From contig NZ_AP023213.1 in NCBI RefSeq assembly GCF_014218275.1, positions 2,210,001 through 2,274,000 of the forward strand: a stretch of DNA of 64,000 nucleotides, written 5' to 3'. Positions 1 to 64,000 of this stretch are shown piece by piece. Made by a program: the position numbers and the translations under genes. Position 1 is the stretch's first letter; the number at the start of each line of letters is the position of its first letter. The DNA is from Citrifermentans bremense (GTDB lineage Bacteria; Desulfobacterota; Desulfuromonadia; Geobacterales; Geobacteraceae). Below the pieces are notes generated by a model. That model was not told the origin of the DNA. It did no database searches and worked only from the letters and a program-made list of their open reading frames with translations.

Positions 1-3000
1 GCCACCGGGGCCAACGCTGCTGGAGAGATGGGGGCGCCCAGGATCAACTGTTGCTGCTGCTGGAGCAGGGTCTGGAAGGTCCTCGTTGCGACCTCTTGCC
101 CTTCGAGGAAGCGGCGGTGCAGTTGTGCCGTATCCTCCTGCATCCGCTGCAGGACCGCCATCCCTTCACGCGCCAGGCGCAGCGATTCCCCGAGTGCAGC
201 CTGTGGCGCCGCGGCTGCGGCCGGAGCGGGCTGGTGAACAGGTTGCTGGGGCGTAGCAGGCGCGGCCTGGTAGGCGGGCTGCGGTGCTTGCGCGGTTGCC
301 GCTTGCGGAGCGGCGGGTGCAGCCACGGCGGCCGGTTTTGGCTGAACGGGCGGCTTCTTCGGTTTGGGTTTGCTGTAGTTGGCGCCGCAGATGGGAATGC
401 TCAAAAGCGGTTTTTTCCCTGCGGGAGCCGGGCGGTACTCCTCGTCCCAGGCGGCGAGCTTGACGCCATACCCAAGCACGGCCAGTTGCGCGAGGCAACG
501 GCCAAGGTCGGCCACGCCGACGCGCTTGCCCGAGGAAGAGTCGAGGGCGACGGCCGTGTGGGGGCGGTCGGCGAGGATGGCGGAGACAAGCCCGGTCAAC
601 CTGTTGCCGGGGCCTGCTTCGACGAAGCTGCTGATGCCGGCCGCGTACATGGCCTCGATCTCGGCTACGAATTCAACCGGCATCGCGAGCTGGGAGGCGA
701 GCTGCGCCTTGGCGGCTGCGGAGTCCTCGGGGTAGACCGCGGCCGTGGTGTTGGCGTAGACCGGTATCTTCGCCTTAGGCATCTCGATCTTGTCTAGTGC
801 GGCCAGGAACGGGGTGGCGGCGTCAGCGACGAGTTGGCTGTGGAAAGCGGCTGCGACCGGAAGTTCCTTGCAGGTAAGGCCACGACCCTTGAAGACCTCG
901 ACGGCGCGCTTGATCTCGGCGCTGGCGCCGGAAAGGACCGCCTGGGTGGGGGCGTTCTTGTTGGCGATCACCAGGTCCAGCTTCTCGGCAGCGACCACCT
1001 CGGCGATCTTTTCCAACGGCGCGGAGACGGCCAGCATGCTCCCCTTGTCCCCTTTTCCCGCGCCCATCAACTCACCGCGCAGACGCGACAGGGCGTGCAG
1101 GGCGTTTTCGTCCAGCCTTCCTGCGGCGCAAAGTGCGGTCAGCTCGCCGTAGCTGTGGCCGGCGACTCCTTGAGGCTCCAGGCCGAAGGATTGCAAGAGG
1201 TGCAGCGCGCCGAGGCTCACGGCGCCGATGGCGGGTTGAGCCGCCTGGGTCGCCCGCAGGGCCTCTTCCTGCTTGGTGCGGCTCTCTTCGTCGAAGGCGG
1301 AAGGGGGGTAGATGAGGTCGGAAAGCCTCCTGCCGTCGGTGGAGGTGAACCCTTCGTTGGCATCGGAGATTGCGTCCAAAAGCTGCGGGAAGCGGCAGGC
1401 GAGGTCGTTCAGCATGCCGGTGTACTGCGAGCCCTGTCCCGGGAAGAGCATGCCGAGCTTGCCGGCGGCGCCGCAGCCGAAGAAGGCCCCGTCGGGGGTC
1501 TGCCAGGCCGATTTGGAGTTCTTTTCCAGCATGGCCTTGGCGTTCTTCACCAGCGAGGCGATGTTGGTTTTGCCGCGCTCGACCACCAGGGCGAGGCGCA
1601 TGGCCCCTTTGGGATCGAAGCTCGCGCGGGAGTGGTAAGCGAGCTCCCTGACGGCGCTCCAGGTTGCGTCTGTGGGCACCCGGTCCAGCGCGGCGGCAAG
1701 CGCTGCGGCGTCGGCGCCGGAAAAGGCGAGTACCTGGCTGTTGCCGTCCCAGTCGGCGGCCTTTTTCTCGGGGCGGTATTCCTCCAGTACCACGTGGAAG
1801 TTAGAGCCGCCGAAACCGAAGGCGCTGACCGCTGCGCGGCGCGGGACATCGGGGCGCGGGAACCAGGGGCGCTTCTCCCTGGCGAGGTAGAAGGGGGATT
1901 TCTCTCCGACCACCTCTTTTTGCGGGGTCTGCACCTTGATGGTCGGGGGGATCACCTTGTGGTGCAGCGCGAGCGCCGCCTTGATGAGACCAGCGGAACC
2001 CGCGGCGGCCTTGGTGTGGCCAATCTGGGACTTGACCGAGCCCAGGCAGCACCAGGGAAGCTCAGACTCGCCGTAGACCTCGCGCAGCGCAGTCATCTCG
2101 ACGGCGTCGCCGACCTTGGTGCCGGTGCCGTGGGCCTCAATCAGGCCGATGCTCTGCGGTATGACGTCCGCATTCTTGTAGGCGTTCAGGAGCGCGTTCT
2201 TCTGGCCTGCCGCACTCGGGGCGTAGATCGCGTCACCCTTGCCGTCGCTGGAGGAACCGACGCCGCGCACCACCGCGTAAATCCTGTCGCCGTCGCGCTC
2301 GGCGTCGGCAAGGCGCTTCAGGACCACGAGCCCGAGCCCCTCGCCCAGGATGGTGCCATCGGCGGAAACGTCGAAGGGCTTCGCGTTACCGGTAGGCGAG
2401 AGGGCGGGGGTCTTGCTGAAGCACATGTACATGAAGATGTCGTTGAAGGTGTCGATGCCGCCGGTCACGACGATGTCGGATTTGCCGGAGGCGAGCTCCA
2501 TGGAAGCCAGGTGCAGAGCGCTGAAGGAACTGGCGCAGGCCGCGTCGACGACGCAGTTGGTCCCGCCCAGGTCGTACTGCTTGCTGATGCGGCCGGCGAC
2601 CACGTTCCCCAGAAGACCCGGGAAGGAGTTTTCCTGCCACTGGACGTAGGAGTCCGAGATCCGCTCCACGACGTCGTTGGCGGTCGCCTCGTCGACGCCT
2701 GCGTCCTTCAGGGCGGAGCGCCAGATCGGGTGACCCAGGCGCGCGCCCAGCGGTATCACCAGCTCCAGCGTGCCGGTCACACCGATGATGACCGAGGCGC
2801 GGCTCTTGTCGAAGCTGCGGTCGGGGCCGTACCCCGCGTCCTTCAAAGCCTGACCGGCCGCGACGAGCCCCAAAAGCTGGGAGGTGTCGATCGCCTCCAG
2901 GACGTTGGGGGGTATGTTGAACTCCATCGGATTGAAGTCGACGGGGGAGAGGAATCCGCCACGCCGGCCATAGGTGCGGTCCGGACTCTTCTGGTTTTCG

Positions 3001-3182
3001 TCGTAGTAGGCATCCACCGGCCAGTGGGTCTCGGGGACCTCGGTGATGGCGTCGATCCCATCTGCGATGTTGGCCCAGTAGGCGTCACGGTCGTCGGCCT
3101 TGGGAAAAAGGCAACCGATGCCGATGATGGCAAGCTGAGTTCCGTTACTGGAGGAGGCCGGCTTCAGATCGTCAGTTTTCAA
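1..3182 (-). CDS. pfaA: PfaA-type polyketide/PUFA synthase, KS-AT portion (3' end beyond window)
   Basis: This is a large iterative synthase related to PfaA, which builds polyunsaturated or other secondary lipids on tandem carrier domains. The N-terminal ketosynthase (residues about 18-470) shows DAACASS with catalytic Cys216, EAHGTGT with His351 and GHTKAAAG with His389, the usual C-H-H spacing. A malonyl-type acyltransferase follows (about 560-860), with GQGSQ and GHSYG (Ser677). A long Ala/Pro/Gln linker then leads to the window edge; in PfaA the carrier-protein repeats and a ketoreductase would come next but cannot be seen. I chose a TTG start because AAGGAG lies eight bases upstream and the TTG overlaps the pfaD stop codon (TTGA). 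This coupling indicates co-transcription with pfaD. The product is unknown; these synthases also make non-PUFA lipids. Confidence 0.9.
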   Translation of the reverse strand, partial: MKTDDLKPASSSNGTQLAIIGIGCLFPKADDRDAYWANIADGIDAITEVPETHWPVDAYYDENQKSPDRTYGRRGGFLSPVDFNPMEFNIPPNVLEAIDTSQLLGLVAAGQALKDAGYGPDRSFDKSRASVIIGVTGTLELVIPLGARLGHPIWRSALKDAGVDEATANDVVERISDSYVQWQENSFPGLLGNVVAGRISKQYDLGGTNCVVDAACASSFSALHLASMELASGKSDIVVTGGIDTFNDIFMYMCFSKTPALSPTGNAKPFDVSADGTILGEGLGLVVLKRLADAERDGDRIYAVVRGVGSSSDGKGDAIYAPSAAGQKNALLNAYKNADVIPQSIGLIEAHGTGTKVGDAVEMTALREVYGESELPWCCLGSVKSQIGHTKAAAGSAGLIKAALALHHKVIPPTIKVQTPQKEVVGEKSPFYLAREKRPWFPRPDVPRRAAVSAFGFGGSNFHVVLEEYRPEKKAADWDGNSQVLAFSGADAAALAAALDRVPTDATWSAVRELAYHSRASFDPKGAMRLALVVERGKTNIASLVKNAKAMLEKNSKSAWQTPDGAFFGCGAAGKLGMLFPGQGSQYTGMLNDLACRFPQLLDAISDANEGFTSTDGRRLSDLIYPPSAFDEESRTKQEEALRATQAAQPAIGAVSLGALHLLQSFGLEPQGVAGHSYGELTALCAAGRLDENALHALSRLRGELMGAGKGDKGSMLAVSAPLEKIAEVVAAEKLDLVIANKNAPTQAVLSGASAEIKRAVEVFKGRGLTCKELPVAAAFHSQLVADAATPFLAALDKIEMPKAKIPVYANTTAAVYPEDSAAAKAQLASQLAMPVEFVAEIEAMYAAGISSFVEAGPGNRLTGLVSAILADRPHTAVALDSSSGKRVGVADLGRCLAQLAVLGYGVKLAAWDEEYRPAPAGKKPLLSIPICGANYSKPKPKKPPVQPKPAAVAAPAAPQAATAQAPQPAYQAAPATPQQPVHQPAPAAAAAPQAALGESLRLAREGMAVLQRMQEDTAQLHRRFLEGQEVATRTFQTLLQQQQQLILGAPISPAALAPV

Positions 3183-4843
3183 CAAAGGTACTCCTTGATT
3201 TGTGCGATTTCGAGAGGTTGCGGTGCAATTTCATCCATCCGGAGCTCGATACCCTGGCTGCGCAGGAAGTTCGCGCGGTTAAGTGCCGCCGCGCCGTACA
3301 GGATGTTGAGGGCCACGGCTTCGACCTTGCGGTTGTCGGGGGCGTCGAGGAAGGAGCCGGAGGCCCATTCGTTGAAGGCTCCCATGGCGGGGCCGCACCA
3401 GACCTGGTAGTCCATGCGCCGCGGTTCGAGGCCGTCCTTGGCCCAGTGCGCTGCCATGCCCAGGTACCAGCGGAACACCAGGGCCATCAGGTGTTTCGGG
3501 TCGCGCTCCGCGCGTTCGACCTGTGCGGGGTCGCGCTTTTCGAAGAAGGCGCGGGTGTCACGCCAGATGTCGGCGAGCGGCGCCAGGAAAAGCGTCTTCT
3601 CCAGCTTCTCGCGCTCGGCTGCGGGGATGTCGTCCAGGCTGTTGCAGGCGCGGTAGATCTCGTAGAGCTTCTGGGCGCGCATGGGGAACATGGTGCCGCG
3701 CTTCAATACCTGCACGGTGACCCCCATCTCGAACATGTCGGCGGCGGGGGCCATGGTCACGTCGGCCTGACGGGTGCCGGCGAGCATGGTGCGCACTGTG
3801 TCGGAGGTACCGGACTCGACGCAGGCCTGGTTGACCGACCCGGTCACCACATAGGCAGCGCCCATGGAAAAGGCGGCCGCCGCTGAGGCCGGGGTCGAGA
3901 CGCCGCCGCCAAGTCCCACCCGCAGGCGGCAACTGTAGCCGTACTGCCGCTGCAGCTTCGCGGCCAGGGCGTTGATGGTCGGGAAGAGGGCGAGGGCTGG
4001 GCGGTTGTCGGTATGGCCGCCGGAGTCCGCCTCGGCGGTCACGTCCTGCGCCAGCGGGACCAGCTCGGCCAGTTCGGCCTGCTCCGCGGTGATGGAGCCG
4101 TTGGCAACCAGCGCGCGCAAAAGTTTTTCCGGAGCCGGCGCGAAGAACTTCGCCGCAAGTTCCTCGCGGGAGACCTTGGCGATGATGCGGTTCGGGGTCA
4201 CGATGGTGCCGTCGGCGGCGCGCCTGATGCCGTGCAGCCGGTACCTGACCAGGGGGAGCGTCAGAGCCAAAAAGGCCGAGGCCTCGATGATGCGGATCCC
4301 CTTCTTGATGTAGAGCTCGGCAAGCTCCTTCTCCAGCTCGGGCTCGTGCGGGGAGTGGATCAGGTTGAAGCCGAAGGGAATCTCGCCCAGGGAGGCCTTG
4401 AGGCGGTCGGCTGTCTCGGAGACGGTGGCAAGCGGGAGACCAGCTGCACCGAAGAAGCCGAGCATCCCGGCGCGACCCAGTTCCTCGGCCATTGCCGCGG
4501 AGCTGATCCCCTTGGCCATGGAGCCGCCGACGTAGGGAAAGCGGATGCCCAGGTCGCGGCAAAAAGAGGGATCCCCCAGGTTTTCCGGCAAGCAGGGGGG
4601 GGCGTAGCCTGCAACCGGCAGTGCGCCAGGATTTCCAGCGCCGAGACGGACGACGCCTCCCAGTCTCGGGACAACGGTCCCTCCCTTTTCCACGAGATAA
4701 AGCGGCTGGCGTACGTAACGGAGGGCGTCTCTCAGCGTCGACGCTTTCTGAGGGGGGGCGTCCGTGGCGGGGTGCCACGATCCCAGGTTCTCCAGGCTTG
4801 CAGAGCGAGCGGTATGGTCACCCTGTAGTGAAAATTGATCCAA
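3179..4843 (-). CDS. pfaD: PfaD family flavoprotein (PUFA/polyketide synthase enoyl reductase)
   Basis: The protein has about 554 residues and resembles PfaD, an FMN-dependent TIM-barrel protein of the nitronate monooxygenase superfamily. PfaD acts as the trans enoyl reductase of PUFA synthases. Visible family blocks include the GISSAAMAEELG segment, NLIHSPHEPELE, a GGHTDNRP phosphate-binding loop, RVGLGGGVSTPASAAAAF and the GTRQADVTMAPAADMFE stretch. No ATG lies near the N-terminus. I chose the TTG at 4843 because AGGAG sits eight bases upstream; an earlier TTG at 4921 in the same frame is also possible. The stop overlaps the start of the PfaA-like gene. In the usual marine clusters pfaD is last, but here it comes first. 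Confidence 0.88.
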   Translation of the reverse strand: MDQFSLQGDHTARSASLENLGSWHPATDAPPQKASTLRDALRYVRQPLYLVEKGGTVVPRLGGVVRLGAGNPGALPVAGYAPPCLPENLGDPSFCRDLGIRFPYVGGSMAKGISSAAMAEELGRAGMLGFFGAAGLPLATVSETADRLKASLGEIPFGFNLIHSPHEPELEKELAELYIKKGIRIIEASAFLALTLPLVRYRLHGIRRAADGTIVTPNRIIAKVSREELAAKFFAPAPEKLLRALVANGSITAEQAELAELVPLAQDVTAEADSGGHTDNRPALALFPTINALAAKLQRQYGYSCRLRVGLGGGVSTPASAAAAFSMGAAYVVTGSVNQACVESGTSDTVRTMLAGTRQADVTMAPAADMFEMGVTVQVLKRGTMFPMRAQKLYEIYRACNSLDDIPAAEREKLEKTLFLAPLADIWRDTRAFFEKRDPAQVERAERDPKHLMALVFRWYLGMAAHWAKDGLEPRRMDYQVWCGPAMGAFNEWASGSFLDAPDNRKVEAVALNILYGAAALNRANFLRSQGIELRMDEIAPQPLEIAQIKEYLC

Positions 4844-5101
4844 ACGGGCTTCTCCTGTTGCCAGCGAATTTGCAGCGGAATTGCGATGGCCTAAAAGAGT
4901 AATAGTTCGGCAGAAGGACAAGCTTGGGCATGGAAGAGGCAGGTCCAGGCATCGTCGATTGTACTTGTCTCAAGCGGGTTTAGCAGAACGGACCGGTCGC
5001 CCACTTTAGCAGAGTATGTGTACATTAAATCGAGCAAAAAGGCAAGACAAGACGCGGTTTCAGCCAACTTTTAGCTGCACCTGATTGGAGCGGCCCAACC
5101 G

Positions 5102-5770
5102 TCATCTCCCGGTTTTGAGCTTTATGGCCTGAACCACGTACGGGTAGAGTGTGTCCGTGACAATGACATAACCTTGAGGATTGGGATGGATGCCATCCGA
5201 AAGGTTGAGGTTCTCCTCTCCAGCGACTTTATCCAGGAAGAACGGGACCAGTATCAGCTTTCGCTCCTTGGCGACCCGCGGATAGATCGCCAAGAACTTG
5301 TCGCGATAGGGAGAGCCCATGTTGGTAAGCATCTGCATCCCCGCCAGGACCACGACCACTTTCTTTGACTGCAGCGTCGTCACGATGCGGTCGATGTTCC
5401 TGTGGGTCAATTCCGGGTCCTGGCCGCGCAGTCCGTCGTTGGCGCCGGTCTCAAGGATCACTATGTCGGGTTGGAGTTTCAGTATCCAGTCGATCCGGGC
5501 GAGTGTGCCGGTGCTTGTCTCGCCGCTGATGCCGGCATTCACCACGCGCCACTTGTACCCTGCCTCGTTGAGTTTACGTTCCAGGCGGGCGGGGTAGGCG
5601 TCGGTCTCCGGGACGCCTTGTCCGGCGGTCAGGCTGTCGCCGACCGCGACGATGGTTCCGCTGTAGGCAGGCTTGTCGGTGGCGGTCACGGCAGGCTCCT
5701 TCTCCTTCTGGCATGAGATCAGAAGAGTGGCGAATAAGATGGTTAAGGCACTAAACCTCAAGTTGAACAT
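5102..5770 (-). CDS. tesA: GDSL/SGNH esterase lipoprotein, TesA-like
   Basis: A 222-residue SGNH-family hydrolase resembling TesA (thioesterase I/lysophospholipase/arylesterase). The N-terminus is a lipoprotein signal with lipobox LLIS followed by Cys20, so the enzyme should be anchored in a membrane facing the periplasm. Block I is GDSLTAG with nucleophile Ser46. The block II Gly is in NAGISGET, the block III Asn is in ETGANDGL, and the block V Asp/His pair is in DGIHPN. GGAGG lies four bases before the ATG. It is the last gene of an operon behind the YbbP- and YbbA-like genes; in E. coli tesA lies beside ybbA-ybbP but divergently. Natural substrates cannot be deduced. Confidence 0.9.
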   Translation of the reverse strand: MFNLRFSALTILFATLLISCQKEKEPAVTATDKPAYSGTIVAVGDSLTAGQGVPETDAYPARLERKLNEAGYKWRVVNAGISGETSTGTLARIDWILKLQPDIVILETGANDGLRGQDPELTHRNIDRIVTTLQSKKVVVVLAGMQMLTNMGSPYRDKFLAIYPRVAKERKLILVPFFLDKVAGEENLNLSDGIHPNPQGYVIVTDTLYPYVVQAIKLKTGR

Positions 5771-5790
5771 GAAACCTCCGCAAAGCTGCT

Positions 5791-8289
5791 TTACTCGTCC
5801 GACTGCTCCCGCAAAAACGCAACGGGCTTCTGGTAGAGGATGGGGAGCGCTACGGCCAGGCCGACGATCAGCACCAGCATGGTGGTCCCCAACAGCAGCA
5901 ACAGGCTGTCGCGGAAATAGGGCTGATACGGCATGTCCAGTCCCTTACGGCAGATGATCAGGCTCCCCAACTGAGAAATCAACAGCGCGATAACCCCGCT
6001 TACCAGCCCAATAACCAGGTTCTCCGCGGCGAAGACCTTGAGCACGAAACCCCTGCGCGCCCCAAGTATCGTGAAATACACCGCTTCCTGGATCCTGGCG
6101 TAGCGCGTGGCGAAGACGGAGCTGATTATGATCAGGACCCCGGCTGCGACGCTGAACGAGGTGAAGAACCTGACGATGCTGGAAAGCCGCTGCATGATCC
6201 TGCCGAAGACGGTGACGGTCTCGGTCAGGTCGATGACGCTCACGTTGGGAAAGGCCGCAACCACCCGGTTTTGCAGAGCGCTGATCCCGGCCTTGTCGAC
6301 CTTGACGGCGGCGAAGAAGGTCTGCGGAGCTTGGGAGAGGACCGAGTCGGGGAAAACGAAGTAGAAAAATGGGGAAAAACCGCTGCTTGTACGGGTGCGC
6401 ACGCTGGAGACGCGGGCGGTGATCGGAAGCCCCTGTATCCGGAAGCTCACCCGGTCCCCCACCTTCATCTCGTGCATCTTCACCACCGTGTCCAGCACGG
6501 AGACCTGCGGCTCGGTCCAGTCCTTGCGGAACAGGGTACTGCCGGACTCGATCCGCTCGTCGGGGAGCAGGTACTCACGGTAGGTGAGGTTCATCTCGCG
6601 CGCAAGGTTGTCCCCCCTGGATTTCCGCTCCCGTGTCGGGTCTATGGGTGCGTCGTTCACCGCGGTCACGTTCCCCTTGACGATGGGGTAGAAGGCTGCG
6701 CCGGGGCCGACCATGTGCGCGAAGGGGTCGCGCTGGTCAGGCTGGATGTCGATGAAAAAGACGTTGGGGGCGCCGGGAGGGAAGGAGTCGATGAAGGTGG
6801 CGTCCAGGTTCTTCTCCACCAGGTTTATGGCGAAGATCACGGCGAAGGCCGCGGAAAGGGTGACCATGATGGAAAGCGAGGCGTTGTGGGGCCGGAAAAG
6901 CCCCTTGAGCGCCTGGCGCAAGGCGAGGTTTCGAGGCCGGCTCCGCTTCAGGAAGCGGAGGGTGAGCGCTGCCAGGAGATAGGAAATCAGGATCAGCGAC
7001 ACCAGGGAAAGCATGAAGTAAAGGCCTGTCTTCAGGTCCCGCAGCCGGATGAGCACCATGAAGAGGAAGAACAAAGCGCCCAAGCTGGCGATGATCCAGG
7101 TGGAGCTGTTCCAAAGGGTCACCGCTTCCTCCTTCCCGAAGATGGCCCTGGGCTTCACCTCTTTCAGCCGGTACAGGGGGAGGAAGGTGAAGAGAAGCAC
7201 CACCAAAAGCCCGATCGCCATCCCCTGGACGATCGCCGCTGGCGAGACCTGCAAGGTCACCTGGGCCGGTATCAGACCGCTGAAAAGAACTGGGAGGTAG
7301 CGCTGCAGCGCTAAACTGCCGCCGAGCCCGGCCACGGTCCCGACAAAGCCCAGGATCAGGGTGAGCCCCAGGAAATGCCCGATGATGAAGCGGCTTCTCG
7401 CGCCCAGCGCCTTCATCACGGCTATGGTCCGCTCCTGCTCTTTCAGGAGCGCAAAAAGCGTGCTCTGGATGCCGAAGCCGGAAAGAAGCAGGGTGAAGAT
7501 GCCGCTTAGGTTCAGGAAGAAAAGGAGGTTGTCGAAGAAGCGCTTCACGCGCGAGCCCGCGTTCTTGTAAGTCTCGACCCTGACCCGCCCGTCGCTGCCG
7601 GCCGCGGCACTAAGCTCTGACGCGACCTTTTCCAGCTTCGGCGGATCCAGTATCTGGACCAGGGTGACGTGCTCGACGCGGCTCCCCTTGCCGATCAAGG
7701 CGAGGCGGTCGCGGTCCGCCGCGGCTACGAAGACCCGGGGACCGAGGGCGAAGAAATTCACCGGACGGTCCGGCTCCTGCAGCACGACGTCTTTTATGGT
7801 CAGCACCGCGTTCCCTATCCTGAGCGGGTCGCCGATTTGAAGCCTGAGCCGGTCCAGCAGCACCTTTTCCACCACCAGGCTTCCTGGGGTGAGTACCTTT
7901 GCGAAGGGACGGCCGGAGGCAAGGCGCACCGCTCCGTAAAAGGGGTACCCCGGTTCCACGACCTTGATGTTGCACAAAAGCGAGGCGTCGGCCGCAGGCT
8001 TTTGCACCACGGAATAGAACTCCCAGAAACGCGCGTTCCTGATCTCGCGCCGGTCTGTAAGCAGGGCCACCTCGCGCTCCAGGCCCTGCGGGATGGGGGC
8101 GTGGGACTTGATGATGATGTCGGCGGCGTGCAGGGACTGGGCGTCGCGCAGAAGCGAACTCTCCACGCTCTCGCGGAAGCTCCCCAGGGAGACCAGGGTG
8201 ATCATGGAGAGGGCGACGCAAAGTACGAAGACGGCGCACTGCCTCTTGGCGCCGGCCATCTGGCGCAGCAGGAATTTCGTGTTAACCAT
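5791..8289 (-). CDS. ybbP: ABC transporter permease, YbbP/FtsX-like
   Basis: An 832-residue inner-membrane protein of the FtsX/MacB permease superfamily, closest in architecture to YbbP. An N-terminal transmembrane helix (about 17-38) is followed by a periplasmic domain and three helices around residues 255-370. A second FtsX-like half follows, with helices near 395-450 and 475-490, another extracytoplasmic domain, and three C-terminal helices from about 700 to 820. This duplicated layout of about ten helices is typical of the family. The start overlaps the end of the ATPase gene by eight bases, and the SD GGAGC lies in the coding end of that gene. Family members are thought to act on lipids or lipoproteins rather than importing nutrients; the actual substrate is unknown. 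Confidence 0.9.
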   Translation of the reverse strand: MVNTKFLLRQMAGAKRQCAVFVLCVALSMITLVSLGSFRESVESSLLRDAQSLHAADIIIKSHAPIPQGLEREVALLTDRREIRNARFWEFYSVVQKPAADASLLCNIKVVEPGYPFYGAVRLASGRPFAKVLTPGSLVVEKVLLDRLRLQIGDPLRIGNAVLTIKDVVLQEPDRPVNFFALGPRVFVAAADRDRLALIGKGSRVEHVTLVQILDPPKLEKVASELSAAAGSDGRVRVETYKNAGSRVKRFFDNLLFFLNLSGIFTLLLSGFGIQSTLFALLKEQERTIAVMKALGARSRFIIGHFLGLTLILGFVGTVAGLGGSLALQRYLPVLFSGLIPAQVTLQVSPAAIVQGMAIGLLVVLLFTFLPLYRLKEVKPRAIFGKEEAVTLWNSSTWIIASLGALFFLFMVLIRLRDLKTGLYFMLSLVSLILISYLLAALTLRFLKRSRPRNLALRQALKGLFRPHNASLSIMVTLSAAFAVIFAINLVEKNLDATFIDSFPPGAPNVFFIDIQPDQRDPFAHMVGPGAAFYPIVKGNVTAVNDAPIDPTRERKSRGDNLAREMNLTYREYLLPDERIESGSTLFRKDWTEPQVSVLDTVVKMHEMKVGDRVSFRIQGLPITARVSSVRTRTSSGFSPFFYFVFPDSVLSQAPQTFFAAVKVDKAGISALQNRVVAAFPNVSVIDLTETVTVFGRIMQRLSSIVRFFTSFSVAAGVLIIISSVFATRYARIQEAVYFTILGARRGFVLKVFAAENLVIGLVSGVIALLISQLGSLIICRKGLDMPYQPYFRDSLLLLLGTTMLVLIVGLAVALPILYQKPVAFLREQSDE

Positions 8290-8962
8290 GCTCCTGCCCC
8301 GTGACGATCCTGCCGTCCCTGAGCGTCACCACGCGATGCGCCCGCTGGGCGATCTCGGGGCTGTGCGTCACCAGGATGAGCGTCGTGCCGCGCTCGCGCT
8401 GCAGTTCCAAAAGCAGTTCCAGGATCGCGGCTCCGTTTATGGAATCGAGGTTGCCGGTTGGCTCGTCGGCGAAGATGATGCGCGGGTCGTTGATGAGGGC
8501 ACGGCAGATGGCGCAGCGCTGCTTCTCGCCACCGGAGAGCTGGTGCGGAAAACTCGCGAGTCTCCCCGAGAGTCCCACCCTTTCCAGGAGGGCCTCCGCC
8601 TTGCCGCGGGCCGCCGGATCGCCTTTCAGCTCCGCCGGGAACATCACGTTCTCCAGCGCGTTCAGGGACGGGACCAGGTGGAAGGACTGGAAGACGAACC
8701 CGAAGGCGCTGTTTCTCAAGGGGGCGAGGGCGTCTTCGCCCAGGTCGGTTATGTCCTCGCCGGCGATGAGAACCCTTCCCAAGTCCGGGCGGTCCAACCC
8801 GGAAAGGATGGTGAGCAGCGTCGACTTGCCGCTGCCGCTTTCCCCCTTCACCACCAGGAACTCGCCGGCCTCGACCGACAGCGACACTGAGTCGAGCACC
8901 TTGATCAAGCGGTTTCCGATACGGTAGCTTTTGCTGACGTCTTGGCTTTGCAGGATAGTCAT
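8282..8962 (-). CDS. ybbA: ABC transporter ATP-binding protein, YbbA/LolD-like
   Basis: A 226-residue ATPase that would drive the adjacent YbbP-like permease. Walker A is GESGSGKST (residues 40-48), the Q-loop is FVFQSFHLVPSL, the signature is LSGGEKQR, Walker B is IIFADEPTGNLD, and the switch His is in LVTHSPE. The length and the SFHLVPSLNALENV segment are typical of the MacB/LolD/YbbA group. It is the first gene of the three-gene operon ybbA-ybbP-tesA. The ribosome binding site before the ATG is weak, but no better in-frame start is seen. Confidence 0.92.
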   Translation of the reverse strand: MTILQSQDVSKSYRIGNRLIKVLDSVSLSVEAGEFLVVKGESGSGKSTLLTILSGLDRPDLGRVLIAGEDITDLGEDALAPLRNSAFGFVFQSFHLVPSLNALENVMFPAELKGDPAARGKAEALLERVGLSGRLASFPHQLSGGEKQRCAICRALINDPRIIFADEPTGNLDSINGAAILELLLELQRERGTTLILVTHSPEIAQRAHRVVTLRDGRIVTGQEHG

Positions 8963-9050
8963 CTGGCCCGGGATCCTTTTTAGCTCTGGAAGGTTTATAG
9001 TTAAAAGTTTTTTATTATACTCTCCCGATCATGTGATCGAGGATGGTGCC

Positions 9051-9263
9051 ATGCAAAACTCCAGATGTCGACAGGAAAAAAGGGATCCGGATTTTGCCCG
9101 GTGCAGGACCAGCAGCGTCGGCGCTGTCATGCCCGGAAGCGGGATGGAGATGTTCTACTGCGGCATAGATTACGCCGAGTGCAGGTACGCGCTGCCAGTG
9201 GGCTATGACTACCTCTGCAAACACAAGAGCAACTACGCCTTCGCCAGGGAAGAAGATCGCTGA
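9051..9263 (+). CDS. small Cys-rich hypothetical protein
   Basis: A 70-residue protein that I do not recognise as a named family. The chosen ATG has GAGG eight bases upstream; an in-frame extension upstream looks like untranslated sequence. Five cysteines occur at Cys6, Cys18 and then in MFYCGIDYAEC and YLCKHK, with aromatic residues between them. This suggests a small metal-binding or disulfide-containing cytoplasmic protein; no signal peptide is visible. It is transcribed divergently from the ybbA-like gene, and an overlapping minus-strand reading frame has no recognisable content. Confidence is moderate because it rests on start context and composition only. Confidence 0.55.
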   Translation: MQNSRCRQEKRDPDFARCRTSSVGAVMPGSGMEMFYCGIDYAECRYALPVGYDYLCKHKSNYAFAREEDR

Positions 9264-9317
9264 TCCAGTCCCCGCAAATCCTTTACCAAGCAGGTCTCTA
9301 TGTTGTTCACAAAATAA

Positions 9318-9347
9318 GCGGGAGCAGGTCGTATGACCTGCTCCCGC
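9318..9347 (-). terminator. hairpin terminator after rubredoxin gene
   Basis: A perfect 13-bp stem with a four-base loop, followed on the minus strand by TTATTTTG. It lies 41 bases past the rubredoxin stop and fits an intrinsic terminator of the usp-rubredoxin operon. An A-rich flank on the plus side is its complement, so it may also act weakly for the plus-strand small gene. Confidence 0.75.
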
Positions 9348-9387
9348 AGGTGGATCTCGTGGCTTGTCCGAACCCTTTTGCCCTTTT

Positions 9388-9576
9388 TCAACCTTCCTCA
9401 AGGCGCTGCTTCGGGTCGGGGTAGGGCTCGAAAAGATTTCTTCCCGCCTCGCAGACCGGGCAGCGCCACTCCTCCAGCAGCTCCTCGAAGGAGGTCGCTG
9501 GCGGCACGTCGTTTACCGGGTCCCCTTCATCGGGGTCGTAGATGTGGCGGCACACGGTGCAGATCCATTTTTGCAT
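9388..9576 (-). CDS. rubredoxin-like protein
   Basis: A 62-residue rubredoxin, a mononuclear Fe(Cys)4 electron carrier. The two knuckles are WICTVCRHIYDP near the N-terminus and WRCPVCEAG near residue 40, with the Asp-rich DPDEGDP and PPATSFEEL segments between them as in classical rubredoxins. AAGGAG lies eight bases upstream of the ATG. The gene follows the universal stress protein gene by only 12 bases, so the two are almost certainly co-transcribed. A role in oxygen or peroxide reduction, passing electrons to a rubrerythrin or an oxidoreductase, is the family norm, but its partner is not in the window. Confidence 0.93.
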   Translation of the reverse strand: MQKWICTVCRHIYDPDEGDPVNDVPPATSFEELLEEWRCPVCEAGRNLFEPYPDPKQRLEEG

Positions 9577-9588
9577 GTGACGGGCTCC

Positions 9589-10071
9589 TTACCAGTTCAC
9601 CGCCTCCGGCTCCCTCTTGATCAGCAGGATGCTGCAGGGCATGTGGCGCACGATGGCATCGTTGTCGCGGCCAAAGACCATGTGCTCCAGGCGCCCTTCC
9701 TCGTGGGAGAGCAGCACCATGAGATCTATCCGTTCCTCCTTCACCACCTGCATCACCTCGTCCAGGGGTTTTCCTTCCTTGATGATGAGCTTGATAGGAA
9801 GCCCCGCGGTGATCTCCCTGCGGATGATCTGCTCCAACTCCTCCCGGGCCTGGTCCTGCTGGCTCGCGTAGCTCTTGCTCCCCTCCGGGTAAGGGCTCGG
9901 GGCGTTGATGGAGGCGCCGCCCATGCTTACCGTGCCGGCCACCCCGGACAAGATGTGCAGCACCGACAACTCAGCCCCGTACTTTCGCGCGATCGAAACG
10001 CCCGCCTCGATCGCGTCACGGGAGTACTCACTCATCCTGTTGACCACGAGAACGCGCTTGAAATTTTCCAT
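9589..10071 (-). CDS. universal stress protein (UspA family)
   Basis: A 160-residue single-domain Usp protein with a Rossmann-like alpha/beta fold. The N-terminal strand and helix are FKRVLVVNRMSEYSRDAIEAGVSIARKYGAELSVLHI in outline, and the C-terminal part is HMVFGRDNDAIVRHMPCSILLIKRE. ATP-binding Usp proteins carry a G-2x-G-9x-G(S/T) motif at that point; here it reads FGRDNDAIVRHMPCS, so the second Gly and the final GS are missing. It therefore probably belongs to the group that does not bind ATP. AGGAGG precedes the ATG by seven bases. It is the first gene of a two-gene unit with rubredoxin. Confidence 0.9.
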   Translation of the reverse strand: MENFKRVLVVNRMSEYSRDAIEAGVSIARKYGAELSVLHILSGVAGTVSMGGASINAPSPYPEGSKSYASQQDQAREELEQIIRREITAGLPIKLIIKEGKPLDEVMQVVKEERIDLMVLLSHEEGRLEHMVFGRDNDAIVRHMPCSILLIKREPEAVNW

Positions 10072-10212
10072 GGTCTTGCCTCCTGAGTAGCTTCGCCTTT
10101 TCGTCCTGCACGGACCGGCCCAGTCACGACCTCTGGTCGTTGCCGCCGTTTCATGTCCTTAATAATTCCCTGCAGGGAAGGCGCTAATGATGGACCACCC
10201 CAGTATATACGA

Positions 10213-10240
10213 TTGCTAACTGCAGGCAACTTGGTATAAA
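10213..10240 (+). promoter_or_regulatory. candidate sigma-70 promoter for the DUF4136 lipoprotein gene
   Basis: TTGCTA (10213-10218) and TATAAA (10235-10240) are separated by 16 bases, and the next start codon is at 10317. Assigned by eye only. Confidence 0.4.
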
Positions 10241-10316
10241 TGTTTCACATCTTTTGCCCGGCCAGTCAAAACCGTTCCGGAACCGTGCAACATCAACCAG
10301 TTACTGGAGGTGAAAC

Positions 10317-10940
10317 ATGCGCAGGCTTTTGGAGATCTCGATCATGTTGTGGCTGGCGTCGCTTCTTTGCTCCTGTGCCTCGGTATCGGTGGTAGACACC
10401 TGGCGCAACCCTGAACTTCACCCGCAGCGGCTGCAAAAGATACTGGTGGTGAGCATCAGCAGCAAGGAATCTACCCGCCGCGTCTACGAGGACATGCTGG
10501 CTAGCGAATTCTCGCGCAAGGGGGTGGAGGCTGTGCCTGGGTACACGGTGATCCCCGGAGCGGCGCTTGCCGACTGGGGGGTGCTGGAGCGTGCGGTGCG
10601 GCGGGCCCAGGCCCAGGCCATACTGACTGTGCAGACCGTCAAGGTCGAGAAACAGACCACCGTTCAGTCCGACATGGGCCCCTATCCCGGGTACTGGTAC
10701 CCGCAGGCGTTTCCGGGGTGGGACTTCCCGGGATACTACCGCTCCATGGCCCTGTACGGCCCCACCTACATCACTACCTACGATGTCGCCACCATGCAGG
10801 TGAACCTGTTCGACGCCGGATCCGACAAACTGATCTGGGCCGCCACCTTGGAAAGCACCGACCCCAGCAAGGTCACCACCGTGGGGCAGGATCTCGCCAG
10901 TGAGGTGGTGAAGAAACTCACCAAGGAAGGGCTGATCTGA
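10317..10940 (+). CDS. DUF4136-type lipoprotein
   Basis: A 207-residue predicted lipoprotein. The signal peptide ends in the lipobox LLCS followed by Cys20. The mature part begins with SVVDTWRNPE, and later has ILVVSIS near residue 45 and a C-terminal FDAGSDKLIWAATLESTDPSK segment. These are the hallmarks of the DUF4136 family of envelope lipoproteins. An aromatic/Pro-rich insert with YPGYWYPQAFPG lies in the middle. GGAGG sits six bases before the ATG. The DNA glycosylase gene follows nine bases after the stop, so the two are probably co-transcribed although their functions look unrelated. The molecular role of DUF4136 is not established. Confidence 0.8.
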   Translation: MRRLLEISIMLWLASLLCSCASVSVVDTWRNPELHPQRLQKILVVSISSKESTRRVYEDMLASEFSRKGVEAVPGYTVIPGAALADWGVLERAVRRAQAQAILTVQTVKVEKQTTVQSDMGPYPGYWYPQAFPGWDFPGYYRSMALYGPTYITTYDVATMQVNLFDAGSDKLIWAATLESTDPSKVTTVGQDLASEVVKKLTKEGLI

Positions 10941-10949
10941 GGAAGAGCC

Positions 10950-11510
10950 ATGGACCTCCTGCGGAAACTTCCCCGCTCTTTCTACGACCGCGAAACGGTC
11001 GCCGTGGCCTGTGACCTCCTCGGCGCAAGGCTCGTGCACCAGATAGATGGCGTGGAGCGGGTGGCGCGCATCGTTGAGGTCGAGGCTTACCTTGGCGAGG
11101 TGGACCTGGCCGCGCATTCCTCCAAGGGGCGCACCCCCCGCACCGTCATCCTCTTCGGTCCTCCCGGCTTCGCTTACGTCTACCTGATCTACGGCATTTA
11201 CTGCTGCATGAACATCGTCACCGAGCGCGAGGGAAACGCCTGCGCCGTACTTTTGCGCGCGCTTGAACCGGTTAGAAACGTCGAGGGGCGGACCTGCGGG
11301 CCGGGGCTCCTCTGCCGCGCCATGGGGATCGACCGCCGGCAAAACGGCCACGACCTTTTGAGCGACGACTTCTTCGTGGCGGAGCGTCCCGTTGGGGAAA
11401 CGGTGCAGGTAGTTTCCAGGCCCAGGATCGGGGTAGATTACTCAGGGGTCTGGGCCGGGAAGCTGCTCCGATTCTACATAGCCGGAAATGCCTTTGTCTC
11501 AAAGCCGTGA
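10950..11510 (+). CDS. DNA-3-methyladenine glycosylase (AAG/MPG family)
   Basis: A 186-residue alkyladenine DNA glycosylase, which removes 3-methyladenine and related damaged purines in base excision repair. The segments ARIVEVEAYLGEVDLAAHSS (catalytic Glu and the start of the base-flipping pocket), RTVILFGPPGFAYVYLIYG and CCMNIVTE are the family signature. The length of about 190 residues is normal for bacterial members. AGGAAG lies before the ATG. It follows the lipoprotein gene closely. About 320 bases without a gene follow before the signalling array. Confidence 0.93.
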   Translation: MDLLRKLPRSFYDRETVAVACDLLGARLVHQIDGVERVARIVEVEAYLGEVDLAAHSSKGRTPRTVILFGPPGFAYVYLIYGIYCCMNIVTEREGNACAVLLRALEPVRNVEGRTCGPGLLCRAMGIDRRQNGHDLLSDDFFVAERPVGETVQVVSRPRIGVDYSGVWAGKLLRFYIAGNAFVSKP

Positions 11511-11829
11511 CGGGAGGTGCTATGCCAGATGATGTTGAAACATTGCTGTAGCTCTCCTCAATTTTCCTTCCTGCACTTACTGTCAGCGCCTTCCTCAGTG
11601 ACACCGCCTGCGAATATTCATGTCATTACCTTTTTACCTGAATAGGTAATGAGCAACATCTTTTCTTACCTGGAGGGGACGTTGAACCCTAAGACTTAAC
11701 GAGAAGAACCAGCTACGAATATGGCTCATTCGCGCCCGCTTTTATGCCACTGCACTCTTTTTTAAATATTGGTGCAAATTAATTTTGCTCCGATATACTC
11801 TACTGCATTTCGCGAAAAAGGACGCTGTC
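11511..11829 (+). other. gene-free stretch before the signalling array
   Basis: No coding sequence is seen. It contains an inverted repeat, CATTACCT (11624-11631) and AGGTAATG (11644-11651), that could be an operator or weak hairpin. A possible promoter (TTGGTG at 11769, TATACT at 11794, spacing 19) lies just before the first kinase gene. Confidence 0.4.
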
Positions 11830-12978
11830 ATGGAGATGGAGCTAGCCGAGCGGCTTTACCGACTTATGTTCACCAACATGCGTGAAGGTCTCGCCATCCT
11901 GAGCGTGGATCCCGAGGATACGGAGGGATCGCCCGTGGTGATCGAGATGAACCCCGCCGCGGTGAAGCTCTGCCGCTGCCGCTCGTTCAACTTCGCCAAC
12001 TGCAAAACGGCGGACTGTTTCCCCGGCTGGTTCGACGAAGAGCGGCTCCGGGAAACCTGCAAGCGTCTGGCTGCATTTGGCGGCATGGTGGACCTTGGCG
12101 AGGTTTCGTCCGGGGCATCCGTTTACCGTGCCCGGATCTTTGGTCTGTCTGAGGAGCACCTGGGTCTCGTCATCGACGACGTCACCAGGTTGAAAAAGGG
12201 GGAGGCGGAGCTGGCAAGGGTCACGGGCCTGATGGAACAGCAAAGTGCTGCTGTGGAAAAGCGCGTGGAGGAGAGGACTGCCCGGTTGCAGGAGATCAAC
12301 GAGGAGCTCGACAGCTTCGCCTACTCGGTTTCGCACGACCTGCGCGCGCCGCTTCGCGCCATGCGGGCGTTCGCCGGGATTTTGCTGGAGGAAGAGCATA
12401 CCGAGGCCGAGCGGGTGGCGTACCTGAAACGGATCCAGACTGCCTCCGAGGGGATGGAGCGCCTGATCCAGGATCTGCTCGCCTACAGCCGCGTCGGCCG
12501 CCAGGAAATCGTGCTGCAGCGCGTGAGTCTCGATCTGGTAGTGGCCGACGCTGCGAAGCAGCTGGAACTCACCAGCGGGGGGAAAAGCTACCGTCTCGAG
12601 GTGCGGGAACCTCTTCCAGAGGTTGTCGGGCATCACACGGTGCTGGTCCAGGTGGTCCTGAACATCATGGGAAACTCGATAAAGTTCGTGCCCAAGGGGG
12701 TGGTCCCGTCACTGCTCGTGTGGGGCGAGGAACTGGACGGCGAGTGCCGGCTGAATATCGCGGACAACGGCATCGGGATCGCGCCGGAGCACCAGGAACG
12801 CATCTTCAAGATCTTCGAGCGGCTGCACGGCATCGAAAGCTACCCCGGCACGGGAATAGGGCTCGCCATCGCGCGCAAGGCGGTGACCCGGCTGGGGGGG
12901 CGGATAGGGGTGGAGTCAAGGGAGGAGGAAGGGAGCAGGTTCTGGATCGTTCTCAAGAAAGCCGGCCCTCCGTCATAA
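11830..12978 (+). CDS. PAS-type sensor histidine kinase
   Basis: A 382-residue soluble histidine kinase. Residues about 5-120 look like a divergent PAS domain (MNPAAVKLCRCRSFN and the VIDDVTRLKK exit helix), followed by a coiled coil with the EKRVEERTARLQEINEELD pattern. HisKA has the phosphoacceptor in SYSVSHDLRAPLRAM near residue 170, and the HATPase domain has the N box (NIMGNSIKFVPKG), G1 (DNGIGIAP) and G2 (GTGIGLAIARK). There are no transmembrane segments. The ATG at 11830 has AAGGA eight bases upstream; an in-frame TTG at 11785 is less likely. It is the first gene of the co-directional array and is followed after 25 bases by a receiver gene, its likely partner. A cluster of four Cys in the PAS region (CRCRSFNFANCKTADC) is notable. 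Confidence 0.9.
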   Translation: MEMELAERLYRLMFTNMREGLAILSVDPEDTEGSPVVIEMNPAAVKLCRCRSFNFANCKTADCFPGWFDEERLRETCKRLAAFGGMVDLGEVSSGASVYRARIFGLSEEHLGLVIDDVTRLKKGEAELARVTGLMEQQSAAVEKRVEERTARLQEINEELDSFAYSVSHDLRAPLRAMRAFAGILLEEEHTEAERVAYLKRIQTASEGMERLIQDLLAYSRVGRQEIVLQRVSLDLVVADAAKQLELTSGGKSYRLEVREPLPEVVGHHTVLVQVVLNIMGNSIKFVPKGVVPSLLVWGEELDGECRLNIADNGIGIAPEHQERIFKIFERLHGIESYPGTGIGLAIARKAVTRLGGRIGVESREEEGSRFWIVLKKAGPPS

Positions 12979-13003
12979 GAGGCGGAACCGCCAGGGAGGC
13001 AGC

Positions 13004-13519
13004 ATGAGCTATGTGCACCACACCATACTAATGGTGGACAGCGACGAGGATATGGCCCACTTCACCCTGCTCGCCCTGCAGCGGGTCGGCGTCATCACCC
13101 CGGTCCAGATAGTCCGCACCGCAGAGGAGGCGATCGACTACCTGAAGGGGGTGGGGCAGTACCAGGACCGTGAGAGTTTCCCGCTGCCGGTGCTGCTGCT
13201 CCTCGACCTGCAGCTTCCCTCCATGTCGGGACTGGAGCTCCTGGCCTGGCTGAGGCAGGAGCCGGTCCTGAACCGGGCCCCTGTCATCGTGCTTACCCAG
13301 CCCGGCCCCGACAACCAAATCGAGCGCGCCTACGAGCTTGGATGCAATTCCTTTCTGGTCAAGCCCGCCTCCTTCAACACGCTCTTGGTGATGATGCAGG
13401 CGCTGGTGCAGTACTGGCTGGGCTTGAACCTACCCCCGCAGCTTACCACGCCCAGATACGCTTCCACGCTGCCAAAAGCGGTAGAGGCCGGGGCGGGGAC
13501 GCTGGAGCCAACCGCGTGA
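13004..13519 (+). CDS. single-domain response regulator, Rcp1-like
   Basis: A 171-residue CheY-like receiver of the Rcp1 subfamily, which commonly partners bacteriophytochrome-type kinases. The phosphoacceptor Asp lies in LLLLDLQLPSMSG, the switch Thr in VIVLTQ, and the Lys in FLVKPAS. The acidic pair at the N-terminus reads DSDED instead of the usual EDD. A C-terminal extension of about 35 residues carries no recognisable output domain. GGAGG lies four bases before the ATG. It sits between the first kinase and the PilZ gene, so it could relay phosphate by protein interaction. No DNA-binding domain is visible. Confidence 0.9.
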   Translation: MSYVHHTILMVDSDEDMAHFTLLALQRVGVITPVQIVRTAEEAIDYLKGVGQYQDRESFPLPVLLLLDLQLPSMSGLELLAWLRQEPVLNRAPVIVLTQPGPDNQIERAYELGCNSFLVKPASFNTLLVMMQALVQYWLGLNLPPQLTTPRYASTLPKAVEAGAGTLEPTA

Positions 13520-13541
13520 CCAGCGAAAGAGCGAGGCTTAC

Positions 13542-15605
13542 ATGGCAGACGCGGTGAGCAGACTCGAACTGCTGCCTTCCACGGGGAGCGAAAGCGGGGA
13601 GGCGGCGGAGAACCAGGCCGACAGCGGCAGGAGCGTCAGCAAAACCCACCTTGTCAACCGGCTCAACTACCTCAACTTCCAGGATCAGACCGTCCTGGTG
13701 AGCCTCAGGCACGAGGTGTACGACGACGCCATCTCCCTCAGGGCCCGTCCGCTTCCCTGCGCCGGCGAACGGCTGGACCTCGTCTGGGCGGAGATCCCGA
13801 GCCTCAAGCAGCTTTTGAAGACCTACCGGTTCGAGTACCTGCTGATCGCCGACGGGCGCAAGTACCTGGTGGTGAACTCCGAACTCCTCTCCATGAACGA
13901 AGAAGGGCTCTCCCTTTTGCTCCCCGCCGCCTGCCGCGAGTTCCAGGCGAGGAAGATAAAGAGGCACCCGGCGCGGGAGATTTCGGTGCAGTTGATCCAG
14001 CATGGCGTGACCCTGGACTGCCGACTGGTCGACTTCACCCCCGTGTCGGTCAGGGTAACGGGGAGCATCGGAAGCCCCGAGCCGCTCATGTGGGTCAACA
14101 CGGAGAGCCCGGTGCACCTGCGCCTTCTGCGGGAGGGGGAGGTGATCTACTCCGGGAACTTTGCCATCCATTCGCGGGAGACGACCGGCAAGAGCTGCTC
14201 GTTCGTTCTGAGGCAGCTGCAAAGCAACATCCAGAGGTACCGGACCAAGAAGTACCGAAACGCGAGGCAGCAGCTGCTGCCGTCCCCAAATATCGTCTTC
14301 GAGCACCCGCTGATCGACAAGCGGGTCAACCTGAAGATGGCCGACATCTCGGGCACCGGGTTTGCCGTCGAGGAAGGGGAGGGGGATAGCGTGCTGATGG
14401 CAGGGATGATGCTCCCGGACCTGAAGATCAGCTTCGCCCACGGCTTCAGCCTCAAATGCCTGGCCCAGGTGGTCTCCCGCAACGCGGCCGGCGGGGACGA
14501 GGAGGGGAGCGTCCGCTGCGGCCTCGCCATCCTTGACATGGAGATCCACGATCACGTGAGGCTTTTGTCGATCCTGCATCAGGTGGCCAACCGCAAGTCC
14601 TACGTTTCCGCGGAGGTGGACCTGGACGAACTGTGGGATTTCTTCTTCGAGACCGGCTTCATCTACCCGGGGAAGTACGCCCACTTCCAGGCGAACAAGG
14701 AGAGCATCAAGGAGACCTACGCGAAGCTCTACACGCAGAACCCGCAGATCGCGCGCCATTTCATCTACCTGGACCGCGGCGTCATCCTCGGACATCTGGC
14801 CATGGTCCGTTTTTACCCGAACTCCTGGCTCATCCACCACCATGCGGCGAGAAAGTCCGTCTCCATCAAGGCCGGGCTCGCCGTTTTGGACCAGGTGAGC
14901 CGCTACCTGAACGAGCTGGAGAGCTTCGCCTTCGCCCACCTGCGCTACGTCTACTGCTACTACCGCCCCGACAACAAGTTCCCGAGCCGTGTCTTCGGCG
15001 GCTTCGCCAAAACGCACCAGGACCAGTCGAGCTGCTCGCTCGACCTCTTCGCCTACGCCTTTCACCGGGCAACCGGCGACCACGCGGGGCTCCCTGAGCC
15101 GTGGGAGCTGGCCGGCAGCAGCCGGTTCGACGTAGCGGAGCTCGCGCGTTTTTACCGCCATGTCTCCGGCGGCGTCATGATGCAGGCGTTCGGGCTCTAC
15201 ACAGGCGGGGCCGACCCGGAGGAACTGGCCGGGGATTACCGGGCGCTTGGCTTCAGGAAGGAGCTGCACCTTTACTCGCTGCGCAAAAGCGGCAGCCTCA
15301 AGGCCTTTTTCCTGGTGAACTGCACCGACGCCGGTTTCAACATGGCTGAGCTCACCAACTGCGTCACCGTCATGGTGCTGGATGAGAAGGTCCCTCCCGA
15401 CTTCATCAAAAGCTGCCTCGAGGAGATAGGCCGGCACTACGAGGGAGCTGGTATGCCTGTACTTACCTACCCGTTTTCGTACGTGGAGCGGAACGCGCTA
15501 TCCTACGACAAGGTCTACCTGCTCTGGGTGCTGGACCTGCAGTACAGCGACGACTATCTTGAATACTGCGAGGGGCTGTTCAGAACCGGGAAAAAGGGCG
15601 CCTGA
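13542..15605 (+). CDS. PilZ-domain protein with large uncharacterised C-terminal half
   Basis: A 687-residue cytoplasmic protein. Residues about 30-220 look like a YcgR-N-like beta module plus a first degenerate PilZ-like barrel (RKIKRHPAREIS). A second PilZ domain begins near residue 225 with the c-di-GMP motif RNAR and, further on, DISGTGFAV matching (D/N)xSxxG. The remaining 330 residues contain FIYPGKYAHF, YTQNPQIARHFIYLDRG and LGHLAMVRFYPNSWLIHHHAA, a pattern suggesting acyltransferase-like (GNAT/FemAB-type) folds, but I cannot assign this firmly. GAGG lies five bases before the ATG. It follows the receiver gene closely. It is a candidate c-di-GMP-responsive effector for the GGDEF protein in the same array. 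Confidence 0.82.
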   Translation: MADAVSRLELLPSTGSESGEAAENQADSGRSVSKTHLVNRLNYLNFQDQTVLVSLRHEVYDDAISLRARPLPCAGERLDLVWAEIPSLKQLLKTYRFEYLLIADGRKYLVVNSELLSMNEEGLSLLLPAACREFQARKIKRHPAREISVQLIQHGVTLDCRLVDFTPVSVRVTGSIGSPEPLMWVNTESPVHLRLLREGEVIYSGNFAIHSRETTGKSCSFVLRQLQSNIQRYRTKKYRNARQQLLPSPNIVFEHPLIDKRVNLKMADISGTGFAVEEGEGDSVLMAGMMLPDLKISFAHGFSLKCLAQVVSRNAAGGDEEGSVRCGLAILDMEIHDHVRLLSILHQVANRKSYVSAEVDLDELWDFFFETGFIYPGKYAHFQANKESIKETYAKLYTQNPQIARHFIYLDRGVILGHLAMVRFYPNSWLIHHHAARKSVSIKAGLAVLDQVSRYLNELESFAFAHLRYVYCYYRPDNKFPSRVFGGFAKTHQDQSSCSLDLFAYAFHRATGDHAGLPEPWELAGSSRFDVAELARFYRHVSGGVMMQAFGLYTGGADPEELAGDYRALGFRKELHLYSLRKSGSLKAFFLVNCTDAGFNMAELTNCVTVMVLDEKVPPDFIKSCLEEIGRHYEGAGMPVLTYPFSYVERNALSYDKVYLLWVLDLQYSDDYLEYCEGLFRTGKKGA

Positions 15606-15623
15606 CCACTGGCCGGAGCTTCG

Positions 15624-17885
15624 ATGCCACCATCACGACTTCGCGACATGCCGCTTTACAACAGCAGGATCATCAACTCCTACATCCTGCTGATAAAGCA
15701 CAAGTACAGCCACGTGGACATCTCCGAGCTGCTCCAGTACGCGGGGATGAAGGAATACGAGGTTGCAGACCAGGCGCACTGGTTCAGCCAGGACCAGATC
15801 GACAGGTTCCACGAGAAGCTGCAGCAGGTGACAGGCAACGAGAGGATCTCCCGGGAGGCCGGGCGCTACGCGGCCTCACCCGACGTGCTTGGGGCGATGA
15901 GGCAGTACATCCTGGGGCTTGTGGACGCCTCAAGCACCTTCGACATCATAGCCAAGACCACGGCCAAATTCACCAGGTCCTCCATCTACCAGTCCCGCCC
16001 CATCGCTTCCAACCAGGTCGAGATAACCGTAACCCCCCGGGAGCCTGGGCTGGAAAGGGAGTACCAGTGCGAGAACAGGATCGGGTTTTTCGAGGCGATC
16101 GTGCTGGTGTTCAACCACAAGATGACCGACCTGCAGTACTTCCCCGAGATCCGCAACCTCCCTACCATCGAACACCCCGAGTGCATGTTCCGGGGGGACC
16201 CCGTCTGCCGCTACATCGTCACCTGGGAGAAGACGCTCTTCACCTTCCTGAAAAAGATGAGGAACCTCCTGGCCCTGACGCTTGCGGCCCTCGACCTGGC
16301 CCTTTTCACCATGGGGGAGACGGGGCTTTTGACCTGGGTCTTCCCGTCGAGCCTCTGCGCTTTTTTCCTGGTCGCTCTCGCCACGGAGGCCAGCGAGAAA
16401 AAGGCGATCAAGGAGAGCCTTTGGAGCACCCGCGACTCCATCGAAAACCTCCTGGACCAGATCAACCTCAACTACAACAACGCCATGCTCACCCACGAGA
16501 TAGGGCAGAGGCTCGGCAACTACACCCGGATCGAGGAGATGCTCCACGACGTGGCCCAGATCATGAGGAACCGGCTCGAGTACGACCGGGGCATGATACT
16601 TCTGGCCGACGGCGGCAGAAAACGCCTGGAGCTGCGCGCGAGCTACTGTTACCGCGAAGAGGAGCTCGCCTGTCTGAACGCGTTCCCGTTCACGCTGGAA
16701 AACGGGGACGAGAGCGACCTCTACCTGGAATGCTTCAGGGCGCAGCGCCCGTTTCTGGTGAACGACCTCTCCAGCGAGAGCGTGTCGCTGGGTCACAAAA
16801 ACCTTGCCTGCGCCCACATGAGCGGCACGCGTGCCTTCATCTGCTGCCCCATCGTCGCCGACGGCGCTTCCCTTGGCGTTCTCTGCGTCGAAAACGTGCA
16901 CGTGAAAAGACCGCTGGTGGAAAGGGACATCAGCCTGATCATGGGGACCGCATCGGTCATCGGCATCAGCATCCGCAACTGCGAACTGATCGGTGCGCTG
17001 GAAACGGCCAACGAGGAGCTGGAGCTGAGGGTCGCGAAGAGAACCGTGGACCTTGAGCGAAGCCGCCAGAAGATGCAGCAGCAGCACGAGGAACTGGTTC
17101 GAACCTACTTCGATCTGGAGGAGGAGACCGCGCAGCGTCTGAGCGCGCTGGAGGAGCTCGCGCGCAAGGAGCGGATGCTTTTACAGCAAAATCGCCTGGC
17201 GGCGCTCGGGGAGATGATCAGCAACATCGCGCACCAGTGGCGCCAACCCCTGAACGAACTGGGGCTGATCGTGCAGGAGCTTCCCATCATGTACGATCGT
17301 GGGGACTTCAACAGGGAGTACCTGGGCGCAAGCGTCGCTAAATTCATGAAGGTCTTGAGCCACACCTCGAAGACCATCGACGACTTCAGGACCTTCTTCA
17401 AACCGGACCGGGAGACGGTCCCCTTCAGGGTGGTCGAGGTGGTGGACAAGGCGCTTTGTCTGGTGGCGGAGAGCCTGAAGCAGCTGGAGATAGAGGTCAG
17501 CCTCCACTGTGTCGACGACCCGGTGATCCTGGGGCACCCAAACGAATTTTCCCAGGCGATCCTCAACATCCTCTTCAACGCCCGCGACGCCTTCAAGGAG
17601 CGCATGACCCGCTACCCCCAGATAGAGATCCGCATCTTCTCAGAAGGCGAAGCGTGCGTAGTCACCATAGCCGACAACGCAGGCGGCATCCCCGAGGAGA
17701 TCATGGAAAAGATATTCGACCCCTATTTCACCACCCGGGGGCCCGAGCAGGGTACCGGGATCGGACTCTACATGACCAAGATGATCATCGAGAAGAACAT
17801 CCCGGGAAAGCTCTCGGTACGCAACACTGAAAAGGGGGCGGAATTCAGGATCGAGGTGATCAAAGTTGCTCCGGGCGCGCATTGA
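15624..17885 (+). CDS. V4R-like/GAF sensor histidine kinase with membrane segments
   Basis: A 753-residue histidine kinase. Residues about 1-200 resemble a heme-NO-binding/V4R-type small-molecule-binding module; the end, HPECMFRGDPVCRYIV, matches the Cys-containing close of V4R domains. Two closely spaced hydrophobic segments follow (about 210-250), then a GAF domain (about 290-455), a coiled coil, a HisKA-like segment with AHQWRQPLNELGL, and an HATPase domain with DNAGGIPEEIMEKIFDPYFTT and GTGIGLYMTK. The N-terminal module appears to be cytoplasmic. GGAG lies five bases before the ATG. Its kinase core is clearly paralogous to that of the kinase at 20088. The ligand is unknown. Confidence 0.88.
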   Translation: MPPSRLRDMPLYNSRIINSYILLIKHKYSHVDISELLQYAGMKEYEVADQAHWFSQDQIDRFHEKLQQVTGNERISREAGRYAASPDVLGAMRQYILGLVDASSTFDIIAKTTAKFTRSSIYQSRPIASNQVEITVTPREPGLEREYQCENRIGFFEAIVLVFNHKMTDLQYFPEIRNLPTIEHPECMFRGDPVCRYIVTWEKTLFTFLKKMRNLLALTLAALDLALFTMGETGLLTWVFPSSLCAFFLVALATEASEKKAIKESLWSTRDSIENLLDQINLNYNNAMLTHEIGQRLGNYTRIEEMLHDVAQIMRNRLEYDRGMILLADGGRKRLELRASYCYREEELACLNAFPFTLENGDESDLYLECFRAQRPFLVNDLSSESVSLGHKNLACAHMSGTRAFICCPIVADGASLGVLCVENVHVKRPLVERDISLIMGTASVIGISIRNCELIGALETANEELELRVAKRTVDLERSRQKMQQQHEELVRTYFDLEEETAQRLSALEELARKERMLLQQNRLAALGEMISNIAHQWRQPLNELGLIVQELPIMYDRGDFNREYLGASVAKFMKVLSHTSKTIDDFRTFFKPDRETVPFRVVEVVDKALCLVAESLKQLEIEVSLHCVDDPVILGHPNEFSQAILNILFNARDAFKERMTRYPQIEIRIFSEGEACVVTIADNAGGIPEEIMEKIFDPYFTTRGPEQGTGIGLYMTKMIIEKNIPGKLSVRNTEKGAEFRIEVIKVAPGAH

Positions 17886-18046
17886 CAAGGTCACCTCGGC
17901 GGTTAGAATAGGTGCGAATTAGCGTTAAGGATTGGTACGCATTAATCAAGTTTTGCCACTGGCCGGGCCGCAATGGATTTTTCGAACGCATGCTCGGCCA
18001 TGCTTTTGCTGCTGCCTTGATAGGGCCTTTCCCCACGGAGTAAGCG

Positions 18047-18442
18047 ATGGCAGAGTCGTACATACTGCTGGTTGAGGACAACCCCGACGACGCCTTTTTG
18101 GCCAGCCGCATCATCAGGAAGATCTGCTCTGACGAGATCCTGGTGGCGAGGGACGGCGAAGAGGCAAGCGAGCTTTTGCAGCGTATGACCGGCGATGGAA
18201 GCTATCGCCTGATCAGGCTCGTGCTCCTCGACCTCAAGCTCCCTAAGATAAGCGGGCTCGACCTCCTGCAGGCGATCCGCAAAAGCGACGAGCTCCATAG
18301 CCTCTCCGTCGCCGTGCTCACCTCGTCGGACAACGAGATGGACCAGGAGCGCTGCTTCGAGCTGGGGGTCCTTGACTACCTCTACAAACCGATGACCGCC
18401 GACAGACTGGAGAGCCTGCTGCGGCGCAGGGAGGATGGCTGA
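18047..18442 (+). CDS. single-domain response regulator, Rcp1-like
   Basis: A 131-residue CheY-like receiver with all expected residues: the acidic pair in VEDNPDD, phosphoacceptor Asp in LLDLKLPKISG, switch Thr in VLTSSD, and Lys in YLYKPMT. It ends right after the fold, so it acts by protein contact. GGAG lies six bases before the ATG. The stop is immediately followed by the ATG of the next gene, a REC-PAS-kinase, which implies translational coupling. It is the second stand-alone receiver of the array and is closer to canonical Rcp1 than the one at 13004. Confidence 0.93.
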   Translation: MAESYILLVEDNPDDAFLASRIIRKICSDEILVARDGEEASELLQRMTGDGSYRLIRLVLLDLKLPKISGLDLLQAIRKSDELHSLSVAVLTSSDNEMDQERCFELGVLDYLYKPMTADRLESLLRRREDG

Positions 18443-20086
18443 ATGCCAAAGGAGTCGCCCCGAACCCGCGAAGAGACCCCCCTGCCGCGCGAGATGGGCG
18501 AGATAGCCCTTTTGTACGTGGAAGACGAGGCGGACGCGAGGGTCATGGTGGCGAAGATGCTGGAGATGAACTACCCAAAGCTCACCATCTACCATGCCGA
18601 AAACGGCGCCTCTGGGCTCGAGCTTTACCGGCAGCAGCGACCCGATATCGTGATGACCGACATCAACATGCCGGTCATGGACGGCATCAAGATGTCCCGG
18701 GAGATCAAGGCCATAAACCCAGAAGTCCACATCATCGCAGTAACTGCCCACAGCGACACCTCCTACCTTTTGAGTGCCATCGAAATCGGCGTGCACCACT
18801 ACGTGCTCAAACCGCTCAACTACCAGGAACTGTTCGCAGTAATCGACAAGGTGCTGGAGCAGGTCGCCCTCAAGCGCCTGGTGTGGGAGCAGAACCAGCG
18901 CATCGTCGAGAGCGAGAAGCAGTTAGCCGGCTCGCAGCGCATCGCCCACCTGGGAAGCTGGGAGTGGCAGGTGGAGTCGGGGGGCATGAAATGGTCCGAT
19001 GAGCTATACCGCATCTGCGGCCTCGATCCCGGCGCCCTCACTCCCGGCTACCAGCGCTTCCTCGAGCTTTTCGCAGCCGAAGACCGCCCCGTCATCGAGG
19101 AGCTGATGCATGACGCCTTGAAGAAAGAGGCTGTCGAGGACCACCGTTTCTGCCGCGTATTCCGCCCCGACGGCTCCAGGAGGATCGTCCGGGTGGAAGC
19201 GGACCTGCTGCCGGAGGACCAGGGGCAGAAGGAGACCGTGATCGGCACCTGCCACGATGTGACCGAGCTCAAGGAGGCGGAGGAACAGGTGCGGCTTTTG
19301 ACCGAGGACCTGGAGCGGCGGGTCACCCAGCGGACCTCGCTTTTGCAGGCGACGGTCAGCGAACTGGAGAGTTTCAGCTACTTCGTCTCCCATGACCTGC
19401 GGGCGCCGGTGGCGCGGCTTGAGGGGTACTGCAGGGCGCTTCTCGAGGATTGCGGCTCGCGGGGCCATGGCAGCTGCCGCCAGTACGCCGAGCGTGCCGA
19501 GCACGTGGCGCAGCAGATAAAGCAGATCATCGAGGCCTTCAACAGCCTGACCCACTACGCGCGCTGCGCCCTTTCCATCGGCGAAACCGACCTGAGCGCG
19601 GTAGTAGCGGAGGCGGCCTGGGAACTGGAACAGGGTGAGCCGCAGCGCCGCGTCGAGGTGCAGGTCGAGCCCGGCATCAGGGTGAGGGGGGACGCCAAGC
19701 TTTTGCGGACCGCGCTGCGGGAACTCTTGAAAAACGCCTGGAAGTTCACCTCCAAGGCGGAGTTCGGACGCATCGAGTTCGGCAAGCGCGAGCAGGAAGG
19801 GGTCGCCGTCTACTTCGTGAGGGACAACGGGGCCGGTTTCAACATGAAGTACGCCGACAAGCTCTTCAAACCATTCCAAACAGTCCATACGCCGGGCGAA
19901 TTCGATCGCAACGGCCCCGGCATCGGTCTCGCCAAGGTGCACAGCATCATCCTGCGTCACGGCGGCCGAATCTGGGCTGAAGGGGAGGTGGGGCGCGGGG
20001 CGATCTTCAGCTTCACCCTGGAACCCAACCCCGAGACGGGAAGCTATCTGACCCAGGGGCTCCGCTCCCAGGAACAGAGGGGGTAG
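18443..20086 (+). CDS. REC-PAS hybrid histidine kinase
   Basis: A 547-residue soluble protein with an N-terminal receiver (residues 15-135; phosphoacceptor in VMTDINMPVMDG, Lys in YVLKPLNYQELF), a PAS domain (about 165-280), a coiled coil, HisKA with SYFVSHDLRAPVARL, and HATPase (VRDNGAGFNMKYADKLF, GIGLAKVHSI). Because the receiver is at the front, phosphorylation would modulate its own kinase, so it could be a second-stage kinase in a relay. GGAGG in the end of the preceding gene serves as the SD, and the start is adjacent to the previous stop. The REC-PAS half is clearly paralogous to that of the GGDEF-EAL protein at 23606. Confidence 0.92.
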   Translation: MPKESPRTREETPLPREMGEIALLYVEDEADARVMVAKMLEMNYPKLTIYHAENGASGLELYRQQRPDIVMTDINMPVMDGIKMSREIKAINPEVHIIAVTAHSDTSYLLSAIEIGVHHYVLKPLNYQELFAVIDKVLEQVALKRLVWEQNQRIVESEKQLAGSQRIAHLGSWEWQVESGGMKWSDELYRICGLDPGALTPGYQRFLELFAAEDRPVIEELMHDALKKEAVEDHRFCRVFRPDGSRRIVRVEADLLPEDQGQKETVIGTCHDVTELKEAEEQVRLLTEDLERRVTQRTSLLQATVSELESFSYFVSHDLRAPVARLEGYCRALLEDCGSRGHGSCRQYAERAEHVAQQIKQIIEAFNSLTHYARCALSIGETDLSAVVAEAAWELEQGEPQRRVEVQVEPGIRVRGDAKLLRTALRELLKNAWKFTSKAEFGRIEFGKREQEGVAVYFVRDNGAGFNMKYADKLFKPFQTVHTPGEFDRNGPGIGLAKVHSIILRHGGRIWAEGEVGRGAIFSFTLEPNPETGSYLTQGLRSQEQRG

Positions 20087-20087
20087 C

Positions 20088-23000
20088 ATGGCCTGCGAAC
20101 AGTCCGGATCCAAGGTGCAGGCTGAAGAGATGGATGAGGTGCGGGCGTACCTTGCGGCCATCGTCGATTCCTCCGACGACGCCATCGTCAGCAAGAGCCC
20201 GGACGGGATCGTTACCAGCTGGAACCGGGGGGCCGAGAGGCTCTACGGCTACGGCGCCGCCGAGGCCATCGGGCGCCACATCTCCTTCCTGGTGCCTGAG
20301 GAGCGCCATGAGGAGCTGCGGCAGATCACCGGGAAGATCCTGCAGGGGGAGCGGATCAAGAACCTGGACACCGTCCGTCGCCACAAGGACGGCCGTGAAA
20401 TCCCGGTATCGCTCACCCTCTCACCCATCCACTGCGAGGCTGGCGAAATCATAGGCGTTTCCATCATCGCCCGCGACAACACCGAGCGGCTTAGGATGGT
20501 GCGGCTTCTGCGCGAGAGCGAAATGCGTTACCGGGTCCTGGTGGAGATGGCCCCCGACGCCGTCTTCGTGCACCAGGACGGGCGTTTCGTCTACGCCAAC
20601 TGCGCCGCCCTCGGCATCTGCGGCGTGCAGAGCAGGGAGGAGCTTCAAAGGCACACCTTGTTCGACCTGCTGCATCCCGAGGACCGGGAAAAGCTGCGAC
20701 GGCACATAGAGCAGCTGAAATCGGACCAGGGGATCACCCACCATGAATACCGGATGCGCTGCCTGCACGGCGAGGAGCTTGTGCTGGAAGCCTCCTCCAG
20801 CCTCATCGATTACCAGGGAGTCCCCTCCATACAGGTCATCGCCCGCGACGTGACGCTCAGGAAACAGCAGGAATTAGAGCGGGAGCAGATGATCAAGGAA
20901 CTGGCGTTCCAGCAGAGCCGCTTCGAGGTCATGGTTCGGCAGCTGCCGGTGGGGGTTGTCATCGCCGAGGCTCCTTCGGGAAAGACCCTGTACCAAAACG
21001 AGCGCTCCAGGCAGATTTTCGGCCACGACACAGAGGGGGCTTCCGGCTTGGAACAGTACCGGCAATGGGAGATGTTCAGTGTCGATGGACCCCCCCTTGC
21101 CGCCGATGATTGCCCCGTTGTCCTCTCCCTGCTGCAAGGGGAGGTCATCTCCGGCAACGAGTACAAGATCCGGCGGGGCGACGGCTCTTACGGCTACATC
21201 TGCGTCAATTCGACTCCGATTCGGGACGCGTCGGGGGAAATCGTTGCGGCTGTGGCGGCCTTCAGCGACATCACCGAAAGCAGGCTTGCGGCCCAGGCCC
21301 TTTTTGAGAGCGAGGAGCGCCTGAAGCTTGCGCTCGACGCCGCAGGGATGGGTTCCTGCGACATCGAGGTAAAGACAGGCACCGGCATCTGCTCCCGGCA
21401 CTATTTCGCGCTCTTGGGGTACCCGGAGCCGGAGGCCGAATCGGCCCAGGCCTCAACGCGGATGTGGCTCGACCTGGTGCACCCGGACGATCTGGAGGAG
21501 GTGCAGCGACAGCTGGAACAGGCCCGCCGCGAGCACGCCCTGTTTCGCTCGGAGCACCGCATCGTCAAGGCCGGCAACGGCGAGACCATCTGGGTGAACG
21601 TCATGGGGCGCTTCATCTGCGAACAGTCGGAGCCCGGCTGCCGCTTCATCGGCGTAATCTTCGACGTCAGCGAAAGAAAGGCCGACGAGCAGGCGCTTTT
21701 GCGCAACGTCCGGCGCTTCCGCCGCATGGCGGACTCGATGCCGCAGATATTCTGGACCGCACAGTCCGACGGCAGCGTGGACTACATCAACGCCTATTTC
21801 GAGGAGTACGCAGGAGTCGATCCCAGCGGGGTAGAAAGAGGGAATGTCACCGCTGAAAGCCTCCTTTCCGACCTGGTTCATCCCGAGGACAGTTCAGGGC
21901 TCGGCCTCGCCTGGCTCCGTTCCATCGAAAGCGGCGAACCGTTCCAGTACGAGAGCCGGGTCCGCCGCAAAGACGGAACCTACCGCTGGCACTTAAGCCG
22001 TGCCCGCGCCGAACTGGACGAGCAGGGGAGGGTGGTGAAGTGGTACGGGACCGCGACGGATATAGACGAGCTGCGGGAGACGCAGGAGAAGCTTGCGGCG
22101 AGCGAGACCAGGTTCCGCTGGCTCTACGAATCGAACCTGATAGCGATCTTCTACTGGAACCGGGACGGTTCCATCACCGACGCCAACCAGGCCTACTGCG
22201 ACCTGGCCGGGTACACCCCCGAGGAGTGCAAGGGGGGAGGGCTCAACTGGCTGGACGTGACGGCGCCGGAGTACCTGGAAAGGGACCTGGCCGCCGTCGC
22301 TGAGAGCCAGACCCACGGCATCTGCAAGTCCTACGAGAAACTGTTCATAAACCGCGCTACCGGCGAGAAGGTCCCGGTACTGACCGCCATCGCCATATCG
22401 GCCGGCTCCGAAGAGGGGATCGGCTTCGCCGTCGACCTTACCGAGCTGAAACGCGCGGAGCAGGCGCTGAAACAAAGCGAATCCACCCTTAAGCTCGCCG
22501 TAGAGACCACCGGGCTCGGCATCTTCGACCTCGACCTTGCAACCGGCAAGGGGGAATGGTCCCCCATCGCCAAGAGGCATTACGGGCTTCCCGCCGAGGC
22601 TAAGGTCGACCTCTCCACCGTGATCGAAGGGGTGCACCCCGAGGACCGGGAGAAGATAGAGCGGATCGCGAGGGACGCGGCGAGCCCCGGCGGCGCCGGC
22701 ATTTACAGTGCCGAATACCGGACCGTTAGTCCTGACGACGGCATGGTCCGCTGGATCAGCATGCGCGGCCGTGTCTTTTACGACGAGGAGGGGACCCCGC
22801 AGCGTCTCGTCGGCGCCTGTCTAAACGTGACCGACGTTGTCAAGGCCCAGGAGACGCTCAAGGAGGAGATGAGCGAGAGGCTGCGGGCGGTGGAGGAACT
22901 AAGGCGCCAGGAGCAGCTGCTGATCCGGCAGGGAAGGCTCGCCGCGATGGGAGAGATGATAGCCAACATAGCCCACCAGTGGCGCCAGCCCCTGAACACG

Positions 23001-23603
23001 CTGGGGCTCATCATCCAGGAGCTCCCGACCTACCTGCAGCGGAACCTTCTGACCGCGGAGTACCTGGAGGGAAGCGTTGTCCGCGCGATGCAGGTGATCA
23101 ACTACATGTCGCAGACCATCGACGGCTTCCGCAACTTCTTCGGCCCCGACAGGGAGCGGCAGACCTTCCTGGCCAGCGAGGTGCTGGAGCAGACGGTCTC
23201 CATACTCGATGCAGCCTTCGCCGAACTGCACCTCGAGCTCCAGGTGTCCGTCGACCGCGAGGCGGTGGTGCACGGGATCCCCAACGAGTATTCGCAGGTG
23301 ATCCTCAACATCCTGATGAACGCAAAGGATGCGCTCCTGGAGCGCAAGGTCGAGCACCCGAAAGTCGAGGTCAGGCTCTTCAGGGAGGGGGGGAAGGCGG
23401 TGGTGACCATCACGGACAACGCAGGCGGGATACCCCCAGAGATCATGGACAAGGTGTTCGACCCGTACTTCACCACCAAGGGACCGGACAAAGGGACCGG
23501 CATCGGCCTGTTCATGTCCAAGACCATCATCGAGAAGAACATGAAAGGGTCGCTCACGGTGACGAACCAGCCTGAAGGGGCCCAATTCCGCATCGAGGTC
23601 TGA
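20088..23603 (+). CDS. multi-PAS sensor histidine kinase
   Basis: A 1171-residue soluble kinase carrying about seven consecutive PAS/PAC domains from residue 15 to 930; typical starts are AIVDSSDDAIVSKSPDGIVT and RYRVLVEMAPDAVFVHQDG. A short coiled coil precedes the HisKA-like segment with IAHQWRQPLNTLGL and the HATPase domain with DNAGGIPPEIMDKVFDPYFTT and GTGIGLFMSKTI. No transmembrane segments are seen, so the inputs are cytoplasmic. The start lies one base after the previous stop and has GAGGGGG upstream. The kinase core matches that of the GAF kinase at 15624 over its whole length. No conserved cofactor residue could be assigned to individual PAS domains by eye. Confidence 0.93.
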   Translation: MACEQSGSKVQAEEMDEVRAYLAAIVDSSDDAIVSKSPDGIVTSWNRGAERLYGYGAAEAIGRHISFLVPEERHEELRQITGKILQGERIKNLDTVRRHKDGREIPVSLTLSPIHCEAGEIIGVSIIARDNTERLRMVRLLRESEMRYRVLVEMAPDAVFVHQDGRFVYANCAALGICGVQSREELQRHTLFDLLHPEDREKLRRHIEQLKSDQGITHHEYRMRCLHGEELVLEASSSLIDYQGVPSIQVIARDVTLRKQQELEREQMIKELAFQQSRFEVMVRQLPVGVVIAEAPSGKTLYQNERSRQIFGHDTEGASGLEQYRQWEMFSVDGPPLAADDCPVVLSLLQGEVISGNEYKIRRGDGSYGYICVNSTPIRDASGEIVAAVAAFSDITESRLAAQALFESEERLKLALDAAGMGSCDIEVKTGTGICSRHYFALLGYPEPEAESAQASTRMWLDLVHPDDLEEVQRQLEQARREHALFRSEHRIVKAGNGETIWVNVMGRFICEQSEPGCRFIGVIFDVSERKADEQALLRNVRRFRRMADSMPQIFWTAQSDGSVDYINAYFEEYAGVDPSGVERGNVTAESLLSDLVHPEDSSGLGLAWLRSIESGEPFQYESRVRRKDGTYRWHLSRARAELDEQGRVVKWYGTATDIDELRETQEKLAASETRFRWLYESNLIAIFYWNRDGSITDANQAYCDLAGYTPEECKGGGLNWLDVTAPEYLERDLAAVAESQTHGICKSYEKLFINRATGEKVPVLTAIAISAGSEEGIGFAVDLTELKRAEQALKQSESTLKLAVETTGLGIFDLDLATGKGEWSPIAKRHYGLPAEAKVDLSTVIEGVHPEDREKIERIARDAASPGGAGIYSAEYRTVSPDDGMVRWISMRGRVFYDEEGTPQRLVGACLNVTDVVKAQETLKEEMSERLRAVEELRRQEQLLIRQGRLAAMGEMIANIAHQWRQPLNTLGLIIQELPTYLQRNLLTAEYLEGSVVRAMQVINYMSQTIDGFRNFFGPDRERQTFLASEVLEQTVSILDAAFAELHLELQVSVDREAVVHGIPNEYSQVILNILMNAKDALLERKVEHPKVEVRLFREGGKAVVTITDNAGGIPPEIMDKVFDPYFTTKGPDKGTGIGLFMSKTIIEKNMKGSLTVTNQPEGAQFRIEV

Positions 23604-23605
23604 CC

Positions 23606-26470
23606 ATGGAACCATTGAACCGGCCGTTGAAGGACATAGCGCTCCTGCTGGTTGAGGACGAAATCGAGGCGCGGGACATGCTGGCCCGGATGCTCGGGCT
23701 CAACTACCAGGGGGTGAGGATATACACCGCCGACGATGGGGTGAGCGGCCTGGAGACCTACCGCCAGTTCCGGCCCGAGATCGTGGTCACCGACATCAAC
23801 ATGCCGCAGATGAACGGCATCGCCATGGCGCGCGAGATCAAGGCGCTAGACCCGGAGGCGACCATCGTCGCCGTGACCGCCCACAGCGAGACCAATTACC
23901 TTTTGAGCTCCATAGAGAAAGGGATGGACCACTACGTGCTGAAGCCGGTGAACTACCCGGAGCTTTTCCACGTGCTGGACCGCATCGCCGACAAGATCGT
24001 GCTGAAGCGCCTGGTCTCGGAGCAGGTGGAGCGGATCAGGCGCCGCGAGCAGCAGCTCTCCCAGGCCGAGAGAATCACCCACCTGGGAAGCTGGGAGTTG
24101 AACCTTGAGACCGGCGAGTCGGTCTGGTCGGATGAGCTATACCGCATCCTGGGTCTCGAGCCCGAGAGCGTCCCGGCTACCTTCGATGCGCTTTTGCAGA
24201 TGCTGCACCCGGCCGACCGGGAGACCCTGGAAAAGGCGGTACGGCAGCTGCGCGAGACCGGCAGCGCGCCGGGTACCCAGTACTACCGCCTTTTGCGCCC
24301 CGACGGGGAGACGAGGATCGTGCGCGGCCAGCTCGAGGCGGTAAGGGACGGCGAGAGCGGCCGTCAGACCGTCATCGGCGCCTGTCACGACGTCACCGAG
24401 CTGAAATGGGCCGAGGCCGCCCTGCGAGCCTCGGAGCGGCGCTTTTCCAAGATATTCCAGGCGACCCCGGACCTCCTGAGCATCACGAGCCTCAAGGACG
24501 GGATCATCCTGGAGGTGAACGAGGCGTTTCTTCGGGCCCTTGGATACGAGCGCCAGGAAGTCGTCGGCACCTACGCGGGGGAACTCGGGCTCTGGGCGGA
24601 CTCGGACCAGCCGGGAGCCCTCTTGCAGCAGCTAGAAGAGCGGGGGGAGGTGCGCGACATCGAGGTGCGGCTCAAGGGGAGAAACGGCCGGGAGCTCGAG
24701 GGGCTCGTGTCGGCGGAGCTGATCGAGATCAACGGGAGCCCCTACCTGCTCACGCTCTTCAAGGACATAAGCGAGAGAAAGAGGCTCGAGGAGGACCGGG
24801 CCAGGCTTGCCGCCATCGTCGAATCCTCCGACGACGCCATCATGGCGGTGGACCGCGAGGGGGCGATCACCAGCTGGAACGCCGGGGCCGAGAAGATGTT
24901 CGGCTATTCGGCCCAGGACATGAAGGGGGTGCACCTCTCCTTCCTGGTCTCCCCGGACCAAAAGGAGCAGGTCCTCTGCCTGAACGACGGCATCCGCAGC
25001 GACGGCGCGGTCACCCACTGCGAGGTGGTGCACGTCACCCGGGGTGGGAGGCAGATCTACGTCTCCCTCACCATGTCCCCCATAAAAAGCGCCGACGGCA
25101 GCATCGTCGGCACCTCCTGCATCGCGCGCGACGTCACCGAACGGACCCGCATGGAGGAGATCATCAAGCACCAGGCCCAGCACGACACCCTGACCGATCT
25201 TCCCAACCGCAAGCTCTTCGGGGACTTCCTGAACCTAGAGCTCGCGCAGGCGCGCCGCAACAGGAAGAGCCTTGCCGTGCTCTTCATGGATCTGGACCGC
25301 TTCAAGCAGGTCAACGACAACTTCGGGCATCAGGCCGGGGACGACCTGCTGAAGGCGGTGGCGCAAAGGCTCAAGCGCTGCGTCCGCGAGTCCGACACGG
25401 TAGCGCGCATAAGCGGCGACGAGTTCAACGTCCTGATGCCGGACCTGACCCAGACCGACGACGTCGGCATCGTGGTCGGAAAGATCATGGGGGTGTTCCA
25501 GACCCCGTTCGTCCTCGAAGGGGCCGAGCTGAAGGTGACCACCAGCGTCGGCGTGAGCATGTTCCCCGACGACGGCGACTCGGCGCAGGAGCTTCTGCAA
25601 AAGGCCGACGGGGCGATGTACGTCGCCAAGCAGACCGAAGGTAACAGCTACCAGTTCTACAACAGCGAGATCAACGCGCGCACCGTGACGCGTCAGAACA
25701 TGGAGCGCCGCCTGCGCGAGGCGGTGCTCAAAAACGAGCTGGAGCTGGTCTACCAGCCGCTTTTGAGTCTAGAGTCCGGCCTGATAGTAGGGGCCGAGGC
25801 CCTCTTGCGCTGGCGCCACCCTGAGCAGGGGCTCCTCTTGCCTTCGCAGTTTCTCCCCATTGCCGAGGAGACAGGAGTCATCGTCCCCATAGGGGAATGG
25901 GTCATCTTCAACGCCTGCAGGCAGATGCGCCTGTGGCAGCGACAGGGGTTCGACCTGAGCGTTGCGGTAAACCTCTCCCACCGTGAGTTCAATCAGCCCA
26001 ACTTCATCGACCTGGCCCTGCGGGCCCTCTCCCAAAGCGGCCTGGACCCCGCCTCCCTGGAGCTCGACGTGCCCGAGAAGGCCATCATGGACAACCCCGC
26101 CTTCTCGCTTCGCAACATGCGCCGGCTCACCGACATCGGCGTCGCCTTCTCGGTGGACGACTTCGGCGTCGGCGCCTCTTCCCTTTCGCGGATCAAGGAA
26201 CTTCCCATCGCCAAGGTCAAGATCGACCGCAGCTTCATCAGGGACATCCTGACCGAGCCCAACGACCTCGACGTGGTCTCGGCGGTCATCTGCATGTCGC
26301 ACAGCCTCAAGATGCGGGTCAACGCGGTAGGTGTCGAGTCGCACGAGCAGCTTGAGCTTGTGGAAAGCTTCGGCTGCGACGAGGTCCAGGGCGACCTGAT
26401 CAGTGCGCCGCTTCCCCCGCACGAGTTCGAGCGCCTCTTGATCGATGGAGGGGTTCATGCCGAATTCTGA
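23606..26470 (+). CDS. REC-PAS-PAS-PAS-GGDEF-EAL c-di-GMP signalling protein
   Basis: A 954-residue protein with receiver (10-130; Asp in VVTDINMPQMNG), about three PAS domains (150-520), GGDEF (535-690) and EAL (700-950). The diguanylate cyclase site reads SGDEF (from residue 603) with an intact inhibitory RxxD five residues upstream (RESD), so cyclase activity with product inhibition is plausible. The EAL domain keeps EALLRW, VNLSHREF, DDFG (Asp851) and KID (Lys872). It has Asp821 where the first Glu of E(I/L)TE should be, and Val908 where the catalytic Glu of EGVE should be. Phosphodiesterase activity is therefore doubtful. The start follows the previous stop by two bases. The REC-PAS half matches the kinase at 18443. 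Confidence 0.93.
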   Translation: MEPLNRPLKDIALLLVEDEIEARDMLARMLGLNYQGVRIYTADDGVSGLETYRQFRPEIVVTDINMPQMNGIAMAREIKALDPEATIVAVTAHSETNYLLSSIEKGMDHYVLKPVNYPELFHVLDRIADKIVLKRLVSEQVERIRRREQQLSQAERITHLGSWELNLETGESVWSDELYRILGLEPESVPATFDALLQMLHPADRETLEKAVRQLRETGSAPGTQYYRLLRPDGETRIVRGQLEAVRDGESGRQTVIGACHDVTELKWAEAALRASERRFSKIFQATPDLLSITSLKDGIILEVNEAFLRALGYERQEVVGTYAGELGLWADSDQPGALLQQLEERGEVRDIEVRLKGRNGRELEGLVSAELIEINGSPYLLTLFKDISERKRLEEDRARLAAIVESSDDAIMAVDREGAITSWNAGAEKMFGYSAQDMKGVHLSFLVSPDQKEQVLCLNDGIRSDGAVTHCEVVHVTRGGRQIYVSLTMSPIKSADGSIVGTSCIARDVTERTRMEEIIKHQAQHDTLTDLPNRKLFGDFLNLELAQARRNRKSLAVLFMDLDRFKQVNDNFGHQAGDDLLKAVAQRLKRCVRESDTVARISGDEFNVLMPDLTQTDDVGIVVGKIMGVFQTPFVLEGAELKVTTSVGVSMFPDDGDSAQELLQKADGAMYVAKQTEGNSYQFYNSEINARTVTRQNMERRLREAVLKNELELVYQPLLSLESGLIVGAEALLRWRHPEQGLLLPSQFLPIAEETGVIVPIGEWVIFNACRQMRLWQRQGFDLSVAVNLSHREFNQPNFIDLALRALSQSGLDPASLELDVPEKAIMDNPAFSLRNMRRLTDIGVAFSVDDFGVGASSLSRIKELPIAKVKIDRSFIRDILTEPNDLDVVSAVICMSHSLKMRVNAVGVESHEQLELVESFGCDEVQGDLISAPLPPHEFERLLIDGGVHAEF

Positions 26471-27809
26471 GCCGCTTTGCCTCGTCATCATCCCCTACGA
26501 CAGGAAAAAGGACGCCGCCGGCAAGGTGGTCGACTACGAAACGGTGTACCGCCGGTTGATCGTGCCGGCCGTGGAGGGGGCCGGCCTCGTGCCGCTGCGC
26601 GCCGACGAGCAAAGGAGCGGGTGCCTCAACTTCAGTCAACCGCTGGAGCGGTTGAGGTACTGCGACTGCGCTTTGGCCGACATCTCCACCGGAGACCCCA
26701 GGGTCTTCTACCAGCTCGGGATCAGGCTGGCGGTGCATCCGGTTCCGGCGCTCCTAGTCTATGCGGCGGGTTGCGCCCATCTGCCGCTGGAGGCGGAGGA
26801 TCTTCCCGCCTTCCCTTACCGCGTGTCGCCGCACGGCCAGCCGATGCACGAGGCGAAGTACCGCGCGCTTTTGACGCAAAGGCTTTTGGAGCTGATGGAT
26901 GGGGCGGGGGAAAGCGCGGTGTACCGGGGGGTGCGGGGGGAAGGCGAGGAGGGGAGGGCGCAGCGGGAGAGGATAGCGGGGCGGGAGCTTCACGCGACCG
27001 TCTTCGCCAACCTGCTGAAAAAAGGAAGGACTGGGGGGATCGCGGCCTTGCGCGAACTGCAGTCGGAACTTGGCGACCTGGTCGAGGTCGACCCAGCCGA
27101 TCTCGTCGAACTCCTTCTGAGCTACCGCGCGGTGAACGGCTGGGGCGAGATGGTGGAACTGGTGCGGCAGATGCCCCCGTCCCTTGCGGGAAGCGTCCTG
27201 GTGCAGCAGCAACTGGGACTGGCACTCAACTGGTCGGGCGAACGGGAGCAGGCGGAGCAGGTGCTCAGGCAGCTGATCGCACGACGCGGACCGAGCGGCG
27301 ACAGCTACGGCATCCTGGGGCGGATACTGAAGGACGGGTGGGAAAAAGCGCTGGAAAAAGGCGACATGGAGCTTGCCAGGGAACTGCTGCAGAAATCGGC
27401 CTCGGCCTACCTGAAGGGGTTCGAGGCGGACTGGCGCAGCACCTACCCAGGCGTCAACGCGGTGCTCCTCATGGAGCTTAAGGATCCGGCGGACCCGCGC
27501 CGCCGCGAGATCCTCCCCGTGGTGCACTACGCGGTGGAGCAGCGCATCCGCTCGGGGGCAGCCGACTACTGGGATTACGCCACGCTCTTGGAGCTGGCCG
27601 CTTTATCCTGCTACGAGGCGAAGGGAAGGGATGCGCTGGGGCGCAGCCTCGCCATGGTGCGCGAGGCGTGGGAGCCGGAGACGACAGCGCGCGACCTTCG
27701 GCTGATCCGGGAGGCGCGCCAGCGTCGCGGGGCGGAGTGTCCGGCCTGGGCCGACTACGCCGAGGCAGAGCTGCAGAAGGCGGCCGAGCGGGGCACGGCG
27801 CGCCCCTGA
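26457..27809 (+). CDS. DRHyd plus TPR-S/TRAFs-binding domain protein (ASK1-signalosome-like)
   Basis: A 450-residue cytoplasmic protein. Residues 7-125 show the pattern of the deoxyribohydrolase/TIR-like DRHyd fold: CLVIIPYDRKKD, RADEQRSG, CDCALADIST (Asp75) and DPRVFYQLGIRLA. Active relatives have Glu in the FYELG position; here it is Gln86, so catalysis is probably lost. Residues about 165-440 form helical repeats matching the TRAFs-binding/TPR-S (DUF4071) region of animal ASK kinases (RELQSELGDLVEVDPADLVELLLSYRAVNGWGEMV and KGFEADWRSTYPGVNAVLL in outline). The ATG at 26457 has GGAGG close upstream and overlaps the end of the GGDEF-EAL gene by 14 bases; an ATG at 26445 is possible. Family assignment is from memory of motifs; function here is unknown. 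Confidence 0.8.
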   Translation: MPNSEPLCLVIIPYDRKKDAAGKVVDYETVYRRLIVPAVEGAGLVPLRADEQRSGCLNFSQPLERLRYCDCALADISTGDPRVFYQLGIRLAVHPVPALLVYAAGCAHLPLEAEDLPAFPYRVSPHGQPMHEAKYRALLTQRLLELMDGAGESAVYRGVRGEGEEGRAQRERIAGRELHATVFANLLKKGRTGGIAALRELQSELGDLVEVDPADLVELLLSYRAVNGWGEMVELVRQMPPSLAGSVLVQQQLGLALNWSGEREQAEQVLRQLIARRGPSGDSYGILGRILKDGWEKALEKGDMELARELLQKSASAYLKGFEADWRSTYPGVNAVLLMELKDPADPRRREILPVVHYAVEQRIRSGAADYWDYATLLELAALSCYEAKGRDALGRSLAMVREAWEPETTARDLRLIREARQRRGAECPAWADYAEAELQKAAERGTARP

Positions 27810-27813
27810 ACGG

Positions 27814-28134
27814 TTAGAGCTTGCCGAACGCCCGCAGGAACTGCGGCAGCAGCAACGGCGCGTCGGATTTGATGGCGCCGCCCAAAAAATCCATGATGCC
27901 GGGGCGGTAACCGTCGTACCAGATCTTGCTGAACATCTCTGCGCTGGTCCGGCAGGAGCAGCCCGCTTCCCCGGCGACGCCCTCCACCTCGCAGCTTTCG
28001 GCAGATATTGCCACCGTGATGGAAGATTCTCCCACGTTAAAGCGGAATACAGTTCTGTCGGTGAAGACCCCTTTGCAGAACAAAGCCCCCATCTCTTCGG
28101 TAATAGCTTCCACGAGTTTCTGATCTTCATGCAT
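27814..28134 (-). CDS. SCP2 sterol-carrier-like protein
   Basis: A 106-residue single-domain protein of the SCP2 sterol-carrier superfamily, a small alpha/beta fold with a lipid-binding cavity. The C-terminal block MFSKIWYDGYRPGIMDFLGG followed by IKSDAPLLLPQFLRAFGK is typical of the bacterial stand-alone members. The ATG at 28134 has GGGAG nine bases upstream; a TTG at 28143 has no usable SD. It ends four bases from the convergent end of the DRHyd/TPR-S gene and is divergent from the fatty-acid degradation genes. A role in binding fatty acyl chains is an inference from family and neighbourhood. A 7-bp hairpin (28190-28206) lies in its upstream region. Confidence 0.85.
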   Translation of the reverse strand: MHEDQKLVEAITEEMGALFCKGVFTDRTVFRFNVGESSITVAISAESCEVEGVAGEAGCSCRTSAEMFSKIWYDGYRPGIMDFLGGAIKSDAPLLLPQFLRAFGKL

Positions 28135-28464
28135 GACTCTCAACTCCCTTATCTAAATATCAGTATCAGCGACAGTTCCTGTGTCAGCACTTCGGCCTCG
28201 CCGAAGGGTGGCAAAGAGACGGGGTGACTGTCAGCAGACTTTTTTGAGTTACGCCGGTTGTACAACGACGACCGCGGGATAATATTGGTGATTACCGCCG
28301 AAGTCAAACCATTCCTTATAACACGGCAGGTAGCTTATTCGTAGCTGGAACAGCATTTAAATTCCAACAAGAACATTTTTCACTGCTTGATATATATCTG
28401 CTTCATGTACTATCCTTTGAGCAACGGGGCTTTTTCTTTTCCAGTTTATCCACCGGAGTCAGTC
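28135..28464 (+). promoter_or_regulatory. divergent regulatory region between SCP2-like gene and fad block
   Basis: No gene is seen. A hairpin CTTCGGC-CTC-GCCGAAG lies at 28190-28206. A candidate promoter for the fad block has TTGTAC (28258-28263) and TAATAT (28280-28285) with 16-base spacing, about 180 bases before the ligase ATG. I found no convincing FadR-type operator by eye. Confidence 0.4.
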
Positions 28465-30276
28465 ATGGAAAGGGTTCCTTACCGGTCCATACCAGACATG
28501 CTGAGACACAGCGCCGCAAAGTTCCGGGCGCTTAACGCCGTCCAGTTCAGAAAGAACGGGCAGTGGGTGATCTTGAGCTACGCCCAGTTCTACGACCGGG
28601 CCCTCATGGTATCGCGGGGGCTGCGCAAACTGGGGGTTAAACCTGGGGACAGGGTCGCCATCTTGTCCGAGAACCGCGCCGGATGGATCATCGCCGACAT
28701 GGGGATCCTTTGCGCCGGCGGAGTGACCGTCCCGATCTACGCCACCGGGACCCCAGACCAGGTAGCCTACGCGCTCTCCAACTGCAGGGTGCGCATCGTC
28801 TTCGTCTCCGGCAGGGGTCAGTACCGAAAGCTGCTCCAGGTGCGCGATTCGCTCCCCGACCTGGAGCTCGTGGTCTCCTTCGAGCGTTTTTTAGGCGAGG
28901 CGGCGCTGCCGGTGACGACCTTCTACCAGTTGAGCGAGGTGGACGACCCCATCCTCGACCTGGAGAGGTCGGAGATCGAGTCGGTGATGGACTCGATCTC
29001 CCCGGAGACGCCGGCCACCATCATCTACACCTCGGGAACTACCGGCACCCCCAAGGGGGCGATACTAACCCACGGCAACCTCGTTTTCGACGTCTGGGCC
29101 ACCCACGAGAAGGTGGGGGGGGTGGGGCAGGGGGACCTCTTACTCAGCTTTCTCCCCTTGAGCCACGTCTTCGAGCGCAGCGCCGGGTACTACCTCCCCC
29201 TTTCCCGCGGTGCCACCATCGCCTTCGCCGACAGCATGGAGAAGATCTCGGAGAACATGATTGAGCTGCACCCGACCATCATGGTCTGCGTGCCAAGGTT
29301 TTTCGAGAAGATCTACTCCCGCATCTACGAGGCGGTGCACCAGCTGTCGCTTTTCAAGAGGAAGATGTTCCGCCACGCGCTTTCCGTCGGGCGTCGCTAC
29401 GTCTACGCGCGCTACATCGACAGGTACGTGCCGCTTTGGCTCTCCTTCCAGCATGCGGTAGCTGACCGCCTGGTGTTCAGTAAGCTGCGCCGGCGTTTCG
29501 GCGACCGGCTCAAGTTCTGCGCCAGCGGCGGCGCACCCCTGGACCGGGAGATCAACGAGTTCTTCTGGATCATCGGCGTCCCGGTCTTCGAGGGGTACGG
29601 TCTCACCGAGACCAGCCCGGTACTTTGCAGCAACAGCTTCGACGCGCTCCGCTTCGGGTCGGTGGGGACCCCCCTTGCCTCGACGGAGATCGCCATAGCC
29701 GAGGACGGCGAGGTGCTGGCGCGCGGACCGCAGGTAATGGCGGGGTACTTCAGGGACGAGGCAGCGACCCGGGAGGTGCTTAAGGACGGCTGGTTCAAAA
29801 CCGGCGACATCGGCCACATGGAGGAGGGCTTTCTCTACATCACGGACCGAAAGAAAGACCTGATCGTCACCTCAGGCGGCAAGAACATCGCTCCCCAGCC
29901 GATCGAGAACCTCCTGAAGCGGGACAAGTACATTTCCCAGGCCTATGTCTACGGCGACAAGAAGCCGTACCTGACCGCGCTTTTGGTCCCGACCGTGGAG
30001 AGGCTCCTGGAATTCGCCCAGGAGAAGAAGATCGCCTACCACGACCTGGAGGACCTCGTCGTGCACCAGCCGGTGTTCGAGCTGTACCGAAGCCGCGTCG
30101 AAGCGGTCAACAACGAGCTCGCACCGTACCAGACCATCAAGAAATTCGCCCTGCTGCCGCGGGACTTCACCATGGAAAGCGGCGAACTGACCCCGACACT
30201 CAAGGTGAAACGGCAGGTGATCTCGGAGCGGTACCGGGACCGGATAGACCGACTTTACGAAGGCAGCGACAGCTAG
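28465..30276 (+). CDS. long-chain fatty-acid--CoA ligase (AMP-binding)
   Basis: A 603-residue acyl-CoA synthetase of the ANL superfamily, activating fatty acids through an acyl-adenylate for beta-oxidation. The P-loop TIIYTSGTTGTPKGAILTH is near residue 190, with YGLTETSP near 400, GWFKTGDIG near 460 and the hinge DRKKDLIVTSGGKNIAPQPI following. The FadD15-like length and the HQLSLFKRKMF region between P-loop and TETS fit long-chain enzymes of this type. GGAG lies seven bases before the ATG; an upstream in-frame TTG at 28387 has no support. It precedes fadN by 23 bases and probably heads the beta-oxidation operon. Confidence 0.92.
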   Translation: MERVPYRSIPDMLRHSAAKFRALNAVQFRKNGQWVILSYAQFYDRALMVSRGLRKLGVKPGDRVAILSENRAGWIIADMGILCAGGVTVPIYATGTPDQVAYALSNCRVRIVFVSGRGQYRKLLQVRDSLPDLELVVSFERFLGEAALPVTTFYQLSEVDDPILDLERSEIESVMDSISPETPATIIYTSGTTGTPKGAILTHGNLVFDVWATHEKVGGVGQGDLLLSFLPLSHVFERSAGYYLPLSRGATIAFADSMEKISENMIELHPTIMVCVPRFFEKIYSRIYEAVHQLSLFKRKMFRHALSVGRRYVYARYIDRYVPLWLSFQHAVADRLVFSKLRRRFGDRLKFCASGGAPLDREINEFFWIIGVPVFEGYGLTETSPVLCSNSFDALRFGSVGTPLASTEIAIAEDGEVLARGPQVMAGYFRDEAATREVLKDGWFKTGDIGHMEEGFLYITDRKKDLIVTSGGKNIAPQPIENLLKRDKYISQAYVYGDKKPYLTALLVPTVERLLEFAQEKKIAYHDLEDLVVHQPVFELYRSRVEAVNNELAPYQTIKKFALLPRDFTMESGELTPTLKVKRQVISERYRDRIDRLYEGSDS

Positions 30277-30299
30277 GACTGCCTGCGCAACCGGAGGAT

Positions 30300-32672
30300 A
30301 TGATGAGAAAGATCGACAAGGCAGCGGTACTGGGGGCAGGGGTCATGGGAGCGGCCATAGCGGCGCATCTGGCCAACGCCGGCGTCGAGGTGCTGCTGCT
30401 CGACCTGGTGCCCCAAGATGCCCCAAAAAAAGGGGAGGGGGCAGCCGGAGAGCGCAACCGAATCGCCTTGAACGCGCTGACGGCGCTTGCCACGGCGAAG
30501 CCCACGCCCTTGTACGCCCCGGAGTTTGCGCGATGCATCCAGCCCGGCAACTTCGAGGACGACGCGCAAAGGCTCAAGGAATGCGACTGGGTGATAGAGG
30601 TGGTGCTGGAGAACCTTGAGGTGAAGCGTAAACTCTTCGCGGAGCTGGTGGTCCCGAACCTCAGCCCCACCGCCCTCCTTTCCACCAACACATCGGGGCT
30701 CTCGGTGAACGAACTGGCCCAGGCGCTGCCGCAGGAGGTGAGAAAGCGCTTCATGGTCACCCATTTCTTCAATCCGCCGCGCTACATGCGCCTGATGGAG
30801 ATGGTACCCTGCACCGACACCGACCCGGAAGCGCTCGCAGCGATGGCGCAATTCATGCGGATAAGGCTCGGCAAGGGGGTGGTTTACGCGAAGGACACCC
30901 CTAACTTCATCGCCAACCGCATCGGCACCTATGCCGGGGCCTCCGCCTGGCGTCACATGACGGCGCTGGGGCTTAGCGTCGAGGAGGTGGACGCCGTCAC
31001 CGGCCCGCCTCTCGCCCGCCCCAAGACCGGCACCTTCGCCCTCTGGGACCTGGTCGGTATCGACACCGTGGTCCGGGTGCTGGACAACAGCTACGCCCTT
31101 TTGTCGGGCGACGACGAGCGCGAGCTGTTCCGGGTGCCGGAAGAGATCCGGCGCATGGTGGCCGAGGGGCTTACCGGCAAGAAGGGGAAGGGGGGCTTCT
31201 ACCGCCGCGAGACCGTCGAAGGGGAGAGCGTGAAGCTATGCTACGACTGGCGCAGTGGCGGCTACGCCCCCTGCGACCGTCCAAAGTTCGCCTCGGTGTC
31301 AGCGGCAAAGCAGGTGGACGACCCCGGCCAGCGCGTAAGGACGCTTCTCTCCGGCGGCGACCGCGCGGCGGAATTCGCCTGGCTCACCCTGCGGGACACC
31401 TTGATCTACGCGGCGAAGAGGCTTTCCGAGATCGCCGATGACGCGGTCAACGTCGATAACGCCATGAAGTGGGGTTACAACTGGGAGCTTGGCCCCTTCG
31501 AGCTTTTGGACGCGCTCGGGGTCGCCGAGTTCGTCTCCCGCTGCGAGCGCGACGGCGTCTCCGTGCCGGATTGGCTCAAGAAGGTACAGAACTTCTACCG
31601 CGTGGAGGTGGGCAAAAAGTACCAGTACCTACCGCAAAAAAGAGATTTTGCTGAAATCCCGCAACCCGAAGGAAGCGTCTCGCTCACGCTTTTGAAAAGC
31701 TCCGGAGGCGAGGTGGAGCGAAATTCCGCAGCCTCGCTCGTCGACATAGGGGACGGCGTCTTCTGTCTCGAATTCCACTCAAAGCTGAACACCATGGGAG
31801 GCGAGACCCTTGCCATGATCCAGAAGGGGATCAGGCGCGCCGAGTCCGACGGGATCGGGATGGTGATCGCCAACGAGGGGGGGGCGTTTTCCGCGGGAGC
31901 CAACCTGATGCTCATCGCCATGGCGATCGCGGAGGGGGCCTGGGACGACCTCGCCCTCACCGTAAAGGCGTTCCAGAAGGCGATGATGGCCATCAAGTAT
32001 TCGAAGATACCGGTGGTCGCGGCTCCCCACGGTCTGGCCTTCGGGGGAGGGTGCGAGACCTGCCTGCACGCCGACGCCATCAACGCCCACGCCGAGACCT
32101 ACATGGGGCTCGTGGAGATCGGCGTCGGGCTGATACCCGCCGGCGGCGGCACCAAGGAGATGGCCATCCGCGCGGTGCGGCTTGCCGAGGAAAACGGTGC
32201 CGACGTATCACCCTTTTTGTTCCGCAACTACCAGAACATAGCCATGGGGAAGGTGAGCAGTTCCGCGGCCGAGCTCATGGCGCTGGGGCTTATGCGCCAG
32301 GGTGACGGGATCACGCTGGATCTTGAGCGGCGCATCCACGACGCGAAGCTCAAGGTGGTGGCGCTCGCCGCGAACTACCGCCCCGGGCGCCCTGCGACCG
32401 GCATCAAGGCGCCGGGGAGAAGCGTCGCCTCCAGCATCAAGGTTCAGCTCTGGAACCTGGAGCGCGGCGGCTTTATCTCCAGCTACGACAGCTACCTCGC
32501 CTCCGGGATAGCCGACGTCATCACCGGCGGCGACGTCCCCGGCGGCACCCTGATCACCGAAGAGTACCTGTTGGAGCTGGAGCGGGAGATGTTCCTCAAG
32601 TTCTGCGGTCAGAAGAAAACCCTGGAGCGGATCCAGCACATGCTGAAGAAGGGAAGGCCGCTGAGGAATTAA
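30300..32672 (+). CDS. fadN: 3-hydroxyacyl-CoA dehydrogenase/enoyl-CoA hydratase, FadN type
   Basis: A 790-residue bifunctional beta-oxidation enzyme. The NAD-binding dehydrogenase comes first (VLGAGVMGAAIAAHLANAG at residue 10, then SVNELAQALP and the VTHFFNPPRYM catalytic His region). A second helical dehydrogenase domain spans about 290-460. The crotonase domain is last (about 480-700), with the catalytic Glu region GLVEIGVGLIPAGGG and the oxyanion segment HGLAFGGGCE. This order, dehydrogenase before hydratase, is that of Bacillus FadN rather than E. coli FadB. GGAGG precedes the ATG. The next genes are thiolase and acyl-CoA dehydrogenase, the same order as Bacillus fadN-fadA-fadE. Confidence 0.93.
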   Translation: MMRKIDKAAVLGAGVMGAAIAAHLANAGVEVLLLDLVPQDAPKKGEGAAGERNRIALNALTALATAKPTPLYAPEFARCIQPGNFEDDAQRLKECDWVIEVVLENLEVKRKLFAELVVPNLSPTALLSTNTSGLSVNELAQALPQEVRKRFMVTHFFNPPRYMRLMEMVPCTDTDPEALAAMAQFMRIRLGKGVVYAKDTPNFIANRIGTYAGASAWRHMTALGLSVEEVDAVTGPPLARPKTGTFALWDLVGIDTVVRVLDNSYALLSGDDERELFRVPEEIRRMVAEGLTGKKGKGGFYRRETVEGESVKLCYDWRSGGYAPCDRPKFASVSAAKQVDDPGQRVRTLLSGGDRAAEFAWLTLRDTLIYAAKRLSEIADDAVNVDNAMKWGYNWELGPFELLDALGVAEFVSRCERDGVSVPDWLKKVQNFYRVEVGKKYQYLPQKRDFAEIPQPEGSVSLTLLKSSGGEVERNSAASLVDIGDGVFCLEFHSKLNTMGGETLAMIQKGIRRAESDGIGMVIANEGGAFSAGANLMLIAMAIAEGAWDDLALTVKAFQKAMMAIKYSKIPVVAAPHGLAFGGGCETCLHADAINAHAETYMGLVEIGVGLIPAGGGTKEMAIRAVRLAEENGADVSPFLFRNYQNIAMGKVSSSAAELMALGLMRQGDGITLDLERRIHDAKLKVVALAANYRPGRPATGIKAPGRSVASSIKVQLWNLERGGFISSYDSYLASGIADVITGGDVPGGTLITEEYLLELEREMFLKFCGQKKTLERIQHMLKKGRPLRN

Positions 32673-32740
32673 GGTACATCTGGGACTCACGGGATAGTCC
32701 GAGGGACGTTGGCCCACAAAGCACTGCGCCAGGCCTAACG

Positions 32741-32775
32741 TCCCCCCCTTTGCGAAGGGGGAACAGGGGGGATTT
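32741..32775. repeat. short GC-rich palindromic element between fadN and fadA
   Basis: A seven-base stem (CCCCCTT/AAGGGGG, loop TGCG, 32744-32761) followed by a second G run sits in the 178-base gap between fadN and fadA. It resembles dispersed C-run/TTTGCG/G-run intergenic repeats known from several proteobacterial genomes; that link is from memory. It is not an obvious terminator, since no T run follows. Confidence 0.45.
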
Positions 32776-32850
32776 AGCTCTGTTGGCCCAGTTGAAAATC
32801 GCGGAGACATTGTTGCACCCGCGTTTGGTTGCTGACATAGGAGAAACACC

Positions 32851-34023
32851 ATGAGAACCGCATACGTAGTCACCGCCCTGCGCACCCCGGCCACCAAGGC
32901 CTACAAGGGGAAACTGAGGCAGGTACGACCCGACGACCTGGCCGCCGCGGCCATCAAGGGGGTCATCGACGCTTCCGGCATCGACCCGGCGCAACTGGAC
33001 GACATCATCATCGGCTGCGCCTTCCCCGAGGGGGAGCAGGGGATGAATGTGGCCCGCATCGCCGCCTTCAAGGCCGGCGTTCCCTACCAGGTCCCCTGCC
33101 AGACGGTGAACCGCTTCTGCTCCTCCGGGCTGCAGACCATCGCCACTGCCGCCGAGCGCATCATGGCCGGCTTCGCCGACTGCATCATCGCCGGGGGGAC
33201 CGAGAGCATGTCGCTCATCCCCATGGGGGGGAACAAGTTCAGCGCCAACCCAGGCCTCGTCCATGGCTGGCCGGAGACCTACGCCTCCATGGGGATCACC
33301 GCGGAGCTCATGGTCGAAAAGTACGGGGTGTCGCGCGAGGAGCAGGACACGTTCGCCGCGGCGAGCCACCGGAAGGCTGCAGAGGCGATTAGGGAGGGGA
33401 GGTTCGCCGAGGAGATCGTCCCGGTCGAGGCGCAGTTCTGCACCCTGGAAGGGGGAAAGATGAAGGGCGTGAGCGAACGGGTCACCGCCGATGACGGCGT
33501 GCGCGCCGACACCACGGTCGAGGCGCTCGCCAAGCTCAAGCCTGCCTTCAAGGCCAACGGCAGCGTCACCGCCGGCAACTCGTCGCAGATGACCGACGGG
33601 GCCGCCGCCGTGCTGGTGGTCTCCGAGGATTTCCTGAAGCGCAACAACCTGCAGCCGATGGCGCGCTATGTCTGCTTCGCCGTCAAGGGGGTGCCGCCCG
33701 AGATCATGGGTACCGGCCCCATAGAGGCGATACCCGCCGCGCTGCGGTTCGCCGGGCTCGCCCAGCAGGACGTCTCCCTCTTCGAGCTGAACGAGGCGTT
33801 CGCGGTCCAGTCGCTGGTCTGCATCGACCAGTTGAAGCTCGACCCGGAGAGGGTGAACGTGAACGGCGGCGCCATCGCTTTGGGGCATCCGCTTGGATGC
33901 ACCGGCTCGAAGCTGACCGCGACGCTTTTGCACGAACTGCGGCGCCGGGGGGAGCGTTACGGCTGCGTCTCCATGTGCATCGGCGGCGGCATGGGGGCGG
34001 CCGGCATCTTCGAGATGGTCTAG
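32851..34023 (+). CDS. fadA: acetyl-CoA C-acyltransferase (thiolase), FadA
   Basis: A 390-residue degradative thiolase that cleaves 3-ketoacyl-CoA in the last step of beta-oxidation. The nucleophile is Cys90 in TVNRFCSSGLQT. The second signature, NGGAIALGHPLGCTGSKL, contains the catalytic His near residue 345, and the C-terminal Cys is in CVSMCIGGGMGAA. The length is normal. GGAG lies seven bases before the ATG. It is separated from fadN by a 178-base gap with a palindromic element and from fadE by 113 bases, so partly independent expression is possible. Confidence 0.95.
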   Translation: MRTAYVVTALRTPATKAYKGKLRQVRPDDLAAAAIKGVIDASGIDPAQLDDIIIGCAFPEGEQGMNVARIAAFKAGVPYQVPCQTVNRFCSSGLQTIATAAERIMAGFADCIIAGGTESMSLIPMGGNKFSANPGLVHGWPETYASMGITAELMVEKYGVSREEQDTFAAASHRKAAEAIREGRFAEEIVPVEAQFCTLEGGKMKGVSERVTADDGVRADTTVEALAKLKPAFKANGSVTAGNSSQMTDGAAAVLVVSEDFLKRNNLQPMARYVCFAVKGVPPEIMGTGPIEAIPAALRFAGLAQQDVSLFELNEAFAVQSLVCIDQLKLDPERVNVNGGAIALGHPLGCTGSKLTATLLHELRRRGERYGCVSMCIGGGMGAAGIFEMV

Positions 34024-34136
34024 GTCGCGGCGCTAAGAACTCCCCTTGCCTCAGGGCCTTCGCCAACAGTAGGCTCGGTCCGCAGGTGGGAGAGGGCGGG
34101 GGTGAAGGCTTCCGTTAACAACGAGAGAGGTGCTTT

Positions 34137-35915
34137 ATGAGTGCGAGGATATTCAAGGGTGGGGAATTCCTGATCGCGGAAACCGGCAAGGAAGACGTTT
34201 TCACCCCGGAGGATTTCAGCGACGAACAGAGGCAGATAGGGCAGACCACAGAGCAGTTCGTGGCTAACGAAGTGATCCCGCTGCGCGAGGAGATCGAGCA
34301 CCAGCAGTTCGAGCACGTGGTGCAGCTGATGAAGAGGTGCGGCGAACTGGGGCTTTTGATGATCGACGTCCCCGAGGAGTACGGGGGACTGGAGCTCGAC
34401 AAGGCGACCAGCATGCTCGCTGCGGAAAAGATCTCGGGCTCGGGCTCCTTTTCCGTAGCCTACTCGGCACACACCGGCATCGGGACGCTCCCCTTGGTCT
34501 ACTACGGCACCGAGGAGCAAAAACAGAAGTACCTGGAGAAACTGGTCACCGGCGAGTGGATCGCGGCCTACTGCCTTACCGAGCCCGATTCCGGGAGCGA
34601 CGCCCTGGGGGCAAAGGCGACGGCGACGCTTTCTCCCGACGGCAGCCATTACCTTTTGAACGGCACCAAGCAGTTCACCACCAACGGCTCCATAGCGAGC
34701 CTCTACACCGTCTTCGCCAAGGTGGACAAGGAGCATTTCACCGCCTTCCTCGTCGAACGCGGCTTCGAGGGGGTTAGCGTCGGGCCCGAGGAGAAGAAGA
34801 TGGGGATCAAGGGGTCCTCGACGACCCAGGTGATCCTCGACAACGCGAAGGTGCCGGTGCAAAACGTCCTGGGCGAGATAGGGAAGGGGCACAAGATCGC
34901 CTTCAACGTGCTGAACGTGGGGCGCTTCAAGTTAGGCGCCGCGGTCACCGGGTCCGCCAAGATGGCGCTCGCCGACGGGATCAGGTACGCGAACCTGAGG
35001 AAGCAGTTCGGGCGCTCCATCGGCTCCTTCGGCGCCATCAAGGAGAAGATCGCCGACATGACGGCCGCACTCTTCGCCTCGGAATCGCTGGTCTACCGCC
35101 TGGCCGGGCTCATCGACCGGCGCCTTGCCACCATACCACGCGACACCCCCAACTACTATGACGTCTACCAACGCGCGATAGAGGAGTACGCCATGGAGTG
35201 CGCCATCGCCAAGGTGTTCTGCAGCGAGGTACTCGCATTCGTTGCGGACGAGGTGGTGCAGATCCACGGCGGCTACGGCTTCGTCCAGGAGTACCCGGCC
35301 GAGCGCTACTACCGGGACGAACGCATCAACCGGATCTTCGAGGGGACCAACGAGATCAACCGCCTGCTCATCCCGGGGACGCTCCTGGCGCGTGCCATGA
35401 AGGGGGAAATCCCGCTGCAGCAGGAGGCGCTCAAGGCCTTCGAGTCCCTGATGACCCCCTCCTTCGAGGATTTGGACGACAACGTCCCCTTCGCCGAGGA
35501 AAAGGCGTTTGTTGCGGGGCTCAAGCAGGCGTTCCTGGTGGTCGCGGGGAGCGCGGCGCAGAAATTCCAGGCGGGAATCAAGGAGGAGCAGGAGGTTCTT
35601 CTGGCCGCGGCGGACGTGGTGATCAACATCTTCGCCATCGAGAGCGCGGTGCTGCGGGGCGAGAAGATGCTTCCGTCCCTGAGCCCGGCGCGCAGAGACG
35701 CGGTGCAGGCGGCCGTCAAGACCTTCACCTTCAACGCCGGCGAGAAATGCGCCGCTGCCGCCCGCAAGGCGGCGTACTACATCGAGGAGGGGGACGCGCT
35801 GACGCTCATGCTTAGCGGCATCAGGCGCTTCACCAGGTACGACGCGACCGGCGTGCTGCAGCAAAAGCGCAAGCTCGCCGATGCCGCACTGGAAGCAGAG
35901 CGGTACCTTTTCTAA
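34137..35915 (+). CDS. fadE: acyl-CoA dehydrogenase, FadE (Bacillus type)
   Basis: A 592-residue flavin-dependent acyl-CoA dehydrogenase that introduces the first double bond in beta-oxidation. The FAD/substrate region AAYCLTEPDSGSDALGAKA lies near residue 145, and the C-terminal helix domain has VQIHGGYGFVQEYPAERYYRD followed by IFEGTNEINR with the catalytic Glu. About 170 residues extend beyond the canonical fold, as in Bacillus FadE and related two-part enzymes. GAGAGAGG precedes the ATG. An electron acceptor (ETF) is not encoded in the window. It is the last clear gene of the fad block. Confidence 0.93.
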   Translation: MSARIFKGGEFLIAETGKEDVFTPEDFSDEQRQIGQTTEQFVANEVIPLREEIEHQQFEHVVQLMKRCGELGLLMIDVPEEYGGLELDKATSMLAAEKISGSGSFSVAYSAHTGIGTLPLVYYGTEEQKQKYLEKLVTGEWIAAYCLTEPDSGSDALGAKATATLSPDGSHYLLNGTKQFTTNGSIASLYTVFAKVDKEHFTAFLVERGFEGVSVGPEEKKMGIKGSSTTQVILDNAKVPVQNVLGEIGKGHKIAFNVLNVGRFKLGAAVTGSAKMALADGIRYANLRKQFGRSIGSFGAIKEKIADMTAALFASESLVYRLAGLIDRRLATIPRDTPNYYDVYQRAIEEYAMECAIAKVFCSEVLAFVADEVVQIHGGYGFVQEYPAERYYRDERINRIFEGTNEINRLLIPGTLLARAMKGEIPLQQEALKAFESLMTPSFEDLDDNVPFAEEKAFVAGLKQAFLVVAGSAAQKFQAGIKEEQEVLLAAADVVINIFAIESAVLRGEKMLPSLSPARRDAVQAAVKTFTFNAGEKCAAAARKAAYYIEEGDALTLMLSGIRRFTRYDATGVLQQKRKLADAALEAERYLF

Positions 35916-36206
35916 GCTGCAGCTTTGCATCCGGGACTAGGAACGCTATCAAGCTCACCGGGGTAAGCCCGCAAGTTCAATACAACTGTCACAGGTGGCG
36001 CCTGCTCTGTATCGGCTGTACCTATGCCATTACGTGAAGGGCAAAGCGGAAGTTCCTTGTGGTGCACGACGGGAATCTGTGGCACAATTCCACGATAAAA
36101 GAGTTAAAATCTTGTCCGCGTCCAAGAATGTACAGAAGGATCAAGTCTGAACTGCTTGAATATCTGGCAGCGATGCTATCGCAAAGACGTGGTTAAGGGG
36201 GAAGTT

Positions 36207-37097
36207 TTGAAGAAGCAGGAAGGAGAACTTCTGGAATCTGCGCGCGTGGTGAAAGGCCAATCGCCCCCGGAGAGCGATCTGGAAACACGACTTTCCCTCT
36301 GTCTTGCGAGGGTTGCCGAAGCCGACCTGCTTTTGAAAGAGGAGCAGCAGGGTCGCAGCAAGGCGGAGCATGAGGTAGACCTTCTCACCCGGGAGCTCAA
36401 CCGGCAGAGGTGCATGGCCGAAACTGTGCACCAGGAGCTGGAGAGCTTCAGTTATTCCATCTCACACGACCTGCGCGCGCCGCTAAGGCACCTCGTCGGG
36501 TTCAGCAGCGCCCTGGTGGAGGACTACGGCGAGCAGTTGGAGCCGACCGCCCAGAGCTATCTGGACTGCATCGTCAGGGCGGCGCGCAAGATGGAGGGGC
36601 TCCTCGAAGCGCTTCTTTCCCTCTCCAGGGTGGCCAGGCAGGACTTGACCCTGGTCGACATGGATCTGGCAGCGCTGGCGCGCCAATATGCGGACTCCTT
36701 GCGGCAGGGGGACCCAGAGCGCCAGGTCGAGTTCAGGATAGCGGAGAAGATGCCGGTAAAGGCAGACCCGCAGCTGATGCGGACGGCAATCGAGCATTTG
36801 CTCGGCAACGCCTGGAAGTTCACCGCGAAAAATGAGAGGGCGACCATCGAGTTCGGCGAAAAGAGAGAAGGGGAGGGCACCGTCTACTACGTGCGGGACG
36901 ACGGGGCAGGGTTCGACCTGCGCTTTGCCGAGCGGCTCTTCGGGCCCTTTCAGCGCATGCACCGCGAGGAGGAGTTTCCAGGTCTCGGGATAGGGCTCGC
37001 CACGGTGCAGCGTATCGTGCACCGGCATGGCGGGAAGATCTGGGCCGATGCGGAGATCGGCAAAGGTGCCACCTTCAGCTTCACCCTCTCTCCCTGA
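36207..37097 (+). CDS. small soluble histidine kinase without sensor domain
   Basis: A kinase of roughly 296 residues with an N-terminal coiled coil (about 1-90), HisKA with SYSISHDLRAPLRHLVGFS, and HATPase with the N box LLGNAWKFTAK, VRDDGAGFDLRFAERLFGPF and GLGIGLATVQRI. No PAS, GAF or membrane segment is visible, so it may depend on another protein for input. The start is uncertain. I chose the TTG at 36207 because GGGGG lies about five bases upstream; in-frame starts at 36189 (GTG) or 36156 (TTG) are possible. It lies between fadE and the convergent FadR-like regulator. The core resembles the kinases at 11830 and 38072. Confidence 0.8.
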   Translation: MKKQEGELLESARVVKGQSPPESDLETRLSLCLARVAEADLLLKEEQQGRSKAEHEVDLLTRELNRQRCMAETVHQELESFSYSISHDLRAPLRHLVGFSSALVEDYGEQLEPTAQSYLDCIVRAARKMEGLLEALLSLSRVARQDLTLVDMDLAALARQYADSLRQGDPERQVEFRIAEKMPVKADPQLMRTAIEHLLGNAWKFTAKNERATIEFGEKREGEGTVYYVRDDGAGFDLRFAERLFGPFQRMHREEEFPGLGIGLATVQRIVHRHGGKIWADAEIGKGATFSFTLSP

Positions 37098-37098
37098 G

Positions 37099-37800
37099 TC
37101 AGGCCGGCGCCGGCACCCCCTGCATCCCCCCGGACTGGAGCTGGAAGGAGTCGAGCCTGAGCTTCATCGCGGCCCGCGTGATGCTTTCGGCGAGGATGGC
37201 GTTTCCGGTGCTGGCGGCCTGCAGCATCTCCCGGTAGTACTTGCGCGCCTGTTGCCGGTACTCCTCGCGGGTGAAGAGGGCGGCGCGCAGTTTCGAGTAG
37301 ACGCTGGAAAAGCTGTTCAGGATCAAGGGATAGATCCGGTTACCCGACATCACCGCCATGGCGATGTGCAGTTCCCAGTCGTATTTGACCAGGGCCCCGG
37401 CGCAGTTCCGCACCTTGTCGGCCCGCGCCAGTATCTCGGCGAGCGCCGCCGCGTTGTTTTCGACGGCTCTTCGGGCGTAGTCCGGCGCGAACTGGACCCG
37501 CAACTCCAGGAGGTGGGAGGCAAGTTCCGGAGGAAAATCCTCGCTGTTGCGGGTGATTGAGGAGATCAGTTCCAGGTCCCCCTGGGACCAGAAATCGTTC
37601 ACCACCGTGCAGTGGCGCTGCTGCACCGAAATCCACCCCGAGTTCTGCAGTTTCTGCAGGGCCTCCCTCACCGTGGCACGGCTTACCGAAAAGCGCTGCG
37701 CCAGATCCCGCTCGCTCTCCAGCGTGGAGCCGGGCTTGGGATCCCCCTTGAGCAACCTCGCCACCAACGCCTTTTCCACCATCTGGTAGGTCTTCCTCAT
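37099..37800 (-). CDS. FadR-family GntR transcriptional regulator
   Basis: A 233-residue regulator with an N-terminal winged helix-turn-helix (LESERDLAQRFSVSRATVREALQKLQNSGWISVQ) and an all-helical C-terminal FCD/FadR-type ligand domain with the conserved ELRVQFAPDYARRAVEN and DWELHIAMAVMSGNRIY segments. The ATG at 37800 has GAGGGG upstream; the longer in-frame opening to 37872 lacks an SD. It lies next to the fad block and is therefore a candidate repressor responding to acyl-CoA. This is inference from position and family; many FadR-subfamily proteins respond to other acids. Confidence 0.87.
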   Translation of the reverse strand: MRKTYQMVEKALVARLLKGDPKPGSTLESERDLAQRFSVSRATVREALQKLQNSGWISVQQRHCTVVNDFWSQGDLELISSITRNSEDFPPELASHLLELRVQFAPDYARRAVENNAAALAEILARADKVRNCAGALVKYDWELHIAMAVMSGNRIYPLILNSFSSVYSKLRAALFTREEYRQQARKYYREMLQAASTGNAILAESITRAAMKLRLDSFQLQSGGMQGVPAPA

Positions 37801-38071
37801 ACAGTCCCCTCTGTCGATCACTAAAGGCAGTCGTCCTCGCTGCGCATGCCGCAGGTGTCCGGCACATTCCATTGTGCAATATCATAAAACAAGGTTTTGC
37901 AAAATGGTAGCAATATTTTACTTGCAGCACCATTTATCTCAACCTCTTCATCGGGTCGAGATGCCTGGCCAGGTGGAGAAAGTGGCGAGTCCCGAGCGAA
38001 CGCGGGTATGAGAGGCTGCCGGCTGGCAGATAGGTGGAATGTCCCAGATCCTGCTTTTGTTGAACGAAGTT

Positions 38072-40486
38072 TTATAGCGGTGAGAGTGGCGCCTGGTGCT
38101 GAGCCGAGTTTTTCCGCGGCTGGGAAAGGGTGAAGTAGAAGGTGGCACCGTGGTTTTCCTGTCCCTCGGCCCAAATGCTCCCGCCGTGGCGATCTATGAT
38201 GCGGCGCACAGTGGCGAGCCCGATGCCGGTTCCCTCGAACTCGGAGCCGTGCAGGCGCTGGAACGGTTGGAAGAGCTTGTCGACGTAGGCCATGTCGAAG
38301 CCGACCCCGTTGTCTTTCACGAAGAAGGTCGGCCTCCCCGAACCCTGCGCCTGGCCGAACACGATCACCGGGCTGGCGACCCGGGAGGCGTACTTCATGG
38401 AGTTGCCGAGCAGGTTCTGCAGTACCAGCCGCACCAGCACGCTGTCGCCGTAGGCGGTCAGACCCTGCTGCACCTGGAATTCGACCGGGTGCGCACCCTG
38501 CTCCCCGCGCAGCATGTCGGCCACCTCAGCCGCCAGGTTGCTGATGTTGAAGCTCTGGCGCTTCATCTGCGTTTTCCCCACCCTGGTGAGCGTCAGCAGG
38601 TCGTCTATCTGCCTCCCCATCCTGGAGCTGGCGATGTTGATCCGCTCCAGGTAGTAGAGAGCCTCATCTGGCAGCGCCTTGCCGTACTCCTCTGCCAGGA
38701 TCGAGCTGTAGCTGTTGATGTGGCGCAGCGGAGCACGGAGATCGTGGGATACGGAATAGCTGAATGACTCGATCTCTTTTTTCGCCGCCTCGAGCTGCGA
38801 CGTCCTCTCTATCACCCGCCGGTCCAGTTCGTCGTTCAGCTTCCGGATCGCCTCCTCGGCCTCTTTCCGCTCGGTGATGTCCTTTATGGTGCCGATCATG
38901 CGCTGCTCCAGCCCCCGCCCCCCTTGGGATAGCTCGCAGCACTCGGTCACCCAGCGCTCCCTTCCGTCATTGAGCCTTCGTACCAGGTATTCCATCTCGA
39001 AAGGGCGACCGTCGTCTATGGCGGCCAGATAGCGTTCCCTGAAAAGCTCCCGGTACTCCTCGTGAACCACCGCGATGTGCCCCTTGAGCGTCCTGGGATA
39101 GGTTTCATCCAGTCCCAGGATCTCCACGAGCTTGCTGGAGCAGTTCCAGCTGTCATGGGTCAAATCGAGCACGTAGCTTCCCAGCTGGGCGATCCTCTGT
39201 GTCTCGCGCAAAAGCTTCTCGTTGTCGAACATGACCTGTTCGCGCCGCTTCTGTTCAGTGACATCCTCGAGCGTGACCACCGTACCGCTCACCTTGCTGG
39301 CCTGGTCCAGGAAGGGGGCGGTGCTGATGGAGACAAGCGCCGCCACGCCATCGGGACGCCGGAAGCGGAAGCAGACGTTCGCCAGGGTGTCGCCGGTCGC
39401 AAGGATTTTACCAAGCGCAGCATCCGGGCCTGCCTCGCCCTGATTCCGCTCGCGGATGATGCCCCAGACCGGCGAGCAGTCGCGCCGACTGGCCATCTCC
39501 TTTTTGGTCTGTCCCAGGATCTGTTCGGCCCTGGGGTTGGCGAAGGCGACCCTGCCGCCGGGTTCGATGAACATGATGCCGACGGGGCTTGTGGCGGTGA
39601 TCAGGTCCAAAAGGCCGTGCTCCATTTGCAGCAGGTGCTCCATCATCTTCGACTGGTTGATGTCGCAGAGAGTCCCTACCAGCCGGACGGCCTTCCCCGA
39701 CGCGTCCCGCTCTGCCGCCTTTCCCCTGCAGAGGAACCACCTCCACTTACCCTCGTTAGTCTTGAGGCGGAACTCGAGCTCGAAGCTCTCCACGCGTCCT
39801 TCGACGCAGCTCTCCTTGAGTGTGCGTGCGTCGTCAAGCTGCTCCGGATGCAGGATGCTGGACCAGTCATCCAGCTGCACCTGGGCCTGCCCCGGAGTGT
39901 AGCCGAGCATCTCATAGCAGCAGGGGCTGAAGTAGCAGGTGCTGGTAGCTACGTCCATGTCCCAGATTCCCGAGCTCGCGGCCTCAACCGCCCTGCGGTG
40001 GCGCTCCTCGCTTAGGGCCAGTTGCTCGTTTGCGACCACTTCCGCGGTGACATCGAGGTTGCAGCCCTGGTAGCCGGTCACCTTGCCGCTTTCGTTTCGC
40101 ACCTGGGCGATTACAGCCTGGAGCCAGAATACCCTGCCGTCGGACGAACGGTATTTGAAGCGCTGCGACCACTGCGCGCCTTTTTCCATGCTTTGCTGCC
40201 AACTCGCCGTCAGCGCTTTACGCTCCTGGGGGTGGATGAAGCCGATCAGCGGTTCTTCTCTTTCGTCGCAGGCGTCGCTGCCTGCAGAAGGTATTCTGCT
40301 GCCGTTTATGTCGGTCTGGTACAACCCGAGCGGCGCGGTGCTGAAGATGTTGCGCAGTACCTGCGCGTAATCGACGCAGGGAGGGTCCTGCTGCAGGGGG
40401 TGGGGGGATGGGACATCCGCTAAAGCTGTGGAGGGGCCTTTCATCCCGATCTGAACAAGGGTCGCTGTTTCCGACAGATGGTTCAT
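38072..40486 (-). CDS. multi-PAS sensor histidine kinase
   Basis: An 804-residue soluble kinase. Four PAS/PAC domains occupy about 40-540; their ends are marked by GYQGCNLDVTAEV, LVGTLCDINQSKM, VVTLEDVTEQKR and MIGTIKDITERKE. A coiled coil and HisKA (FSYSVSHDLRAPLRHIN) follow, then HATPase with NLLGNSMKYASR, VKDNGVGFDMAYVDKLF and GTGIGLATVRRI. GGGGG precedes the ATG. It is transcribed alone on the minus strand, divergent from a small Cys-rich gene. No partner receiver is adjacent, so it is an orphan kinase. The bacteriophytochrome-like core groups it with the kinases at 11830, 18443 and 36207. Confidence 0.92.
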   Translation of the reverse strand: MNHLSETATLVQIGMKGPSTALADVPSPHPLQQDPPCVDYAQVLRNIFSTAPLGLYQTDINGSRIPSAGSDACDEREEPLIGFIHPQERKALTASWQQSMEKGAQWSQRFKYRSSDGRVFWLQAVIAQVRNESGKVTGYQGCNLDVTAEVVANEQLALSEERHRRAVEAASSGIWDMDVATSTCYFSPCCYEMLGYTPGQAQVQLDDWSSILHPEQLDDARTLKESCVEGRVESFELEFRLKTNEGKWRWFLCRGKAAERDASGKAVRLVGTLCDINQSKMMEHLLQMEHGLLDLITATSPVGIMFIEPGGRVAFANPRAEQILGQTKKEMASRRDCSPVWGIIRERNQGEAGPDAALGKILATGDTLANVCFRFRRPDGVAALVSISTAPFLDQASKVSGTVVTLEDVTEQKRREQVMFDNEKLLRETQRIAQLGSYVLDLTHDSWNCSSKLVEILGLDETYPRTLKGHIAVVHEEYRELFRERYLAAIDDGRPFEMEYLVRRLNDGRERWVTECCELSQGGRGLEQRMIGTIKDITERKEAEEAIRKLNDELDRRVIERTSQLEAAKKEIESFSYSVSHDLRAPLRHINSYSSILAEEYGKALPDEALYYLERINIASSRMGRQIDDLLTLTRVGKTQMKRQSFNISNLAAEVADMLRGEQGAHPVEFQVQQGLTAYGDSVLVRLVLQNLLGNSMKYASRVASPVIVFGQAQGSGRPTFFVKDNGVGFDMAYVDKLFQPFQRLHGSEFEGTGIGLATVRRIIDRHGGSIWAEGQENHGATFYFTLSQPRKNSAQHQAPLSPL

Positions 40487-40790
40487 GTTTATCCCCCGTT
40501 GCCTGTTTACCCGCCTACCACACTGTCATAGCCGTGGCGCAACTTCGACAACGCCCAGTAGTTGAATGGTTTCTAATATATCTGAGAAATATTCAACTAG
40601 CAAGCACAAATTATATCTTGATAATGTTTTTTCGCAAATCTTTGGCTGGCACTGTATTTAAACGATTTCGAAACCGGTCCGTCGCATTTAGGCGTCTGCT
40701 GGTGACTTCCCTAACTGAGGTATTGACTGTTGCCGCACGTTTAGGGTAGTTGTAGCTAGCCAGCTACTTCCCTTTTGAGGAGAATAAGAC
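40487..40790. promoter_or_regulatory. divergent intergenic region
   Basis: AT-rich for this genome and without a gene. It should hold the promoters of the minus-strand kinase and the plus-strand Cys-rich gene. TTGACT at about 40723 could be a -35 box, but no good -10 box follows at normal spacing. Confidence 0.35.
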
Positions 40791-40973
40791 ATGGAATCCA
40801 CCAAGACTTGCCAGTGCGGAGCCAAACATACCGGACACATCTGCATGCTGAAAAGCGCCGGGCGCAGCGAGGAGATCGCGCACATAACCGACCACCCCAC
40901 CGTCACCTGCTTCACCTGCGGGGCGGAGGCCAACTCCGGCGACAACGTCTGCAATCCCATGCCGATCGCGTAG
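40791..40973 (+). CDS. small Cys-rich protein (putative metal-binding)
   Basis: A 60-residue protein of no named family known to me. It has CQCG near the N-terminus, HICM, then CFTCG and a final Cys in DNVCNP, with several His residues (KHTGH, HITDH). This pattern suggests a small zinc-ribbon or metallothionein-like protein. GAGGAG lies eight bases before the ATG, a strong start. It is followed 37 bases later by mutM and may be co-transcribed with it. It is cytoplasmic by lack of a signal peptide. Confidence 0.75.
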   Translation: MESTKTCQCGAKHTGHICMLKSAGRSEEIAHITDHPTVTCFTCGAEANSGDNVCNPMPIA

Positions 40974-41010
40974 CGGCGGGATTTAGCTCACAACGGACCT
41001 GGAGCTGCCG

Positions 41011-41820
41011 ATGCCCGAACTACCCGAAGTCGAAGTGACCCGGCTGGGGATTGCAGATAAACTTGTCGGAGCCAGGATCGCGGCTGCCGCCCTCCACAGC
41101 GCCAAGCTGCGCAGCATGGTTCCCCCGGAACTCCCGCGGCTTTTAGCCGGCCAGACCATAAAGTCCGTGACCCGCCGCGGCAAGTACCTGATCCTCGCCT
41201 GCGAACAGGGCTTCCTGCTGCTGCACCTCGGCATGACCGGGCATCTGCGCCTGGTGCCGGCCGGTACCGGCGCAGGCCCGCACGACCACTTCGACCTGGT
41301 TCTCGAGTCTGGGCTCGTGCTGCGGCTAAACGACGTGCGCCGCTTCGGCTCGATCCACTTCACCCCGGCCGACCCACTGCGGCACAAACTGCTGCGCGCA
41401 ATAGGGCCGGAGCCTCTCACCGGCGAGCTCACCGGGGCCTACCTCTACCGCAAAAGCCGAGGCAAAAAGGCGCCGCTGCAGCGCTTCCTGATGGACGGTT
41501 CAGTCGTTGCCGGCCTTGGCAACATCTACGCCGCAGAGACCCTGTTCCGCTGCAACATGCTTCCCTTCACCGAGGCCCGCGAGCTTTCCGAAGCCGACTG
41601 CACCCGACTTTGCGATTGCATCAAGGAGACCCTCACCGCTTCCATCGAAGCGGGGCGCTCTATGGACTTCTGCGTCCGCGAGGAGAAACTCGCCTACTTC
41701 CCGCAACAGCTGTTCGTCTACGGCAGGGAAGGACTTCCCTGCCTTAAGTGCGGCACTAAGGTTAAGCGGGAGAGGATGGGCAACCGCTCCACTTTCTACT
41801 GCCCCGACTGTCAAAGATAG
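41011..41820 (+). CDS. mutM: formamidopyrimidine-DNA glycosylase
   Basis: A 269-residue MutM/Fpg enzyme that excises 8-oxoguanine and formamidopyrimidines and nicks the abasic site. After the initiator Met come the catalytic Pro and PELPEVEV. The beta-turn Lys is in TRRGKYLIL, and the helix-two-turn-helix region has DGSVVAGLGNIYAAETLF. The C-terminal zinc finger has CLKCGTKV and CPDCQR. Length and motif set are standard. GGAG lies six bases before the ATG. A hairpin at 41876-41892 lies beyond the stop, before the next gene. Confidence 0.96.
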   Translation: MPELPEVEVTRLGIADKLVGARIAAAALHSAKLRSMVPPELPRLLAGQTIKSVTRRGKYLILACEQGFLLLHLGMTGHLRLVPAGTGAGPHDHFDLVLESGLVLRLNDVRRFGSIHFTPADPLRHKLLRAIGPEPLTGELTGAYLYRKSRGKKAPLQRFLMDGSVVAGLGNIYAAETLFRCNMLPFTEARELSEADCTRLCDCIKETLTASIEAGRSMDFCVREEKLAYFPQQLFVYGREGLPCLKCGTKVKRERMGNRSTFYCPDCQR

Positions 41821-41875
41821 CTTTCACAGGCGTTAAGCCATTGACCTTGCCCCACCGGTTGATAAACTGCGGCAG

Positions 41876-41892
41876 GGCGGGGTTTCCCCGCC
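41876..41892 (+). terminator. possible hairpin after mutM
   Basis: A seven-base perfect stem (GGCGGGG/CCCCGCC) with a TTT loop. It lacks a T run, so it may be an attenuator or a structured leader just upstream of the next gene's SD rather than a true terminator. Confidence 0.35.
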
Positions 41893-41914
41893 ACTTTAAC
41901 AGGGAGGGTTCAAA

Positions 41915-42976
41915 ATGAGCATGCTCTTCACACCGCTCACCCTGCGGGAGCTGACTTTCAAAAACCGCATCTTCGTCTCCCCCATGTGCCAGTATTCAAG
42001 CAGGGAAGGGATGCCGTCGGACTGGCACCTGGTCCACCTGGGAAGCCGGGCGGTCGGCGGGGCGGGGCTCGTCATGGTTGAGGCGACCGCCATCTCCCCC
42101 CAGGGGCGCATCTCGCCCGACGACTCGGGCATCTGGAGCGCGGAGCACGCGCGCGCCTTCGCCCCCATCGCACGCTTCATCAAGGAACAGGGGGCGGTGC
42201 CCGGAATCCAGCTGGCGCACGCCGGGCGCAAGGCTTCCACAGACCTGCCATGGAAAGGGGGCGGTCCGCTGGACGCGAGTCACCGCGGCTGGCAGACCAT
42301 CGCCCCAAGCCCGGTCCCCTTTGCCGGCGACTATCCGACTCCCCGGGAGGCGACCGCCCAGGACCTGGAGATCATCCTCGGGCAGTTCGCCCAGGCGGCA
42401 CGCCGCAGCGTCGAAGCGGGTTTCGAGGTGGTGGAGATCCACATGGCTCACGGGTACCTGCTGCACGAATTCCTCTCGCCGCTGTCGAACCTGCGCAGCG
42501 ACGACTTCGGCGGTTCGCTGGAGAACCGCTGCCGCTTTCCGTTGCGGGTGGCGAAGGCGGTGCGCGAGATCTGGCCGGAGCACCTCCCGGTGTTCGTCAG
42601 GGTCTCTGCCTCGGACTGGATCGAGGGGGGATGGGATCTGGAGCAGACGGTGGAGCTGGCAGAAAGGCTGAAGGAGGTAGGTGTCGACCTGATCGACTGC
42701 TCCAGCGGCGGGCTGGTGCCTGAGGCGGCGCCCCCGTTCGGCCCCGGCTTCCAGACCCCCTTTGCTACGGAAATAAGGAGAAAGGCCGGTATCGCCACAG
42801 GCGCCGTCGGATTCATCACTGCGCCCGCGCAAGCGGAGCATGTAGTTGCTACGGGGCTCGCCGATGCGGTATTCCTGGCGCGCGAGATGCTTAGGGACCC
42901 GTACTGGCCGCTGCACGCGGCGAAAGCGCTGCGGGTCGAGCCTGCCTGGCCCAACCAGTACGAAAGGGCGAAATGA
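41915..42976 (+). CDS. NADPH dehydrogenase, old yellow enzyme (YqjM/NamA-like)
   Basis: A 353-residue FMN-dependent ene-reductase of the thermophilic-like YqjM class. Cys25 in SPMCQYS corresponds to the redox-tuning Cys of YqjM. The sequence also shows [49 protein letters not shown] and a C-terminal [12 protein letters not shown] phosphate-binding region with [12 protein letters not shown]. Such enzymes reduce activated C=C bonds, nitro compounds and quinones; the physiological substrate is usually unknown. GGGAGGG lies six bases before the ATG. A strong terminator follows. Confidence 0.94.
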
Positions 42977-42993
42977 GGCGGGAAGAGGAAAGG

Positions 42994-43019
42994 GGCGGGG
43001 GGGAAGCCCCCCGCCTTTT
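42994..43019 (+). terminator. intrinsic terminator after the old yellow enzyme gene
   Basis: A nine-base GC stem with loop GAAG followed by TTTT, 18 bases past the stop. It also separates the convergent minus-strand gene ending at 43024. Confidence 0.8.
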
Positions 43020-43023
43020 GCAA

Positions 43024-43359
43024 TCAGTCCGCAGCGACCACGTGGATGGCGACGATCGCGGCCACGGCACCCGCCCAGTAGATCCAGCGCCCTTCGCCGA
43101 AGTGCACCTCGCAGAACTCCTTCCAGGTGAGCCCCGTGTGGGTCTTTCTCGCGCGCTGCTCCTGGGCGGGCTGCCCCTGGATGTCGTTGGCCGCAACCAG
43201 GGTGACGGCAGTTTCCTGGCTCGGCATCAGGTTCAGGGCGCGGGGAGCTTCCGTCTGCTGCGCCGGCTGGGCGTTGGCAAGGAGCGCCACATCCTGGGCG
43301 CCGGCTGCCGCCGGTGCAAACGAGACGAGGCAAACGAGGATGGCTAATTTCTTGAACAT
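43024..43359 (-). CDS. exported hypothetical protein with C-terminal hydrophobic segment
   Basis: A 111-residue protein that I do not recognise. The first 21 residues form a Sec signal peptide (FKKLAILVCLVSFAPAAAGA, cleavage likely after AGA). A Gln/Ala-rich stretch follows, then a conserved-looking THTGLTWKEFCEVHFGEG, and it ends in a 20-residue hydrophobic segment (WAGAVAAIVAIHVVAA). This fits a small protein anchored by its tail in the inner membrane. AAGGAGG lies before the ATG. It is convergent with the old yellow enzyme gene and divergent from the BI-1 gene. Confidence 0.75.
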   Translation of the reverse strand: MFKKLAILVCLVSFAPAAAGAQDVALLANAQPAQQTEAPRALNLMPSQETAVTLVAANDIQGQPAQEQRARKTHTGLTWKEFCEVHFGEGRWIYWAGAVAAIVAIHVVAAD

Positions 43360-43609
43360 GGGTCTCCTCCTTCTTTTCTGGGGTGGTATTTCAGCTCATA
43401 GTTAGCGCCACGAACTGGCACGTTTGTGAAGACAAAGCTCTGTCAGCGGGCGAACAGGCTGTACATTCTAGCAGATTTACCTGTATAATCACGGGCGTTC
43501 GCAATTTTATTTTAGCCAGGCGAGCCTTTGTTCCATCGCGGAAGGCGAAGTTCCCCACTGTGTGAGCAAAAGCTCCCGCATCTGCAAGCGAAATCAAAAC
43601 GGAGACAGC

Positions 43610-44284
43610 ATGGAAAGATACCAGACGCAGCAAAGAACAATCACTATCGCCCAGGAGGGCGTCATGAGGGGAGTCTACGGGTGGATGGGGGGCGGCCTCG
43701 CGCTCACCGCCCTGGTCTCGCTCATGACCGCTTCTTCTCCGGCGCTGCTTCAGGCCATCCTCGGCAACCGGATCCTCTTCTACGCTCTGGTGTTCGGCGA
43801 ACTGGGGCTGGTCATCGCCATAAGCGGCGCCATCAACAGGATCAGCGCCACCACGGCCAGCGCTCTTTTCCTGGTCTACGCCGCGGTGAACGGGCTCACC
43901 ATGTCGAGCATCTTCGTGGCCTACACCTCGACCTCCATCGCCTCCACCTTCCTGATCACCTCGGGGATGTTCTTCGCCATGAGCCTGTACGGCTACCTCA
44001 CCCGCAGCGACCTCTCCTCCTGGGGGAGCTTCCTTTTCATGGGGCTTGTCGGGGTGGTGATCGCCTCCTTGGTGAACATCTTCTTGCAAAGCTCCATGCT
44101 CTCCTGGGTCATGAGCGTCTGCGGCGTGATCGTTTTCACCGGCCTCACCGCGTACGACACGCAGAAGATCAAGCAGATGGGGAACGCCGGGCGCAAGGGG
44201 GCGGTGCTTGGCGCGCTCACCCTCTACCTCGACTTCATCAACATGTTCCTCTCTTTGCTGAGGCTTTTCGGCGACCGCCGTTAA
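43610..44284 (+). CDS. Bax inhibitor-1/YccA family membrane protein
   Basis: A 224-residue integral membrane protein with about seven hydrophobic helices, of the BI-1 (TMBIM, YccA/YbhL) family. Family hallmarks are GWMGGGLALTALVSL in the first helix, SSIFVAYTSTSIASTF in the middle, YDTQKIKQM with the conserved Asp in the penultimate part, and GALTLYLDFINMFLSLLRLFG at the end. Bacterial members include proton-sensitive calcium leak channels and YccA, which modulates FtsH. GGAGA lies four to five bases before the ATG. An in-frame extension to 43562 has no SD. A bidirectional terminator follows. Confidence 0.92.
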   Translation: MERYQTQQRTITIAQEGVMRGVYGWMGGGLALTALVSLMTASSPALLQAILGNRILFYALVFGELGLVIAISGAINRISATTASALFLVYAAVNGLTMSSIFVAYTSTSIASTFLITSGMFFAMSLYGYLTRSDLSSWGSFLFMGLVGVVIASLVNIFLQSSMLSWVMSVCGVIVFTGLTAYDTQKIKQMGNAGRKGAVLGALTLYLDFINMFLSLLRLFGDRR

Positions 44285-44303
44285 GCGCCTGGGCGCCGAA
44301 ACG

Positions 44304-44348
44304 AAAAGAGCCCGTGATCGCTAGTCGCGACCCGGGCTCTTTTTTTTC
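44304..44348. terminator. bidirectional intrinsic terminator
   Basis: Stem AGAGCCCG (44307-44314) and CGGGCTCT (44333-44340) followed by a T7 run on the plus strand, with an A run on the left that gives a T run on the minus strand. It serves both the BI-1 gene and the convergent CvfB-like gene. Confidence 0.85.
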
Positions 44349-44364
44349 GCAGGGCAGGGGAGGG

Positions 44365-45189
44365 TCAGCGCAGACGTATCCCCTCCGGGGAGATCTCGAT
44401 CACCCCTTCCTTGTACAGGTTCCCGATCACGGTCTTGAAGCTCTTCTTGCTCATCCCGAACATCTCGGAAATAAGCTGCGGGGATGACTTGTCGCCCACG
44501 GGTAGAAAGCCCCCCCTCTCGCTCAGCACCCGCAGCACGCTCTCCCGGCCGCCGTGGAGATCCTTCCCCCCGTCTTTTCTGAGCGTCACGTCGATCTTGC
44601 CGTCGGGCCTGATTTTTTTGACGAACCCCCTGGCGCTGGCGCCCACCTCGAAGCTGCCGTACAGCTCGCTCTTGAACAACAGCCCGTCGTAACGGCCGTT
44701 GATGATGACCTTGGCCCCCAACTCTCCGAACTGGTAGAAGGTGAGCATTACCTCTTCTCCCTCCTTCAGTTCGATGCGGGACTTCTCCAGGAACTTCGAA
44801 AGCTTTGCCGACGCGGCGATGCGGTCGGAGCGGTCCAGGTAAACCCGCACCAGGTGCCGCTCCCCTTTGTTCATCGGCTTTGGCTGTTCGCTAAAAGGTA
44901 CCAGCAGGTCCTTTTCCAACCCCCAATCCAGAAACGCGCCCACGTTGGTGACGTCCTTCACTTCCAGCACCGCGAACTCTCCCACCTGCGCCTTGGGGGT
45001 CAAGGTGGTGGCCAGCAGTCTGTCCTCGGAGTCCAGGTAGACGAATACCTTTACATGTTCTCCCGGGTGCAGCCCCTCCGGGACGTACTTGGTCGGCATC
45101 AGGATGTCCCCCAACTCCGAAACCAGGAAGGCGCCGATGGCGCTGATTTTCTTCACCTCAAGCCTGTTGTATTTACCTATTTCCAGCAT
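44365..45189 (-). CDS. S1-type RNA-binding protein, CvfB family
   Basis: A 274-residue protein of the CvfB/YitL family, which carries tandem S1 RNA-binding folds and a C-terminal winged-helix. The start MLEIGKYNRLEVKK is typical. S1-like repeats have GAFLVSELGDILMP, GAFLDWGLEKDLLVPFSEQ and ARGFVKKIRPDGKIDVTL. The C-terminus, QLISEMFGMSKKSFKTVIGNLYKEGVIEIS in outline, is the winged helix. I chose the ATG at 45189 because it matches the family N-terminus; GGAG lies ten bases upstream, and an ATG at 45210 is possible. Family members affect RNA or protein regulation in Staphylococcus; the role here is unknown. Confidence 0.9.
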   Translation of the reverse strand: MLEIGKYNRLEVKKISAIGAFLVSELGDILMPTKYVPEGLHPGEHVKVFVYLDSEDRLLATTLTPKAQVGEFAVLEVKDVTNVGAFLDWGLEKDLLVPFSEQPKPMNKGERHLVRVYLDRSDRIAASAKLSKFLEKSRIELKEGEEVMLTFYQFGELGAKVIINGRYDGLLFKSELYGSFEVGASARGFVKKIRPDGKIDVTLRKDGGKDLHGGRESVLRVLSERGGFLPVGDKSSPQLISEMFGMSKKSFKTVIGNLYKEGVIEISPEGIRLR

Positions 45190-45528
45190 CTGGTTGGCGC
45201 TCCATTTCATGTTGCGGCGCACCGTAACATTACAAAATACTATTTTATTTTTAAACAAATATTCCGATTACTATAGCAGATCCGGCTACAAAGCCCGACA
45301 GGTTTTTTCCTCTAACCGCTGAAGGGTGTGGCAATCGAGATTACTCGTTCAAAAATAGCTGCTTAGCTGCCGTTCATTCGGGTCCGGCCGCTGTTTTTTC
45401 ATCTGGACAGGCGGCAGGAATCCATATTAAGGTGTCATGTTTACCCTCTTGTCGCCGCTCATGACCGCGTCTCCCTCGGCAAAGGGTGGCTCAATCACCA
45501 TAACTCCGGTTGATTCCCTGGAGGCTGT
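45190..45528. other. gene-free stretch
   Basis: Divergent intergenic region, AT-rich next to the CvfB-like gene. It should hold promoters for both flanking genes. I saw no convincing riboswitch or repeat; a GGCAAAGGGTGG string at about 45478 is too short to support a c-di-GMP riboswitch. Confidence 0.4.
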
Positions 45529-48500
45529 TTGTTACCCATCAGTCTGAAAACCAAGATGACCGTCACCATCTCGCTGCTGATAGCGGGGCTGTTGTCCATT
45601 CTGGCTCTTTCCACCCAGATGTATCTTGTGGATCAGCTAAAGCAGTTGCTGTACACCCAGCAGTTCGACATGGTCTCGGCCCTGGCGGACCAGATCGACG
45701 ACAAGATACTTTCTTCCCAGACCGAGCTCGTTGCCACGGCCGGCACGCTCAGCAAAGGCGCGGTCAACGACCCGTCTGTCCTCAGATCGTTTTTCGACGA
45801 CCGGCCCGATACGCTGGCGATGTTCGACAACGGCCTGTTCCTTTTCTCCAGCGACGGGGTGCTCATCTCAGGCAACCCGGCGGAGCCCACCCTCCTCGGT
45901 AGGAACTACCTGCAACGCGACTATCTGAAAAGCACGCTCGCCACCGGGAAGCCGCAGATATCGGAACCTTTCATCTCTTCGCAGCCGCACCACCACCCGA
46001 TCATCATGTTCACCGCCCCCATCTTCGGCGGCAACGGGCAAATTACCGCCATCCTCACCGGGAGCATCGACCTCACCAAGAACAACTTTCTGACCAGGAT
46101 CGGCAGCGTGGTCCTGGGCGACGAAGGTTATTTGTACCTCTACAACAGGGACCGGACGATGATCGTCCATCCCGACCGCAGCCGGATCTTCCGCAGGGAC
46201 GTTCCGGTTGGCGCCAACATCCTCTTCGACAAGGCGATAGCCGGGTTCGAGGGGACCGGTGAGACGGTGAATTCCAGAAAGCTGCAGGTGATCAGCTCCT
46301 TCAAGAGGTTGAAGTCGACCGGCTGGATCCTCGCCTCCAACTTCCCCCAGAAGGAAGCCTACTCCCCCATCCATAAGGCGCGGAGCTACATACTTTTCGC
46401 ACTGGCCGTGGTGTTGCTCATCGCGATCCTGGTCGTCTGGCTCTCGATGAAGTTCCTCACCGCCCCGCTTCTGGCCTTCACGCAGCAGATCCGCTCCATG
46501 ACCGAGCACAAGGAGGTGGCCCAGCCCATCTGCGTCAGCGCCGGGGACGAGATCGGGGTTCTTTGCGACGCCTTCAACCAGCTGCTGAAAGAGGTTGAGG
46601 CGCAGAAAGGCGAGTTGAAGAGGCAGCTTGACTTCTCCAGGATACTCATCGACATCATCCCCATACCGGTCTACTACAAGGACGCCCAGGGGAGGTACCT
46701 TGGGTGCAATCAGGCCTTCCTCGATTTCAACGGCCACACCCGCGAAGAGCTCATGGGCAAGACCGTCCACGACGTGGTCCCCACGCACCTGGCCGAGAAG
46801 TACCACCAGTCCGACCAGGAACTCTTCGCTGCAGCGGGAGTTCAGGTTTTCGAGGCGAAGGCGCTGCGCGGCAACCTCACCCAGCGTGACGTCATGTTTT
46901 TCAAGACCACCTTCCCCGACAGAGACGGGAGCCCCGGTGGGATACTCGGCGCCATGCTGGACATAACCGAACACAAGCAGGCCGAGGAAGCCCTGCAGGC
47001 ACAGAAGGAGTTCGCCGAAAACCTGGTGATGATGTCCACCGTGCCGACCTTCGTTCTCGACCACAGTCATCGCGTCATCATCTGGAACTCCGCCCTGGAG
47101 GTTCTGACCGGCATAAAGGCCGCAGATGTGCTAGGCCTGGAGAACTGCTGGAAGATCTTTTACGACAGCGAGAGGCCGCTTTTGGCGGACCTGATCCTGG
47201 ACGATGCGCTCGACGACCTCACCAAGTATTACAGCCGCAGTCAGCGTTCTCCCCTGATCGACGGAGGGATCCAGGCAGAGGGGTGGTACCGGGATCCGGC
47301 TGGAGAGGGGCACTACATCGCCATCAGCGCTGCGCCCATCAGGGACCGTCACGGTTCGCTGGTCGGGGCCCTGCAGGTTATCGAGGACATCACGGAAAGA
47401 AAGCGCGCCCAGGATGCGCACGAAAAAACACGTCGGCAGCTGCAGCTGATCCTGGATGCAGCGGGCGAAGGGATCAACGGGGTCGACACCCAGGGGAGGA
47501 TCACCTTCGTCAACCCGGCGGCCGCCGAGATGGTCGGCTGGAGCCAGGAGGAACTGCTCGGCCGGAACCAGCATGAGCTGATGCACCACAGCCGTGAGGA
47601 CGGCTCCCCCTTCCAGGAACCGGAATGCGCAGTCGCCGCCGCCTGTCGCGAAGGACGCCCCTACAAGGGGAGCGACGAGCTTTTCTGGCGCAAGGACGGC
47701 ACCAGCTTCTACGCCGAATGCAACTGCAGCCCGATACGAGAGGACGGCGAACTGGTGGGCGCGGTGATTATCTACAAGGACATGACCGAGCGCAGGCAAG
47801 CGCAAGAACAATTGCTGAAGCTGTCCCAGGCGGTCATGCAGAGCCCGGTTTACATCATGATAACCGACACTAACGGCAATATCGAGTTCGTGAATCCGCG
47901 CTTTACCCAAGTGACCGGCTACGAAGCGGACGAAGTCATCGGCCGCAACCCGAAGCTGCTGCAAAGCGGCAAGACTTCGCCTGCGCTCTACCAGGGGCTC
48001 TGGGACACGATAACCTCCGGGCGGGTCTGGACCGGCGAGCTCTACAACCGGTACAAGAGCGGTGCGACGCACTGGGAGCACGCCACCATCTCCCCGATCA
48101 GAAACAGCGCCGGCGTCATAAGCCACTTCATGGCGTTCATGGAGAGCATCTCAGAGCGCAAGAAGCTCGAAGAGCAGTTGCGCCAGGCTCAGAAGATGGA
48201 GGCGATCGGCCAGCTTGCCGGCGGCGTCGCCCACGACTTCAACAACATATTGACCGTGATCATGGGGTTCGGGCAGCTGCTGCAGCACTCCCTGCCGTCA
48301 GGCGACCCGATGCTCGAGAACATGGAGCAGATCCTCGATGCCGCCGACCGGGCCACCCATCTGACCAGGAGCCTCCTTGCCTTCAGCCGCAAACAGGTTA
48401 TGCTGCTGCACCAGGTGGAATTGAGCGAGCTGGCGAGAAAGCACGTGAAGTTCCTGGTCCGTATCATCGGCGAGGACGTGACGCTCAAGACCTCATTCTG

Positions 48501-49314
48501 CGATGAAGAACTTATGGTGACGGCCGACAGCGGTCAAATCGAGCAGGTGCTGATGAACCTTGCCACCAATGCGCGGGACGCCATGCCCGGCGGCGGCGAG
48601 CTGACCATAAAGACCGAGGCGGTGCAGTTGGACAAGGAGTTCCACCGGCTGCACGGGTACGGCATGCCTGGCCGCTACGCGCTGCTTACCGTGACCGACA
48701 CGGGCACTGGGATGGATCCCGAGACCCAACAGAAGATCTTCGAGCCATTTTTCACCACCAAACTCCCGGGACGCGGGACAGGTCTCGGCCTCTCCATCGT
48801 TTACGGCATCATCAAGCAGCACGGGGGGTACGTCACCATCTTCAGCCAGCGCGGGTTCGGCACCACCTTCAGCATCTACCTCCCATTGAACGCCGCAAAG
48901 GCGCAGCCGGTAGAAAAAACGGCCGGCTTCGTCCCTGAAGGGGGGAGCGAGACCGTTCTGGTCGTCGAAGACGACGCCGCGGTCGGTCGCCTCGTCGAAT
49001 CGGTTCTGAAGAGATACGGGTACAACGTGATCCTGACAGAAAGCGGAGAGGAAGCGCTGGAGATCTACGAGTCGAGATGGCGCGACATAAAGCTCGCGCT
49101 TCTGGACGTGATCATGCCGAAGATGAATGGCAAACAGCTCTGTGAAAAGCTAAGAGAGCGCTCGCCGCAGCTGAAGGTACTCTTCTTGAGCGGATACACC
49201 GCCGACTTGATCCAGGACAAGGGGATCTCCATGGACGGTGTCGACATCATCCGCAAGCCTGCGAAACCCATAGAACTGGCCAGGAAGGTCCGCGAGATGC
49301 TCGACTCCCAGTAA
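45529..49314 (+). CDS. dCache-HAMP-multiPAS hybrid histidine kinase with C-terminal receiver
   Basis: A 1261-residue membrane kinase. A first transmembrane helix (about 9-30) and a periplasmic double Cache domain (about 35-280, with [20 protein letters not shown] and [18 protein letters not shown]) are followed by a second helix (285-308) and HAMP. About four PAS domains extend to residue 875. HisKA is [20 protein letters not shown], HATPase has [21 protein letters not shown], and the C-terminal receiver (about 1140-1258) has LVVEDD and phosphoacceptor Asp in [13 protein letters not shown]. The TTG start has GGAGG four bases upstream; the ATG at 45556 is an alternative. Extracellular small-molecule sensing, such as of organic acids, is the usual dCache role. 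Confidence 0.92.
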
Positions 49315-49514
49315 AGCGGCATTGCCCCCCCGCTCGTTCCCGCATAAAAAGAGGGGAGGGGGGCTCATTCTGTAGAACAGGAAAGTTTGCTAGCGCGGCA
49401 GCAGTTGCACCGCAACCCGCTCCCCCCCCCTCTTCCACGCATTGAAAAAGGGGAGGGGAGTGTCTTTTGTTGCTTGTTCTTCTTTTAATTCAATCACTTA
49501 CAAGGAGGTCCGCC

Positions 49515-50234
49515 ATGCTGATAGAGACTATGACCATGGAGGAGTTTTCCCGGGGGCTCTCGGTCAGCAAGACCGTCTATATTCCTTTCGGTTCCGTCGA
49601 AGAACATGGCAGCCACTTGCCATTATCCACCGATACCATCGAGGCCTACGAGGTCGGCAAGCGCGCAGCCGAAAGAATTCCGCTTTTTGTCGCGCCGCCG
49701 ATTCATTATGGATCCTGCCGTTCGACCTCGTGCCATCCAGGGACCATATCGATCAGCACGGCGACCTTGAAGTCGCTGCTCAAGGATATTGTGCGGTCAC
49801 TGCACTCGCATGGGCTCATGAATTTCATAGCGCTCACCGGTCATGCCGGCGGCTCGCACAAGATGGCGTTGCAGGACGCCGGCGAGGAACTGATACGCGA
49901 ACTGCCGATGATCAACATGGCAGTCGTCACCGAATACGATCTGGCCAAGGAGGCTGGCGCCGGGATCATCGAGACCCGCGGTGATGCCCATGCCGGCGAG
50001 ATCGAGACCTCGCGGATCATGCATTCACATCCGCACCTGGTCAAAGGGCTTGCCGAAGCGGAGTACCCGTCGTTTCCCACCGGCATACTGGTTCGTGACA
50101 AGCGGAGCTTTTGGCCTGGCGGAGTATGGGGGGATCCCGGCAAGGCGACCGCGAAAAAAGGGCGGTTGCTCGAATCATTGGTCGCCGACAAGGTCGTAGA
50201 ACTGGTAGAGGCGCTGGAGAGCCGGCGCTGGTAA
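49515..50234 (+). CDS. creatininase-family amidohydrolase
   Basis: A 239-residue metal-dependent hydrolase of the creatininase family. Metal ligands are visible in GSVEEHGSHLPLSTD (Glu, His, Asp), LTGHAGG (His) and GDAHAGEIETS (Glu). The family includes creatinine amidohydrolase, formamide hydrolases of riboflavin/F420 synthesis, and the MftE peptidase; the substrate cannot be chosen from sequence, and no mycofactocin genes are near. AAGGAGG lies before the ATG at 49515, making this start certain over the longer frame to 49467. A terminator follows. It is the last gene before the less GC-rich block. Confidence 0.9.
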   Translation: MLIETMTMEEFSRGLSVSKTVYIPFGSVEEHGSHLPLSTDTIEAYEVGKRAAERIPLFVAPPIHYGSCRSTSCHPGTISISTATLKSLLKDIVRSLHSHGLMNFIALTGHAGGSHKMALQDAGEELIRELPMINMAVVTEYDLAKEAGAGIIETRGDAHAGEIETSRIMHSHPHLVKGLAEAEYPSFPTGILVRDKRSFWPGGVWGDPGKATAKKGRLLESLVADKVVELVEALESRRW

Positions 50235-50287
50235 AAGTGCCCAAAAAAGCGGCTTCCAAATTTGCCGTTTAAAGGGACTTTTTGCAT

Positions 50288-50317
50288 GGGTGCAGGGGTA
50301 GGCCTGCACCCGTTTTT
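50288..50317 (+). terminator. intrinsic terminator after creatininase gene
   Basis: A nine-base perfect stem (GGGTGCAGG/CCTGCACCC) with a six-base loop, followed by GTTTTTGG, 53 bases past the stop. Confidence 0.85.
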
Positions 50318-50542
50318 GGTAAAAAGGCAATAGAAGCGGTTTTACACAATAGGTGGCTCGCAACGGACCGGTCTTTCGGAAAAGAAGGAACGGCAAGAGC
50401 AAGAGGAAGGGTTTGAAGTCAGGCCGGTCAGGTGTCGACGCCATTGGGCCGCATTCTGACAACACGCGCGAACCAGACCAGGGGCAGTGAAACTTTTTCA
50501 AACCAAAGAGAGCGGCGTGTCACGCCGTGCTATATAATAGGA

Positions 50543-50589
50543 GCTGTCATCCGGAGAGGGTGATAACCGGATGACAGCGAAGAGCCCTC
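50543..50589 (+). ncRNA. possible structured RNA: 12-bp stem with H-type pseudoknot
   Basis: A perfect 12-bp stem (50543-50554 with 50567-50578) encloses a 12-base loop. The loop contains GAGGG (50556-50560), complementary to CCCTC at 50585-50589, so an H-type pseudoknot can form. A TATAAT box at 50533-50538 would place a transcript start at about the base of the stem, but no good -35 box is present. No gene lies downstream on the same strand, so a small RNA, a recombination site or a relic is as likely as a riboswitch. I do not recognise it as a known class. Confidence 0.35.
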
Positions 50590-50969
50590 CAGCGAAACGA
50601 TCCTGCCACGAATCCCTTCGAACGCGAAATGCATCTTGCCCCCCTCAGAACTGCGCGAACCCAGATAGCCAACTTGACATAATATATCTTATGGGACGTT
50701 ACTAATACCTATCGCCGCCCCCTTGCTCCCACGCACTTGGCGGAAGTAAAATACCTGCTAGCGCTGAAGTAAAAAGGCGACAATAAGTAAAGGCCACCCC
50801 GTTGGCACCTAATATTGCGGAGCCCCCATTACCTGCGAAGCGCAGGCTTTGCCTAGACCTCGTTTCCTTGAAAATACAACTGAGTACACACCCACAAATT
50901 TGTTGCTCCCTTTACCTTGGCCAAACTGATACCGCGTTATCTACCGTCGTCATCGCTCGACTGACTTGA

Positions 50970-52178
50970 TCACCTCGGCAACCGGTTGTATGCCTCATCG
51001 GGCACCGGCTCAAGCCATTCGGTGGAACCGCCCTCTGCGGGGACTTCTACTGCCACATGGGAGAACCAACTATCCTTTGCCGCTCCATGCCAGTGCTTGG
51101 TTTCTGGTGCGATATTGACCACGTCGCCGGCGCGGAGATCCCTCGCGGCTTTTCCCCATTCCTGATACCAGCCGCGTCCGCCAGTGACGAGCAAAATCTG
51201 TCCTCCCTTGTGATGGATATGCCAGAAATTTCGGCAACCTGGCTCAAAGGTAACATTGCCTATGAACACCCTTTCCGTCGACAGCATCTTAAGATAGCTT
51301 GTGCCGGTAAAGTATTTGGCATATTTTTCGTTCTTCTCTCCGACGGGGAAAATACCGCCATTGCGAAGGTCACTGTGTTGCTGACTCATGTTCTTCTCCT
51401 TTTGGAGGTTCGCAGTAGCCTCGACGTTATCCATGGCAGGGCGGTCTCCAACCGGTACTTGCTTACTGGACGCCAAAACCTGGTCTAAAACGACTCCAGC
51501 GTTCTCCGCAACCTTCGGGCCGCACTTTGTGCTCAGAACACCAATAAGATCCCGCAACTGCTCGGGGGACAGACCGTTGTGCAGAGCTATGGACAAATGC
51601 CCCTGCAATTGCGGATTGACGCCCTCGATATTGGCCAGAGCCGCTACGGTTGCCAATTCTCGATCTTGCCAATTCAGCACGTCGCGCTGAAAGATGTCGC
51701 CGAAGAGGTGGGCCTTCAAGAAATGGTCGATTGCCGGGGCAAAGTCAAAAATCGGGCCGGTCACAGGTTGTCCGACTAGCCTGGTCTGGTTTTCGGCGCC
51801 GAATTCAAGGCTAGTTCGGCTTGTCGGCAGAGGGCTTGCTCCCCTCCCCTTCTCGTCCCTAATACCTTCTTTTTCTCGCTCGCTTATGAGAGTCATGAAT
51901 GTGCCAATGCCGTTAAGGCTTCGGGGAAAGCCTGCATAGGCGTAAAGCTGAACCAGGATTTCCTTGATCTCACTCACGGTAAGACCGGCATCGAGGCCAT
52001 CACATAGTGCCACTCTTAGCTTGTCGAGATCTCCGTTGGCAGTGAAAGCGGCGATGGGGATGATTGCCCGCTGTTTCACATTTAGATGATTTTGCATGGT
52101 CTGCGCCTCCGATATAGCAGTGATCAACATCGCGATACAAGCGGATGCCAGGATAAGAAGTGGTCTCATGTCCCTCAT
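50970..52178 (-). CDS. exported carboxymuconolactone decarboxylase-like/cupin fusion protein
   Basis: A 402-residue protein with a signal peptide (MRPLLILASACIAMLITAISEA region), two AhpD/CMD-like helical domains (about 30-125 and 145-245), and a C-terminal cupin (about 264-402) with metal-binding HIHHKGGQILLVTGGRG and the second motif region APETKHWHGAAKD. CMD and cupin proteins of this kind are often separate neighbouring genes. At the junction a strong SD (AAGGAG) precedes an in-frame ATG (51389), so the cupin could also be made alone. The first CMD lacks an obvious CxxC pair, so thiol peroxidase activity is unlikely. The start's SD (GAGGAG) lies inside a sequence repeated at 57138. Confidence 0.87.
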   Translation of the reverse strand: MRDMRPLLILASACIAMLITAISEAQTMQNHLNVKQRAIIPIAAFTANGDLDKLRVALCDGLDAGLTVSEIKEILVQLYAYAGFPRSLNGIGTFMTLISEREKEGIRDEKGRGASPLPTSRTSLEFGAENQTRLVGQPVTGPIFDFAPAIDHFLKAHLFGDIFQRDVLNWQDRELATVAALANIEGVNPQLQGHLSIALHNGLSPEQLRDLIGVLSTKCGPKVAENAGVVLDQVLASSKQVPVGDRPAMDNVEATANLQKEKNMSQQHSDLRNGGIFPVGEKNEKYAKYFTGTSYLKMLSTERVFIGNVTFEPGCRNFWHIHHKGGQILLVTGGRGWYQEWGKAARDLRAGDVVNIAPETKHWHGAAKDSWFSHVAVEVPAEGGSTEWLEPVPDEAYNRLPR

Positions 52179-52180
52179 TT

Positions 52181-52247
52181 ACTCCTCAGCGGCCCGGGGG
52201 GCTCTCGTTTCCAGTTAGCGCCCCACCCTCTTCTGCAGGTGGGCAGG
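52181..52247. repeat. 67-base imperfect repeat, copy 1 (AKR 3' end relic)
   Basis: This stretch matches 57138-57205, with an identical 20-base core and small differences elsewhere. At 57173 the sequence is the coding 3' end of an intact aldo-keto reductase plus downstream sequence. Here it has no gene attached, so it is a relic copy left by recombination or duplication. Confidence 0.8.
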
Positions 52248-52426
52248 GTCCCAGCCGGCGGCTTTTTAAGCGAATCCTGAAAAAGGGAGACAACAATGTC
52301 CTTACTTGATGCCAGCCTCAAGGGATTTCGAAGCTGGCCCTTCGCCAATTAGTTCCCTGAAAGTCATGGTACGGAGAGCCAAACGACTGATTCGAAGCCC
52401 ACTACGACCGAGATGTGTGATTGCAT
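52215..52426 (-). pseudogene. aldo-keto reductase relic (5' and 3' fragments)
   Basis: Read on the minus strand, an ATG at 52426 with AAGGAG upstream begins an AKR N-terminus, but a one-base loss in about codon 3 shifts the frame. In the shifted frame the sequence reads THLGRSGLRISRLALRTMTF and ends at SLEAGIK with a stop at 52302. After about 50 unrelated bases, the last 11 codons of an AKR ([10 protein letters not shown] and TAA at 52215) remain. The 5' fragment is of a different AKR subfamily from the gene at 57173, whereas the 3' fragment matches that gene. The relic lies between the MFS gene and the CMD-cupin gene in the same orientation, so an operon member has been lost by deletion. 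Confidence 0.8.
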
Positions 52427-52453
52427 GACAGCTCTCCTTGAAAGTGGTGTGAC

Positions 52454-53692
52454 TCAAGCGGAATGCGCCCGATCGACGCGAGACGTCACAAACACCAGAC
52501 CCGCTGCAATGAGCAACAAAATGGCGCTGGCAGCAAAGGTGCTCTGGTAGCCACTCGTGTCGAACAGCAAGCCGCCCACGGTGGAACCAATGGCAATGGC
52601 CAATTGTATTACAGCCACGATCAGCCCGCCACCTGCCTCTGCATCGTGGGGCAGGGTCTGAGCCAACCAACTCCACCAGCCCACGGGCGCAGCGGTGGCA
52701 ACCAGTCCCCAACAACCGAGCACCATCACCACGGCTGACACCCAGCCGCCCCAGACGATCAGTGCTAGGGCAATCATAGCCATTAACACTGGAAGGACGA
52801 TCATCGTGGGATATAGGCCAAACTTCTTTAGCACAGTGCCGATGAGTGTGGTGCCTATGAAGCCCGTCACGCCGATCACAAGCAGGATGAGCGACAGCGC
52901 GTCCACGTCCACTTGCGTCACCGTCTCTAGAAACGGACGCACATAGGTGAACAGCGTGAACTGCCCCATAAAGAGAATGCTGCAAGCGGCCATACCCAAA
53001 GCGACAGTACGGCTTTTCAGCAATTTGAATATGTTGCCCGAACTCGCTCTTGTCTCTACCTGCATTGAAGGCAAGCTCATCCATTGCCAGACGAGGGCGA
53101 TCAATGCCACCGGTACTAGGCAGAAGAACGCGCCTCGCCAGCCGATGACCGAGCCGAGGTAACTACCTAGGGGAGGCGCTATAACGGTTGCCAAGGCGTT
53201 GCCGCCATTGAAGACGGCCATCGCGCGCGGCACTTGGTTTCCAGGCACCAGCCGCATGGCCGTAGCCACCGATAGTGACCAGAACCCACCTACCACCACG
53301 CCGATGAGCGCGCGACCCACCATGTAGATGACATAGTTCTGCGCCAGAGCGATGACCGCGCCGGACAGGGCCATCCCCCCCGTCAAGCCCAGCAGTAGCG
53401 TCTTACGATCCATACTGCCGGCCAGCGCGGAAATGAACAGGCTCGTCACCACTGCGAAGGCGCCGGAAATCGCGATGCCTTGCCCTGTCATCCCTTCGGT
53501 GACGTGCAGATCGGCAGACATTGGTGTCAACAGGCTGACAGGCATGAACTCAGAGGCGATCAACGCGAACACGCACAGCGTCATGGCAAAGACACCGCTC
53601 CAGTACGCAGGTCGTGTGCCTGCCTCGTCTTGCGAAAATTCACCCTGATCTAGGGAGTCACATACTTGCGTAGTCATGGAGTCGCTGCTCAT
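52454..53692 (-). CDS. MFS exporter, NepI/AraJ-like
   Basis: A 412-residue inner-membrane protein with 12 predicted helices, of the drug:H+ antiporter DHA1 branch. Motif A-like LAGSMDRKTLLL lies between helices 2 and 3, the GRALIGVVVGGFWSLSVATAMRLVP segment in helix 4/5 is characteristic of NepI/YdhP-type exporters, and WRGAFFCLVPVALIAL follows. The ATG at 53692 overlaps the stop of the upstream hydrolase gene (ATGA), so translational coupling is likely; the longer frame to 53731 lies inside that gene. The substrate is unknown; purine nucleosides, sugars or solvents occur in the family. Codon and base usage look less GC-rich than the left part of the window. Confidence 0.9.
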   Translation of the reverse strand: MSSDSMTTQVCDSLDQGEFSQDEAGTRPAYWSGVFAMTLCVFALIASEFMPVSLLTPMSADLHVTEGMTGQGIAISGAFAVVTSLFISALAGSMDRKTLLLGLTGGMALSGAVIALAQNYVIYMVGRALIGVVVGGFWSLSVATAMRLVPGNQVPRAMAVFNGGNALATVIAPPLGSYLGSVIGWRGAFFCLVPVALIALVWQWMSLPSMQVETRASSGNIFKLLKSRTVALGMAACSILFMGQFTLFTYVRPFLETVTQVDVDALSLILLVIGVTGFIGTTLIGTVLKKFGLYPTMIVLPVLMAMIALALIVWGGWVSAVVMVLGCWGLVATAAPVGWWSWLAQTLPHDAEAGGGLIVAVIQLAIAIGSTVGGLLFDTSGYQSTFAASAILLLIAAGLVFVTSRVDRAHSA

Positions 53693-54747
53693 ATCAAGTT
53701 CTTTCTGAAGAACGAGGTCAGCTTGTCCCAAGGGATCAGATTGACCCGGTCGTAGAGATCCACATGCCCCGCACCTTTGACGAGAACCAGCTCCTTGGGT
53801 TCAGCTGCTCGCTTGTAGGCATCCTGACTGAACTCGATGGAATGTGCTTTGTCGCCAGTAATGAACAGCATGGGGCGAGGAGAGATCGTCTCAATATCTT
53901 CAAAGGGGTAGAAGTTCATGAACTTCACGGCACTTGTCAGTGTCGGGTGCGTTGTCAGTTCCGGTAATGAACCTTTAGGGGTGAAATCACCTCGCGGCGT
54001 ACGGTAAAAATCATAAAATTCACGCTGGATTGGATGTGTGTCTTTCGTTAATTCGTGCACTGTACCGCTTGTGTATTTAGTTTCGCCAACAGAAAATTCG
54101 CCATAACGCTGCTGAGCCGCTTCGGCAATGATCGCTTTTCTCTGCTCAATGGTTTGTGAATGATTGAGTGCATTACGGACTGCCGCACCCATGTCGTACA
54201 TGCTGACGGTGGCAATTGCTTTCATGCGGGGGTCAATCTTGGCGGCACTGATCGCAAAACTCCCGCTGCCGCATATACCAAGGACACCAATCCGCTCACG
54301 ATCCACAAATGATTGGGTGCCTAGATAATCGACCGCCGCACTGAAATCCTCTGCATAGATATCTGGTGAAACGGCATTACGTGGTTGACCTTCGCTCTCG
54401 CCCCAGAAGGACAGGTCGATCGCCAGGGTTACGAAGCCCTGCTCGGCCAGTTTCGTGGCATACAAGTTCGAGCTTTGCTCTTTGACGGCCCCCATGGGGT
54501 GGCCGACAACTATTGCGGGGTTCTTGCTTCCCTGCTTTATGCCCTTGGGAATGAACAGGTTTCCTGCAACTTTCATCTTGTATTGATTGTTGAATGAAAC
54601 CTTCTGCAATGTGACCTTGTCGCTTTTGTAGAAATTATCCGCTCCATGAGACATGTCGGCCCCCAATGCGATGCTAGCTGATAATAACAAGCCTGCAAAA
54701 ATCGAAGTGACGATACCCAATCTGCTTGTAGAAGATTTGTGTTCCAT
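53689..54747 (-). CDS. exported alpha/beta hydrolase (dienelactone hydrolase-like)
   Basis: A 352-residue alpha/beta hydrolase with an N-terminal signal peptide (IVTSIFAGLLLSASIALGA). The nucleophile elbow appears as GICGSGSF near residue 150, so the catalytic residue is probably Ser within GSGS. The oxyanion region is VVGHPMGAVKEQSSN, and the acid and His are in FITGDKAHS and KGAGHVDLYD. It resembles bacterial proteins annotated as YcjY/dienelactone hydrolase family. AAGGAG lies seven bases before the ATG. It is the second gene of the Fe-ADH, hydrolase, MFS, (AKR relic), CMD-cupin operon. Confidence 0.88.
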   Translation of the reverse strand: MEHKSSTSRLGIVTSIFAGLLLSASIALGADMSHGADNFYKSDKVTLQKVSFNNQYKMKVAGNLFIPKGIKQGSKNPAIVVGHPMGAVKEQSSNLYATKLAEQGFVTLAIDLSFWGESEGQPRNAVSPDIYAEDFSAAVDYLGTQSFVDRERIGVLGICGSGSFAISAAKIDPRMKAIATVSMYDMGAAVRNALNHSQTIEQRKAIIAEAAQQRYGEFSVGETKYTSGTVHELTKDTHPIQREFYDFYRTPRGDFTPKGSLPELTTHPTLTSAVKFMNFYPFEDIETISPRPMLFITGDKAHSIEFSQDAYKRAAEPKELVLVKGAGHVDLYDRVNLIPWDKLTSFFRKNLI

Positions 54748-54770
54748 GTTTAGGCTCCTTGAATAAGTAG

Positions 54771-55922
54771 CTACTTCACAGCCAGCTTGAGGATACCGGC
54801 GATTCTCTCCTGGGGATACATTTTGTCCATGCCCCAGAGTTGTGCGTTACCGAAGGCGTTCGCTGCGATCGGTTCGACGGCATCCACCGTAAGACTGGCT
54901 TGCGCAAAGGTGACCGGAGCGCCGATGGCGCTGAACCATTCGGTCATCCTGGTAATACCTGCATCGGCGTCATCAACGCCGAACACCTTCTTTGCGAAGC
55001 GCTCAAAACGTGCCGAGTTTTCGTTTTTGATCGACTTCATCCATGCGGGGAGTACGACAGCCAGACCGGCACCGTGGGGGACGTTGTAGAGCGCAGACAT
55101 GGCATGCTCGATCATGTGGGTATCGTAGGTGTTGCCCTCCACACCGACGAAGGTATTGCCATTCAGTGCCATTGTGGAAGCCCAGGCAAATTCGCCACGT
55201 GCATCATAGTCGTTCGGATTTTCGAGCAGGATGTTTGTGGTGCGTATAACCGTGTCCAGGATGTTTTCGATCAAGGCTGCGTTGTAACCGGGGAAATGAC
55301 TGGCGGTGAAGTAGAGGTCGAGGCAGTGGGCAAAAATATCGACGGCGGAGTAGGCGAGATACTCAGGTGTGACCGAGGCCATCAGTTCTGGATTGATGAC
55401 AGACACTTTCGGGAAGAGGTGCGGTGACATGATCGCGAACTTCTGGCGAGTTTCATCATTGGTCACAACACCACCGGTGTTCATTTCACTGCCAGTGGCT
55501 GCCAGTGTCATCACGGAGAAAACTGGAATAGCTTCTTTAACCATGGCCTTGCCATCAAAGAAGTCCCAAACATTACCGTCATATTTGGCACCCGCCGCAA
55601 CGGCTTTGGCAGAGTCGAGGACCGACCCTCCACCAACGGCCACGATCCCTTTCAGCTTGTTCTCCTTTACGCTCTTGATGGCCTCTCGTACTTGACTGAT
55701 CAGGGGGTTGCTGATAATGCCACCCGCCGATTCGTAGACAACACCCTGCGCTTCGAGGGATGCGGTAACGCGTTCGAACAGCCCGTCTCTTTTGATCCGT
55801 TCCGATCCGTATAGGATTAGGACGCTGCCCACACCGAACTCGTTGACGTATTGCCCGATGTTGAGTTCTTTGCCTTTGCCAAATTCAATCCTCGTCGGGT
55901 TGTAAAAAGTGAAGTCGCGCAA
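54771..55922 (-). CDS. iron-containing alcohol dehydrogenase, YqhD-like
   Basis: A 383-residue group III alcohol dehydrogenase that would reduce aldehydes with NAD(P)H. The N-terminal FYNPTRIEFGKGKE, the dinucleotide region GIVAVGGGSVLDSAKAVA, and metal ligands in AVDIFAHCLDLYF, HMIEHAMSALYNVPHGAGLA and the Asp/His spacing match YqhD/BdhA-type enzymes. The TTG at 55922 has AAGGAG seven bases upstream and matches the family N-terminus; the longer frame to 56015 is unlikely. It heads a minus-strand operon and lies just past a large hairpin that ends the regulator gene. In E. coli, YqhD detoxifies short reactive aldehydes. Confidence 0.9.
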   Translation of the reverse strand: MRDFTFYNPTRIEFGKGKELNIGQYVNEFGVGSVLILYGSERIKRDGLFERVTASLEAQGVVYESAGGIISNPLISQVREAIKSVKENKLKGIVAVGGGSVLDSAKAVAAGAKYDGNVWDFFDGKAMVKEAIPVFSVMTLAATGSEMNTGGVVTNDETRQKFAIMSPHLFPKVSVINPELMASVTPEYLAYSAVDIFAHCLDLYFTASHFPGYNAALIENILDTVIRTTNILLENPNDYDARGEFAWASTMALNGNTFVGVEGNTYDTHMIEHAMSALYNVPHGAGLAVVLPAWMKSIKNENSARFERFAKKVFGVDDADAGITRMTEWFSAIGAPVTFAQASLTVDAVEPIAANAFGNAQLWGMDKMYPQERIAGILKLAVK

Positions 55923-56047
55923 TTTGGTTCTCCTTGCTGTTGCTTTGTTTTCTTGGTTGTATATTAGAAACCTACAGTTGATTTGGAAATACACATACCT
56001 ATCCGTTTTTTGCACAATCCTACAATTGGCAACGTTTTATGTAGGGC

Positions 56048-56097
56048 GCTCACACAAAGGGGGCAGCTCTGAAATGAGCTGCCCCCTTTGTGTGAGC
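56048..56097. terminator. 22-bp perfect palindrome, bidirectional hairpin
   Basis: Arms 56048-56069 and 56076-56097 are perfectly complementary around a six-base loop (TGAAAT). It begins 36 bases past the stop of the AraC-type regulator and probably ends that transcript, although no long T run follows. The length of the stem is unusual for a terminator, so it may also be a mobile palindromic element. Confidence 0.65.
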
Positions 56098-56132
56098 ATC
56101 TGTTATGAGGTTCCAGCGGTGCAGGCGTTTTG

Positions 56133-58168
<2,036 letters not shown>

Positions 58169-58234
58169 TTAACATCCTCGAGCAGAAACGCTTATGGCGC
58201 CCATCGAGGCGATGTTGTGGTGCGGTCCTATGTG

Positions 58235-60353
<2,119 letters not shown>

Positions 60354-60462
60354 TTAAAACTCCTGGGCCCAGAACGTAACCCTGTTGCCGTCCGCCGCTT
60401 CAGGCTCGGTCGTTACGTATGGTTTGTTCCCTTGATCGTTCACATGCAGCCCCTTTTTGTTA

Positions 60463-60487
60463 AGCCGGCTGTTCGCCGGCTATTTTT
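60463..60487 (+). terminator. stem-loop in the gap between MFS and FMN reductase genes
   Basis: A seven-base stem AGCCGGC/GCCGGCT with loop TGTTC, followed on the plus strand by TATTTTT. The T run is on the strand without genes, so its role for the minus-strand operon is unclear. Confidence 0.4.
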
Positions 60488-60495
60488 CCTTCTAC

Positions 60496-61116
60496 CTAAT
60501 GTAGTTCCACTGCAACTTTCGGAAAAGGAGCAGCCGCGGAGGCTGCCGCAGTTCCCCTGCCAAGCCAGGCAATGGTCTGCCCGAGATGCTCCATATTGCG
60601 AATGGCCTCTTCGTCGTCATGCACCTCTTCCTTGGCGCACCCCACGCCGAGATTCCAGTAGATAGAACCAGGCACGATCATCGATGAGGTGAGGAACATG
60701 TGGTTTATGGTGTCGAAAACGTGAGTCCCCCCACCACGGCGCACCGCCACCACTGCAGCACCGATCTTGCCGCTGAAGGCACCGCCATTCGCCAAGGCGA
60801 CGAAGCCTGCCCGATCAATCAGGGCCTTCAGCTCGGAGGTGACATCGGCGAAGTACGTCGGAGAGCCAAGTATGATCGCATCGGCGGCGAACATCTTTTC
60901 GATCACATCGTTCATGCTGTCGCTTTCAATAGCGCACTTGCCGTTCTGTTTCTCAACGCACTTCATGCAGGCTATACAGCCCCTAAGGGGCTTCCCGCCA
61001 ATACGCAGGTACTCCGTGTCCCAGCCGGCGGCTGCTAAAGGCTCGAGGGTCTTCTTGAGCAGGATTTCGGTATTGCCGCCCGGTCTTGGGCTGCCGTTTA
61101 TCGCAATTGCTTTCAT
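60496..61116 (-). CDS. NAD(P)H-dependent FMN reductase (flavodoxin-fold)
   Basis: A 206-residue flavodoxin-like oxidoreductase. The FMN phosphate loop is NGSPRPGGNTEILL at the N-terminus, and ILGSPTYFADVTSELKALIDR contacts the flavin ring. A Cys cluster GCIACMKC and GKC near residues 48-62 is typical of the subgroup related to iron-sulfur flavoproteins, and could bind a cluster. AAGGA lies seven bases before the ATG at 61116; an ATG at 61140, overlapping the stop of the upstream Fe-ADH gene, is the alternative. Quinone or nitro reduction is plausible in this oxidoreductase cluster. Confidence 0.9.
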   Translation of the reverse strand: MKAIAINGSPRPGGNTEILLKKTLEPLAAAGWDTEYLRIGGKPLRGCIACMKCVEKQNGKCAIESDSMNDVIEKMFAADAIILGSPTYFADVTSELKALIDRAGFVALANGGAFSGKIGAAVVAVRRGGGTHVFDTINHMFLTSSMIVPGSIYWNLGVGCAKEEVHDDEEAIRNMEHLGQTIAWLGRGTAAASAAAPFPKVAVELH

Positions 61117-61140
61117 TTCGTTATCCTTTACCTTTGTCAT

Positions 61141-62328
61141 TTACAATGCCATCTGTAAGATCTGAAGGGCCTCTTCCTTGCCGATTGATGTGAGGATACC
61201 CAATTTCCCATTTTCCACAGCTTTGGCGGCCATCATTTCCAGGTCTTCTTCCTTTACCCCTGCCTCGCGCAGGTTCGCCGGCATCTTGATCCCGGAATAA
61301 AATTCTTCGAGCTTCCTAACGCCTTCCTCTGCCGCTTTGGCATCGTCAGCTTCGCGGACATCCATCACATTCCGCGCGAACTTTGCGAAGATCGGCAGAT
61401 GCTCCGGAGCGGTACTCATGGTGTGACGCATCCAGGCAGGGGTCAGTAGCGCAAGAGTGACACCATGAGTCATATCGTACCTGCTGGAAAGCTCGTGCCC
61501 CATTCCGTGCAGCGGGAAGGGAAATCCCGGCTTACCGAGTACAAACTGGAACCCGGCCAAGGCCATAGAGCTGGCCCACATGATATTGGCACGAGCGTCG
61601 TAGTTTTTCGGGTCAGTGAGGATCTTCGGTGCCTCCTCCAGAACTGCCTTCATGACCCCCTCGTTCATGCGGTCCTGAACGGTCGTCGCAGCGTCGGGAG
61701 TAAAGTATTGCTCCATCAGGTGGCAGAAGATGTCGGCGACGCCGGCCATCGAATGATACTCAGGCACCGTATAGGTGTACTCGGGGTCAAGAATGGAGAA
61801 CTTCGGATTGAGTAGAGGATGCAGGACGACCTTTTTCTTGTGATCGTTCCCAACGGTGATGACACCCCCCATATCCAGTTCGGAGCCGGTTCCCGCCATG
61901 GTCAGGATAGTCGCCAGCGGAGCAACGGCAGTGATCTTTGACGAGATACCCGATTCATCGACGAAGAGATCCGTCACGGGGCCGTGGTATTTCACGCCGG
62001 CAGCGATAGCCTTGCAGGCGTCCAAGGTCGACCCGCCCCCTACGGCCAAGATGAAGTCGCAGCCATTTTCACGGTAGACCCGAATCCCTGCCTCCACGCT
62101 CTCGATCCTCGGGTTGGGTTGAATCCCGCTCAGCTCCACATGTGCAAGACCGGCCTTGCGGAACTGCTCGAGGATCACCTCGTAGATGCCGTTTTGTTTT
62201 ATGCTCCCGCCGCCATACGCCAACAGCACCTTTGAGCCGCCATGGGTCTTGATAGTTTCACCCAAAATCTGGATTTGGCCCTTTCCGAAATAAGCCGTGG
62301 TGGGAATGCTATAAACGAAATTATTCAT
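61141..62328 (-). CDS. iron-containing alcohol dehydrogenase, BdhA-like
   Basis: A 395-residue group III alcohol dehydrogenase. The N-terminus YSIPTTAYFGKGQ, the nucleotide-binding DFILAVGGGSTLDACKAIAAG, and metal ligands in GVADIFCHLMEQYF and PLHGMGHELSSRYDMTHG place it with butanol/aldehyde reductases, in a different subgroup from the YqhD-like gene at 54771. AGGAG lies seven bases before the ATG at 62328; the frame extends to 62400 without support. It is in the middle of the minus-strand operon between the SDR and FMN reductase genes. Confidence 0.92.
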   Translation of the reverse strand: MNNFVYSIPTTAYFGKGQIQILGETIKTHGGSKVLLAYGGGSIKQNGIYEVILEQFRKAGLAHVELSGIQPNPRIESVEAGIRVYRENGCDFILAVGGGSTLDACKAIAAGVKYHGPVTDLFVDESGISSKITAVAPLATILTMAGTGSELDMGGVITVGNDHKKKVVLHPLLNPKFSILDPEYTYTVPEYHSMAGVADIFCHLMEQYFTPDAATTVQDRMNEGVMKAVLEEAPKILTDPKNYDARANIMWASSMALAGFQFVLGKPGFPFPLHGMGHELSSRYDMTHGVTLALLTPAWMRHTMSTAPEHLPIFAKFARNVMDVREADDAKAAEEGVRKLEEFYSGIKMPANLREAGVKEEDLEMMAAKAVENGKLGILTSIGKEEALQILQMAL

Positions 62329-62396
62329 GCTGATTCTCCTGTACGTTATTGAGTTGTGTATAAAAAATGTCTGGTCGGCTCCCGGCAAATGCTCCT

Positions 62397-63224
62397 TCAC
62401 TTCGGCGCGAGTTCGCCGTACCAGTAAGCAGCGGTTACACCGCCATCCATGAGAAAATCGCTGCCGGTGATGAACGTGCCTTCCGGTCCCATCAGCAGAG
62501 CTGCAACGGCACCCACCTCGTCCGGAGTGCCGATACGCCCAGCCGCAGAAAGTTCAATCATGCGCCTGTACCCGGGGCCGCGGGGACCGGCTAGTTCGTC
62601 CTTAGCAAGAGGTGTGCAGATGATGCCGGGGCTGATGGTGTTGACCCGTGCACCACGCTTGCCCCAGCGCACCGCCTCTGCCATGACCCGTAACGAATTT
62701 CCGCGCTTTGATAACTGGTAAGCATTAAGCGGGTCGGTCACCACGTCTGGCTGAAGCATCGGCAAGGCGAGCAGCTCTTCGGTGGGTGTAGTTGCCAGAG
62801 CGCTGTTCTGTTCCGTTGACAGCGCTGGGAGGCGGTGGCCCGATTGAGAGGCAATCACAATGCCCGCACCGCCAGGAGCGATGACACTGCCGAATTCTTC
62901 GAGTACCAGTGCGGTGCCGTAGAGATCGACCTTCAGGATCGTCTCAGGAGCCGCCTGCGTAGGGGACACACCGGCAGCATGAATGACTCCAGCTATGGCG
63001 CCAATCCCTGTTGCGCTCTCGACGAGTGCGTGGACCGAAGCACGAGATGATACGTCTACGGTTGTGGTGCTCACCTCGAAACCGGCGTCGCTTAGGACTT
63101 TCGCTGCAGCCTCGACATTATCCTGGCGCAGGTCTGCCAGCAGGACGTGTTTGCCTACGCCAACGCGCCGAGCGATAGCCTGACCGATCAATCCAGCACC
63201 AATGACTACGATGACGTTCTTCAT
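62397..63224 (-). CDS. SDR family oxidoreductase
   Basis: A 275-residue short-chain dehydrogenase. The cofactor loop reads VIGAGLIGQAIA, GxGxxG rather than the usual TGxxxGxG, as in some SDR subgroups. VIHAAGVS replaces NNAG. The catalytic residues appear as Ser in IASQSGH and Tyr/Lys in NAYQLSKRG. The C-terminus GPEGTFITGSDFLMDGGVTAAY is typical. An insert with repeated Leu/Pro around residue 150 is longer than in minimal SDRs. AAGGAG lies six bases before the ATG. It ends 68 bases before the start of the Fe-ADH gene and probably belongs to the same operon. Confidence 0.9.
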   Translation of the reverse strand: MKNVIVVIGAGLIGQAIARRVGVGKHVLLADLRQDNVEAAAKVLSDAGFEVSTTTVDVSSRASVHALVESATGIGAIAGVIHAAGVSPTQAAPETILKVDLYGTALVLEEFGSVIAPGGAGIVIASQSGHRLPALSTEQNSALATTPTEELLALPMLQPDVVTDPLNAYQLSKRGNSLRVMAEAVRWGKRGARVNTISPGIICTPLAKDELAGPRGPGYRRMIELSAAGRIGTPDEVGAVAALLMGPEGTFITGSDFLMDGGVTAAYWYGELAPK

Positions 63225-63258
63225 GGTTGACTCCTTATTGACTAAGCCCCTAGCTGCC

Positions 63259-64000
<742 letters not shown>

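Follow-up and report, generated by a model that had tools for sequence, protein, structure and literature searches.

A probable pseudoenzyme related to the two-domain front half of ASK1 beside a signalling gene array in Citrifermentans bremense

The DRHyd-TPR-S gene and its predicted protein

The window, as we call the whole stretch of DNA analysed, comprises 64,000 nucleotides of Citrifermentans bremense contig NZ_AP023213.1 (positions 2,210,001 to 2,274,000 of the forward strand). From position 11785 on it carries nine co-directional genes, in the order HK, REC, a 687-aa protein without Pfam match, GAF-HK, REC, REC-PAS-HK, multi-PAS-HK, REC-PAS-GGDEF-EAL (hereafter the EAL gene) and, as the last one, a DRHyd-TPR-S gene. 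Downstream of the latter lie a small open-reading frame on the opposite strand and then an acyl-CoA synthetase gene, and the open-reading frames beyond these are, as we read them from the sequence, presumably beta-oxidation genes. The features of the locus are as follows.

23606..26470, forward strand: REC-PAS-GGDEF-EAL gene, its 3' end overlapping the start of the DRHyd-TPR-S gene
26457..27809, forward strand: ASK1-like DRHyd-TPR-S protein, putative pseudo-DRHyd, 450 aa (open frame of 450 codons)
26457..26912, forward strand: DRHyd domain and its C-terminal helix, residues 1-152 (model pLDDT 85.1; DNPH1/Rcl match)
26712-26714, forward strand: codon of Q86
26937..26996, forward strand: residues 161-180, the place of the relatives' K-T-D-x-F-R (169-174; 26961-26978), lost here
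27003..27806, forward strand: TPR / MAP3K_TRAF_bd helical repeats, residues 183-450, with the TPR-S core at 229-338 (Pfam, model)
27814..28134, reverse strand: small open-reading frame, 106 aa, without Pfam match
28387..30276, forward strand: acyl-CoA synthetase (AMP-binding), the downstream neighbour in 6/6 genus genomes with the DRHyd-TPR-S gene

The 106-aa frame on the minus strand is probably a real gene, as 16 of 19 genus genomes have a relative in the corresponding position. There is no case for recent acquisition of the DRHyd-TPR-S gene despite its raised GC (0.674 vs. 0.606 for the window), since its GC3 of 0.844 is close to that of EAL (0.889) and FadD (0.858). Plasmid carriage was likewise rejected: 28 plasmid records match the protein, the best at only 44% identity. 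No phage record matched it, it matched none of the PADLOC-DB families at E ≤ 0.01, and its sole NCBIfam match (E 0.08) was far below the cut-off.

A Pfam profile search matched both MAP3K_TRAF_bd (PF13281; 7e-55, 186.9 bits vs. a curated cut-off of 24.1) and TPR-S (PF20308; 7e-21, 75.2 bits vs. 27.6) to the protein, and the DRHyd domain was recognised by its fold. The structure model of the 450-aa protein (pLDDT 90.7) finds its best match in ASK1, spanning both domains, whilst the first domain modelled alone is best matched by DNPH1/Rcl; the predicted structure thus has the Rossmannoid, DNPH1/deoxyribosyltransferase-like fold of the DRHyd superfamily and the ASK-type fusion of a TBD-like domain to a TPR central region. 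PH and kinase domains are absent, the model being all-helical beyond residue 132 and no such Pfam match being found. The gene is confirmed as a true relative of the ASK1 front half, and the profile scores, fold and gene order bear out an earlier note on this DNA, which had proposed from the letters alone a DRHyd plus TPR-S architecture, kinship with ASK1 (MAP3K5), an overlap with the EAL gene and the last place in a nine-gene array.

Among the closest known systems is the TBD and central regulatory region of ASK1 (PDB 8qgy / 5ulm), which is alike in both domains; unlike ASK1, whose domain layout includes PH, kinase, coiled-coil and SAM parts (PMC10972558), the window protein consists of 450 aa in all and has none of these. 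The catalytic Glu that active DRHyd N-glycosidases carry in YELG is replaced: the family alignment sets Q86 on the Glu position of the Rcl YELG, as the earlier note had read it. ASK1 has a His there (FYHLGVR). In DNPH1/Rcl, E104 is the nucleophile and D80 the acid, and the exchange E104Q inactivates the human enzyme (PMC10603095); the window protein has Gln at the place of E104. DNPH1 chains, listed at ~120-165 aa, match only its first domain, and bacterial DRHyd-TPR-S ("TRAFs-binding domain-containing") proteins are homologous over their full length, with 4389 of the 7999 candidates scored reaching E ≤ 1e-3.

Loss of the DRHyd pocket in one branch

We compared 201 rows, made up of 121 proteins (the query and the best 120 of 4389) and 80 loci (the best 80 of 174). 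L092, L103 and L106-L110 were left out of the residue counts as duplicates, fragments or very distant, and L092, L103, L107 and L108 were left out of the tree. FastTree, run without the columns of residues 72-94, gave a 68-row branch around the window with a support of 100, although the grouping is not wholly independent of the site loss, because other diverged alignment columns stayed in the tree. The branch consists of the best 64 proteins including the query together with L011, L012, L013 and L085 (67 distinct sequences); of these 64 proteins only five bear Geobacter, Geobacteraceae or Geomonas names, and most are metagenomic without context.

Outside this branch residue 86 is Glu in 132/133 rows and Asn in one, whereas inside it Glu is found in 30/68 rows, Gln in 28 and other residues in ten, the substitutes across the branch being Q, N, L, T, Y, D, A or G. 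Picked after the contrast was seen, a site of eight residues (52, 59, 62, 82, 86, 117, 170 and 171) is kept entire in 127/133 outside rows; branch rows keep five of the eight at most and the window protein none. The pattern survives thinning at 80% identity (33 branch and 79 outside rows) and at 70% (17 and 44). N82, H59, R117, T170 and D171 are each kept by just 0-13% of branch rows, whilst outside the branch T170 is present in 132/133 and D171 and R174 in 133/133. The pocket is therefore nearly invariant across the 133 sampled DRHyd-TPR-S rows outside the branch, unlike in the window protein. D75, Y85, G88 and R90 remain nearly invariant in the branch, and fifteen positions are newly fixed in it (67 or 68 of 68 rows; under 40% outside).

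The loosening is concentrated in the first domain and the stretch behind it. Counting the 105 positions that are ≥97% invariant outside the branch as relaxed when they fall below 80% within it, we found 18/35 relaxed in residues 1-110, 4/8 in 111-160 and 5/5 in 161-182, but only 10/57 in the TPR part (residues 183-450), where 35/57 are unchanged; 23/40 (1-110 and 161-182 together) against 10/57 gives a Fisher p of 7e-5. Since the tree requires 11 or more switches between Glu and non-Glu at residue 86 (one of these at outside row L089) while N82, H59, R117, T170 and D171 are nearly gone from the branch, relaxation of the site seems to have come first and drift of the nucleophile afterwards. With Glu86 retained in 30/68 rows, the pocket may not be dead in every member. 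Directly behind the DRHyd domain, a K-T-D-x-F-R stretch that is near-invariant in the relatives vanishes along with the active site, and this joint loss suggests that it belongs to the pocket or couples the pocket to the TPR part.

Published work has traced parts of the ASK signalosome to bacterial conflict systems (PMC8195603) and linked DRHyd domains to NADase/cyclase roles (PMC9503650). New here is the branch-wide loss of the near-invariant DRHyd pocket with TPR-S retained; we found no account of it for bacterial DRHyd-TPR-S proteins among the titles and abstracts that our searches of open literature listed.

The gene without its pocket is not decaying; the protein is kept. Between the window and G014, dN is 0.080 and dS 0.568 (dN/dS ~0.14), with dN/dS figures of 0.063/0.382 for the DRHyd part, 0.068/0.656 for the TPR part and a looser 0.158/0.585 for residues 111-182, and a Geomonas pair gave a dN of 0.031 and a dS of 0.539. 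These values show purifying selection. All five gene copies compared are open, with 450 or 448 codons and no inner stops.

Neighbourhoods in the genus and beyond

The DRHyd-TPR-S gene is present in 6/19 genus genomes, whilst a relative of the EAL gene and the acyl-CoA synthetase gene are present in 19/19. The DRHyd-TPR-S and EAL genes adjoin in three of the six (G000, G014 and G015), with overlapping frames and with the DRHyd-TPR-S gene placed exactly between EAL and the small open-reading frame. In two Geomonas genomes (G019 and G024; L119 and L120) a 1508-aa gene, which we take from its sequence to be glutamate synthase-like, lies between them, and in the sixth genome the EAL gene is ~112 kb away. 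The other 13 genomes have EAL and acyl-CoA synthetase side by side, with the small open-reading frame between them in 12, and tblastn (1e-3) found no trace of a DRHyd-TPR-S gene in these stretches. A PAS-HK relative lies near EAL in 18/18 stretches examined, with or without the DRHyd-TPR-S gene. Given this varied placement, and a PAS-HK and EAL pair that is present regardless, the pairing of the EAL and DRHyd-TPR-S genes is not fixed.

The form of the EAL gene gives a different relationship. It is matched over its whole length in seven genomes (G000, G014, G015, G019, G024, G025 and G026), and six of these, G025 being the exception, carry the DRHyd-TPR-S gene, against 0/12 with a shorter, PAS-poorer EAL (569-707 aa, or 823 in G027, measured between stops); the Fisher p of 2.6e-4 is without correction for kinship. 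As 11 of the 12 shorter-EAL genomes cluster in a single branch of a tree of acyl-CoA synthetases, the co-occurrence may reflect one ancestral event. The same tree requires at least three presence/absence changes of the DRHyd-TPR-S gene. The survey of 19 genomes thus divides the earlier proposal that the protein is wired to the kinase/c-di-GMP array: co-occurrence with full-length EAL speaks for it, adjacency in just three of six against it.

Among the 76 non-branch loci of relatives (12 phylum names, two loci without any), 45 have a conflict-type gene no more than four places away and 31 have none so near, compared with 0/4 branch loci with one; gene calls at these loci are mechanical choices of open-reading frames. 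The seeds behind this per-locus count were drawn from the neighbours of these very loci together with G032 and G038, which makes it, and the contrast of 74/531 near with 16/402 far genes, partly circular. Pfam without chosen seeds was applied to 87 of the 126 contiguous same-strand neighbours (from 56/76 loci) and yielded TPR-S 16, TIR_2 14, ThsB_TIR 8, patatin 7, nSTAND1 4, SLATT_3 4, QueC 3 and CHAT 3. From the 215 genes lying five to eight places off, a random sample of 87 gave TIR_2 3, with TPR-S not among the families of two or more members and the one-member families listed only in part. Effectors that share TPR-S and lie next to DRHyd-TPR-S genes have alpha/beta hydrolase, patatin, CHAT or trypsin domains. 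The window gene, by contrast, is flanked by signalling and metabolism genes, and its scanned neighbours (HK/REC/PAS/GGDEF-EAL and AMP-binding) form no TPR-S multi-effector locus; its own genome has no second TPR-S above the Pfam cut-off, with one weak match elsewhere (25.3 bits).

Two further genomes of the same family carry DRHyd-TPR-S copies in a different setting. In G032 (L106) the copy keeps Glu86 and an intact motif and adjoins a 1523-aa TIR protein with a sub-cut-off NACHT match, and it is spread over several consecutive open-reading frames and looks broken. G038 (L107) has two MAP3K_TRAF_bd-matching DRHyd/TPR-S genes of 460 and 648 aa in opposite directions, with Glu86 kept and a patatin gene downstream. 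At L020, L038, L069, L074, L075 and L088, sets of TGT (with or without TIR), OGG-like HhH, QueC and ThsB-type TIR genes recur together beside DRHyd-TPR-S genes, L088 lacking a QueC call. OGG, QueC and TGT are known as accessory genes of type IV CBASS; the genes scanned included no nucleotidyltransferase, although the scan was no systematic search for one.

Interpretation of the DRHyd-TPR-S protein

The TPR part that is mostly unchanged, together with a dN/dS of ~0.14, argues for a maintained pseudoenzyme that corresponds in its two domains to the front half of ASK1, in which the DRHyd pocket is lost and TPR-S kept, and we regard this as the probable explanation. The lost pocket would be of the N-glycosidase/NADase type and catalysis would have gone with it; its loss supports the binding rather than enzymatic role suggested in the earlier note. 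The ancestor would have been a DRHyd-TPR-S protein with an intact pocket, of the type often found among conflict/immunity genes. The presumably dead DRHyd domain may now serve for ligand binding or for docking, and by packing on the TPR-S solenoid it would determine what the TPR groove accepts; its output would presumably be regulatory. In ASK1 the TBD of one protomer rests on the partner protomer's TPR domain, and the proposed action of thioredoxin is to influence this contact (PMC10972558). By analogy, the DRHyd domain may sit on the TPR part of a partner chain in a similar dimer.

Several other explanations were weighed against the maintained pseudoenzyme. One is compatible with it, so that both can hold: the protein may act in the upstream phosphorelay/c-di-GMP array as scaffold or effector, co-produced with the REC-PAS-GGDEF-EAL protein by virtue of the gene overlap and bound to array proteins. 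The overlapping frames in G000, G014 and G015, the eight co-directional signalling-type genes upstream and the presence of the gene in 6/7 full-length-EAL genomes vs. 0/12 others favour it, but EAL adjoins the gene in just 3/6 and is found in 19/19 genomes against 6/19, G025 has a full-length EAL yet no DRHyd-TPR-S gene, 11/12 of the shorter-EAL genomes are one branch, and the recurrent neighbours elsewhere are conflict-type proteins; we consider it unlikely, and the array is one candidate partner. A still active enzyme of changed chemistry or substrate, its pocket rebuilt rather than lost, would account for the near-invariance of D75, Y85, G88 and R90 and for the residues newly fixed in the branch. 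However, different branch rows have any of eight residues in place of the nucleophile, hardly the picture of a single new active site, and we give this explanation little credence.

A similarly improbable role is that of a standalone conflict/immunity sensor, for example one titrating a signal from TIR/DRHyd enzymes; relatives do adjoin TIR, patatin-TPR-S, CHAT-TPR-S and STAND proteins, but the window gene occupies a shared chromosomal site beside metabolism genes, its genome has no other TPR-S above the Pfam cut-off, and neither phage records nor PADLOC matched the protein. Patchy presence (6/19 genus genomes) and the repeated presence/absence changes on the acyl-CoA synthetase tree could also point to a decaying remnant of an old defence locus, yet five open copies with a dN/dS well under 1 and the 35/57 unchanged TPR positions make this very improbable.

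Returning to the maintained pseudoenzyme, it is possible, and we put this forward tentatively, that the Geobacter-type branch has domesticated a DRHyd-TPR-S enzyme of immune type, turning it into a signalling module without catalysis, possibly now serving the c-di-GMP array, and so repeated independently the replaced catalytic residue of the animal ASK lineage. The branch keeps the two domains together with the pocket dismantled and therefore offers a natural experiment on the function of the pair beyond catalysis, for which the relatives with an intact pocket are the matched control. If the domestication is true, the branch would provide a simple, genetically tractable two-domain model of the ASK front half without enzyme or kinase.
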